A stretch of 46,210 bases of DNA from an uncultured Pelagibacteraceae bacterium (GTDB lineage Bacteria; Pseudomonadota; Alphaproteobacteria; Pelagibacterales; Pelagibacteraceae): assembly GCA_902564245.1 (NCBI GenBank), contig CACFAF010000007.1, positions 1-46,210 on the forward strand, read 5' to 3'. A program made the translations under genes and the position numbers. The notes below the pieces were generated by a model. The model was given only the letters and a program-made list of their open reading frames with translations, did not search any database and was not told the origin of the DNA. Positions 1 to 46,210 of this stretch are shown here, piece after piece. Every line of letters starts with the position of its first letter. Position 1 is the first letter of the stretch.

Positions 1-632
1 TAATTCCTATGATCTTCAATTTCTTGTTTTGTTGGTTTAATTATTTTCTTAAAATATGTATTATTATAATCTATGTCAGTATTTGTTTTACTGTAATCAT
101 GATTTTTAAGATCAAAAGTGGGTTCTTTTTGATCAATTAAATTTATATAAACTTTGGATAATAATTCACAGTCAATAATAGCTGTATGTTTTGCTCTTTT
201 TGAATTATCTATTCTGTATCTTTTACACAAAGAGTCTAAACTTATAGATGAGCCTGGAAATTTATCTCTTGCAATTGTAAGTGTATCAACAATTTCGTTA
301 TCTATTTTTTTTATTCCTAAAATTGCAAGTTCGTTATTAATATGTGATAAATCAAATTCTGCGTTATGAATTATAATCCTTTTATTTTTTATAAAATCTA
401 AAAATTCATTTACTATTTCTTTAAATTTTTTTTTTTTTGATAAAAATTCATCAGTGTATCCATGAACTTCTAATGCTTTTTCGGAAACTTTTCTTTCAGG
501 ATTTAGGTAACAATGAAATTTTTTAGATGTTGGAATGAGATTATCTAATTCTAAACAACCTATTTCTACTATCCTATGTCCATCTTTAACAGATAAACCA
601 GTTGTCTCAGTATCTAAAACTACTTCAATCAT
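1..632 (-). CDS. dnaQ: DNA polymerase III epsilon subunit, 3'-5' proofreading exonuclease (C-terminus cut by window edge)
   Basis: Reading the minus strand from an ATG at 632 gives 210 codons with no stop before the window ends. All five DEDDh exonuclease residues are visible: D7 and E9 in LDTET, D94 in HNAEFD, and H149 and D154 in HTAIIDCE. The family edits misincorporated bases as part of the Pol III core, with the polymerase alpha subunit and theta/clamp as partners. The start overlaps the end of coaE by 8 bases, so translation is probably coupled; dnaQ is the last gene seen of the ppsR-maf-aroE-coaE-dnaQ operon. The usual alphaproteobacterial length is about 230 aa, so only a short C-terminal tail should be missing. 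Confidence 0.95.
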   Translation of the reverse strand, partial: MIEVVLDTETTGLSVKDGHRIVEIGCLELDNLIPTSKKFHCYLNPERKVSEKALEVHGYTDEFLSKKKKFKEIVNEFLDFIKNKRIIIHNAEFDLSHINNELAILGIKKIDNEIVDTLTIARDKFPGSSISLDSLCKRYRIDNSKRAKHTAIIDCELLSKVYINLIDQKEPTFDLKNHDYSKTNTDIDYNNTYFKKIIKPTKQEIEDHRN

Positions 633-1203
633 TATTTAAAATTTTTCTTAAAATTATTTTTATACTCTTTTTTAAAGACTTATTAGTAAAATCGTTATGT
701 ATAATATATAGAGATTTTTTTTTTTTATATTCTAATGGAAGTTGAATTCTTTTAAAGTTTTTTAATATTTCTAAATTAAAATTTTTTCTTTTTTTAAGTC
801 TTTTGGTAATTTCTTTTTTTTCTGATTTAACGAAAATTAAAATATCATTTTTTTTATTTATTTTGTTCTCTAATAAAAGAGGTATATCTAAAATTACAAT
901 TTTTTTATCTTTATTTTTATTTAAAAATATATTCATTTTTTTTTTAATTTTTGGATGAACAATTTTTATAATTTTTTTTAAATTTGATTTTTTTGCTAAT
1001 ATTGCTCTAAGAATTTCTATTTTTTTTATAGGAAATGAATTTATATAATTGGGTAAAATTTTGTTTAATCTAAAAAAACAAGATTTATCTGTTCTATATA
1101 TTTTATTAACTTCATTATCAGCATTAAATACGGGATATCTAAATTTTTTTGCTATATGACTTTTCCCTGAACCTATATCTCCAACTAAACCTATTCTAAT
1201 CAT
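625..1203 (-). CDS. coaE: Dephospho-CoA kinase
   Basis: A 192-aa P-loop kinase that catalyses the last step of coenzyme A synthesis, ATP-dependent phosphorylation of the 3'-hydroxyl of dephospho-CoA. The N-terminus carries the Walker A motif GDIGSGKS (residues 8-15) right after the first beta strand. The mid-protein stretch VILDIPLLLE matches the family's conserved D-P-L-L-E segment. The remainder is very Lys/Asn/Ile-rich, as expected from the base composition. It starts on the A of the aroE stop (TAATG arrangement) and its end overlaps dnaQ, so it is tightly embedded in the operon. Cytoplasmic. The identification is secure from motif, length and position. Confidence 0.93.
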   Translation of the reverse strand: MIRIGLVGDIGSGKSHIAKKFRYPVFNADNEVNKIYRTDKSCFFRLNKILPNYINSFPIKKIEILRAILAKKSNLKKIIKIVHPKIKKKMNIFLNKNKDKKIVILDIPLLLENKINKKNDILIFVKSEKKEITKRLKKRKNFNLEILKNFKRIQLPLEYKKKKSLYIIHNDFTNKSLKKSIKIILRKILNND

Positions 1204-1994
1204 TAATCTAATAATTTAATTACTTCTTTATCTATTTTTGGGATTTTTTTGTTCCATAAAGTAAAAGCTTGATGCGCCTGATAAATAAACATCATCTTAC
1301 CATTTTCTGTTCTGTTTCCATTTAAATCTGCATTTTTTAAAAATTTTGTTTTTGTTGGATTATAAATTATATCGTAAAAAAATTTATTTGGTCCGACTTT
1401 TAAATTATCAAATTCTAATTCTCCAAACCCTTTTAAGCCTAGACTTGTTGCATTAATAATCATATCAAAATCAGGAACTTCACCCCATTTAACTATTTGA
1501 ATATTTGGAAAACTATCTCTAATGTTTTCAGCTTTTGCCAATGTTCTGTTACTTAAAATAATTTTTGAAACATTAAGTCTTTTTAAAGCTATAATTATCG
1601 ACGAAACTACACCTCCAGCCCCTAAGATAAATATTTTCTTATTTTTAGTATCAAAATTAATACTTCTAATTGCTAGCTCAAATCCACTTATATCTGTGTT
1701 GTGTCCAATTATTTTATCATTTTTTTTTGAAATTGTATTCACAGATTGTGATTCTTTAGCTTCTAAGCTTAACTCATCTAAGTAAGGAATAACAATTTTT
1801 TTATATGGTATCGTTACATTTAATCCGGAAATTTTATTATTTCTCACTTCAGAGATTATATCTTTAACTTCTTCCTCATTAATTTTTTTCTTTTCGTAAG
1901 TACCATTTATATTATTTTTTTCTAACCAATAATTATGTAATCTAGGTGATAATGAATGATCTATTGGGTTTCCAATTACTAAATATTTTTTCAT
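1203..1994 (-). CDS. aroE: Shikimate dehydrogenase (NADP+)
   Basis: A 263-aa enzyme that reduces 3-dehydroshikimate to shikimate in aromatic amino-acid and folate-precursor synthesis. The N-terminal substrate domain shows NPIDHSLSPRLHN (residues about 9-21) and GLNVTIPYKK with the catalytic Lys; the Asp partner is in GHNTDISGF. The Rossmann nucleotide domain begins at GAGGVVSSI (about residue 126), followed by SNRT, the usual NADP-specificity segment. Its ATG lies inside the stop of the small membrane-protein gene upstream (ATGA overlap) and its stop shares a base with the coaE start. Normal length, no missing motif. Confidence 0.95.
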   Translation of the reverse strand: MKKYLVIGNPIDHSLSPRLHNYWLEKNNINGTYEKKKINEEEVKDIISEVRNNKISGLNVTIPYKKIVIPYLDELSLEAKESQSVNTISKKNDKIIGHNTDISGFELAIRSINFDTKNKKIFILGAGGVVSSIIIALKRLNVSKIILSNRTLAKAENIRDSFPNIQIVKWGEVPDFDMIINATSLGLKGFGELEFDNLKVGPNKFFYDIIYNPTKTKFLKNADLNGNRTENGKMMFIYQAHQAFTLWNKKIPKIDKEVIKLLD

Positions 1995-2149
1995 TTTTTT
2001 ATATTCATTCTGTTTATAAATTTATTCAATAAAAATAAAGCTATAGCTGTTAATAAAGCAAATAATTCTAGTGCGTGTCCTGAGCTACCCAAAATAAACT
2101 GGACAAAAGCGAATATAATGCAAACTACAAACCAAATTAAAATTAACAT
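1991..2149 (-). CDS. Small hydrophobic membrane protein (52 aa) between maf and aroE
   Basis: Minus-strand ATG at 2149 to TGA at 1991-1993 encodes 52 residues beginning MLILIWFVVC and ending RMNIKK. Two hydrophobic stretches (about residues 2-20 and 27-42) are separated by a short GSSGH turn. The basic tail NKFINRMNIKK suggests two membrane helices with a cytoplasmic C-terminus. The start lies within the last codons of maf (7-base overlap) and the stop overlaps the aroE ATG as ATGA. Without this gene the spacer would be the only real gap in a fully overlapping operon. I recognise no family and give no function; the translational-coupling geometry is the main argument that it is real. Confidence 0.65.
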   Translation of the reverse strand: MLILIWFVVCIIFAFVQFILGSSGHALELFALLTAIALFLLNKFINRMNIKK

Positions 2150-2733
2150 TTTAAATTTGATAAATATTCTTTAATTTTTTTTATAGGCAATCCCATAATT
2201 GTATCCTTATCACCTTCTATTTTTGAAAATAAAAATCTTCCTTCAGATTCAATTTGATAAACGTTATAAGCGTATAAAGTTTCATCTTTTATTTTAGATA
2301 GATATTTTATTAATTCTTCATCTTTCATTTTCTTCATTGTAAGAGTGGCTTTATCAGTATAATTCCAAATCATAGAACCCTCTTTAGAAATACAAACAGA
2401 GCTAATTAATTTATGAGGTTTTCCATTAAGTTTTTTTAATATTTCCAATGCTTCCACTCTGTTGGTAGGTTTAGAAATAATTTCTCCATTTAAATCAATA
2501 ACACTGTCCGCCCCAAGCACAATTTTGTTTTTAAATTTTAAACTAACTTTATTAGCTTTTAATTCTGCTAAATTTTTTGAAATAAATTCAGGACTAGCTT
2601 TTTCTTTTAATAAACTGCTTTTAATTATATCTTCATCTAAATTTGATGGGGCTACAACACAATTTATACCATTTATATTTAAAATTTTTTTTCTAACATT
2701 ACTTTTAGATGCTAAAATTATTTCTTTAACCAT
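2143..2733 (-). CDS. maf: Maf-family nucleotide pyrophosphatase
   Basis: A 196-aa protein of the Maf/YhdE/YceF family, house-cleaning enzymes that hydrolyse non-canonical or methylated nucleoside triphosphates to monophosphates. It opens with the family signature LASKSNVRKKIL (phosphate-binding S-x-x-R), has VLGADSVI with the catalytic Asp in the middle, and KPTNRVEALEILKKLNGKPH, the conserved helix. The C-terminal half contains the YNVYQIESEGRFLFSKIEGD region seen in alphaproteobacterial members. The start overlaps ppsR by 8 bases and the stop overlaps the small membrane ORF. Which subfamily substrate it uses (dTTP/UTP or m7GTP) cannot be decided by eye. Confidence 0.92.
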   Translation of the reverse strand: MVKEIILASKSNVRKKILNINGINCVVAPSNLDEDIIKSSLLKEKASPEFISKNLAELKANKVSLKFKNKIVLGADSVIDLNGEIISKPTNRVEALEILKKLNGKPHKLISSVCISKEGSMIWNYTDKATLTMKKMKDEELIKYLSKIKDETLYAYNVYQIESEGRFLFSKIEGDKDTIMGLPIKKIKEYLSNLKC

Positions 2734-3550
2734 TACTTTTGAATATTTCGTGAATTTTAATTACAGAAGCCGCGGTCTCTTCAACAGACTTACGAGTAAT
2801 GTCTATCATGGGCCATTTGTATTTTTTAAAAGTTTTTTTAGCATTTTCCACTTCTTTTTTAATTTTATCTAAATTCGTATAACTGGTTTTTTCAGTTTCT
2901 TTTAATATATTCATTCTATTTTTTCTAATCTCATATAACCTTTGTGGTTCTGTTGTAAGTCCCACTACACATGATATCTTTGGTTTTCTTTTTAAAATTT
3001 CTGGAATTGAACTTTCATTTACTAATGGAATATTGGAAGTTCTAAAACCTCTATTTGCTAAATAAATTGATGTTGGGGTTTTTCCCGTTCTACTAACTCC
3101 TAACAAAATTATATCTGACTTTTCTATATCATTAACCAAATTTCCGTCATCATGGTTCATTGTAAATTGAATAGCATCAATTCTATTATAATATTCTTCA
3201 TTTAAAGCATACTGACCACTAGGAACATGTAGTGCTTTTTGATTTAATAGTTTAGAAAAACTAATTATTAAATCCCCCAATATACCAAAACATGGTATTT
3301 TAATTTTATTGCTTTCCTGGCCTAAAAATTTAGCTAATTGATTATCTACTATAGTGTATAAAATTATCGAATTTTTTTGTTTTTTTGAAATATCTAATAT
3401 CTTCATTATTTGATTTTCAGTTCTTGTAAAAGAATAAGAATGAATCTTATAATCAAAATTTTTAAATTGTGCCTTTAAAGCTAAAAAAATTCTATCTAGA
3501 GTTTCCCCAGTTGAATCTGAAATTAAATATATCTGATATTTATTATCCAT
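2726..3550 (-). CDS. ppsR: Pyruvate,phosphate dikinase / PEP synthase regulatory protein (DUF299 bifunctional kinase-phosphorylase)
   Basis: A 274-aa member of the DUF299 family, which inactivates and reactivates PPDK or PEP synthase by ADP-dependent threonine phosphorylation and phosphate-dependent dephosphorylation. Visible signatures are YLISDSTGETLD at the N-terminus, the P-loop LLGVSRTGKTPTS (about residues 149-161), and GLTTEPQRLYEIR. The C-terminal MIDITRKSVEETAA segment is also typical. In this clade the target is more likely PPDK, which is an inference. It is the first gene of the left-hand operon and faces hemE across the 281-bp spacer. In Caulobacter and relatives, from memory, the same gene borders the replication origin opposite hemE. 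Confidence 0.92.
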   Translation of the reverse strand: MDNKYQIYLISDSTGETLDRIFLALKAQFKNFDYKIHSYSFTRTENQIMKILDISKKQKNSIILYTIVDNQLAKFLGQESNKIKIPCFGILGDLIISFSKLLNQKALHVPSGQYALNEEYYNRIDAIQFTMNHDDGNLVNDIEKSDIILLGVSRTGKTPTSIYLANRGFRTSNIPLVNESSIPEILKRKPKISCVVGLTTEPQRLYEIRKNRMNILKETEKTSYTNLDKIKKEVENAKKTFKKYKWPMIDITRKSVEETAASVIKIHEIFKSNG

Positions 3551-3557
3551 GAATAAA

Positions 3558-3770
3558 ATGTTTATAACTTAGTATAATTATACTTTTTTTTTATAATTAA
3601 AATGTATGTATATTTATGTTGTAAAACCTTAATTTTATAAACATAATTACACATGTTAATAAATAATATACATCTAATATAATAAAAATAAATAGCGCTT
3701 CAAATTAACTAATATACATTAATTTAATTAAGAATTATTTAGGTATAAAAAATGAATAAAATGTTAATAA
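3558..3770. repeat. Four copies of a DnaA-box-like 10-mer TTATWAACAT
   Basis: Copies lie at 3558-3567 (minus orientation, TTATAAACAT), 3635-3644 (plus, TTATAAACAT), 3653-3662 (minus, TTATTAACAT) and 3761-3770 (minus, TTATTAACAT). With the perfect box at 3784-3793 they fit TTATWMACAT, differing only at position 6. They are confined to the ppsR-hemE spacer as far as I noticed. They may be the lineage's own lower-affinity DnaA boxes. Confidence 0.6.
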
Positions 3771-3783
3771 AAAATAATACTCA

Positions 3784-3792
3784 TTATTCACA
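3784..3792 (+). promoter_or_regulatory. DnaA box, perfect consensus match
   Basis: TTATTCACA matches the DnaA-box consensus TTWTNCACA at every position and is followed by T, as are the related boxes in the same spacer. It lies 40 bases upstream of the hemE ATG. DnaA binding here would serve origin firing and could also regulate hemE. One 9-mer alone could be chance; the neighbouring near-matches raise the confidence. Confidence 0.6.
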
Positions 3793-3831
3793 TAACATAT
3801 AACTACTAAAACTATATAATAATTTATTAAT

Positions 3832-4836
3832 ATGACTCCTATTCAAGAATGTATTTTAAATAAAAGAATAGATAAAACTCCAATATGGCTAATGAGACAA
3901 GCTGGAAGATATTTACCAGAATTTAGAAAAATAAGAAGATTAAATCCAGATTTTGTAAACTTGTGTTTAAATGAAAATAAATCTTCAAGAATCACTTTAC
4001 AACCATTAGAAAGATTTGATTTAGATGCTGCAATAATCTTTTCGGACATTTTAATGGTACCTTATGGATTGGGTCAAAATTTAATTTTTAAAAAGAAAAT
4101 AGGACCACAGCTAGAAGATATAAATTTTGAAAAGTTAAAAAGAATTAAAAAAAAAGAATTTTTAGAAAAATTAAATCCAGTTTATAAAATAGTAAAAAAA
4201 GTAAAGAAAAATAGTATAGTTAAAAATAAAGATGTAATAGGTTTTGTAGGAGCACCTTGGACTTTGTTAGTTTATATGATTAACAAGACTTCTCCCAAAA
4301 ATAAGATTTTAAATAATTTTTTTAAAAATAAAATGTTAATAGATCAATTACTATCAATTTTAGAAAAATTTTTAAAAATCCATATTGAAAATCAAGTTAA
4401 AAATGGTGCATCAATTATACAGATATTTGATAGTTGGGCAGGATTATTAAAAGAAAAAGATTTAGAAAAATATGTATATTTACCAACTTCTAATTTAGTA
4501 AAATTTGTTAAATCATTAGATGTTCCAGTTGTTTGTTTTCCTAGAAATATAAAAAATTATAAAAAATTTTGTGATGAAGTTAACCCAGATGTAATTAATA
4601 TCGATTATAACGTAAATATAACTAATATCTCAGAAAAAATTCATATACCAATCCAAGGGGGCCTTAATCCAAATATTTTACTCTCAAATAAAGATGATTT
4701 AAAGAAAGAAGCTTTAAAGTATTTAAATACATTTAAAAATCATCCATATATTTTTAATCTAGGACATGGTGTCATGCCAAAAACTAATCCAAAAATGATT
4801 GATTATTTAGTAAATATTGTTAAGGACTTTAAATGA
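3832..4836 (+). CDS. hemE: Uroporphyrinogen III decarboxylase
   Basis: A 334-aa enzyme that decarboxylates the four acetate chains of uroporphyrinogen III to give coproporphyrinogen III. The N-terminus has WLMRQAGRYLPEFRK, the invariant family signature with the substrate-binding Arg residues. IIFSDILMVPYGLG carries the catalytic Asp, and GFVGAPWTLLVYM and IIQIFDSWAG are further conserved blocks. GLNPNILL and NLGHGVMPKTNP near the C-terminus complete the family pattern. It is the first gene to the right of the origin candidate, and its stop overlaps the ferrochelatase start (ATGA), so hemE, hemH and hemJ probably form one transcript. Length is normal. Confidence 0.97.
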   Translation: MTPIQECILNKRIDKTPIWLMRQAGRYLPEFRKIRRLNPDFVNLCLNENKSSRITLQPLERFDLDAAIIFSDILMVPYGLGQNLIFKKKIGPQLEDINFEKLKRIKKKEFLEKLNPVYKIVKKVKKNSIVKNKDVIGFVGAPWTLLVYMINKTSPKNKILNNFFKNKMLIDQLLSILEKFLKIHIENQVKNGASIIQIFDSWAGLLKEKDLEKYVYLPTSNLVKFVKSLDVPVVCFPRNIKNYKKFCDEVNPDVINIDYNVNITNISEKIHIPIQGGLNPNILLSNKDDLKKEALKYLNTFKNHPYIFNLGHGVMPKTNPKMIDYLVNIVKDFK

Positions 4837-5825
4837 TAAAAGATCATCCGCCAGTAAAATTTGGTAAGACAGCTGTCCTTTTAGTTAACCTAGGAACACC
4901 AGATTCAACTAGCTGGTTTGATATAAGAAAATATTTAAAAGAATTTTTATCAGACAAAAGAGTTATAGAAGTCAATCCTATAATTTGGAAAGTTATACTT
5001 AACGTCTTTATACTTAACTTTCGTCCATCCAAAACAGCGAAAGCATATAAAGAAATTTGGATGAAGAAAGAGAACATATCACCGCTAAGATTTTATACAC
5101 AAAATCAAAGCTTAAAATTAAAAGAAGAATTTAGCAAAACTGACTTAATAATTGATTTTGCAATGAGATATGGGAATCCAAGTATTAAAAGTAAAATTAA
5201 ACACTTACATGAACTAGGGTGTGAAAATTTAATTGTTTTGCCATTATATCCTCAGTATGCAGCAGCAACTACAGCAACAGTTTGTGATGAAGTTTATAGG
5301 ACTTTGATGAAAATGAGATGGCAACCAAATTTAAAAATAGTTCCTCATTATGAGTCTGAGCCTTTATACATTGAGGCTCTAAAAAATAGTATTGTCAAAA
5401 AAATTTCTGAAATTAGTTGGAAACCTGATTTAATAATAGCATCTTATCATGGAATTCCTAAAAAATATTTTGAAAAAGGAGATCCGTATCACTGTTATTG
5501 TCATAAAACGACAAGACTCTTATCAGAAAAATTTACTGATATTCCCATTCAAACTACCTTTCAATCTAGATTTGGACCTCAAGAATGGCTCCAGCCATAT
5601 ACTGACAAAACTCTAGAAAGTATCCCAAAAAGTGGAAAAAAAAAAATTCTAGTTATATGTCCAGGATTTTCTTCGGATTGCGTAGAAACTTTAGAGGAGA
5701 TCTGTATACAAGGTAAAAATAGTTTTATGAAATCTGGCGGGGAAAATTTTGATTTCATACCCTGCTTAAACGACAACAAAGATCATATTTTTTTGTTAAA
5801 GCATTTAGTCGAAAAGAATATATAA
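4833..5825 (+). CDS. hemH: Ferrochelatase
   Basis: A 330-aa enzyme that inserts Fe2+ into protoporphyrin IX, the last haem step. The N-terminus shows AVLLVNLGTPDS, the middle FAMRYGNPSI and LPLYPQYAAATTATV, and the metal-binding motif ASYHGIPKKYF with the catalytic His. YHCYCHKTTRLL and QSRFGPQEWLQPYTD follow, and VICPGFSSDCVETLEEI is the conserved C-terminal block including the second-side Glu. The start overlaps the hemE stop by four bases, and hemJ begins four bases after its end. The family acts in the cytoplasm or at the inner membrane face. Confidence 0.97.
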   Translation: MIKDHPPVKFGKTAVLLVNLGTPDSTSWFDIRKYLKEFLSDKRVIEVNPIIWKVILNVFILNFRPSKTAKAYKEIWMKKENISPLRFYTQNQSLKLKEEFSKTDLIIDFAMRYGNPSIKSKIKHLHELGCENLIVLPLYPQYAAATTATVCDEVYRTLMKMRWQPNLKIVPHYESEPLYIEALKNSIVKKISEISWKPDLIIASYHGIPKKYFEKGDPYHCYCHKTTRLLSEKFTDIPIQTTFQSRFGPQEWLQPYTDKTLESIPKSGKKKILVICPGFSSDCVETLEEICIQGKNSFMKSGGENFDFIPCLNDNKDHIFLLKHLVEKNI

Positions 5826-5829
5826 TTTT

Positions 5830-6264
5830 ATGAATTTTTATTTATTATTTAAATCCTTGCATTTAATAGCAGTAATTTCTTGGATGGCCGGGCTACTTTA
5901 TTTGCCTAGGATTTTTGTTTATCATGCTGAAAATTCAGAAAAAAAAGATGTAACTTCAATATTTGGAGTAATGGAAAGGCGTCTGTATTATTATATCATG
6001 AGACCAGCAATGTTATTAAGCTGGATTTTTGGAATTGTTTTAATTCATTTAAATGGACTTGAATCTTTGGCCTTTTTCTGGGTTCAGATAAAAATATTAT
6101 TAGTTATCATTTTAACAATTTATAACGAATATCTTGGTAGATGTTTAAACGCTTTTAAACTAGGCAATAATACTAAATCATCAAGATTTTTTAGAATAAT
6201 CAATGAAGTTCCTACAATATTGTTAATTTTGATTGTTTTTATTGTTATTTTTAAGCCAATCTAG
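5830..6264 (+). CDS. hemJ: HemJ-type protoporphyrinogen IX oxidase (membrane)
   Basis: A 144-aa integral membrane protein with four hydrophobic segments. The N-terminal LHLIAVISWMAGLLYLPRIFVYHAE carries the conserved His and WMAGL/YLPR pattern of the HemJ (UPF0093) family. The second block, MERRLYYYIMRPAMLLSW, matches the conserved RRLY...I..PAM segment. The family oxidises protoporphyrinogen IX to protoporphyrin IX with haem bound, replacing HemG/HemY in many alphaproteobacteria. Sitting right after hemE and hemH, it supplies the ferrochelatase substrate. Length is typical. It is followed by a 67-bp A+T-rich spacer before rho, with no clear terminator. Confidence 0.93.
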   Translation: MNFYLLFKSLHLIAVISWMAGLLYLPRIFVYHAENSEKKDVTSIFGVMERRLYYYIMRPAMLLSWIFGIVLIHLNGLESLAFFWVQIKILLVIILTIYNEYLGRCLNAFKLGNNTKSSRFFRIINEVPTILLILIVFIVIFKPI

Positions 6265-6331
6265 TATTGAAATTTACATATCAGCATATATATTATAGTT
6301 ATCTTAAAAATCTTAAACAAAATCCCAAACA

Positions 6332-7601
6332 ATGAATATTCAAGAATTAAAAACAAAGTCGTCTGAACAATTGATAACTCAGGCCGAGGGTCTTGGCATA
6401 GAAAATGCAAGTACTCTTAGAAAACAAGAAATATTGTTCGCAATCCTAAAAAAACTAGCTGAAAAAGAGGAAATAACTGGAGGTGGAGTTTTACAACTAC
6501 TTCAAGATGGTTTCGGTTTTTTAAGAGCTATAGAGTCTAACTACTTGCCTGGTCCAGATGATATTTACATAAGTCCAAGTCAAATAAGAAGATTTGGTTT
6601 AAGAACAGGTGATACAGTTGAAGGTCCTGTGAGGGCTCCCAAAGAAGGTGAGAGGTATTTTGCATTACTTCAGGTCGGAAAAAATTAATTTTGAGGACCC
6701 TGAAAAAGCAAGACATAAAATTGCTTTTGATAATTTAACTCCTTTGTATCCAAATAAACAATTAGTTATGGAGGTTGAAAGCAGTAAAGTTGAGAAGAAA
6801 CCAGATTTAACTCCTAGACTAATTGATCTAGTAAGTCCGATCGGCAAAGGACAAAGATCATTAATTATTTCACCGCCTAAAGCAGGTAAAACTATGATAT
6901 TGCAAAGTATAGCTAATTCAATCGCCGCTAATCATCCAGAGTGTTATTTAATGGTTTTATTAATAGACGAAAGACCCGAGGAAGTTACTGATATGCAAAG
7001 AACAGTTAAAGGAGAAGTTATAAGTTCCACATTTGATGAACCTGCTCAAAGACACGTTGCTGTAGCAGAAATGGTAATAGAAAAAGCTAAAAGGCTAACA
7101 GAGCATAAAAAGGATGTAGTTATTTTATTAGATTCTATAACAAGATTAGGCAAAGCTTATAATGCTGTAATACCTAGTTCAGGAAAAGTTTTAACTGGCG
7201 GGGTAGACGCTAATGCTCTTCAGAGACCAAAAAGATTTTTTGGTCCAGCAAGAAATATTGAAGAAGGTGGTTCACTAACAATTATATCTACAGCTCTTAT
7301 TGATACTGGTAGTAGAATGGACGAAGTAATTTTTGAAGAATTTAAAGGAACTGGAAATAGTGAAACAATATTAGATAGAAAAATATCTGAAAAAAGAATT
7401 TTTCCAGCTATAGACATTACAAAATCTGGAACTAGGAGGGAGGAACTTATTTTTGAAAAGAATGACCTCCAGAAAATGAATGTACTAAGAAGAATAATTG
7501 CTCCAATGGGAACAATGGATGCAATAGAATTTATCAACTCAAAATTAAAGAATACTAAAAATAATGCAGAGTTCTTTAATTCTATGAACAAACCAGCTTA
7601 A
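6332..7601 (+). CDS. rho: Transcription termination factor Rho, interrupted by a one-base frameshift at an A6 run
   Basis: Two overlapping frames together encode a full-length Rho of about 422 aa. The first (ATG 6332, stop TAA 6686-6688) covers the N-terminal helical domain and the RNA-binding cold-shock-like domain with DGFGFLR and ends after ALLQVGKN. The second frame, offset by one base, resumes with [13 protein letters not shown] and runs to 7601. It contains Walker [33 protein letters not shown] (Walker B) and the Q/R-loop regions. Removing one base within GGAAAAAA (6677-6684) gives ALLQVGKINFEDP, which aligns without gaps to the E. coli Rho segment ALLKVNEVNFDKP. The cause may be a real mutation rescued by slippage, programmed frameshifting, or a sequence error. 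Rho is an RNA helicase that releases RNA polymerase. No other gene here is broken. Confidence 0.9.
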
Positions 7602-7641
7602 TTTAATTTTTTAATTATTAAATTCTAGGTATACTAAGAGT

Positions 7642-8973
7642 ATGACAATATATGCTCTATCTAGTGGACCAGGCATTTCAGGAGTATCAATAATTAGAAT
7701 TTCAGGCAAAGAGACTCAAAATGTTATTAAATCATTAACAGGACTTGAGGTACCACCGCCTAGAGTGGCTACATTAAGAAAAATAAACAATATCAACACT
7801 TCTGAGCTAATAGATGAAGGGATAGTTTTGTGGTTCCCAGGCCCTAAAAGTTATACTGGTGAAGATATGGCCGAATTCCACGTTCATGGAAGTAGAGCAG
7901 TGATTAAAGCGATACATAATTCTATTTCCCAAATTAAAAATTGCCGAATAGCAGAACCTGGAGAATTTACAAGACTAGCATTTCAAAATGGGAAGATTGA
8001 TTTATTAAAAGCAGAAAGTATTTCAGATTTAATTTCTTCTGAAACTGAAATCCAACGACAACAAGCAGTAAAACTAATGAAGGGAAGATCATCAGAAAAA
8101 TTTAATGGATTAAGAGAAAAGCTTTTAAAAATTTTATCATATATTGAAGCAAAGATTGATTTTCCAGATGAAGAACTACCAAAAGAAATTTTAGATAAAG
8201 TAAAAAAAATATCAAATGAAGTTTTAAAAGATATAGAAAAAATTTTAGACGATGAAAAGGTTGGTGAAATAATAAGAGAAGGATTTAAAATTGCTATTGT
8301 TGGACCAACTAATGCTGGCAAATCTAGTTTAATCAATTATTTATCAAATCGAGATGTTGCGATTGTATCAGAAATAGCTGGTACTACCCGGGATGTAATT
8401 GAAACTCATTTAAATATAAATGGCTATCCAGTTATAATTTCTGATACAGCAGGAATTAGAGAAGCTAAAGATGAAATTGAAAAAAAAGGTATAAAATTAA
8501 GTTTAAGAAAAGCTGAGGAAGCAGATCTTCGTTTAGTTGTGATAGAGCCAAAAAACCTTGATTTTGCTGGGTTTTTAAATGATCTTTTTGATGAAAATTC
8601 AATATTAGTAATTAATAAATGTGATCTGCAACAAATAAATCTTACAGAAAAAATAAAAAAACTAAGTCATGTTTTAATTTCAATTAAAAAAGATATAAAT
8701 GTTAATCAATTAATTCTACTAATTAAAGACAAATTAAAAAATAAATTTATTACAAATGATAATGTTTTAATTACACGGGAAAGGCATAGGGAAAATTTAA
8801 TTGAATGTTCAAATCATTTAAAAAATTTTAATTTAAAGAACGACCAAAAAGATTTTGATAAAGCAGCAGAAGATTTACGTCTTGCGACTCGCCATTTAGG
8901 AATGATAGTAGGAAAAGTCGATGTAGAAGAGATATTAGGCAGTATTTTCAACGATTTTTGCATTGGAAAATAA
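7642..8973 (+). CDS. mnmE: tRNA uridine-5-carboxymethylaminomethyl modification GTPase MnmE
   Basis: A 443-aa GTPase that works with MnmG to install (carboxymethyl)aminomethyl at the wobble uridine 34 of certain tRNAs. The N-terminal tetrahydrofolate-binding domain begins IYALSSGPGISGVSIIRISG and includes KSYTGEDMAEFHVHGS. An inserted G domain in the C-terminal half has G1 GPTNAGKSS, G2/G3 with GTTRDVIE and DTAG, and G4 NKCD. The protein ends with the diagnostic CIGK, whose Cys is needed for modification. A TATACT at 7630-7635 lies so close to the ATG that a leaderless transcript is conceivable. mnmG follows after 116 bp. Confidence 0.96.
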   Translation: MTIYALSSGPGISGVSIIRISGKETQNVIKSLTGLEVPPPRVATLRKINNINTSELIDEGIVLWFPGPKSYTGEDMAEFHVHGSRAVIKAIHNSISQIKNCRIAEPGEFTRLAFQNGKIDLLKAESISDLISSETEIQRQQAVKLMKGRSSEKFNGLREKLLKILSYIEAKIDFPDEELPKEILDKVKKISNEVLKDIEKILDDEKVGEIIREGFKIAIVGPTNAGKSSLINYLSNRDVAIVSEIAGTTRDVIETHLNINGYPVIISDTAGIREAKDEIEKKGIKLSLRKAEEADLRLVVIEPKNLDFAGFLNDLFDENSILVINKCDLQQINLTEKIKKLSHVLISIKKDINVNQLILLIKDKLKNKFITNDNVLITRERHRENLIECSNHLKNFNLKNDQKDFDKAAEDLRLATRHLGMIVGKVDVEEILGSIFNDFCIGK

Positions 8974-9020
8974 ACGCTATTTATCTGGTTTTTCTTGCAA
9001 TTTTAGAGAGTTTTTGTTGA

Positions 9021-9047
9021 TAAATAAGGCTTATTTAGCCTAAATAA
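9021..9047. repeat. Nested inverted and direct repeats upstream of mnmG
   Basis: TAAATAAG-G-CTTATTTA at 9021-9037 is a perfect 8-bp inverted repeat around a single G. It overlaps a second inverted repeat, AGGCT-TATTT-AGCCT at 9027-9041, and TAAATAA recurs directly at 9021-9027 and 9041-9047. It lies 43-69 bases before the mnmG ATG in the 116-bp spacer after mnmE. It could be an operator or two alternative RNA hairpins; there is no T-run, so it is not a simple terminator. Confidence 0.4.
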
Positions 9048-9089
9048 CTGAAATCTTGTAAATATTTTAATCACATATAAATTTAGCTA

Positions 9090-10961
9090 ATGCAAAATGA
9101 TTTAGTATTTGATGTTGTAGTGATTGGTGGAGGTCATGCAGGATGTGAAGCTGCTGCTGCATCTGCTCGTCTTGGAGTATCAACTGCACTGTTCACTCAC
9201 AATAAAAATACTATTGGTGAAATGTCTTGTAATCCAGCTATTGGTGGTTTGGGCAAAGGTCATCTTGTTCGAGAAATAGATGCTTTGGACGGCGTCATGG
9301 GAGAAGTAGCTGACAAATCAGGAATACAATTCAGACTATTGAATAGAAGTAGAGGTCCTGCAGTAAGAGGACCTAGAACTCAGTCTGACAGATCGTTATA
9401 TAAGAAATTTATGCAAGAAAAACTGCTAAACTACTGTAATTTAAGGGTTTTTTCTGATCCAATTATTAAGTTCATTTTTAATAATAACAGCATAAATGGT
9501 GTAGAAACATTAAATGGCAATAAAGTTACTTGCAGTAAGATTATCTTAACAACTGGTACTTTTTTAAATGGTTTGATCCATATTGGAGAAGAAAAAACTC
9601 CTGCCGGAAGGTACAATGAGAAACCAAGTACTGGTTTGAGTGAGCAATTAAAAAAATACAAATTTAAAATTGGTAGACTTAAAACAGGAACACCTCCAAG
9701 GTTAGATTCTAGAACTATTAATTTTAAAAATCTTGAACAACAGTTAGCAGATGATAATCCTTATTTTTTTTCTTTCCTAACACAAAAAAATTTAAACAAA
9801 CAGGTTTCATGTTCTATGACCTATACAAACCAAAAAGTTCATAGGATCATAGAAAAGAACTTATCTATGAGCGCCATGTATTCAGGGAGCATTCAAGGTG
9901 TTGGTCCAAGATATTGTCCCTCTATAGAAGATAAAATCGTAAAATTTGCAGATAAGTCAAGACACCAGATTTTTTTAGAACCAGAAGGTCTAAATGACTA
10001 TACAATCTATCCAAATGGTATATCAACTTCACTACCTGCAGTTGTACAACAGGAAATATGCAACAATATCAGTGGTTTAGAGAATGTTAAAATAATAAGA
10101 CCTGGATATGCTATAGAGTATGATTATATTGACCCGAGAGAGCTTTTTTTGACCCTCGAAACTAAGAAAATTAAAAATTTGTATCTAGCAGGACAAATAA
10201 ATGGAACTACAGGGTATGAAGAAGCTGCTGCCCAAGGATTAATAGCTGGAATTAATGCAGCACTATCCTTAAAAAATGCTAGTCCATTTATCTTAGATAG
10301 ATCAGATGCATATATAGGGGTTATGATAGATGATTTAGTCACAAAAGGTGTTGCAGAACCATATAGAATGTTTACATCAAGGGCAGAATATAGATTAAGC
10401 TTAAGAGCAGATAATGCCGATTTAAGATTAACACATAAAGGTATTAAAATTGGCTTAGTGCAAAGTCCTCGAAAAGAAATTTTTGCTGATAAGTTTGATA
10501 AATTGAGCAAAATATCTCTACAAATGGCTAATCTAAATATTTCACCTAATAAGGCTGCTCTTCATGGTATTAAAATAGCAAAAGATGGAATTTTCCGTAC
10601 TGCTGAAGAAGTTCTGACTCATAAAGAGGTTGATATGTCTAAAATTAGAAAAATTTGGGCTGAAGTTCCAGAATATGGTATGGAAATTGATGAACAGGTA
10701 GAAATTAATGCCCATTATAGAGGATATTTAAAGAAGCAAAAAGCTGATATTTTAGCCTTTAAAAGGGATGAAAATTTAATAATACCAGATAAAATTGACT
10801 ACGATCAGCTATCTGGTCTTTCTAATGAGGTTAAAGCTAAATTTAAGCTAATAAAACCTAAAACTTTGGGACAAGCCCTAAGAATTGATGGAATTACCCC
10901 TGCTGCAGTATATATTTTGTTGTCTTATGTAAAAAGAAAGTCTATTAAGCATATAGCTTAA
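9090..10961 (+). CDS. mnmG: tRNA uridine-5-carboxymethylaminomethyl modification enzyme MnmG (GidA)
   Basis: A 623-aa FAD- and NADH-dependent partner of MnmE in wobble U34 modification. The N-terminal dinucleotide-binding motif [19 protein letters not shown] is at about residues 11-29, followed by [26 protein letters not shown], of which [17 protein letters not shown] is nearly invariant. Other family blocks are [27 protein letters not shown] (catalytic Cys-containing region lies earlier) and [16 protein letters not shown]. The C-terminal helical MnmE-binding domain ends with [11 protein letters not shown]. The stop shares a base with the rsmG start (TAATG). Length and motifs are complete. 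Confidence 0.97.
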
Positions 10962-11608
10962 TGGAAGAAGAAATTATAAAAAAATATTCTTTATTAAAAA
11001 AATTTAACGTTTCACGTGAAACTTACTTTGACTTTGAGAGCTTAATATCAATGATAATTAAGAAAAATAAGGAAATAAACATTATAAGCAAAAAAACCGC
11101 TAAAAATGATGATATTAGGATACGTCATATAATAGATTCTGCACAAATAATTGATTTTGTTGATTTAAATTCAAATACAACCTCTGATTTAGGTACTGGA
11201 GGTGGAATGCCTGGAATAGTAATTGCAATAATTATAAAAAATCTAAAAAAAAGAATGAAATTTAATTTATATGAAAAAAGTTACAGAAAAAGTTTGTTTC
11301 TTAGAGAGGTTTCTAGAAATTTAAATTTAGACACTGAAATTATTCAAAAGGACGTTTTTTTAAGTAATAAAATTCAAACAGGAACTATAATGGCAAGGGC
11401 ATTTAAACCATTGCCAGTTGTCTTAGAATTGATCTCCAAAAATTTTATTAGTTATAAAAATTTAGTTTTGTTCATGGGAAAAAATGGAAAACAAATTTTG
11501 GAGGATACTCTAAAGGTTTGGGATTTTGAATATATTAAAAAAAAGAGTCTTACAAACAAAGATTCTTTTTTATTAAATATAAAAAATATTAAAAAAAAAT
11601 TAAATTGA
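10961..11608 (+). CDS. rsmG: 16S rRNA (guanine-527-N7)-methyltransferase RsmG (GidB)
   Basis: A 215-aa SAM-dependent enzyme that methylates N7 of G527 in 16S rRNA. Visible features are the N-terminal FNVSRET segment, RHIIDSAQ (family RHI.DS), and the SAM-binding loop SDLGTGGGMPGIVIAI (about residues 75-90). IMARAFKPLPVVLE is the conserved ARA.A.L block. The codons for NVSRET contain a perfect parS core (see separate entry). The start overlaps the mnmG stop and the stop overlaps the parA ATG, so translation is probably coupled from mnmG through parB. This order is classical for origin-proximal regions in many bacteria. Confidence 0.95.
   Translation: MEEEIIKKYSLLKKFNVSRETYFDFESLISMIIKKNKEINIISKKTAKNDDIRIRHIIDSAQIIDFVDLNSNTTSDLGTGGGMPGIVIAIIIKNLKKRMKFNLYEKSYRKSLFLREVSRNLNLDTEIIQKDVFLSNKIQTGTIMARAFKPLPVVLELISKNFISYKNLVLFMGKNGKQILEDTLKVWDFEYIKKKSLTNKDSFLLNIKNIKKKLN
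11009..11022. promoter_or_regulatory. parS centromere site inside rsmG
   Basis: GTTTCACGTGAAAC is a perfect 14-bp palindrome identical to the core of the bacterial chromosomal parS consensus (TGTTTCACGTGAAACA). The outermost pair here is C/T rather than T/A. It lies in the first codons of rsmG, encoding the VSRET segment, about 600 bp upstream of parA and about 7.2 kb from the origin candidate. ParB encoded just downstream should nucleate here. Confidence 0.93.
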
Positions 11609-12402
11609 TGCAAGTTATTTCTATAATAAATCAAAAAGGTGGAGTTGGCAAAACTACAACTGTGATAAATCTTGCAGCCGGCTTATCTAAACAAAATAAA
11701 AAAATTTTAGTTATAGATTTGGACCCCCAAGGAAACGCTACCACTGGTTTGGGATTGTCTAATATAGAAAATTCTAACGATACAATTTATAGTGTACTGA
11801 ATGGTACAAAAACTTTATCTGAAGTAATCAAAAAAACTAAATTTGACAATTTAGATATTGTTACTTCAAATGTAGATTTATCAGGATTAGAGGTAGAAAC
11901 CGCTGGAGATAACAAAAGAGCTTTTATTTTAAAGAATCAATTAATGGCTAATTTTAAGGATTCTAGAGCAAATTATGATTATCTATTAATTGATTGCCCA
12001 CCATCACTAAGTCTGCTGACTGTCATGGCTTTAGTATCATCTAAATCACTTTTGGTGCCTCTTCAAACAGAATTTTTTGCTTTAGAAGGGCTAACTCAAT
12101 TAATGAAAACAATTGACCGAGTAAAAGTTAGTTTAAACCCTGAGTTAAAAATTAGAGGAATCCTTTTAACTATGTACGATAAAAGAAATAAACTTTCTTC
12201 TCAAGTAGAAAAGGAAGCAAGGGATTATTTCAAAAATCAAGTTTATAATAATGTAATTCCACGAAATGTAAGATTATCAGAAGCTCCTTCTCATGGAGTT
12301 CCGGTTTTGGTTTATGACAAAACATGTCCTGGTAGTAAGGCATATTTTAATTTTACCGATGAATTTATCAATCAAGAAAATCAAATTGAAAGTGCTGCAT
12401 AA
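11608..12402 (+). CDS. parA: Chromosome-partitioning ATPase ParA (Soj-type)
   Basis: A 264-aa Walker-type ATPase without an N-terminal DNA-binding extension, i.e. the chromosomal type. It forms nucleoid-bound dimers whose ATPase is triggered by ParB at parS to move sister origins apart. The deviant Walker A is NQKGGVGKTTT (residues about 8-18), the Walker A' LVIDLDPQGNATTG, and Walker B LLIDCPPSLSLLT. I take the ATG at 11608, which overlaps the rsmG stop as TGATG. A TTG one codon earlier would also be in frame but would give an odd Met-Met start. The end overlaps the parB start by one base. Confidence 0.96.
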   Translation: MQVISIINQKGGVGKTTTVINLAAGLSKQNKKILVIDLDPQGNATTGLGLSNIENSNDTIYSVLNGTKTLSEVIKKTKFDNLDIVTSNVDLSGLEVETAGDNKRAFILKNQLMANFKDSRANYDYLLIDCPPSLSLLTVMALVSSKSLLVPLQTEFFALEGLTQLMKTIDRVKVSLNPELKIRGILLTMYDKRNKLSSQVEKEARDYFKNQVYNNVIPRNVRLSEAPSHGVPVLVYDKTCPGSKAYFNFTDEFINQENQIESAA

Positions 12403-13250
12403 TGGATTCATTTAAAATTAAAAAAGGGCTTGGTAGGGGATTATCTTCTCTAATTGGAGATAATAAAATTGAGTCAAATGTTAATAAATTATCAATTGGT
12501 GAGCTCGTTAGAAATAGATATCAACCAAGAAGATCATTTGATGAAGAAAGTCTTGAAGAATTAACAAATTCCATAAGAGAAAGAGGAATAATTCAACCGA
12601 TTATTGTTAGAAAATCAGAAAATGAAAATTCTAAATTTGAGATAATTGCTGGAGAAAGAAGGTGGATAGCAGCTCAAAAAGCAGGATTACATGAGGTACC
12701 AGTTGTCGTAACTGAAGTTGATGATCTTAAATCTTTAGAATTTGCAATAGTAGAAAATGTTCAAAGACACGATTTAAATGCTATAGAAGAAGCGCAAGGA
12801 TACCAAAGACTAATAAATGAATTTTCCTATGATCAAGAAAAAGTAGCAAGGTTTATAGGAAAAAGTAGGAGTCATGTTACTAACTGCATTAGATTATTAA
12901 GCTTGCCTAAGGATGTTTTAAATCTAATTGAAAAAAATAAATTGTCCCCGGGTCATGGAAAAATATTAGTAGGTTTAGATAATGCAAGTTTTTTGGCAAA
13001 CAAAATTATAGATAAAAAACTTTCTGTCAGACAAGCAGAAAACTTAGTAAAAATTTTTAAAACAAATAAAATATCAAAAAAATCACACAAAGATCCAAAT
13101 TTAAAAGAACTTGAACAGTTACTTATAGAAAAAATTGGTCTAAATGTATTAATTAAAAATAAAAAAAATAACTCAGGTTCAATTTTATTTGAATACAAAG
13201 ATATTGATCAATTAAACAAAATTATAGAAATAATTAAGTCCCACTATTAG
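12402..13250 (+). CDS. parB: Chromosome-partitioning protein ParB (Spo0J-type CTPase)
   Basis: A 282-aa ParB. The N-terminus GLGRGLSSLIG is the short ParA-stimulating peptide. The CTP-binding ParB/Srx domain follows with RNRYQPRRSFDEESLEEL, IQPIIVR and GERRWIAAQKAG, and NVQRHDLNAIEEAQGY is the second CTP motif. The helix-turn-helix VARFIGKSRSHVTNCIRLL (about residues 147-165) reads parS. The C-terminal dimerisation domain is at about 215-282. ParB clamps load at the parS in rsmG and slide. The last 17 bases overlap holA tail-to-tail. Confidence 0.96.
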   Translation: MDSFKIKKGLGRGLSSLIGDNKIESNVNKLSIGELVRNRYQPRRSFDEESLEELTNSIRERGIIQPIIVRKSENENSKFEIIAGERRWIAAQKAGLHEVPVVVTEVDDLKSLEFAIVENVQRHDLNAIEEAQGYQRLINEFSYDQEKVARFIGKSRSHVTNCIRLLSLPKDVLNLIEKNKLSPGHGKILVGLDNASFLANKIIDKKLSVRQAENLVKIFKTNKISKKSHKDPNLKELEQLLIEKIGLNVLIKNKKNNSGSILFEYKDIDQLNKIIEIIKSHY

Positions 13251-14235
13251 TTTTAAAAGCTATAGAAATAATAAAATCTGTTAGTATATTAATTGAATTT
13301 GTAGCATTTTTCTTTATTAAAAGCTCTATCTCATTCGTTTTATATATTAATTTTTCAGTATTTTTAAGATCCCAATATTTAATCTGTTGTTTTACAATTT
13401 CTTTATCTTTCCAAAAAATTGGTGGTTTAAAAGATGAAATTATGCTTTCAACATTTTTATCATTATTAATTTGAGATAGAAGTTTATATAATCTTTTCGT
13501 TTTAATCAAAAGAGTTCTTGTAATTAATATAGAGTCATCTAAAGAAAAATTATTTTCATTTAAAATATTAATTGTTTTTCTATAATTTTTAGATAAACAG
13601 CTATCAATCAATTCAGATATATTATAATTTTCAGCAAGATTGGTTAGTTTCAAAATTTCTTCTAAATTAATTTTATTTTTATTTTTTATATAAGCTTCAA
13701 TTTTGTTAAGTTCATTTTTCAAGTTTTGTCTATCTCCTCTACTTCTTTCTACTAATAAATTTATTAATTGTTGAGATATTGGAATTTTTTTTTCGTTAAA
13801 GAATTTGTTAACTAAGGTATTTAAAGTTTTTAAATTATCAGCATAAAAAGGGATACATATTGTACTTTTATCTTTTTCAAAAAAATTTCTTAATTTTGAT
13901 TTCTTGTCTAAAATTTCAGCATTAATTATAATTTTTATATCTTTTACATCTTTTTCTATAATTTCTTCAATTATATTAAATATTTTATCTCCAGCTCGAG
14001 AAATTATAACAATTTTTTTGTTTTCAAAAAAAGATTTAGATAAAATGCTATTGAAAAAATTGTTTGTATCATCCAAAATTTCTTTTTCATCATATCTATA
14101 AATATTTTTATTCGAGTTTGTATTGAATAAATTTTCAATAGTTTCATTTTTATGACCTTCATTTTCGCCGTAAAATAAATAAAAATTGGTCTTTTCTGAA
14201 TTAATTTTATTTAATTCAAATGATTTTATTATCAT
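13234..14235 (-). CDS. holA: DNA polymerase III delta subunit
   Basis: A 333-aa clamp-loader subunit that opens the beta clamp. The sequence is divergent and Lys/Asn/Ile-rich. It has the family's N-terminal FYLFYGENEGHKNETIENL, SFFENKKIVIISRA (the S-L-F...R segment), and LLVERSRGDRQNLKNELNKIEAYI, the conserved GD...L.NELEKL block. Position is also diagnostic: parB-holA-lptE-leuS is the conserved alphaproteobacterial order. It is convergent with parB, sharing 17 bases, and begins four bases after lptE. Cytoplasmic. Identity rests on motifs plus context because the family is poorly conserved. Confidence 0.88.
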   Translation of the reverse strand: MIIKSFELNKINSEKTNFYLFYGENEGHKNETIENLFNTNSNKNIYRYDEKEILDDTNNFFNSILSKSFFENKKIVIISRAGDKIFNIIEEIIEKDVKDIKIIINAEILDKKSKLRNFFEKDKSTICIPFYADNLKTLNTLVNKFFNEKKIPISQQLINLLVERSRGDRQNLKNELNKIEAYIKNKNKINLEEILKLTNLAENYNISELIDSCLSKNYRKTINILNENNFSLDDSILITRTLLIKTKRLYKLLSQINNDKNVESIISSFKPPIFWKDKEIVKQQIKYWDLKNTEKLIYKTNEIELLIKKNATNSINILTDFIISIAFKTNSGT

Positions 14236-14239
14236 CTTA

Positions 14240-14689
14240 TTATATTGAGTGTAATTTTAAGTTTATATCTTTAATTATTTCGTTTATTAAATTTTCTTGA
14301 ATATTATTTTCATACTGTTTTAGATCAAATTTATTTGACATATTTTTGTAACTAAAATTTTTAGATAAGTTGAGATTATTTATTTCTTTGTTATCTTTTA
14401 AAATACTAATATTTGTTTTAATCGACATATTAAATATTTTAGCATCACCTGTATTATCTTTAGAAACAATTAAAATTTCTTTAGTCCCTTTAATTTTTAA
14501 TTTATAAAATTTATTTTTATTTTTTTCATCTGTTAAATTTTTTAAATTTCTAGCTATTAGTTTTTCAACTTTATTTTGATTTATCAATTCAATATCAATT
14601 ATAGCAAAATCATTTTCTTTAGATGAATATATTGCTTCATAACTACAGCTTGTTAAAATAAATAAAAATAATAAATAAAATTTTTTCAT
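14240..14689 (-). CDS. lptE: LPS-assembly lipoprotein LptE-like
   Basis: A 149-aa predicted outer-membrane lipoprotein. A short basic start and hydrophobic helix end in the lipobox LTSC (lipidated Cys15). The rest alternates beta-strand-like segments, with YEAIYSS directly after the Cys and a middle region resembling the family's fold. LptE plugs the LptD barrel and helps place LPS in the outer leaflet. Sequence identity in this family is low, so the call depends mainly on the lipobox, the size and the leuS-lptE-holA order, which is shared widely in Proteobacteria. It starts six bases after leuS ends. Confidence 0.75.
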   Translation of the reverse strand: MKKFYLLFLFILTSCSYEAIYSSKENDFAIIDIELINQNKVEKLIARNLKNLTDEKNKNKFYKLKIKGTKEILIVSKDNTGDAKIFNMSIKTNISILKDNKEINNLNLSKNFSYKNMSNKFDLKQYENNIQENLINEIIKDINLKLHSI

Positions 14690-14694
14690 AACTT

Positions 14695-17235
14695 TTAAAT
14701 AATTATTAAGTTTATTAGTCTATTTGGAATAAATATAGTTTTTTTTATAGTTTTGTTGGTCATAATTTTTTTTATACTGGAATTGTTTTTAATTTGTTCC
14801 AGCATCTCTTTTTCTGTAATATTGATTTTTGCATCAATTATTGCTCTTTTTTTTCCGTTAATTTGAACAACACATTTAAATACATCTTCAATTAGTTCAC
14901 TTTCATTGACTTCAGGCCAATTAATAGATTTTCCTTCATTTAAATTTTCAAGACATTCTGATGAAAAATGTGGAATAAATGGTGACAATAAAAATAAAAT
15001 TTTTTTATAATTATTTTTTAAGTTTTTTTTATCAATAGGTTTTTCAACTTCTTTTATTAAAAAATTGTACATTTCATAAAAATTAGCAATTATTACATTA
15101 TAATGAAAATTATTTAAATTTTTTGTTACCTTATCAATTAAGCGATTTGTAAATTTATCTAATTTTTCAGAATTTTTTGTATCTTCATTTGAATTAATCT
15201 TTTCAATTATTTTAAGATGAAGAGCCCATAATTTTTGTAAAAATTTATAAGATGCTAACATCCCTTGGTCTGACCATTGTACATCTTTTTCAGGAGGACT
15301 ATCTGATAAAATAAATATTCTTACTGCATCAGCACCAAAATTTTCAATAATCATTTCTGGATCAATGGTATTTTTTTTTGATTTTGACATAGACTCATTT
15401 GCACCAACAATTATTTTTTCAGATGGATCATTTTTTTTATAAAAATTTTTTCCATCTTCGCTATAAACTTGATTTGGACTTAACCAATTGTTGTTTTTAT
15501 CTTTATATGTTTCATGACATACCATCCCTTGAGTAAAAAGTCCTTTGAATGGCTCAGTTTCATTAAATTTATCATTTTTGAAAGAAAGAGCTTGCATAAA
15601 AAATCTTGAGTAAAGGAGATGAAGAATAGCATGTTCAACACCTCCAATATATTGATCTACTGGCATCCAATAATTAATTTCCTCTTGATTGAAACCATAA
15701 TTAATTTCTTTTGGAGAACAAAATCTTAAAAAATACCATGAGGAGTCAACAAAGGTATCAAGTGTGTCAGTTTCCCTGACATAATTTTTACCATTTATAG
15801 AAATGTTTTTCCATTTTTCATTAAAATCTAAGGGATTGCCCTTGCTGTTTAAATCTATTTTTTCAGGCAATTTTACTGGCAAGTCTTTTAAAGGAATTTT
15901 AATTGGTTTATTATTTTCATCATATGCAATAGGTATAGGGCAACCCCAATATCTCTGTCTTGAAATTCCCCAATCTTTAAGTCTGTAATTAATTTTTTTT
16001 TTTCCTAAATTGTTTTTTTCAAGATAATCAATTGTTTGTTTAATAGACTCATCAGGAACTTTTAAATTATTTAAAAAATCCGAATTGATAATTATTCCTG
16101 GTCCAGTATAGGCTTCTTTTTCAATCTTAAAATCTTTTACATTTTCAGGTTTTACTACTGGAGTTACTTTTAAATCATATTTGATAGCAAAATCTAGATC
16201 TCTTTGATCATGTGCTGGGCAACCAAAAACTGCTCCAAATCCATAGTCCATTAGAACAAAATTTGCAAAAAAAACTGGAACTTTTATTTTTTTATTTAAA
16301 GGATTAATAGCTAATAAATTTGTTTTAAAACCCATTTTTTCAGCTGAAGCAATAGATTCTTCAGTAGTGCCGGTCTTTGAACATTCTTTTTTAAACTTTA
16401 TAAATTCATCGTTATTTTCATAAAATTTGGATATTGGATGATCAACTGAAAGAGCAAGAAAAGAAAATCCAAATAAAGTATCAGGTCTTGTTGTATAACA
16501 TTTGATTTTGTCTATAGAATTATTTCCTTCAATCTTAAAATCTATTTCACAACCAAAAGATTTACCTATCCAATTTTTTTGCATAATTTTTACTTTATTT
16601 GGCCAATTATCTAATTGATTTAAACCCTTCAATAGATCTTCCGAAAATTTAGAAATATTAAAAAACCATTGATTTAATTTTTTTCTTTCAACTGTAACAC
16701 CAGATCTCCAACCTTTTCCGTCTATAACTTGTTCATTTGCTAGAACTGTTTGTTCTATTGGATCCCAATTTACATAATTTTCTTTTCTAAAGACCAATCC
16801 TTTATCGAATAATTCTAAAAAAAATTTTTGTTGATGTTTATAATATTCAGGCGAGCAAGTAGAAATTTCTCTATCCCAATCAATAGATAACCCAAGTTTT
16901 TTTAATTGTGATTTCATTGTAGAAATATTTGACTCTGTCCATGATTTTGGATCTAAATTATTTTCTCTAGCAGCATTTTCAGCTGGCATGCCGAAAGAGT
17001 CCCAGCCCATAGGATGTAAAACGTTATATCCTTGCATAATTTTAAATCTAGCCAAAACATCACCGATTGTATAATTTCTAACATGCCCCATGTGTATTTT
17101 TCCTGAAGGATATGGGAACATTTCAAGGCAGTAAAATTTTTTCTTATTTTTCTCGACCTTAGTTTTGAAAAATTTCTTTTCCTCCCAATAAATTTGCCAT
17201 TTTTTTTCTATGGTTTTAAAATTATATCGAGACAC
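14695..17235 (-). CDS. leuS: Leucyl-tRNA synthetase
   Basis: An 846-aa class I aminoacyl-tRNA synthetase charging tRNA-Leu. The HIGH box appears as [15 protein letters not shown] (about residues 42-56) and the KMSKS box as [13 protein letters not shown] (about 600s). The inserted editing domain is visible through the TTRPDTLFG threonine-rich motif. [14 protein letters not shown] and [13 protein letters not shown] are further family blocks. The start is a GTG at 17235 (MSRYNFK); no ATG is placed as well. The gene is followed by lptE and holA and preceded by a DUF3576 lipoprotein, the normal alphaproteobacterial arrangement. Complete and of normal length. Confidence 0.97.
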
Positions 17236-17263
17236 GTTTTAGATTTAAGTAGATTAATTTAAT

Positions 17264-17836
17264 TTAATTTTTTTTTTTCGTTGGAACAACTCTTACTTCT
17301 CCTTCTTCTTCTCTTATCTTCTCCAAATCTTTTGTTTTAATCAAAGCAGCTTTTTTTAAAATTGCTAATTTAATATCATTATTTAATTCGCTCTTAACAA
17401 GATTAATTTTACAATTATTATTAATTTCACAAATTTTTTTATGAATATTAACTTTAATAGCATCAGATCTAATTTCATTTGTTAAAAAATTAACAGTAAT
17501 TTTTATATATTCTTTTTCATTTTCTTCGGAATTATACCAATCAGTTATAATTATTCCTCCACCATAGTCTGCATTTACTAAAGGAACAAAATCTAAAATT
17601 TCTATACTTGCACGCCAAAGTTCATTTGAACTTGCAAATTGAAACTCTCCACCTTGGCCAATTTTACCTAAATTTTTTATTCTAAATCCACGACCTTCTT
17701 CCATATTTTTTTTTACTCTTTCTTTTGCATTTACAGGTGTTTTTGTTGCATCGGTTTTTCTATAAATTCCGCAACTGTTAATTCCCAATATTATTATTAG
17801 AAGAGTGATAAAATTGATTAACTTTGAATAATTCAT
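17264..17836 (-). CDS. DUF3576 family probable lipoprotein
   Basis: I prefer the ATG at 17836 (MNYSKL, 190 aa) over one eight codons upstream at 17860, because it places a hydrophobic signal helix directly at the N-terminus ending in GINSC, a marginal lipobox with Cys22. The mature part contains ASSNELWRASIEILDFVPLVNADYGG, of which LWRASIEILDFVPL is diagnostic for DUF3576. IITDWY and a C-terminal RTLSTEL-like helical stretch follow. The family has no proven function; its members lie next to leuS in many alphaproteobacteria. By inference it is anchored in the envelope, possibly related to outer-membrane assembly given the nearby lptE. The C-terminal tail EEGEVRVVPTKKKN is charged. Confidence 0.8.
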   Translation of the reverse strand: MNYSKLINFITLLIIILGINSCGIYRKTDATKTPVNAKERVKKNMEEGRGFRIKNLGKIGQGGEFQFASSNELWRASIEILDFVPLVNADYGGGIIITDWYNSEENEKEYIKITVNFLTNEIRSDAIKVNIHKKICEINNNCKINLVKSELNNDIKLAILKKAALIKTKDLEKIREEEGEVRVVPTKKKN

Positions 17837-17953
17837 TGTATATTTTTTTAGATAGGACATTGATCTTTTTAATACTAATTATTTCAGGTTTTAAAGTTTT
17901 AATTATATATATCATATAAGATCAAATTAGCCTTGATTTAGAACAAAAATAAA

Positions 17954-17969
17954 GTGACATATATGTCAC
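17954..17969. promoter_or_regulatory. 16-bp perfect palindrome upstream of the porin gene
   Basis: GTGACATATATGTCAC is a perfect palindrome 107 bases before the porin ATG, in the 239-bp spacer shared with the divergent DUF3576 gene. The half-site spacing (GTGA-N8-TCAC) is two longer than the CRP consensus. Nearby are an 8-bp inverted pair TTGATCTT (17860-17867) / AAGATCAA (17918-17925), and TTGAT again at 17933 and 17974. It looks like an operator for a dimeric regulator; which one is unknown. A second, 10-bp palindrome AATGGCCATT lies at 18034-18043. Confidence 0.5.
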
Positions 17970-18075
17970 AAACTTGATAAAAAATGCCTAAAATTAAAGA
18001 AAATAGGACATTAGTAAGTTTGCTATTGTTATAAATGGCCATTCATAAATTAATATTAATTTAAAAGGAGTAATT

Positions 18076-19080
18076 ATGGATAACTTGAAAAAAATAGGAC
18101 TTTCAGCTTTAGCGGGATCTATGGTTGCGCTATCTGCAAGTGCTGTAGAAATGTCTGTTTCAGGTAGTACTGAAATGTCATACGTTTCTGAAGATGGGCA
18201 AACTGATACTGGTGCAGCTGACCACACTGGTTCGCCTTTTGGTATGAATACATCTTTGAGTTTTTCTGGATCAGGTGAAACTGATTGGGGAACTCTTTCA
18301 TTAACAAGAACAATTAATGACGGTTTAGCTTCTTCTCTATCTCAACACAATACATTGGATATGGGTGATGCTGGTAAACTATCTTTTGACTCAAAAGGTG
18401 GTGACTTAACTGGTGTTGGAGCTAATGATGATTTATTACCATATGCTTACGAAGAAAGTTGGACTCACGTTGGAACAGGACCAGTTTCTGGTTTAAGTTC
18501 AAACAACGTAATCGGATACCGAAATACTTTTGGTATAGTTTCTGTATCAGGTGGTTTCAATAAAGCTAACGGTGCAGGTGGAAATGGTGACCAAGGTAAT
18601 ACTGGTGGTGGAAATGCTGGTAGTGCAAGTGATATCTATATCACTGTAGCACCAAACGACAACATTACTGTTGGCGCTGGTTACGCAAACTTGGACAACA
18701 ATAGTGGGGTAGATAGAACTGAAGACACAAACCAAACTATTGTACAAGCTAAGTTCACTTCAGGTCCATTTTCTGTTGGTTACTTAACTGCTCACCAAAG
18801 CGGTGGAACTACAGAAGGTTATGGATCTCAAGAGCATGAAGCATACTCATTAGCGTTTAACGTTAATGAATCATTCTCAGTATCAATGGGTAAATATGAT
18901 ATTACTTTTGATGGTGATGGAAATACTGGTGATGTAACTGAAACTTCAAAAGGTTTTGGTGCTGCATACACTATGGGTTCTGCAACATTAAAAGCTTCAT
19001 TCAACTCAGTTGATGATTATGGTGGAACTGCAGGATTTGAAGAAGACGCGATGGATATCGGTCTTACTTTTGCATTCTAA
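18076..19080 (+). CDS. Outer-membrane porin
   Basis: A 334-aa protein with a clear Sec signal peptide (MDNLKKIGLSALAGSMVALSASA, cleavage likely before VEMSVSG). The mature chain is Gly/Ser/Thr/Asp/Asn-rich and consists of alternating amphipathic strands, ending in DIGLTFAF with the terminal Phe recognised by the BAM complex. It resembles the Rhodobacter-type general porin family and is probably a trimeric beta barrel for small solutes. Translation signals are the strongest in the window: AAAAGGAG eight bases before the ATG. Base composition is visibly richer in G+C and in favoured codons than its neighbours, consistent with high expression. It is a single-gene unit bounded by a palindrome-bearing promoter region and a strong terminator. 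Confidence 0.88.
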   Translation: MDNLKKIGLSALAGSMVALSASAVEMSVSGSTEMSYVSEDGQTDTGAADHTGSPFGMNTSLSFSGSGETDWGTLSLTRTINDGLASSLSQHNTLDMGDAGKLSFDSKGGDLTGVGANDDLLPYAYEESWTHVGTGPVSGLSSNNVIGYRNTFGIVSVSGGFNKANGAGGNGDQGNTGGGNAGSASDIYITVAPNDNITVGAGYANLDNNSGVDRTEDTNQTIVQAKFTSGPFSVGYLTAHQSGGTTEGYGSQEHEAYSLAFNVNESFSVSMGKYDITFDGDGNTGDVTETSKGFGAAYTMGSATLKASFNSVDDYGGTAGFEEDAMDIGLTFAF

Positions 19081-19104
19081 ATATAGTTTAAAAGTTTAAA
19101 ATTT

Positions 19105-19141
19105 CGGCCCTATTATTTATTTAATAGGGCCGTTTTTTTTT
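19105..19141 (+). terminator. Rho-independent terminator of the porin gene
   Basis: CGGCCCTATTA (19105-19115) and TAATAGGGCCG (19122-19132) form an 11-bp perfect stem with loop TTTATT, followed by nine T residues. It lies 25 bases after the porin stop and is the only canonical terminator I find in the window. The T-run abuts the stop of the convergent minus-strand gene at 19140. Confidence 0.92.
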
Positions 19142-20693
19142 ATAAAGAATTTAATTTTTCAAAAAATATATTTAAATAGGGATCAAACTTTTTATTAATA
19201 TTCATTGAATCTTTGTATATAGGTTTTCTTGCTTGAGCAGCACTGACGGTTCTTATTGTTTTCTTATTTTTATAGTGTTCAAGACAATTATTTTCCCAAT
19301 CTAATTCACAGAAATTTATTAATTCTTTTATTTCTTTTGTAGTGTTTGAAATTAAATTCTCATAACTAATTTCGTAAATTGTTTTAGGATATTTTTTTTC
19401 CCAAAACTTCATCAGTTTTTTATAATCATTGAAAAAGCTTAATAAATCATCTAAATCATAAGCAAAATCAAGGCCATCGTCAAAAATGTTTTTGTATAAT
19501 GATAAACTATTGTCTTTTAAATTTCTTTTACAATGAATAATTATAGAATTTGGAAAAATTGATTTAATAAATCCTATCCAAAAAAAGTTTAAAGGAGCTT
19601 TATCTGTAATAATTTTTTCTTGAATATTATATTTATCTAAAAAATGAAAATATTCTTTTTGGATTTTTTTAAATCTTTCTGAATCTATTAAAGTTGAATC
19701 TAATTCTCCATCTTTAAAAAAATATTTACTTATTAAAGATCTTAAATATGGTAATTCTCCCGATCCATAAACTTTAGAGTGAGATGAGATAATTTGTTCA
19801 ACTAATGATGTTCCAGATCTAGGCAAACCTAATACAAATATAATTTTTTTTCCTAAATTATTTATTTTATTTTTTTCAACATCATAATTATCAAAATTTT
19901 TTATTATATTATCAAAAAGCCTTGTAATCTTTTTTTTATTATAATTAATACTTTCTTTTTTTAATTTATTTCCTTCAGCAATATGCTCAAACGATTTTTT
20001 ATAATCATTTATATCTTCATAAGCTTTAGCGAGACCAAAGTTTAAATCAATTTTTTCAACTTTATTAATGTCTATATTTTTGATTTTATTATTCATTTCT
20101 ATTAAATGTTCATCACCGGCTGTATATTTTGAAATTCTACTTAGCATCCTATCTGCTTTTGTAAATTTTGGGTTTAATTTCAAAATATTTCTGAAATAAA
20201 GTTTTGCATTATCAAAATCCCCAATATCTTGATAAGCTAGTGCTAAATTATATAATATTGTTAAATTTTCATTATCTATATTTTGTGCTTTCTTATAATA
20301 AAAGATTGCTTCTTCGTTTTTGTTTAAATCATTTTTAAGATTACCGTAATTCAATAATGTATTAATATGATTTGGATCAATTTCAAAAGCTCTTTTAAAA
20401 TATTTATCAGAATTTTCAAACTCTCCAGCTAAACGAAATAGATTTGCTATATTACTCAGTGCTGCAATATTATTTGAATCTAATTTTAAACTGCTTAAAA
20501 AATAATGCTTAGCCTCCTTAAACTTACCAAGCTCTTTATAGCTTAATCCAATTAAATTAAATAAAAATGAAGATTCAGGATATTTTCGTAATAAGGTATT
20601 TCCTTTTTGAATAACATCAATAAATTTTTTAATATTAAACAAATTCATTAATTTTTGTGCCTCTTTATTAAAAAAATCAGTACTATTAATCAT
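19140..20693 (-). CDS. TPR-repeat sulfotransferase family protein
   Basis: A 517-aa two-part protein. Residues about 25-200 are tandem tetratricopeptide repeats (for example FNLIGLSYKELGKFKEAKHY, LLNYGNLKNDLNKNEEAIFYYKKA). A linker leads to a C-terminal sulfotransferase domain from about 285. There VLGLPRSGTSLVEQIISSHS is the 5'-phosphosulfate loop for PAPS and IIIHCKRNLKDNSLSLY is the 3'-phosphate region. TPR-sulfotransferases of this layout are common in marine bacteria; the acceptor (glycan, lipid or peptide) is unknown. There is no signal peptide, so it is probably cytoplasmic. It is convergent with the porin and 30 bp downstream of the ThiE-like gene. It is more likely accessory than core, an inference from its place inside an otherwise housekeeping region. 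Confidence 0.82.
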   Translation of the reverse strand: MINSTDFFNKEAQKLMNLFNIKKFIDVIQKGNTLLRKYPESSFLFNLIGLSYKELGKFKEAKHYFLSSLKLDSNNIAALSNIANLFRLAGEFENSDKYFKRAFEIDPNHINTLLNYGNLKNDLNKNEEAIFYYKKAQNIDNENLTILYNLALAYQDIGDFDNAKLYFRNILKLNPKFTKADRMLSRISKYTAGDEHLIEMNNKIKNIDINKVEKIDLNFGLAKAYEDINDYKKSFEHIAEGNKLKKESINYNKKKITRLFDNIIKNFDNYDVEKNKINNLGKKIIFVLGLPRSGTSLVEQIISSHSKVYGSGELPYLRSLISKYFFKDGELDSTLIDSERFKKIQKEYFHFLDKYNIQEKIITDKAPLNFFWIGFIKSIFPNSIIIHCKRNLKDNSLSLYKNIFDDGLDFAYDLDDLLSFFNDYKKLMKFWEKKYPKTIYEISYENLISNTTKEIKELINFCELDWENNCLEHYKNKKTIRTVSAAQARKPIYKDSMNINKKFDPYLNIFFEKLNSL

Positions 20694-20723
20694 ATTTTTT
20701 ATTTTAATTGTTTTTATTTATTA

Positions 20724-21263
20724 TTAAACTTTTTTAAAGTAAGAAATTCCAGCAAAACCATGTATGGCTAATTTCATGGCTCTTTTTAAATTATATTTAT
20801 TAATACCTCCCAAAGCTATAATTTTTCTGTTAGATAATTTTGTTAAATTTATAAATTTATATATTCCTAATTCTTTAGTTGTTTTTTTTACTTTAAAAAT
20901 TGGAGATAAAAAAATTGCTTTTACACCTTGTTTTTCTTTAATTCTTATTTCATTTAAATTGTGAGCTGAGCCTAAAATTATAAAATTTTTTTTCCTACTA
21001 AATAAATTTATTTTTAATTCTTTATTAAATGAGGGTATATAAGCACCATCTAAATTTAATTTCAAAGCCAATTTAATATTATTAGAAAGAAAAAATTTTC
21101 GGTTAGTACTTTTACAAAATTTTTTAATTTCTGATATTTTTTTTTCATCATGGTTAGTCAAATAATTTCTATATATTATTGCAATATTTCTATTTAAATT
21201 ATTTATTTCATTCTTTTCAAATTCACTTATAAAGTAGAATAGTTTTGGTAAATTTTTATGCAT
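20724..21263 (-). CDS. Thiamine-phosphate synthase-like (ThiE/TenI family) protein
   Basis: A 179-aa TIM-barrel protein, shorter than canonical ThiE (about 210 aa). Recognisable family elements are LNLDGAYIPS, ILGSAHNLNEIRIKEKQGV (the G-x-S-x-H motif), AIFLSPIFKVKKTTKELG and IIALGGINKYNL. The N-terminal strands are poorly conserved and the usual ThiE motif with Gln-Arg for pyrophosphate binding is not evident to me. It may condense HMP-PP with thiazole phosphate, or be a TenI-like relative without that activity. Its ATG (21261-21263) shares the palindrome ATGCAT with the divergent yggS start, so the two genes overlap head-to-head by six bases. Confidence 0.7.
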   Translation of the reverse strand: MHKNLPKLFYFISEFEKNEINNLNRNIAIIYRNYLTNHDEKKISEIKKFCKSTNRKFFLSNNIKLALKLNLDGAYIPSFNKELKINLFSRKKNFIILGSAHNLNEIRIKEKQGVKAIFLSPIFKVKKTTKELGIYKFINLTKLSNRKIIALGGINKYNLKRAMKLAIHGFAGISYFKKV

Positions 21264-21920
21264 AAAAGCGTTAATAATCTAATTCTTATAGAAAATGAAA
21301 TAAAGCAATTTCTTTTTGATAAATCTGTAAACAATTTACCTAACATAATAGCAATAAGTAAAACTTTTCCTATGAGTTCAATATTACCGTTAATAAACCA
21401 CGGTCATGAACATTTTGGTGAGAATAAAGTTCAAGAGGCAATTTCAAAATGGGAAAATATAAAACAGGACTTTAAAAATATAAAATTACATCTTGTTGGT
21501 AATTTACAATCAAATAAAGTTAAATCAGCATTAAAAATATTTGATTACATTCACTCATTGGATAATCTTAAATTAGCAGAAAAAATTTCAAAAGAACAAA
21601 TTAAATATGAAAAAAAAGTTAAAATTTTTATTCAGGTTAATGTTGGAAATGAAATTCAAAAAAATGGTATTGAGATAAGTAATTTAGAGACTTTCTATAA
21701 AAAATGTATAGAAGAATTTGATTTAGATATAATTGGATTAATGTGCCTTCCACCAAAAAATGCAGGCGCTGCAAATTATTTTTTAATGATGAAAAAACTT
21801 ATTAAAGACTTAAATCTAAAAGAATTAAGCATGGGAATGTCTAATGATTATTTGGAAGCTGTGAAACACAATTCATCTTATGTAAGAATTGGTACTAAAA
21901 TTTTTGGTGAAAGAGTTTAA
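21258..21920 (+). CDS. yggS: YggS/PLPBP family pyridoxal-phosphate homeostasis protein
   Basis: A 220-aa PLP-binding TIM-barrel protein of the YggS/PROSC family, which buffers pyridoxal phosphate and has no known enzymatic reaction. IIAISKTFP carries the PLP Lys (family V.A.SKT/VSKT), and HGHEHFGENKVQEA, LHLVGNLQSNKVK and IFIQVNVGNEIQKNGI follow. The C-terminal block is LSMGMSNDYLEAVKHNSSYVRIGTKIFG. All are in order and the length is normal. The ATG at 21258 is the only good start; upstream sequence belongs to the divergent ThiE-like gene. It ends four bases into the convergent L,D-transpeptidase-fold gene. Confidence 0.94.
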   Translation: MHKSVNNLILIENEIKQFLFDKSVNNLPNIIAISKTFPMSSILPLINHGHEHFGENKVQEAISKWENIKQDFKNIKLHLVGNLQSNKVKSALKIFDYIHSLDNLKLAEKISKEQIKYEKKVKIFIQVNVGNEIQKNGIEISNLETFYKKCIEEFDLDIIGLMCLPPKNAGAANYFLMMKKLIKDLNLKELSMGMSNDYLEAVKHNSSYVRIGTKIFGERV

Positions 21921-22405
21921 TTTATTTTTATTTTTGTTTTTTTATTTATAATTTTTACAAGAATTAAAAAATCTTTTTTATCTAAAGCTATACATCCTTC
22001 TGTAGGTTTATAGTTCTTGGTCAAATGTATAAATATAGCACTTCCTTTAAAGGGAATTTTTTTAATATTATAATTTATAACTAAAAAATAATCATAATTA
22101 TTACTTTTTCTAAATAACTTTTCATGTTTTAAATTTAGTTGAGTTGTAATTTCGGAGTTGTAAAGTTTACTTCTTACATCATTACACCAACCAAGATTTT
22201 TAGAAATTTTTTTTAGTGGAAGTTTAGTAATGGGTTTTTTTACCCTATCTGGTCTATAATAAATTTTGTCTAAAGAAAATAATCCTCTAGGAGTTGAATA
22301 ATCTCCTTCAATTTTTTTTGATTTTATACCATTTTTACCTATACAACATTTAAAGGTAAAATTATCTACAATTAACGTATCTTTATTTTTTAATCTTATT
22401 AGCAT
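21917..22405 (-). CDS. L,D-transpeptidase (YkuD) fold family protein
   Basis: A 162-aa protein made of a single YkuD domain. FTFKCCIGKNGIK and GDYSTPRGLFSL start the fold, YRPDRV and LGWCNDV match an alphaproteobacterial subfamily, and IFIHLTKNYKPTEGCIAL is the catalytic block with His and nucleophilic Cys. Classical members cross-link peptidoglycan through meso-diaminopimelate. This one lacks any signal peptide, so either export is unusual or the start is wrong; there is no room upstream because the divergent gene begins 13 bp away. The substrate is unproven. Confidence 0.8.
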   Translation of the reverse strand: MLIRLKNKDTLIVDNFTFKCCIGKNGIKSKKIEGDYSTPRGLFSLDKIYYRPDRVKKPITKLPLKKISKNLGWCNDVRSKLYNSEITTQLNLKHEKLFRKSNNYDYFLVINYNIKKIPFKGSAIFIHLTKNYKPTEGCIALDKKDFLILVKIINKKTKIKIN

Positions 22406-22418
22406 AAGTTATAATTTA

Positions 22419-23009
22419 ATGATCAAACAAATTGTTAACATTGTAGAGTTTCAGACTTTATATAATATTTTGTCTGAAGTTAAGAGTATATTATTATTTA
22501 ATATATCAAACTTTATAAGTACTGAGGAATTCTTAGATAATTTAAAAAAAAACCAAGGAAAAAATTCAATCATTATTACAAAATCTTTAAATAATAAATT
22601 ATTAAAGAATAGAGAAATAAATAAAAAAAATATTATAATTATTGAGAAGACTCCAATTTCATTAGAAAAATTAGTTGAAAAAATAAACATTCAATTAATA
22701 AAGCAAAAGTTTGATTTTCAATCAAATATAGTTTTAAAAGATTATACGTTAGATTTAAATTCAAGAATAATCACAAAAAATAAGATTGATTTAAAATTAA
22801 CAGAAAAAGAAGTTGATATACTTGTTTTTTTTAAAGAAAATAAAGATCCACAATCTATTGATATTTTGCAAAGTAAAGTTTGGCAATATTCTACTGATTT
22901 GGAAACTCATACAGTAGAAACACATATTTATAGATTAAGAAAAAAAATTAAGGATAAATTTCAAGATGAAAATTTCATTTTGAGTAAAGACAATGGTTAC
23001 TCAATTTAA
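22419..23009 (+). CDS. Winged-helix (OmpR/PhoB-type) transcriptional regulator with degenerate N-terminal domain
   Basis: A 196-aa protein. Residues about 100-196 form a winged-helix DNA-binding domain: LTEKEVDILVFFKEN, VWQYSTDLETHTVETHIYRLRKKIKD and a C-terminal LSKDNGYSI matching the family's hairpin. Residues 1-95 have the length and alternating pattern of a receiver domain, but the acidic pocket and phospho-acceptor Asp are not visible, so phosphorylation is unlikely. No sensor kinase lies nearby. It begins 13 bp from the divergent L,D-transpeptidase-fold gene and could regulate it. Its last 17 bases overlap the ArfA-like gene in another frame. Confidence 0.8.
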   Translation: MIKQIVNIVEFQTLYNILSEVKSILLFNISNFISTEEFLDNLKKNQGKNSIIITKSLNNKLLKNREINKKNIIIIEKTPISLEKLVEKINIQLIKQKFDFQSNIVLKDYTLDLNSRIITKNKIDLKLTEKEVDILVFFKENKDPQSIDILQSKVWQYSTDLETHTVETHIYRLRKKIKDKFQDENFILSKDNGYSI

Positions 23010-23115
23010 TAAAAAAAAAAATCTAATAGCTAAAGATTTAAGATCACCCAAATATAAGCCAAGAATCGTTAAACCAAAAAAAGGTAAAGGTAGTTTTAAA
23101 AGAAAGAAAAAATAA
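22993..23115 (+). CDS. arfA: ArfA-like alternative ribosome-rescue factor (40 aa)
   Basis: A small basic protein starting MVTQFNKKKN and ending GSFKRKKK. The core SPKYKPRIVKPKKGKGSFKR lines up with E. coli ArfA around [20 protein letters not shown], including the KKGKGS segment that occupies the empty mRNA channel of stalled ribosomes. ArfA recruits RF2 to release peptides from non-stop ribosomes when trans-translation fails. The E. coli C-terminal hydrophobic tail is absent; only its N-terminal functional part is represented. The ATG lies 17 bases inside the end of the winged-helix gene, and the stop is four bases from the convergent kinase gene. The call is by motif and I could not check it against a profile. 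Confidence 0.72.
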   Translation: MVTQFNKKKNLIAKDLRSPKYKPRIVKPKKGKGSFKRKKK

Positions 23116-23119
23116 TCTT

Positions 23120-24049
23120 TTAAAGTCTAGCTCCTATTTGTTGAATTACTTTTGAAGACATTTCAGTACCTTTATCTAGACTTTCTTTTAAAGACATATT
23201 ATTCACATGTCCGTGTAAAAAGCCTGCAGCAAAAAGATCACCTGCTCCAGTTAAATCAACAATTTTGAGTCCTTGTTTAATACCGCATTCAACAACTTCA
23301 TCTCCATTAATAGCAACTGCACCTTTTTCACCTCTAGTAACTACTATTAATTTACCAAGTTGTTTAGCAAAATTCATTACTTCATTAAAATTTTTAGCAT
23401 CAATCAATGATGTAATTTCTTGTTCATTGGCAAATGTAATATCCAATTTGTTTTTTACTAAATCTAAAAAATGAGGTTTATGTCTATCAACACAAAATTG
23501 ATCTGATAAAGACATTGCAACTTTATTTGCGTTATTAATTGCTTTTTCAAATGCTTTCTTAGGTTCACCTTCATCCCAAAGATAACCTTCAAGAAATATC
23601 ATTTCACTTTTTTTAATTGCATCTGTATCAACATCATTTTCATTAATTTTTCCTGCAGTACCTAAAAATGTACACATAGTTCTTTCTGAGTCTGGAGTAA
23701 CTAAAATTAAACAAGTTCCAGTTGGCAACTTTTCTTTTTTTTTTGAGTAAAAATATTTTACATTTTCTTTTTTTAATCCTTCTTCATATTTTCCTCCAAA
23801 ATTATCATCAGATATTTTGCCGATGAAACCTACTTTATTTCCTAGTTGAGAAATACCTACTATAGAATTTGCGACTGATCCACCAGAAACAGTTTTTTCT
23901 ATTTTAAGGTTTGTTAATAATTTTTTGAATTCACTTTCATCAAAAATTAATTTCATTGTACTTTTTGTTAGTTGATTTTGAATAATAAAATTATCATCCA
24001 CTTTACAGATAACATCTACAATCGCATTTCCTATTCCTAAAATTTTCAT
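23120..24049 (-). CDS. PfkB-family sugar/nucleoside kinase, probable adenosine kinase
   Basis: A 309-aa ribokinase-like enzyme. The N-terminal GIGNAIVDVICKVDD and GGSVANSIVGISQLG are substrate-lid and PfkB signature 1 regions, KVGFIGKISDDNFG follows, and DLTGAGDLFAAGFLHG (about residues 265-280) is PfkB signature 2 with the catalytic Asp. SDQFCVDRH and FANEQEI match the alphaproteobacterial subgroup usually annotated as adenosine kinase, which phosphorylates adenosine to AMP. Ribokinase or another nucleoside kinase remains possible. It is the last gene of the grpE-dnaK-dnaJ-dapB-nth run, starting two bases after nth ends, and converges with the ArfA-like gene. Confidence 0.85.
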   Translation of the reverse strand: MKILGIGNAIVDVICKVDDNFIIQNQLTKSTMKLIFDESEFKKLLTNLKIEKTVSGGSVANSIVGISQLGNKVGFIGKISDDNFGGKYEEGLKKENVKYFYSKKKEKLPTGTCLILVTPDSERTMCTFLGTAGKINENDVDTDAIKKSEMIFLEGYLWDEGEPKKAFEKAINNANKVAMSLSDQFCVDRHKPHFLDLVKNKLDITFANEQEITSLIDAKNFNEVMNFAKQLGKLIVVTRGEKGAVAINGDEVVECGIKQGLKIVDLTGAGDLFAAGFLHGHVNNMSLKESLDKGTEMSSKVIQQIGARL

Positions 24050-24051
24050 AA

Positions 24052-24705
24052 TTAAGCTTTCTTTGTTTTTATTGGTGATTTTCTATGAGGATAACAAGTA
24101 GTACAAATTTTACAAGTTAAACCGTAACATTCTCTTGCTTTACAATATTCTCTTCCATAATAAATTATTTGAAGGTGAAGTTTATTCCAAAATTTTTTAG
24201 GGAATACTCTTTTTAAATCTTTTTCTGTTTGAATAACATTTTTACCATTAGTTAACCCCCATCTTTGTGCCAATCTATGAATATGAGTATCAACTGGAAA
24301 AGCGGGATGACCAAATCCTTGTGACATAACTACACTCGCAGTTTTGTGACCAACACCTGGGAGTTTTTCAAGCTCTTCAAAATTTTCAGGAACTTTTCCA
24401 TTATGTTTTTCCATTAGTTGTTTAGAGAGAAAGTAGACACTTTTGGCTTTAATTCTAAAAATACCTATGCTTTTAATTAATTTTTCAATTTTTTTTCTTC
24501 CTAACTTAATAAAATGTTCTGGCTTATTGTATTTTGGATAAATATTTTTTGTAACATTATTTACGTTAACATCAGTGGTTTGAGCAGATAATAATACTGA
24601 AACTAATAGAGTAAATTTATTCCGATGTTTTAAAGGTATTGGTGTTTTTGGATAAATTTTATTTAATATTTTTAATATTATTTTAGATCTTTGAATTTCA
24701 TTCAT
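24052..24705 (-). CDS. nth: Endonuclease III (DNA glycosylase/AP lyase)
   Basis: A 217-aa base-excision repair enzyme acting on oxidised pyrimidines. LVSVLLSAQTTDVNVN begins the helix bundle, LEKLPGVGHKTASVVMS is the helix-hairpin-helix with catalytic Lys, and FPVDTHIHRLAQRWG carries the catalytic Asp. The C-terminal Fe-S loop reads CKARECYGLTCKICTTC, with five cysteines spaced C-x4-C-x4-C-x2-C-x2-C instead of the classical C-x6-C-x2-C-x5-C. Which four bind the cluster is unclear. The ATG overlaps the dapB stop by four bases. Confidence 0.95.
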   Translation of the reverse strand: MNEIQRSKIILKILNKIYPKTPIPLKHRNKFTLLVSVLLSAQTTDVNVNNVTKNIYPKYNKPEHFIKLGRKKIEKLIKSIGIFRIKAKSVYFLSKQLMEKHNGKVPENFEELEKLPGVGHKTASVVMSQGFGHPAFPVDTHIHRLAQRWGLTNGKNVIQTEKDLKRVFPKKFWNKLHLQIIYYGREYCKARECYGLTCKICTTCYPHRKSPIKTKKA

Positions 24706-25478
24706 TTAAAATTCAAAACATCTCTCATTGAATAAAGACCAGGTTTTTTATTCATTAACCATTTAGCCGCTAAAAATGCTCCCTCTGAATATAGAGCCCT
24801 ATCAAATGCTTCGTGATTTAAAGTAATTATTTCTTTACCACTTGAAAAAGTTACTTCATGTTGACCAATAACTTCTCCTTTTCTTATTGAATTAAAATTG
24901 ATTTTTTTTCCATAAGGAAAAGATTTTTTGTTTAAATATTTTTTACCTATCATTTTATAAAAGTTCTTACTTTTTCCAACTGCTATACCTTTTCCTAGCA
25001 TTAGAGCTGTTCCTGAAGGGTGGTCTTTTTTATGTTTATGATGAATTTCAAAAACTTTACTTAAAAAATTATTTCCAAGAGACTTTGATGCAATCTCAGT
25101 TAAATACATTAATAAATTTATTCCTAAACTCATATTACCAGCTCTAAGTACAGGAATTTTTTTTGCATATTTTTTAATTAAGTTATCGTCTTTTTTAGAA
25201 AATCCAGTTGTTCCAATTACTACTCTTTTTTTTAATTTTGCAGCAATTTTTAAAACTTCTAATGTGCATTTAGGAACTGTAAAATCTATTATTAAATTAA
25301 CATTTTTAAAAGCCTGTGCTGTATTTAAGCTAGGTTTAATTCCACCAATTTTTTTCTTAATAATTCTATTTTCTGTAATAGTAACTAACTTAAAATTTTT
25401 GTCTAATTTAGCAGATTTAATAATTTGTTGACCCATTCTTCCCATACACCCTGTGATAGCTAAATTAATTTTTTTCAT
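24702..25478 (-). CDS. dapB: 4-hydroxy-tetrahydrodipicolinate reductase
   Basis: An enzyme of lysine and diaminopimelate synthesis that reduces the DapA product with NAD(P)H. I take the ATG at 25478 (258 aa, MKKINLAITGCMGRMGQ), which puts the Rossmann glycine motif at the N-terminus. A longer in-frame start at 25529 would add 17 residues that overlap the small membrane-protein gene and resemble nothing in the family. IDFTVP, VVIGTTGFS and the active-site block FEIHHKHKKDHPSGTAL (His, Lys and the SGT loop) are present. The start overlaps the preceding small gene as ATGA, and the stop overlaps nth. Confidence 0.95.
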   Translation of the reverse strand: MKKINLAITGCMGRMGQQIIKSAKLDKNFKLVTITENRIIKKKIGGIKPSLNTAQAFKNVNLIIDFTVPKCTLEVLKIAAKLKKRVVIGTTGFSKKDDNLIKKYAKKIPVLRAGNMSLGINLLMYLTEIASKSLGNNFLSKVFEIHHKHKKDHPSGTALMLGKGIAVGKSKNFYKMIGKKYLNKKSFPYGKKINFNSIRKGEVIGQHEVTFSSGKEIITLNHEAFDRALYSEGAFLAAKWLMNKKPGLYSMRDVLNFK

Positions 25479-25645
25479 TCTTGGATAATGTATAAAACTA
25501 TCATAACTAGTAAAACAATTATAGCCCAAATAGATAAATTTGTTAAAAACTGTTTTAATTTTGAATTAGATCTAAGAAATGCTGGAAGAACTAATATTAA
25601 AACAGCTATTAAAGATATTGCTGGGACGATTTCTTCCATTCCCAT
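25475..25645 (-). CDS. Small membrane protein (56 aa) between dnaJ and dapB
   Basis: Minus-strand ATG at 25645 (alternative at 25639) to TGA 25475-25477. The product starts MGMEEIVPAI, has a hydrophobic helix at about residues 7-24, a polar basic loop RSNSKLKQ, and a second helix at about 38-54 ending YIIQE. The start is three bases after the dnaJ stop and the stop overlaps the chosen dapB ATG. The tight fit on both sides and the clean two-helix hairpin argue that it is expressed. I recognise no family. An N-out/C-out or hairpin topology with the basic loop inside is an inference. Confidence 0.65.
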   Translation of the reverse strand: MGMEEIVPAISLIAVLILVLPAFLRSNSKLKQFLTNLSIWAIIVLLVMIVLYIIQE

Positions 25646-25648
25646 TTT

Positions 25649-26776
25649 TTAATTTTTCCAAAAAGTCTTAGCTTTTTGAAAGAATTTTTTAATACTTGGA
25701 TTTGATTTTTCATTTTCAATTTCTCTAAATTTTTCAAGTAATTCCTTTTGTTCTTTATTTAAAGATATCGGAACCTCAGTATTAACTTGTACGTATAGAT
25801 CACCAGCTCCACTTCCTCTCATAAAAGGCATTCCTTTACTTTTCAATCTAAATTGTTTTCCACTTTGTGTACCTGCTGGTATTTTTATTTTTGCTTTTCC
25901 ACCATCTATTGTTGGTATTTCTATAGAAGTTCCTAAAGCAGCATCCGCTATTGAAATTGGACATTCAAAAAATAAGTTTTCATCTGATCTTTTAAATAAG
26001 TCATGAGAGTAGACATTAATAAATAAATAAAGATCACCATTTCCTGCACCTCTTGAGCCTGCCTCTCCTTTTCCAGCAAGTCTTATTCTAGTTCCATCAT
26101 CAACCCCTTTAGGTATTGTTACAGATAATCTTTTAGAAGCTTGTTTTTTTCCTTGTCCATTACAACTAGAACATGGATTTGTAATTTCTTCACCTGATCC
26201 AGAACATTGAGGACATGTTTGTTGAACTGTAAAAAAACCTTGACTTGATCTAACTTGCCCATGACCCCCGCACATTGAACATGATCCTGCATCATGACCA
26301 GGTTTAGAACCACTTCCTTTGCAAGTGTCACATTTTTCAGACGTTGAAAACTTAATATCTTGTTTTTTTCCACTATAGGCTTCCTCTAAAGTTATTGATA
26401 AATCATACCTTAAATCTGATCCCCTATTATTTGCCTTTCTACCTCTTCTGCTACTTCCTCCAAATCCTTCTCCAAAAAAATCTTCAAAGATATCTGAGAA
26501 ATGACCAGAAAAGTCAAAGTTTCCAAAGCCTCCTCTTCCACCTCCTCCATTTTCAAATGCTGCATGTCCAAAATTATCATAGTTCTGTTTACGTTCAGAG
26601 TTTGATAAAACATGATAAGCTTCAGAAGCTTCCTTAAATTTTTCTTCTGCTGCTTTATCACCTGCATTTTTATCTGGATGATATTTAACGGCTAATTTTC
26701 TATAAGCTGATTTAATTTGATCTGCTGTGGAACTTTTATTTACACCCAAGACGTCATAATAATCTCTTTTTGCCAT
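25649..26776 (-). CDS. dnaJ: Chaperone protein DnaJ (Hsp40)
   Basis: A 375-aa type I J-protein that delivers substrates to DnaK and stimulates its ATPase. The J domain contains YHPDKNAGD with the HPD tripeptide. A Gly/Phe-rich linker (GGGGRGGFGNFDFSGHF) follows. Four zinc-binding repeats are visible: CDTCKGSG, CSMCGGHG, CPQCSGSG and CSSCNGQG (about residues 149-210). The C-terminal substrate-binding and dimerisation domains are complete. It lies 28 bp after dnaK in the operon and is followed at once by the small membrane-protein gene and dapB. Confidence 0.97.
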   Translation of the reverse strand: MAKRDYYDVLGVNKSSTADQIKSAYRKLAVKYHPDKNAGDKAAEEKFKEASEAYHVLSNSERKQNYDNFGHAAFENGGGGRGGFGNFDFSGHFSDIFEDFFGEGFGGSSRRGRKANNRGSDLRYDLSITLEEAYSGKKQDIKFSTSEKCDTCKGSGSKPGHDAGSCSMCGGHGQVRSSQGFFTVQQTCPQCSGSGEEITNPCSSCNGQGKKQASKRLSVTIPKGVDDGTRIRLAGKGEAGSRGAGNGDLYLFINVYSHDLFKRSDENLFFECPISIADAALGTSIEIPTIDGGKAKIKIPAGTQSGKQFRLKSKGMPFMRGSGAGDLYVQVNTEVPISLNKEQKELLEKFREIENEKSNPSIKKFFQKAKTFWKN

Positions 26777-26804
26777 AACTAATTATAGACAAATAGTTGT
26801 TAGC

Positions 26805-28730
26805 TTAGGCGCTTTTTTCTTTATTTTCGTCTTTTACTTCTTCAAAGTCTGCATCAACAACATTATCGTCTTTTTTTCCTTCTTCTTTTTTTGCATCTTT
26901 TGGTGCATCACTTGGCTTAGCGCTTTGTTGAGACTTATAAATCGCTTCACCTAATTTCATTGATGCTTGAACTAATTCTTGAGTTTTCTTTTTTATATCC
27001 TCAACATCAGTTCCTTTCAAAGAGTTTCTTAAATTAGCAGAAGCTGTTTCTATAGCTTTTTTGTCTGCTTCTGAAACTTTAGGCCCATGTTCTTTTAAAT
27101 TTTTTTCTGTAGAATGTAATAAAGTATCGGCTTGATTTCTCGAGTCAACTGCCTCTCTTTTTTTCTTATCTGCTTCTTTATTAGATTCTGCTTCTTTTAC
27201 CATTTTGTTTATTTCTTCATCACTTAAACCACCTGAAGCTTGAATTTGAATTTTTTGTTCTTTACCAGTTCCTTTATCCTTTGCAGAAACGTTGACGATA
27301 CCGTTTGCATCAATATCAAAAGTTACTTCAATTTGTGGAACTCCTCTTGGAGCTGGTGCTATACCAACTAGTTCAAAATTACCTAAGATTTTATTATCTG
27401 AAGCCATTTCTCTTTCACCCTGTAAAACTCTTATTGATACAGCTGGCTGATTGTCTTCGGCGGTTGAAAATACCTGACTTTTTTTAGTAGGTATTGTAGT
27501 GTTTTTGTCAATTAATTTTGTAGATACTCCACCTAGTGTTTCAATTCCTAAAGAAAGCGGAGTAACATCGAGTAAAAGAACATCTTTAACATCTCCTTGT
27601 AGAACTCCTGCTTGAATAGCTGCACCCATAGCAACAACTTCATCTGGGTTAACACTTTTATTTGGGTCTTTTCCAAAGAAATTTTTAACAGTCTCAATAA
27701 CTTTTGGCATTCTAGTCATTCCACCGACCATCACTACTTCATTAATATCATTTGCTGTAAGCCCAGCATCTTTTAGAGCTGTTTTGCATGGAGGGAGTGT
27801 TTTAGTAATTAAATCCTCTACTAGAGCTTCTAATTTTGCTCTAGTCATTTTTAAATTAATGTGTTTTGGTCCTGTTTTATCTGCAGTTATAAAAGGTAAG
27901 TTTACATCAGTTTGTTCTGCAGAAGATAATTCTATTTTAGCCTTTTCTGCTGCTTCTTTTAATCTTTGAAGAGCAAGTTTATCTGATTTTAAATCAATAC
28001 CATTATCTTTCTTAAATTCTGCAACTAAATAATCTACAATTGTATTATCAAAGTCTTCACCACCTAAAAAAGTATCCCCATTTGTAGATTTAACTTCAAA
28101 TACACCATCTCCTAATTCAAGAATTGAAACATCAAAAGTTCCACCTCCTAAATCATAAACCGCAATTTTTTTATTTGTCTTTTTATCTAAACCATATGCT
28201 AGAGAAGCTGCAGTTGGTTCATTTATAATTCTTAAAACCTCTAATCCTGCAATTTTACCTGCATCTTTCGTAGCTTGTCTTTGTGCATCATTAAAATATG
28301 CAGGTACAGTAATAACTGCCTTTGTTACTTCTTGACCTAAATATTTTTCAGCAGTCTCTTTCATTTTTTGTAAAATAAAAGCTGATATTTGAGAAGGTGA
28401 ATATTTTTGTGACTTTGATTCTATCCAAGCATCTCCTTTTTCTGAATTTACTATTTTAAATGGTGCTGATTGAATATCTTTCTTTACAGTTGGGTCTTCA
28501 AAATTTCTTCCAATTAATCTTTTAACAGCAAAAATTGTATTTTCTGGATTAGTTACTGCCTGCCTTTTTGCTGGTTGACCAATTAATTTTTCATTTTCTT
28601 CTGTAAAAGCAACAACTGAAGGAGTAGTTCTTGCACCTTCAGCATTTTCTAATACTTTAGCCTGTGTTCCTTCCATTATAGCAACACATGAATTTGTTGT
28701 TCCTAAATCTATACCAATTACTTTGCTCAT
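26805..28730 (-). CDS. dnaK: Chaperone protein DnaK (Hsp70)
   Basis: A 641-aa Hsp70. The nucleotide-binding domain shows [12 protein letters not shown] at the N-terminus, [14 protein letters not shown] and [13 protein letters not shown] (phosphate loops), and [13 protein letters not shown]. The interdomain linker is [13 protein letters not shown], followed by the beta-sandwich substrate-binding domain and helical lid. The tail ends in an acidic Lys/Glu/Asp-rich stretch ([18 protein letters not shown]), as in proteobacterial DnaK. An AAGGAA lies about 11 bases before the ATG. It is 62 bp after grpE and 28 bp before dnaJ. No CIRCE element was seen. Confidence 0.98.
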
Positions 28731-28792
28731 AGTTTTTTAATTCCTTGCTTTCATATAAGTGTTAATTTTCAATGTACAAGTTTATTTACCAC

Positions 28793-29431
28793 CTATTTTG
28801 ACTCTTTTTTTTCCTTATTTTCCTCATTTTTTTTATCATTTGCGTTATTAGTTTCTTTTTTTTCAGTTTTTTTTGAAACACCAACTAATGCTGGTCTTAA
28901 TAGTCTATCCTTCATTGTAAAACCTTTTTGAATTTCTTGTATTATTGTTCCTGGTTCTTTTTGTTCATCTTCTATTTCCATCATCGCTTGATGAAAGTTT
29001 GGATCCAGTTTTTTGTTGATTGAATTTATAGGTTCAATATTATTTTTTTTAAAAATAGATAAAATATCCTTATTAATTATTTCTAAATGTTCTAGAGTTT
29101 TTTTTAAACTTTCAGAATTTTTTAAACTCTCGTCATTTTTTAAAGACTCTTTTGCTCTTTCAAGATTATCTATTAGATTTAAACTTTCTCTAGCGAATGA
29201 AAAACCACCATACTCAAAAGCTTCATCTTTTTCTTTTTCATACCTTCTTCTTTGATTCTCCATTTCTGCAAAGGTTCTAGCTATTTTATCTTCTAGTTCT
29301 GCAACTTTTTCTTCAGGAGTTAAACTTTTTTCTTCTTCTTCGGTTTTTTTATTATCTTCTAAATTTTTATTTTCTGGATTTTCTTGATTTATATTATTTT
29401 TTTCTTCTTTTATGTTTTGATCTTTTTCCAT
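28793..29431 (-). CDS. grpE: Nucleotide exchange factor GrpE
   Basis: A 212-aa dimeric co-chaperone that releases ADP from DnaK. The first 50 residues are highly charged and disordered (Glu/Lys/Asn). A long coiled-coil helix follows, with FAEMENQRRRYEKEKDEAFEYG and LNLIDNLERA. The C-terminal beta domain has LDPNFHQAMMEIE and GFTMKDRLLRPALVGVSK, of which the RLLRPA.V.V block is diagnostic. It is the first gene of the chaperone run. The 36-bp space to divergent rdgB means its promoter must lie at least partly inside rdgB. No hrcA is adjacent. Confidence 0.95.
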   Translation of the reverse strand: MEKDQNIKEEKNNINQENPENKNLEDNKKTEEEEKSLTPEEKVAELEDKIARTFAEMENQRRRYEKEKDEAFEYGGFSFARESLNLIDNLERAKESLKNDESLKNSESLKKTLEHLEIINKDILSIFKKNNIEPINSINKKLDPNFHQAMMEIEDEQKEPGTIIQEIQKGFTMKDRLLRPALVGVSKKTEKKETNNANDKKNEENKEKKESK

Positions 29432-29467
29432 TATAACTTATATGGTAAGAAATTTTATAATTGCTAG

Positions 29468-30070
29468 ATGTTAAATAAAAAAATTAAAGAAATCTTGATA
29501 GGGACTAATAATATTGGAAAACTTAAGGAAATTAAGGATTTATTGCCGAAATCAACCAAAATTTACTCAACTAAAGATTTTAAATTAAAGAGCCCTAAAG
29601 AAAGCGGAAAATCTTTCTTAAAAAATTCTTTAATTAAAGCAAAATTTTTTTCTGAAAAGACAAATTTGATATGTTTAGCAGATGATTCTGGTCTTGAGAT
29701 TGATATCTTAAATGGTAAGCCAGGAATATTTTCAGCTAGATGGGGAGGTGCTAAAAATAATTTTAATAAAGCTATTTCAAAAGTTTTTCGAGAACTTTAT
29801 AAAAAAGATAAAAATTGGAAATTAAAAAAAATTAAAGCACGCTTTGTGTGTGCTTTAACTATTTATTGGCCTGGAGGAAAATTAATAAATTCAATTGGAA
29901 AAATTGAAGGATATATCTCTAAAAATAAAAGAGGAAAAAATGGTTTTGGCTATGATCCAATATTTATTCCAAAAAATAAAAGAGTTACTTTTGGAGAAAT
30001 GAAAATGAATGATAAATATAAAATAGATCATAGATTTAAGGCTTTTAAAAAAATTAAAAAATTTTTTTAA
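29468..30070 (+). CDS. rdgB: XTP/dITP diphosphatase (non-canonical purine NTP pyrophosphatase)
   Basis: A 200-aa Ham1/RdgB enzyme that hydrolyses dITP, ITP and XTP to monophosphates, keeping deaminated purines out of DNA and RNA. IGTNNIGKLKEIKDLL is the N-terminal substrate-binding motif, CLADDSGLEIDILNGKPGIFSARW has the metal-binding Asp residues, and GKNGFGYDPIFIP is the family's third block. It is divergent from grpE and converges with the LpoA-like gene, overlapping it by 17 bases. Complete length. Confidence 0.95.
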   Translation: MLNKKIKEILIGTNNIGKLKEIKDLLPKSTKIYSTKDFKLKSPKESGKSFLKNSLIKAKFFSEKTNLICLADDSGLEIDILNGKPGIFSARWGGAKNNFNKAISKVFRELYKKDKNWKLKKIKARFVCALTIYWPGGKLINSIGKIEGYISKNKRGKNGFGYDPIFIPKNKRVTFGEMKMNDKYKIDHRFKAFKKIKKFF

Positions 30071-31202
30071 AATTACTATTCTCAACTTTATAAAAATTAA
30101 GAATATGATTAATTTTATTATCTTGAATTTGAAAAATTCCTACTTTTCCCTTAAATTTATCTTTTTTTAAAAATATTTTTTCGTCAATAATAAAATTATT
30201 TTTTGATATTAAATAATAAATCAAACCTATTAGATCATAACTTAAAAAAGATAGTTGGTTTGGGTATTCATTAAATTTTTCATAATAATCTTTGGTAAAA
30301 TTTATATAATTTTCTTTATTTATTGAAGGAAAATATATTGGTTGGGAACTCGTTTCTTTTAGTAAAGACTCATCAAACCATTGGTTTAGAGTTATATAAT
30401 AAACTTCTTTTGGAGAAACATCGGTATATAGTAAAGATGTAGTAATACTTTTTAAAGTTTCATCAAAATCTGCTATTAAAATTGAATCAAAATTTATCTT
30501 ACCAATCGTATCTTTTTTTTTTAGTTTTTCTATTTTTCTCTCTTTATTTACATCATCAGAATTTTCTAGTCTTAAGATCTCATCTTTTAAATTTTGTTTT
30601 CTTTGAGGATACTTAGTTATATTTTCTATTTGTTTTGTAAGTTTTGTTGGATCTGAATCATAATAATAAACATTTCTAGATTTTATCTTTGATTTTTTAA
30701 TAGCTTTTTCAATTTCTTCTTTATAATTTTCTTTTGGAATTAAAAAAATTGTTTTTTTTAAATTATTCATCTGTTGAAATTTTGAAATTGTATTAAGTTG
30801 AGAAGTGGCATTAATTCCTGCACTTATAATATTTTTTGGGTTATCAATTGATTTATTTGTTAGTGATAAAAAAATTACTCCATCTAATTCATCAAGATAA
30901 ATTAAATTTTCATTAAATACTGGTCCTATTATTATTTTAATACCTTGATTTTTTAGTTTCTTTGCTTCACGTAAAGTTATTTCTGGATTAGATTTTGTAT
31001 CTTTAGGAATTATTTCAATTGATGGATTATTGATTTTGTTAATTGCAATCCTTATAGATTTGATTATTGATTTGCCAATTATACTATTTTTACCTGATAG
31101 TGGCACCAATAAGCCAATTTTAATTTCTTCAGCTGATATTTTTTGCAAACCAACTATAGATATAAAAAAAAGCAAAATTATAAATTTAGTAAATGTTTTC
31201 AT
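30054..31202 (-). CDS. LpoA-like periplasmic penicillin-binding-protein activator / ligand-binding protein
   Basis: A 382-aa protein with a signal peptide (FIILLFFISIVGLQKISA, cleavage before EEIKIG). The mature part has the type I periplasmic-binding fold: KIGLLVPLSGKNSIIGKSI, IIIGPVFNENLIYL, VIFLSLTNKS, and IDSILIADFDETL-like strands of the second lobe. YFPSINKENY and DLIGLIYYLI are further conserved blocks. Its divergent placement against rsmI mirrors E. coli lpoA-rsmI, which supports a role in activating a PBP1-type synthase. An amino-acid ABC transporter binding protein is the alternative, but no permease is near. There is no obvious lipobox. Confidence 0.72.
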   Translation of the reverse strand: MKTFTKFIILLFFISIVGLQKISAEEIKIGLLVPLSGKNSIIGKSIIKSIRIAINKINNPSIEIIPKDTKSNPEITLREAKKLKNQGIKIIIGPVFNENLIYLDELDGVIFLSLTNKSIDNPKNIISAGINATSQLNTISKFQQMNNLKKTIFLIPKENYKEEIEKAIKKSKIKSRNVYYYDSDPTKLTKQIENITKYPQRKQNLKDEILRLENSDDVNKERKIEKLKKKDTIGKINFDSILIADFDETLKSITTSLLYTDVSPKEVYYITLNQWFDESLLKETSSQPIYFPSINKENYINFTKDYYEKFNEYPNQLSFLSYDLIGLIYYLISKNNFIIDEKIFLKKDKFKGKVGIFQIQDNKINHILNFYKVENSNFKKIF

Positions 31203-31234
31203 TTTAATATTATTACTATATTATTTCTATTTTA

Positions 31235-32098
31235 ATGATTCCACAAAGAGACTCAAAAATTAATAAAGCAAAACATGGTTTATACGTGGTATCTACACCA
31301 ATAGGTAATTTAGGGGACATAACTTTAAGAGCAATTGAAATTTTAAAAAATTCAGAGTTTATTCTTTGTGAAGATACAAGAATCTCTAAAAATTTGTTTA
31401 AAAAGTATAATATTAGATCTTCATTAATTTCTAACCATAAATTTAATGAAAAGAAAAATATTGCAAGAATTATAGATATTTTAAAATCAAAGAAAATTGT
31501 ATCAATTGTATCTGACGCAGGTACCCCGGGAATTTCTGATCCTGGAGAAATTCTTATTAATGAATGTATAAAAAATGAAATTGAGGTTTTTCCTATTCCT
31601 GGAGCATCAGCGGTAACTGCTGCAGTTTCAGTGAGTGGTTTTTCTAAAAAATATTATTTTTATGGTTTTTTTCCTGAAAAGAACAAAGATATTAATAATG
31701 ATTTAGAAATTTTAGCAAATTTAGATTGTTCCATAGTATTTTTTGTTTCACCCAAAAAAATAAATAAAATAATTAATTTTTTAAAAAGCTTTTTTTCTGA
31801 TAGAAAAATTTTAATATGTAGAGAAATTTCAAAATTTTATGAAGAGTATATGAGAATGAATATCTCTGATCTACAGCCATTTAAAAAGGATCTAAAAGGT
31901 GAGCTAACATTAGTTTTATCTGAAAAAAATAATAAGAGAATTATTTCGAATAATCTTCAAGAATCAGATAAAAAAAATATAAAAAAAATAATTAAAATTT
32001 TAAGTATAAAAGATATTGTAGATTTGATGAGCCAAAATAAAAAATTATCAAAAAAAGAAATTTACAATTATTGTTTAAAATTAAGAAATGAAAAATAA
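31235..32098 (+). CDS. rsmI: 16S rRNA (cytidine-1402-2'-O)-methyltransferase
   Basis: A 287-aa tetrapyrrole-methylase-fold enzyme that 2'-O-methylates C1402 in the ribosomal P site. Family blocks are in order: LYVVSTPIGNLGDITLRAIEIL, CEDTRISKNL, VSIVSDAGTPGISDPG and PIPGASAVTAA. YFYGFFPEK and the KEELTLVL-like GELTLVLSE stretch are also present. The ATG at 31235 lies 32 bp from the divergent LpoA-like start. The last 11 bases overlap the BON lipoprotein gene. Cytoplasmic; complete. Confidence 0.95.
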   Translation: MIPQRDSKINKAKHGLYVVSTPIGNLGDITLRAIEILKNSEFILCEDTRISKNLFKKYNIRSSLISNHKFNEKKNIARIIDILKSKKIVSIVSDAGTPGISDPGEILINECIKNEIEVFPIPGASAVTAAVSVSGFSKKYYFYGFFPEKNKDINNDLEILANLDCSIVFFVSPKKINKIINFLKSFFSDRKILICREISKFYEEYMRMNISDLQPFKKDLKGELTLVLSEKNNKRIISNNLQESDKKNIKKIIKILSIKDIVDLMSQNKKLSKKEIYNYCLKLRNEK

Positions 32099-32678
32099 GT
32101 TATTATTATTATTGATATTTTTATTTATTTGTAATTGTGTTGGAACTGCTTCAAGAGGAATTTTTGGAACTGGTGTAAGTGTTGCTTTTGACCCAAGAAC
32201 TGTTGGTACTCAAATAGATGATTCTATAATGCATAAAAATCTTGTAACTAGATTGGCTAAAAAAGAAAAAACATATTTACTATCAGTAAACACTAAAGTA
32301 CTTGATGGAAGAATTTTTATTACTGGAAAAGTAGATAATCCTGAGGAAAAATTACACATTACAAAACTTGCATGGGAAACAAAAGGTGTTAGATCAGTTA
32401 GAAACGACCTTAAGATAAAAGAAAATTTTAATTTTAAACAATCAGCTAAAGATTTATTAATTACTTCTCAACTTCGAACAGCCTTAATATTTAACAAGAA
32501 AATTAAAGCAACTAATTTTCAAATAGATACTTATAAAAAAAAGATTTATGTTTATGGTATAGCAATTACTCAAGAAGAAAGAAAAGAAGTAATTAATGAA
32601 GCAAAACAAATTCTTGATGTTGAGGATATAATTGCAAGTATTTTATTAGTTGAAGATTTAAGAATTCAAAAAAATTAA
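32088..32678 (+). CDS. BON-domain (DolP/YraP-like) lipoprotein
   Basis: A 196-aa envelope protein. The signal segment MKNKLLLLLIFLFICNC contains two candidate lipidation cysteines (15 and 17). Two BON domains follow: about residues 45-115 (LSVNTKVLDGRIFITGKVDNPEEK, WETKGVRSVRNDL) and about 120-192 (LITSQLRTALIFNKKI, IYVYGIAITQEERKEVINEAK). This dual-BON layout equals E. coli DolP, an outer-membrane lipoprotein linked to BAM function and membrane integrity. The yra cluster of E. coli also groups rsmI, lpoA and dolP. It begins inside rsmI and converges on maeB with a four-base overlap. Confidence 0.85.
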   Translation: MKNKLLLLLIFLFICNCVGTASRGIFGTGVSVAFDPRTVGTQIDDSIMHKNLVTRLAKKEKTYLLSVNTKVLDGRIFITGKVDNPEEKLHITKLAWETKGVRSVRNDLKIKENFNFKQSAKDLLITSQLRTALIFNKKIKATNFQIDTYKKKIYVYGIAITQEERKEVINEAKQILDVEDIIASILLVEDLRIQKN

Positions 32679-34963
32679 TTTTTTTTATTATAGTTAATAA
32701 CTCCTGCAGAATAAGCAGCAACAGAAGCCAAATTTATTATATCAGATGTAGAAGACCTTAGTGGGGCAATTTCAATTGGTTGAGCTAAACCTATTAATAA
32801 TGGACCAATAACTTTTGCTCCGCCTAATTCTCTCATCATTTTATATGAAATTGCTGCACTATGTTGGCCTGGCATAATTAATATATTTGCATTCCCAACT
32901 ATTTCTGAAAAAGGGTAAAGTTCTTTGTATTCTTCATTTAATGCAACATCAGGCTGCATATCTCCATCAAACTTAAAATCTACATTTTTTTCTTTTAAAA
33001 TGTTTACTGCATTTTTAATATGTTTTGTTCTGCTAGTAAGTGGTTGGCCAAAAGTTGAATGAGACACAAAAGCAACCTTTGGATCGAAACCAAATAATCT
33101 TACTACTCTCGCAGATGAGATTGCTATTTCTGCAAGTTGTTCAGAACTTGGATATTCATGAACGCTAGTGTCACCAACAAAGACAGTTTTACCCTTATTA
33201 ACTACCATATTAAGGCCAAACATAATCTCACCTGGTCTAGGTTCTACAACTTTTTTTATTTTTTCTAAAGAAGCGCCATAACGTCTAGTATTTCCAGTTA
33301 CTGCTCCATCGGCATCACCACATGAAACCATACAAGAAGCCCAAATAACTCTATCGTTTCTGACCAACCTGTCACAATCTCTTTCTAATAATCCTTGTTC
33401 TCTTTGTAGTTTTTTAAATAAAAAACTTGAATATTTTTCTCTTTTATTTTTGTCTGTTGAATTGGTTATTTCAATATCTAAATTTTCACTATAACCTATT
33501 TCTTTTAGTCTTTTTTTTATTATATCTTTTTTTGCAACTAATATAGGTATTCCTAATCCACTATTTTTAAATGCTATAGCCGCTTTTAAAGTGTTTTCAT
33601 CTTCTCCGTCAGCAAAAACTATCTTTTTTTTTGTTTTTTTTATTTGTGAATTAATACCTTGCATTATTGTTACAGAAGGATCTAGTCTTTGTTTGAGTTG
33701 TTCTTTATATATTTCAAAATCTTTTATTTTTTTTCTTGCCACTCCACTATCCATTGCAGCTTTTGCAACAGCTGCTGGAATAACACTGATTAATCTAGGA
33801 TCAAAAGTTGATGGGATAATATATTCTTTTCCATAATGAGGTCTATCTCCACCCATTGCAGCTACCACTTCATCTGGCACATCTTCTCTTGCAAGAGCCG
33901 CTATCGCATTAGCAGCAGCAACTTTCATTTCTTCATTAATGGTCTTAGATCTAACGTCTAAAGCACCTCTAAAAATATAAGGAAATCCAATTAAATTATT
34001 AACTTGATTTGGATAGTCTGATCTGCCTGTAGCTATAATTGCATCGTCACGAACTTCAAGCACTTCTTCTGGTGTAATTTCTGGATCTGGATTAGCACAT
34101 GCAAAAATTATTGGTTTTTTTGCCATCTTTTTTACCATTTTTTTTGATAATGTACCTTTTGCAGACAGACCTAAAAATACATCTGCATTTTCAATTGCTT
34201 CATCTAAGTTTCTATCCTTAGTGTCAATTGCATGAGTAGATTTCCACTGATTTAAATTATCTCTTCCTTTGTAAATTACACCTTTTCTGTCAATCATAGT
34301 AATATTTTTTTGTGGAACTCCGGTTTTTTTAAAAAGGTTGGCACAAGCCATAGCAGAGGCTCCAGCACCATTAATTACTACTTTAATTTTTTTTATTGAT
34401 TTTTTTGATACATCAAGTGCATTTATTAATGCAGCAGTTGTAATTATAGCTGTCCCATGTTGGTCATCATGAAAAACAGGAATATCGAGTATTTCTTTTA
34501 ACTTTTCTTCAATAATAAAACAATCAGGAGCCGCAATATCTTCTAAATTGATTCCACCAAAACTACCTGCAAAGTTTTTTATACTTTTAATTATTTCTTG
34601 GGAGTTTGAACAATCTATTTCTAAGTCTATAGAATCTATATCTGCAAATCTCTTAAATAATACTGCTTTACCTTCCATAACCGGTTTAGAAGCTAATGAA
34701 CCCAAATTACCCATCCCAAGAATTGCCGAACCATTACTTATTACAGCAACTAAATTTCCCTTGGTAGTATAATCATAAGCTGCTTCTGGATTTTCCGAAA
34801 TAGCTTTTACAGGGGCAGCAACTCCAGGAGAATAAGCTAAAGCTAAATCTCTTTTAGTAGTCATTGGTTTAGAGGAAATAATCTCAATCTTGCCTGATTT
34901 ATTGGTATTATGAAACTCTAAAGCTTCTTTATCTGTGTAATGATCAATTTTTGTTTTTTTCAT
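32675..34963 (-). CDS. maeB: NADP-dependent malic enzyme with C-terminal phosphotransacetylase-like domain
   Basis: A 762-aa MaeB. The N-terminal malic-enzyme part (about 1-430) has RDLALAYSPGVAAPVKAI, GSAILGMGNLG, LEIDCS, PVFHDDQHGTAI and VVINGAGASAMACANL for NAD(P). It ends with FACANPDPEITPEE and NQVNNLIGFPYIFRGALDV. The C-terminal third resembles phosphate acetyltransferase (VFADGEDENTLKA, GNTRRYGASLEKI, NVLIMPGQHSAAIS-like NANILIMPGQHSA) and is probably regulatory, sensing acetyl-CoA, rather than catalytic. The enzyme decarboxylates malate to pyruvate, feeding gluconeogenesis or acetyl-CoA. It is divergent from murJ across 50 bp. Confidence 0.96.
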   Translation of the reverse strand: MKKTKIDHYTDKEALEFHNTNKSGKIEIISSKPMTTKRDLALAYSPGVAAPVKAISENPEAAYDYTTKGNLVAVISNGSAILGMGNLGSLASKPVMEGKAVLFKRFADIDSIDLEIDCSNSQEIIKSIKNFAGSFGGINLEDIAAPDCFIIEEKLKEILDIPVFHDDQHGTAIITTAALINALDVSKKSIKKIKVVINGAGASAMACANLFKKTGVPQKNITMIDRKGVIYKGRDNLNQWKSTHAIDTKDRNLDEAIENADVFLGLSAKGTLSKKMVKKMAKKPIIFACANPDPEITPEEVLEVRDDAIIATGRSDYPNQVNNLIGFPYIFRGALDVRSKTINEEMKVAAANAIAALAREDVPDEVVAAMGGDRPHYGKEYIIPSTFDPRLISVIPAAVAKAAMDSGVARKKIKDFEIYKEQLKQRLDPSVTIMQGINSQIKKTKKKIVFADGEDENTLKAAIAFKNSGLGIPILVAKKDIIKKRLKEIGYSENLDIEITNSTDKNKREKYSSFLFKKLQREQGLLERDCDRLVRNDRVIWASCMVSCGDADGAVTGNTRRYGASLEKIKKVVEPRPGEIMFGLNMVVNKGKTVFVGDTSVHEYPSSEQLAEIAISSARVVRLFGFDPKVAFVSHSTFGQPLTSRTKHIKNAVNILKEKNVDFKFDGDMQPDVALNEEYKELYPFSEIVGNANILIMPGQHSAAISYKMMRELGGAKVIGPLLIGLAQPIEIAPLRSSTSDIINLASVAAYSAGVINYNKKN

Positions 34964-35013
34964 TTATGATAATTAGCTATACAAATGGAGCAAATTTAAG
35001 ACTAATATGATTT

Positions 35014-36543
35014 ATGAACCTTATTAAGTCAACAGGTACATTTAGTTTTTTTACAATAATTAGCAGACTCTTAGGCTATTTAAGAGATATATTAATTGCA
35101 ATCTTTCTAGGAACTGGTCCTTTAGCAGACGTTTTTTTTGTTGCTTTTAGAATTCCAAATACTTTTAGAAGACTTTTTTCAGAAGGAACTTTTAATGCCG
35201 CATTTGTACCTAGTTATGCTTCTGAAATTGCTAAGGGTAAAGAGCAGTCAGATAAATTTGCAAATGATATTTTTAATTTATTAATTCTTGGATTGCTTTT
35301 TTTCACTCTTATTATTGAGATGTTAATGCCTTTATTTATTTATTTAATAGCTCCAGGTTTTGAGGGAGAAAGCAAAAAAATGGAACTAGCAATAATTTTA
35401 ACAAGAATTACTTTTCCTTTTTTATTTTTTATAAGTTTATCATCCTTTTTTTCAGCAATTTTAAATTCTCATAATAGATTTGCAGTAGCATCAGCTGCAC
35501 CAATTATTTTAAATATACTTTTAATAGGTGTTTTATTTTTTGGAAAGGTTTTAGATGATGAATTAGTTTATTACTTATCTTATGCTGTAACTATTTCTGG
35601 GATTATTCAATTTATATTTTTATATTTTTTTGTAAAAAAATTTTATTCTCCATCTTTTACATTTAAAATTTCAATTAATGATAAAGTAAGAAATTTTTTT
35701 AAAAAATTATTACCAAGTATATTTTCTTCAGGTGTTACTCAGATTAATATTTTAGTAGGGACAATTATTGCTTCTTTTCAGGCTAGTGCTGTTTCTTACC
35801 TTTATTATGCTGATAGAATTTACCAGATAAATTTAGCAATAGCAGGTGTAGCAATTGGTACAGTAATTTTACCACAGCTTTCAAGATATATTAGTGAAAA
35901 AGATAATGATAAAATATTAATTATACAAAATAAAGCTTTAGAGCTAAGTCTGTTTTTAAGTATTCCAGCTACTATTGCTTTACTCATTGCTTCCGAAGAA
36001 ATAATTTCAGCTCTATTTGGTTATGGTTCATTTGATGAAATAGGCGTTAAAAATTCTGCGAAAGCTTTATTTTATTTTAGTATAGGACTTCCAGCATTTT
36101 CATTGATAAAAGTTTTTTCCAGTTTTTTCTTTGCAAGAAATAATACCAAATTACCATTTTACATTTCTTCTATATCAATTTTATTAAATATTGGAATTAG
36201 CGTTTATTATTTTAACAGTTTAGGTTTTATAATTATTCCAATTGCAACTACAATATCTTCTTGGTTCAATTGTGTTTTACTTTTTATCTTTTTAAAGAAA
36301 GAAAATTTTTTTGAATTTAATTTAGTATTTTTTAATCGATTTTTAAGAATATCAATATCAGCAATTTTAATGGGGTTATTCTTTAATTATCTAATAATTT
36401 TTTTTCAAGATAATTTAACTCATGATCAAGATTTTAAATCTATTTATGTAGTTGGAATAGTATTATTAGGACTAATTTTCTATTTGTTAATTGCAATTTT
36501 GATCAAAGCTTTCAAAATAAGTGATATTAATTTAAAGTATTAA
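35014..36543 (+). CDS. murJ: Lipid II flippase MurJ (MviN)
   Basis: A 509-aa polytopic membrane protein with about 13-14 hydrophobic helices. It flips lipid II across the inner membrane for peptidoglycan synthesis. Family signatures are SRLLGYLRDILIAIFLGTGPLADVFFVAFRIPN (quoted in part: LGYLRDILIA), FRRLFSEGTFNAAFVP, and ASAVSYLYYADRIYQI with the conserved YYADR segment. GTVILPQLS and ALFGYGSFD follow. In many alphaproteobacteria murJ is followed by trpS, and that is the case here with a three-base gap, so they are probably cotranscribed. Normal length. Confidence 0.95.
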   Translation: MNLIKSTGTFSFFTIISRLLGYLRDILIAIFLGTGPLADVFFVAFRIPNTFRRLFSEGTFNAAFVPSYASEIAKGKEQSDKFANDIFNLLILGLLFFTLIIEMLMPLFIYLIAPGFEGESKKMELAIILTRITFPFLFFISLSSFFSAILNSHNRFAVASAAPIILNILLIGVLFFGKVLDDELVYYLSYAVTISGIIQFIFLYFFVKKFYSPSFTFKISINDKVRNFFKKLLPSIFSSGVTQINILVGTIIASFQASAVSYLYYADRIYQINLAIAGVAIGTVILPQLSRYISEKDNDKILIIQNKALELSLFLSIPATIALLIASEEIISALFGYGSFDEIGVKNSAKALFYFSIGLPAFSLIKVFSSFFFARNNTKLPFYISSISILLNIGISVYYFNSLGFIIIPIATTISSWFNCVLLFIFLKKENFFEFNLVFFNRFLRISISAILMGLFFNYLIIFFQDNLTHDQDFKSIYVVGIVLLGLIFYLLIAILIKAFKISDINLKY

Positions 36544-36546
36544 TAA

Positions 36547-37548
36547 ATGTATAAAAAAATTTTTTCTGGTGTACAGCCTTCTGGTAATCTTCATTTAGGG
36601 AACTATTTAGGAGCTATAAAAAATTTTGTTACTTTACAAAATGAACCAAAAACTGATTGTGTATTCTGCGTTGTAGACTTACACGCTATCACAGTTAAAC
36701 ATGATCCTGCTAAACTAAAAAATAATATAAGGGAAACTACGGCAACATTTATTGCTTGTGGAATTGATCCAAAAAAAAGTATTATTTTTAATCAATCTTC
36801 AGTTTCGGCTCACTCTGAAGGAGCATGGATCTTAAGTTGTGTGTCAAGAATGGGTTGGTTAAATCGAATGACTCAATTTAAAGAAAAAGCTGGTAAAGAT
36901 AAAGAGAAAGCAAGTATAGGACTATATTCATATCCCATTTTAATGGCAGCTGATATTTTACTTTATGATGCAACCCATGTTCCTGTAGGAAATGATCAGA
37001 AACAACACTTAGAACTATGTCGAGACATTGCACAAAAATTTAATAACGATTTTAAAGCTCCAGATTTTCTCAAAGTCCCTGAGCCATTGATACAAAAACA
37101 GTTTTCAAGGATAATGAGTCTCAAAGATGGACTAAAAAAAATGAGTAAATCTGATCCTTCAGATTTAAGTAGAATTAATTTAACTGATGATAAAGATGAA
37201 ATCATAAACAAAATTAAAAAAGCAAAAACTGATCCACTCAAAATGCCAGAAATAGAAGATACTTTAGAAAAAAGACCTGAAGTTGAAAATTTATTGGGAA
37301 TTTATTCAAGTTTGTTAAATCAAGATTTAGATAAATCAAAAAAAGAATTTAAAGGGAAAAATTTTTCAGAATTTAAAGACAGATTATCAGATTTGCTAAT
37401 TGAAAAAATTCTTCCAATTTCAAAAGAAATTAAGAGACTATTAAATGATAAAAAGCATTTAGATAATATTTTATTGGAAGGATCTGTAAAAGCAGAAACA
37501 ATTTCCTCCAAAAAAATTGCAAAAATTAAAGAATTAATGGGATTTTAG
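36547..37548 (+). CDS. trpS: Tryptophanyl-tRNA synthetase
   Basis: A 333-aa class I synthetase. The HIGH-like motif is [17 protein letters not shown] (residues about 7-23), and the KMSKS loop is [10 protein letters not shown] (about 199-208). [38 protein letters not shown] and [13 protein letters not shown] are the tryptophan- and ATP-site blocks. Complete and of normal size for the bacterial TrpRS family. It starts three bases after murJ and is followed by a 50-bp spacer before the Nfu gene. Confidence 0.97.
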
Positions 37549-37598
37549 TAAAATATTAATTTGTTTAAATTTTGGAAATTATCATTATATAAGATTAT

Positions 37599-38147
37599 AT
37601 GTACATCCAAACTGAAATAACACCAAATCCAAATTCTATTAAATTTATTCCAGGGAAAACTGTGTCTAGTTCTGGATCTTTTGAAATTACAAATAAAAAA
37701 GAAATCAATAATGAATTAGTAAGAAATATTCTTTCGGTTAATGGTGTCAAAGGAATTTTTTTAGGAGCTGACTTTCTTTCAGTAAATAAAGAGGACAAAA
37801 CAAATTGGGAAGATATAAAGCATATAATTATTTCATTTATAAATGATTATTATTCAACAGGAAAAGAGTTTGTAGTTAGTGGAGATATTAAGAATTTTAA
37901 TAATAATGATACTAATTTGATTGATATAGAAAAACAGATAATTAAAATCTTAGATACTAAAATAAGACCAGCAGTTGCAAGAGATGGTGGAGATATAAAA
38001 TTTCAAGGATTTAAAGATGGCATAGTTAAAGTTCAGTTACAAGGTAGCTGTTCAGGATGTCCAAGTTCAAAAATGACTTTAAAACAAGGTGTACAAAATC
38101 TATTGTGTCATTATATACCCGAGGTAAAAGAGGTTGAGGCGATTTAA
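37599..38147 (+). CDS. NifU/NfuA-type iron-sulfur cluster scaffold protein
   Basis: A 182-aa protein with two domains. Residues 1-85 are the Nfu N-terminal domain (MYIQTEITPNPNSIKFIPG). Residues about 105-182 are the NifU C-terminal domain with RPAVARDGGDIKFQGF and GSCSGCPSS, where the C-x2-C pair holds a 4Fe-4S cluster across a dimer. It delivers Fe-S clusters to client proteins; the alphaproteobacterial and mitochondrial NFU1 type has this layout. Candidate clients encoded here are MiaB and Nth. It is followed 11 bp later by the Bax-like gene. Confidence 0.93.
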   Translation: MYIQTEITPNPNSIKFIPGKTVSSSGSFEITNKKEINNELVRNILSVNGVKGIFLGADFLSVNKEDKTNWEDIKHIIISFINDYYSTGKEFVVSGDIKNFNNNDTNLIDIEKQIIKILDTKIRPAVARDGGDIKFQGFKDGIVKVQLQGSCSGCPSSKMTLKQGVQNLLCHYIPEVKEVEAI

Positions 38148-38158
38148 AAGAATATTAT

Positions 38159-39286
38159 ATGAATAAAAAAACATTAGATATTGATTACATAAAAAAAATC
38201 TTGTTAAAAAAAGGTTTAACTATAAAAAAAAATAAAAAAAATATTATAGATGGTAATTTTAAAAGTTTATATTTAACTGCATTATGTAGTATTTTTGTAA
38301 TTATATTTTTTTATACAATTCCTATATTTTTAGAATTTAAAGAAAATAGAAATATTGCTAAGCAAGAAATTACAAATACTTCAAAGACTAATTTTGAGAG
38401 AGTATTAAATGGAGAAAGTTTAGAAAAAACATCAGACGTTGATGAAGGTCTAAATATTAAAAATTTATTTGAAGATATATTTAAATTTGATGATTTACCA
38501 AGCGATACAGTTAGATTAAGTGCTGCGACCATAGAACAATTATTTAAGGATACAAACTATAACTTAAAGAATGTTAGAGAAACTAAGTTAGTTAAGCCTA
38601 TAGTGCTCTCACTTTTGCCTGAAGAAATGAAAAAAATTGAAAGTACAAAAAAAAGAAAAAGTTTATTTATTAAAATAATATTACCTCTAGTTCTTGAAGA
38701 AAATACAAGAATTAGATTAGATAGAAAAAAATTATTCAGTATTTTGAATAAAAATAAAAATTCTGATATTGAAAAAAAATGGTTAAATCAAAAATTTAAA
38801 GAATACGGAGTTCTTAATAAAGATTTATCAACATTAAAAGTAAGAATGGATATTGTTCCAGCTTCTTTAGCGATTGCGCAAGCGGCTAAAGAAACAGGAT
38901 GGGGTACTTCCCGTTTTGCAATAGAGGGAAATGCTTTATTTGGACAATGGACTTGGACTAATGAAGGTATTAAGCCAGCAGGGGCAGACAATGACGATAC
39001 ACACAAAGTTATGAAATTTAAAATCTTAAAATCTTCAGTTAGAGCCTATCAAAAAAATTTAAATACTCATTCGAGTTACAGAGAATTTAGAATGGCTAGA
39101 GCAGAATTAAGAGATAACAATGTTGATTTGGATAGTTTAATTCTTGCTAATTATTTAGATAAGTATGCTGAAACTGGTAAGGAGTATGTTAAGATTTTAA
39201 AAAAAATAATTGATCAAAATAACTTAAGAGATTTTGATGATGCAAAATTACAACCCTCAAGCATTAAATTAAAAAGTATTATCTAA
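38159..39286 (+). CDS. Bax-like membrane-anchored glucosaminidase-domain protein
   Basis: A 375-aa protein. A basic N-terminus leads to one transmembrane helix at about residues 36-56 (LCSIFVIIFFYTIPIFL). A charged linker and a helical region follow, then a C-terminal glucosaminidase (Bax/GH73-like) domain. The core VPASLAIAQAAKETGWGTSR carries the likely catalytic Glu, and EGNALFGQWTW is diagnostic of the Bax group. By family it should cut glycan strands of peptidoglycan in the periplasm; substrate is inferred. It ends in a four-base overlap with the convergent polysaccharide deacetylase, another potential wall enzyme. Confidence 0.85.
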   Translation: MNKKTLDIDYIKKILLKKGLTIKKNKKNIIDGNFKSLYLTALCSIFVIIFFYTIPIFLEFKENRNIAKQEITNTSKTNFERVLNGESLEKTSDVDEGLNIKNLFEDIFKFDDLPSDTVRLSAATIEQLFKDTNYNLKNVRETKLVKPIVLSLLPEEMKKIESTKKRKSLFIKIILPLVLEENTRIRLDRKKLFSILNKNKNSDIEKKWLNQKFKEYGVLNKDLSTLKVRMDIVPASLAIAQAAKETGWGTSRFAIEGNALFGQWTWTNEGIKPAGADNDDTHKVMKFKILKSSVRAYQKNLNTHSSYREFRMARAELRDNNVDLDSLILANYLDKYAETGKEYVKILKKIIDQNNLRDFDDAKLQPSSIKLKSII

Positions 39287-40341
39287 TTTATCTTAACTGA
39301 AAATTGAGTACCAAACCATCTCCAGGTTCCATTATCATTTAAAGAACAATTAATTCTTCCCCTACGAAACAAAAATTTATCTCTAAATTTTATTTTTAAA
39401 ATATTTTGCTTAATTGCAATATTTGATTTTTCCCACTTATTTCCTTCATCAGAAAAACAATTTATATTATTGATATTTTTTTGTTCTTTAAAAAATTCAA
39501 CTGAGAAGTTAGGTGGGTTTGTTGAACTATCTATATATTTTTCTTCTGGAATTAAATTTTTGTATTGTAATGGAAATAAATTTACCAAAAACTTGAATCT
39601 TTTCAAATCACCATATTTTTCATTTATAGGGAAACGAGCTAATTCATATTTGTCTTTATTTGCATCTATAACTCCCGAATGTTGTCCAAATGCAAAATCG
39701 AATTTTTCACTTATATATTTTTTTTGAGCTAAACTATATTCTCCAAATGGATATGAAAAATAAATTGGATTATACCCTAATTTTTCTTTAAATATTTCAA
39801 TTGATAAATCTATGTCCTTTTTAAATTTATCTAAGGTAAAATTTATCATGTATTCGTGGGAATGTGAATGATTACCAATATAAGCAAATTTTTCCTTTTC
39901 AATTTCTCTGATCTGTTCCCATGTCATATATCCATTTTTTCCAACAGGTTCAGTTGAAACAAATAATATAAATGGTATTTTATTTTTTTTTAGGTAAGGC
40001 CATGCATTCTTATAAAAAGAGCTGAATGCGTCATCTATTGTAAGTAATATTTTTTTTTCATTTTTTGGTTTAGAAAATTCATCTTTAAAGTTTAATGGAT
40101 TGTAAAAATTTAAACCTTTACTATTTATTATTTCAATTTGTTTTTTAAAAATATCTATCTTAACATTTGTACTAGGATATTTATTTTCGTTAAATCTATG
40201 ATACATTAATGCAAGGGTTCCCATATCATTATGGTATTGTTTAATATTGTTTTCTGCCGTAGAACTAGATGATAAAACAATTAATATAATGAAAAATTTA
40301 ATTATTGATGCAGCTTCAAAAAAAATTGTATTAACTCTCAT
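39283..40341 (-). CDS. Exported polysaccharide deacetylase (NodB-type)
   Basis: A 352-aa protein with a signal peptide (IIKFFIILIVLSSSSTA, cleavage before EN). The NodB fold begins at LALMYHRFNE. LLTIDDAFSSF supplies the two Asp residues in place of TFDDG, and IGNHSHSHEYM supplies the metal-binding His-x3-His. FSYPFGEYS is the next motif. A C-terminal beta-rich extension (about 245-352) is unassigned. It probably removes acetyl groups from a surface or wall glycan. No start downstream of the ATG at 40341 keeps the signal peptide, so its 5' end overlaps divergent tsaB by 53 bp. Confidence 0.83.
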   Translation of the reverse strand: MRVNTIFFEAASIIKFFIILIVLSSSSTAENNIKQYHNDMGTLALMYHRFNENKYPSTNVKIDIFKKQIEIINSKGLNFYNPLNFKDEFSKPKNEKKILLTIDDAFSSFYKNAWPYLKKNKIPFILFVSTEPVGKNGYMTWEQIREIEKEKFAYIGNHSHSHEYMINFTLDKFKKDIDLSIEIFKEKLGYNPIYFSYPFGEYSLAQKKYISEKFDFAFGQHSGVIDANKDKYELARFPINEKYGDLKRFKFLVNLFPLQYKNLIPEEKYIDSSTNPPNFSVEFFKEQKNINNINCFSDEGNKWEKSNIAIKQNILKIKFRDKFLFRRGRINCSLNDNGTWRWFGTQFSVKIN

Positions 40342-40675
40342 AACTAATATTGATATATATATCTGTACTCACAAAAATAGTAAAAGTAATTTTGAGAAAT
40401 TAATTGTTCTGATTAATAATTTTCTAGATAATAATAAAACTTCCATTAATGATATAGATATTATCTATGTAAATCGAGGGCCAGGCAGTTTTGCCGGAAT
40501 TAGAAACTCACTTTCTATTGTAAAAGGTTTGTTTTTAACTAAAAAAATTGACTATTATTGTTTTAGTTTTAAAGATTTTGGTAATTTTAAGGAATTTAAA
40601 TATAAGGATATACCAAATTTGTGCAATAAATTTAAAGTTAAAAAAAATTTGATTAAACCACTTTATTTGAGTTAG
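40289..40675 (+). CDS. tsaB: Shortened TsaB-like tRNA threonylcarbamoyladenosine biosynthesis protein
   Basis: From the ATG at 40289 the protein has 128 aa (an upstream start at 40247 would add 14 unrelated residues). MKNLIIDAASKKIVLTLI matches the TsaB N-terminal strand pair, and VNRGPGSFAGIRNSLSIVKGL equals the diagnostic GPGSFTGLR...AKGL block. The end, LIKPLYLS, resembles the normal C-terminus PLYLR. Family members are about 220-230 aa, so the second lobe is almost absent while both ends are kept. TsaB partners TsaD and TsaE in making t6A37 in tRNA. Its 5' end overlaps the divergent deacetylase gene; fur follows after eight bases. Confidence 0.82.
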   Translation: MKNLIIDAASKKIVLTLITNIDIYICTHKNSKSNFEKLIVLINNFLDNNKTSINDIDIIYVNRGPGSFAGIRNSLSIVKGLFLTKKIDYYCFSFKDFGNFKEFKYKDIPNLCNKFKVKKNLIKPLYLS

Positions 40676-40683
40676 AATAGACT

Positions 40684-41109
40684 ATGTCAGATTCTATTGA
40701 GAAAAAATGTTTAGCGAAGGGAGTTAAGCTTACTGATCAAAGAAAAGTTATCGCCAAGGTAATGTCAGATTCAAAGAAAATTTATGGTAAGTCAGATCAT
40801 CCTGACGTCGATGAGCTTTATAATAGAGCTAATAAAATTGATTCTAAAATTAGCATTGCAACTGTATATAGAACTGTAAAACTTTTTGAGGAAGCAGGTA
40901 TTATTGCAAAACATGATTTTAAGGGAGGAAAAGCACGGTACGAACAACTTAGTGAAAGTCATCACGATCATTTAATAGATATAAAATCAGGTGAGATTAT
41001 AGAATTCGTAGACGACGAAATAGAAAAACTTCAAAAAAAAGTAGCTGATAAATATGGATATGAATTAGTTGATCATAAACTAGAGTTATACGGTATTAAA
41101 AAAATCTAA
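40684..41109 (+). CDS. fur: Fur-family metal-responsive repressor
   Basis: A 141-aa regulator. The winged helix contains LTDQRKVIAKVM and ISIATVYRTVKLFEEAGII (about residues 57-75, recognition helix). The dimerisation domain has SESHHDHLIDIKSGEIIEF with the HHDH metal site, and a later His in LVDHKLELYG. The only cysteine is Cys9, so the structural C-x2-C zinc site of E. coli Fur is absent, as is common in alphaproteobacterial Fur/Mur. It could sense iron or manganese; Irr is less likely. It sits between tsaB and miaB, a standard alphaproteobacterial position. Confidence 0.93.
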   Translation: MSDSIEKKCLAKGVKLTDQRKVIAKVMSDSKKIYGKSDHPDVDELYNRANKIDSKISIATVYRTVKLFEEAGIIAKHDFKGGKARYEQLSESHHDHLIDIKSGEIIEFVDDEIEKLQKKVADKYGYELVDHKLELYGIKKI

Positions 41110-41113
41110 AATA

Positions 41114-42454
41114 ATGGATAAAAAAGTTTTTATTAAAACATTTGGTTGTCAAATGAATGTTTACGATTCAAATCGTATATTTGAGACAGTTAATAAGATT
41201 GGATATAATAAGACAGAAAAATATGAAGAAGCAGATTGTTATATATTAAATACTTGCCACATAAGAGATAAAGCTAAAGAAAAAGTATATCACGAAATTG
41301 GAAGATTAAAAAAATCTTTTAAATTTAAAAAAAAACCCATAGTCGTAGTAACAGGATGTGTTGCTCAAGCAGAGAATAAAGAAATGTTAAGTAGAGAACC
41401 TTATATAGATATTGTAATAGGACCTCAATCTTATCATAAAATAAATGAAATTATCAAAAGTTATGCTTATCAAAAAAAAAAAGAGGAAATTACAGACTTT
41501 GATACAATAGAAAAATTTAATTACTTAAGTAAGATTAAAAATAATAATAGTAATATTTCTTCATTTTTAACAATACAAGAGGGTTGTGATAAATTTTGTA
41601 GCTTTTGTGTTGTGCCTTATACGAGGGGACCAGAGTACTCAAGACCTTTTGAACAAATAATAAAAGAAGCAAAAGAATTAATTAAAAATGGTACGAAGGA
41701 AATAATTCTTTTGGGACAGAATGTTAATGCATATTATTATTTAGATAAAAAAAGAATTTTTAGACTATCAGATATAATTATGGAATTAGAAAAACTTTCT
41801 GATCTAAAAAGAATACGATATACAACCTCACATCCAAAAGACATGACAGAAGATCTAATAAACTGTTATAAAAATAGTAAAAAATTAATGACTCTTGTTC
41901 ATTTACCAGTTCAAACAGGATCAAATAATATTTTAAAATTAATGAATAGAAAACATAAAATTGAAGATTATTTTTCAATTTATAAAAAATTAAAAAAGAT
42001 TAACAAAAATATAAAATTTTCAAGTGATTTTATTGTTGGCTACCCAGGTGAAACTGATCAAGATTTTAATGACACTTTAAATCTAATAAATAATATTGAA
42101 TTTATAAATTCATATTCTTTTATATTCAGTTCTAGACCCGGGACTAAAGCAGCAAACTTGAAATTAATAGATGAAAAAGTTACAGGAGAAAGATTGAAAA
42201 TTATTCAAAGTAAACTCTTTGAGAGTCAAATTAAAAGAAATAAATCCTTAGAAGGTAAAGAAATTGAAGTTTTAGTTGAAAATCAAATGAAAGATCGATT
42301 TAAATTATTTGGAAGAACTAAATGTATGACTTCTGTTATATTTGAAGGTGAAAAAAAAAATATTGGAAATATTGTAAAAGTAAAAATAAATGGCAGTAAC
42401 CAAAATAGTTTATTTGGAAAAATTAAATTAAATCAAGATAAAAAAGTGGCATAA
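41114..42454 (+). CDS. miaB: tRNA-2-methylthio-N6-dimethylallyladenosine synthase MiaB
   Basis: A 446-aa radical-SAM methylthiotransferase acting at A37 of tRNAs reading codons that start with U. The N-terminal auxiliary-cluster cysteines are Cys12 (TFGCQMN), Cys48 (NTCHIRDKA) and a third in VVTGCVAQAE. The radical-SAM motif C-x3-C-x2-C is in EGCDKFCSFCVVPYTRG. ILLGQNVNAY, LVHLPVQTGSN and SSDFIVGYPGET are further family blocks. The C-terminal TRAM domain (VLVENQ... through GKIKL) completes it. It lies four bases after fur and two bases before ybeZ. Confidence 0.97.
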   Translation: MDKKVFIKTFGCQMNVYDSNRIFETVNKIGYNKTEKYEEADCYILNTCHIRDKAKEKVYHEIGRLKKSFKFKKKPIVVVTGCVAQAENKEMLSREPYIDIVIGPQSYHKINEIIKSYAYQKKKEEITDFDTIEKFNYLSKIKNNNSNISSFLTIQEGCDKFCSFCVVPYTRGPEYSRPFEQIIKEAKELIKNGTKEIILLGQNVNAYYYLDKKRIFRLSDIIMELEKLSDLKRIRYTTSHPKDMTEDLINCYKNSKKLMTLVHLPVQTGSNNILKLMNRKHKIEDYFSIYKKLKKINKNIKFSSDFIVGYPGETDQDFNDTLNLINNIEFINSYSFIFSSRPGTKAANLKLIDEKVTGERLKIIQSKLFESQIKRNKSLEGKEIEVLVENQMKDRFKLFGRTKCMTSVIFEGEKKNIGNIVKVKINGSNQNSLFGKIKLNQDKKVA

Positions 42455-42456
42455 AA

Positions 42457-43464
42457 TTGAGCAATTCAACATCTAAAAAATTTGATTTAAATTTAAAATT
42501 TGTATATTCAGAAAATAATTCTTTAAGTGTTATTTTTCACGATAATAATTTACTTATGGGTGTAGTTGGTGAATTTAATGAAAATTTGAAAGAATTAGAA
42601 AAATTATCTGGTGTAAATCTTTATTCGAGAGGAAATTCAATAATTATAAAATCGAACCCAAAAAAAAATGAACTTTTAAAAAACTCTATTTATTTCCTAG
42701 CAACACAATTTATAAATAATGGAAGTATTGAAAAAAAAGATATAATTTCATCTTTAGATAAATTTATGATTAATGAAAAAGTAAAAAAAACAAATCAAAA
42801 CATTTCAGATATAATCAAAACTCCAAAAAGGTCTGTAATTCCAAGATCAGAAAAACAAAAAAAATATGTTAGAGCTTTAAGAGAAAGTGATATAATAATT
42901 TCTGCTGGTCCAGCTGGAACTGGAAAAACTTTTTTAGCAGTTGCAGTAGCTCTTACAATGCTTTTAGAAAAAAAGATTGAAAGAATTATTCTTTCTAGAC
43001 CTGCAGTTGAAGCTGGTGAAAGGTTAGGATTTTTACCAGGAGATATGAAAGAAAAAGTAGATCCATATTTGAGACCATTATACGATTCATTATATGATCT
43101 TTTTGACTTTGAAAAAATCCAAAGAATGATTGAAATAGGAGATATAGAGATAGCACCATTAGCATTTATGCGAGGACGAACTTTAAAAAATTGTTTCGCA
43201 ATTTTAGATGAAGCACAAAATGCAACAGATACTCAAATAAAAATGTTTTTAACTCGTATTGGAGAAAATTCTAAAATAGTTATAAATGGTGATCCATCTC
43301 AAATTGATCTTCCTAATAAAATTTTTTCTGGTTTAAATAGATCAAAGAAATTATTGGGTCATTTAGAAGAAATTTCAGTAGTTGATTTTGATCATTCTGA
43401 TGTAGTTAGACATCCGTTAGTTTCAAAAATTGTAAAGGCCTATTCAGAAAAAAATAATGATTAG
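42457..43464 (+). CDS. ybeZ: PhoH-like ATPase YbeZ
   Basis: A 335-aa PhoH-family ATPase/RNA helicase-like protein that partners the YbeY nuclease. An N-terminal KH-like region is followed by RSEKQKKYVRAL and Walker A AGPAGTGKTFLAVAVA (about residues 152-167). RPAVEAGERLGFLPGDMKEK, the Walker B block CFAILDEAQNA, and ITRIG/NGDPSQIDLP follow. The start appears to be TTG at 42457, two bases after the miaB stop; no ATG lies near. Its end overlaps ybeY by eight bases, consistent with a functional pair. Confidence 0.94.
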   Translation: MSNSTSKKFDLNLKFVYSENNSLSVIFHDNNLLMGVVGEFNENLKELEKLSGVNLYSRGNSIIIKSNPKKNELLKNSIYFLATQFINNGSIEKKDIISSLDKFMINEKVKKTNQNISDIIKTPKRSVIPRSEKQKKYVRALRESDIIISAGPAGTGKTFLAVAVALTMLLEKKIERIILSRPAVEAGERLGFLPGDMKEKVDPYLRPLYDSLYDLFDFEKIQRMIEIGDIEIAPLAFMRGRTLKNCFAILDEAQNATDTQIKMFLTRIGENSKIVINGDPSQIDLPNKIFSGLNRSKKLLGHLEEISVVDFDHSDVVRHPLVSKIVKAYSEKNND

Positions 43465-43927
43465 TATAAATACTATTTCAGACAATAAACTCTGGAATAA
43501 AAAGATTATAAAATCTAATAATTTTTTTAATAAATTGATTAAAATTTTTCCTAAGCGTTATCAATTCAAAAAAAAAAAAGTTAATTTATCGGTTTTACTC
43601 TCTAATAATAGAAATATGAAAAAATTGAATAAAAAATTTAGAAATAAAAATAAATCTACCGATGTTTTATCTTTTCCTTTTGAAAAGAGACCTTTTTTAA
43701 AAAAAGAAATTTATTTAGGAGATATTATTATAAGTTATGAGTTTATGAATAGACCTAAGTTTTTGACAAATATTCAATTTAAAGAAAAGCTTATCAAAAC
43801 TTTTATTCATGGTTTTCTTCATTTAATGAATTATGATCATATTAAAATGAAAGATTTTCAAAAAATGCATAAAGAAGAAAAAAAAATTTATAATTTAATT
43901 AATAAAAATTTTGAAAAACTTGTATAA
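43457..43927 (+). CDS. ybeY: Endoribonuclease YbeY (16S rRNA maturation)
   Basis: A 156-aa zinc metallo-endoribonuclease needed for 16S rRNA 3'-end processing and ribosome quality control. The zinc motif H-x3-H-x5-H is complete in FIHGFLHLMNYDH. NKKFRNKNKSTDVLSFPF and YLGDIIISY are the other family signatures. The coding sequence holds an uninterrupted run of 12 A residues (43568-43579, four Lys codons) and stays in frame. It overlaps ybeZ at its start and lnt at its end (17 bases). The usual corC gene between ybeY and lnt is absent. Confidence 0.94.
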   Translation: MISINTISDNKLWNKKIIKSNNFFNKLIKIFPKRYQFKKKKVNLSVLLSNNRNMKKLNKKFRNKNKSTDVLSFPFEKRPFLKKEIYLGDIIISYEFMNRPKFLTNIQFKEKLIKTFIHGFLHLMNYDHIKMKDFQKMHKEEKKIYNLINKNFEKLV

Positions 43928-45464
43928 AAATTTTTATTTTAAAACAATTTATCTTTTTATTTTAGGAGTTTTTAGCTCTTTTAGTTTACCTCCATATAAT
44001 TTTTTTTTAATAAATTTTTTTACTATAAGTTTATTTTTTATATTTTTAATTAAAGAAAAAGAAAATTTTAAAAAAAAATCTATTTATTTTGTTTTTGGTT
44101 GGATATTTGGATTTGGCTATTTTTTATCTAGCTTATATTGGATTTCCTACGCATTAACTTTTGATGAAGTTTTTAAATTTTTAATACCTATTGGATTAAT
44201 TTTGATTCCATCTTTTTTAGGTATTTTTTATGGTCTGGTTTCTTACTTTTTTTCATTTTTTTTAAAAAAAGATAATATATCTTTATTATTAATTTTTTCT
44301 TCAATTTTTGGATGTATAGAATTTATCAGAGGTAATATCTTAACCGGTTTTCCTTGGAATTTATTTGTATTTTCATTTTCTAAAAATACTGAATTTTTAC
44401 AAATTTTGTCTTTTACAGGTACTTATGGTTTAAATTTAATTTGTATATCATTTTTTTTAATACCAGCGATCTTTATTCTAAGAAAATCTAGAAAAGAAAT
44501 TTTCTTTTGTTTATTTTTAATTTTATTATCAAGTTTTTTTTTCATTTACGGGAATCAAAAATTAAATGATAAAAATATTATCATTAAAAAAGATAATGAT
44601 TTTACTATAAAATTAGTATCACCAAAAATAGATATAGAAATGTTTTATGATAATAACTCTGAAGTTAAGATTATAAAAAATTTAATAAACTTAAGTAAAC
44701 CCAATCCAGATATATCAACTATTTTTATTTGGCCTGAGGGGGCTTTATCTCCATTAAACTTAAAAGATATTAAACTATATAAGAGATTATTTCAGAAAAA
44801 TTTTAGTGAAAAACATCTAATTGTTTTAGGTATAAATGATTTTATTTTTTCTGATAAAAATATTAAACATTATAATTCTTTAGCCGTGGTTGACAGAGAT
44901 TTAAAAATAAAAGCAATATATTATAAAAATAACTTGGTTCCTTTCGGTGAATTTCTTCCTTTTGAAAAATATCTTAGTAATCTGGGCTTAAAAACTATTT
45001 CTTATGGTTATGAGTCATATTCAAGTGGAAAAAAAAGAAATATAATTAAATTACAAAACGAAAATTTTAATTTAAATTTTTTACCGTTGATATGTTATGA
45101 AATAATATATTCAGGTAAACTTTCAAAAAGAAAAAATTTTGAAATCATAATTAATATTTCTGAAGATGGATGGTTTGGTAATTCTATAGGACCCTATCAA
45201 CATTTTACTCATTCAATTTTTAGGGCAATTGAAGAAGGAAAAGATATAATTAGAGTTTCTAATAACGGGATTACTGCGCATATTGGCAATAATGGACTTA
45301 TTATAAGTGAGCTAAAGTCAACTCAGAGTGGTGTTATAGAAATAGTTAATTTTAATGAGGAAAAACAAACATTTTTTTCACAAAATGGTAACAAGATATT
45401 CTTTTATTTATTGGTAATTTATATTAGTTTGTTTTTTTTTATTAACAAAAAAGGGAGCAAATGA
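43911..45464 (+). CDS. lnt: Apolipoprotein N-acyltransferase
   Basis: A 517-aa inner-membrane enzyme that adds the third acyl chain to lipoproteins. About six N-terminal hydrophobic helices (including GFPWNLF near the loop typical of Lnt) are followed by a nitrilase-like periplasmic domain. The triad is visible as Glu in IWPEGALSP, Lys in [15 protein letters not shown] and Cys in [10 protein letters not shown] last helix sits at the C-terminus. No ATG is available: the start is a TTG at 43911 or 43920, inside ybeY. Clients here may include the LptE-, DUF3576- and BON-type lipoproteins. Its stop overlaps the metK ATG (ATGA). Confidence 0.95.
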
Positions 45465-46210
45465 AAAAAGATTATTTATTCACAAGTGAGTCAGTTTCAG
45501 AGGGACACCCAGATAAGGTATGCGATAGAATTTCAGATATGGTCGTTGATACATATTTAGGCAAAGAACCACAGGCAAGAGTAGCATGTGAAACATTAAC
45601 AACCACAAACAAAGTTGTTTTAGCAGGTGAAACTAGAGGCCCTGAAATAAACAAGGATGAATTAATTTCAAAAGTAAGAGACTGTATAAAAGATATTGGT
45701 TATGACCAATCAGGCTTTACTTGGAAAGATGCTACAAAGATAGATCTTCATTTACATTCTCAATCGGCTGATATTGCGATGGGTGTAGACTCAGCAGGAA
45801 ATAAAGATGAAGGAGCTGGAGACCAAGGTATTATGTTTGGTTATGCTTGTAATGAAACAGATGTTTTAATGCCAGCGCCAATTCATTACTCTCATAAAAT
45901 TTTAAGACTTATGGCGGAAGATAGAAAATCTGGAAAATTAAAAAACATTGAGCCGGATTCAAAAAGTCAAATTACAATTGAGTATAAAGATGGAAAACCT
46001 TCATCAGTAAAATCAGTTGTTATATCGACTCAGCACTCAGCTGATGTTAATCAAGCTCAAGTCAGAGAATTAGTTAAACCTTATATTGAAAAATCTATAC
46101 CAAAAAATTTAATAAATGGTTTAGATGATACAGAAATTTATGTTAATCCAACCGGTAATTTTGTTATAGGTGGACCAGATGGAGATAGTGGATTAACAGG
46201 TAGAAAAATT
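45461..46210 (+). CDS. metK: S-adenosylmethionine synthetase (N-terminal 250 aa; runs off the window)
   Basis: The frame is open from the ATG at 45461 to the window end, giving 250 of an expected 380-390 residues. [20 protein letters not shown] at residues 6-25 is the MetK N-terminal ATP/methionine signature. [13 protein letters not shown] is signature 1 of the family, and [19 protein letters not shown] at the edge begins the glycine-rich signature 2 region. The enzyme makes SAM from methionine and ATP, supplying RsmG, RsmI and MiaB encoded here. GGGAG lies just upstream of the ATG inside lnt, a good ribosome-binding site. No riboswitch fits in the overlap, so any SAM control must be elsewhere. 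Confidence 0.97.

Follow-up and report, generated by a model that had tools for sequence, protein, structure and literature searches.

A spacer between ppsR and hemE as the probable chromosomal replication origin of a Pelagibacteraceae (SAR11) bacterium

The intergenic spacer between the divergent genes ppsR and hemE is, with a probability that we put at about 0.93 from sequence comparison, the chromosomal oriC of the Pelagibacteraceae (SAR11) bacterium studied here. Few cells in the sea are as abundant as those of SAR11 bacteria. The window, i.e. the whole stretch of 46,210 nucleotides that was analysed, is the complete contig C7 of a 38-contig genome (86.8% complete). An origin between ppsR and hemE had already been proposed in a preliminary description of this DNA on the basis of one DnaA box, the A+T content and the local gene polarity. 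This evidence is not enough, but the comparison among relatives is, and it supports the proposal. The sequence of the spacer, its conservation and its place on the chromosomes of complete relatives were all observed directly, and the features concerned are collected in Table 1.

The ppsR ORF begins at 3550 on the minus strand and hemE at 3832 on the plus strand, leaving the 281 bp between them as the largest gap between main ORFs in the window (the next measure 215 and 148 bp, the median is 4 bp). The preliminary description had given this large non-coding spacer with exact coordinates, and had called it very A+T-rich. The A+T content indeed exceeds the window mean (86.8% versus 73.7%), as in origins of the COG1806-hemE type, but the value is not distinctive, since two other stretches of this length, at 714 and 43815, reach 87.9% and the spacer ranks third. 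Likewise, the least stable 100-bp stretches of duplex in the window include those at 3733 and 3520 (ranks 3 and 4), while the 60-bp minimum of the spacer ranks sixth. A+T richness and duplex stability alone were consequently dropped as evidence for an origin. Searches for Rfam families between 3300 and 4100 (E up to 1) and for tRNA genes in the window returned none.

To the left of the spacer ppsR, maf, aroE, coaE and a partial dnaQ-like ORF run leftward, and to the right hemE, hemH, UPF0093, rho (two ORFs), mnmE, mnmG, rsmG, parA and parB run rightward up to 13250. The switch in polarity that had been claimed for the spacer is thus real, but further switches recur elsewhere in the window. The claim of a parS site and parAB about 7 kb away also held, with a parS-like palindrome 7.2 kb from the spacer and parAB beyond it. 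The two rho ORFs overlap, 6332-6688 carrying the RNA-binding domains and 6648-7601 the ATPase domain, a split (6332-7601) that is read as a frameshift or an assembly error. Past parB, two minus-strand ORFs occupy 13234-14689, one without a Pfam match and the other with a sub-threshold match to T4 Spackle.

Table 1. Features of the proposed origin and its surroundings (window coordinates).
Feature	Position	Strand	Remarks
ppsR (Kinase-PPPase, COG1806-type), left flank	2726..3550	-	
Proposed oriC, ppsR-hemE intergenic spacer	3551..3831	.	Largest gap, 86.8% A+T, conserved length
DnaA box TTATAAACA, ppsR edge	3559..3567	-	TTATN[A/C]ACA there in 55/88; G at 3560 among the most conserved bases
DnaA box TTATAAACA	3635..3643	+	41/88 spacers
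DnaA box TTATTAACA	3654..3662	-	24/88 spacers
DnaA box TTATTAACA	3762..3770	-	25/88 there; 22 more matches counted at 3740
DnaA box TTATTCACA beside trinucleotide repeat (BUS box)	3784..3792	+	Exact TTATN[A/C]ACA in 47/88
DnaA-trio-like repeat	3797..3814	- (trio strand, 3'-NAT-5')	Top strand ATA TAA CTA CTA AAA CTA; 3-bp phase
Predicted unwinding region, A+T-rich up to hemE start codon	3804..3831	.	Predicted from its place beside box and trios
hemE, right flank	3832..4836	+	
parS-like palindrome inside rsmG	11008..11023	.	CGTTTCACGTGAAACT, 2 mismatches to consensus
parA and parB	11605..13250	+	

Conservation of the spacer was followed across 147 genomes of the order Pelagibacterales, in which ppsR was recognised in 90, all of the bacterium's own family (f1), and hemE in 134 (E up to 1e-40). 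In 88 of the 90 ppsR-bearing genomes hemE is the divergent neighbour of ppsR, the flanking pair of COG1806-hemE-type origins; the other two (G001 and G007) have hemE away from ppsR and stand outside the 88. The 88 spacers measure 255-289 bp with a mean of 17.2% G+C, the lengths being approximate in seven because the hemE start estimated from the alignment is not ATG. A further 69 distinct spacers from named Pelagibacteraceae (80 loci listed, minus 11 with spacers identical to others) measure 264-286 bp, and four of them carry no box at the expected place. Among the matches listed, the closest ppsR relatives in named genomes belong to Pelagibacteraceae at 80 of 80 loci. Alignment of the spacers reveals conserved blocks at both ends and one mid-spacer, separated by poorly conserved A+T-rich DNA. 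With 88 of 90 genomes agreeing, the spacer is conserved in position, a point on which the preliminary description had made its proposal depend. Neither ppsR nor hemE was matched in four genomes of the same genus that are at least 92% complete (G072, G082, G123 and G139), perhaps because the origin region is absent from the assembly. In G058:C5 and G141:C2, hemE matches over its first half only (about 160-170 codons), next to an intact ppsR.

The perfect DnaA box singled out in the preliminary description, TTATTCACA at 3784, is an exact match to TTATNCACA, but it is no proof alone, since TTATNCACA occurs at 4 sites in the window against 2.41 expected and 21 of 100 shuffles reach 4. A single strict box was accordingly dropped as evidence for an origin, and under the strict rule the window spacer holds only that one. 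Four more boxes in the spacer, all of the form TTATNAACA, had not been mentioned there (Table 1). Taken together as TTATN[A/C]ACA, a consensus picked after the alignment had been viewed, boxes total 259 across the 88 spacers, compared with 15.7 after shuffling, and five lie in the window spacer. By word, TTATNCACA was counted 54 times versus 2.9 and TTATNAACA 205 times versus 12.4, and two control words in which the variable position is G or T show no excess in the 88 spacers (TTATNGACA 3 versus 1.9, TTATNTACA 12 versus 11.7). The number per spacer ranges from 0 (two of 88, with no exact match) to 6, and the boxes recur at fixed places, most often at 3559 (-), 3635 (+), 3762 (-) and 3784 (+); within the last of these, A3790 and C3791 are fully conserved by weight. 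Across the window, and across 400-kb samples from the complete relatives G011 and G020, at least three boxes fall within 281 bp in this spacer only. The helix-turn-helix domain of the host genome's DnaA is intact (PF08299), and the change from C to A in the box therefore looks like drift of the sites, not of the DnaA that reads them.

The hemE-side box is followed by a (C/A)TA repeat with a 3-bp period, which the preliminary description did not mention and which has the layout of DnaA-trios. The favoured phase has 3.78 TA per spacer (88 spacers), and the two other phases have 0.36 and 1.11; the best phase in shuffles has a mean of 1.95 (sd 0.11), and none of 500 reaches the observed value. The phase was repeated in 65 of the 69 new spacers (4.48 versus 0.06 and 0.74). 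In the rule set out in PMC8287927, the BUS has the order box, spacer, trios, with a DnaA box, up to 16 bp and at least three consecutive trios 3'-NAN-5'. At the 3784 box this published rule is passed by 45 of the 88 spacers and failed by 43, the window itself among the failures with two consecutive NTA triplets, below the minimum of three.

The place of the spacer on complete chromosomes was determined with a profile of its hemE-side part (R1), built from 23 f1 spacers with all ten complete genomes left out. In each of the ten its best genome-wide match is this spacer. The E values lie between 2.8e-13 and 3.1e-7 for eight genomes and are weak for G007 (0.0077) and G001 (0.17); runners-up reach 0.0029 or worse, 150 of about 1400-1900 first-look candidates per genome having been scored. 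Eight of the ten share the family, and seven the genus, of the training sequences, so that this is a test of place and not of independent origin. In all ten, the best parS site has 0 or 1 mismatch and is 7.3-19.7 kb from the spacer: 7.3-9.8 kb in seven genomes of the bacterium's own genus, and 16.9-19.7 kb on the opposite side in G009, G001 and G007. In several genomes, two-mismatch sites are no commoner than those of a reversed control pattern.

The raw cumulative GC skew of the window has a local minimum near 4 kb and its lowest point near 35 kb; it is dominated by gene direction and was dropped as evidence. When third-position GC skew is averaged across genes of the two strands, 34 of the 40 stretches sampled from G011 and G020 show the expected sign. 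Fitted on a 10-kb grid with the terminus fixed opposite, the best origin is 16 kb from the spacer in G011 and 40 kb from it in G020, and bootstrapping gives 5-95% ranges of -116 to +4 kb and -90 to +200 kb, respectively. In these samples of two complete relatives the GC-skew check that had been proposed thus yields a sign change near the spacer, resolved to about 100 kb, but the spacer itself ranks second of 131 and fourth of 144 grid positions. P. ubique HTCC1062 is listed among chromosomes with unequal arms by skew (PMC2099444), which calls for caution with a fit that assumed the terminus opposite.

Either neighbour gene has been lost in some relatives. In genus g2 (G001 and G007), hemE has been relocated or replaced at another place, and the spacer next to ppsR, here 353 bp long, borders rho on its right; in G001 it keeps three TTATAAACA boxes, and in both genomes it is matched by the hemE-side profile. 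A more divergent hemE (E about 1e-56) lies roughly 580-650 kb from ppsR in these two genomes. The genomes of family f2 in the sample of the order gave no ppsR match, and the left neighbour of the hemE spacer is maf, as checked in G002 and G010. Spacers of f2 were taken from 20 of 44 hemE-bearing genomes and from G002 and G010. The hemE-maf spacer has a tandem box, CTA repeats and TATATATA in front of hemE; several f2 genomes show a plain version, which in G018 consists of a box, CACAGG, then ACTACTACTACTACC and TATATATATA. A one-box version of the trio rule is passed by 4 of 20 spacers in f2. That boxes and repeat outlast the loss of hemE (g2, ppsR-rho) or of ppsR (f2, hemE-maf) speaks against the view that the spacer is only a shared divergent promoter or regulatory region of ppsR and hemE, whose length and motifs are kept for transcription. 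Any spacer between divergent genes must of course hold both promoters, and here the conserved positions do extend to both start codons. A promoter region does not, however, predict an excess of boxes, the best profile match, the proximity of parS and the skew switch at one place, and we regard this explanation as very improbable.

Still less probable is a true origin elsewhere nearby, for instance at dnaA, from which 61-73 kb or 4.2-6.1% of the chromosome separate it, with the spacer as a DnaA-binding regulatory site (datA-like) or relic origin: oriC does lie beside dnaA in many bacteria and the G020 skew, with its bootstrap range to +200 kb, leaves room for dnaA, but the G011 fit excludes +64 kb at the 95% bootstrap bound, no box cluster was found at dnaA (1, 1 and 0 boxes in loci L001, L093 and L155; 1 in 5 kb in G011), and the COG1806-hemE spacer is the origin in Caulobacter and the predicted origin in Rickettsia (PMC1914354).

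The IHF and CtrA sites of alphaproteobacterial origins of this type were also sought. No IHF and no CtrA consensus was found in the window spacer (0 and 0), which departs in this from the COG1806-hemE type. In the 88 spacers, observed and expected numbers are 16 versus 6.4 for IHF, 70 versus 46.9 for TTAAN7TTAA and 1 versus 2.9 for the CtrA half-site TTAACCAT. These missing sites were not taken as excluding an origin, because several related origins described in PMC1914354 also have few CtrA sites. Pelagibacter is reported to be without ctrA (PMC2877005). The 88 spacers contain 2 GANTC sites where 15.5 would be expected, and none of 200 shuffles gave so few; the 69 further spacers contain 1. 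Observed-to-expected ratios are 0.46-0.49 in whole-genome samples and 0.63-0.96 in other intergenic DNA. This scarcity is suggestive only, because the related spacers are not independent. A depletion of GATC was sought in the 88 spacers and not found (42 versus 29.1 expected). For Pelagibacter, GANTC methylation with an origin-to-terminus gradient has been described, the origin being placed by GC skew (PMC9516812). One strong match to an N6/N4 methylase is present in each of the ten complete relatives, the G003 enzyme, taken as the example, matching CcrM (NF050803) with 578.8 bits, below the curated cut-off of 830, and carrying a RAMA domain; none was found in the host's own genome (86.8% complete). 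Each of the ten complete genomes has a separate Hda-like ORF of 220-249 aa. These ORFs match TIGR03420, though not above its curated cut-off, which only one of 14 control genomes passes.

In combination, these observations allow a tentative reading, which we consider possible but somewhat doubtful, of the spacer as a stripped-down SAR11 origin. The box would have drifted to TTATNAACA, GANTC would be avoided despite a CcrM-type methylase and CtrA control would be missing, so that initiation would be timed by DnaA (with the Hda-like protein) alone, on an unusually A+T-rich module of fixed length that survives replacement of either neighbour.

For the spacer as oriC, we infer the following course of DnaA binding, unwinding and initiation. 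DnaA would bind several relaxed TTATN[A/C]ACA boxes along the spacer and, from the box at 3784-3792, would assemble onto the single-stranded trinucleotide repeat at about 3797-3814 in the manner of a BUS. This assembly would open the A+T-rich DNA before the hemE start codon, where the helicase would be loaded, and the parS site 7 kb off, together with parAB, would then segregate the copied origin.

An origin placed at the level of bases would allow growth-rate estimates from peak-to-trough read depth to be anchored in SAR11 contigs, and DnaA-trio unwinding could be tested on it as a compact alphaproteobacterial origin free of CtrA. The loss of one or the other neighbour gene amounts to a natural experiment that parts origin elements from promoter elements, and comparing relatives reads off the likely working parts of an ordinary bacterial origin type. 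A printed description of a SAR11 oriC was not found in the open-licence literature; DoriC and the supplementary tables of PMC8287927 may include Pelagibacter.

Among alphaproteobacterial origins, the SAR11 site falls into the known COG1806-hemE class. The precedent invoked in the preliminary description is confirmed in PMC1914354, where this gene pair flanks the origin of Caulobacter and those predicted for Rickettsia. Like the SAR11 spacer, Caulobacter Cori and the predicted Rickettsia oriC have divergent COG1806 and hemE flanks and an A+T content above the genome average; they are given there as 383-404 bp long with DnaA, CtrA and IHF sites, whereas the window spacer has 281 bp, no IHF consensus and no TTAACCAT. 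In the predicted origins of Wolbachia, Ehrlichia and Anaplasma, hemE is kept and the other neighbour changes (COG1253), as it does to maf in f2; hemE is always kept in the genera listed, bar one alternative (PMC1914354), whereas in g2 it is ppsR that stays, with rho where hemE would be. The Bacillus subtilis-type BUS resembles the SAR11 arrangement in having a DnaA box, within a few bases a 3-bp repeat with conserved top-strand T/A, and then A+T-rich DNA (rule in PMC8287927). Pelagibacteraceae differ from it in having one near box with no clear tandem and degenerate (C/A)TA triplets, only two of them consecutive in the window. In family f2, several genomes have the tandem form. Compared with its class, the SAR11 form is thus shorter, with a degenerate DnaA-trio element, no recognisable IHF or CtrA sites in the window and a shifted box consensus, the last of which, together with the scarcity of GANTC, is a new detail.
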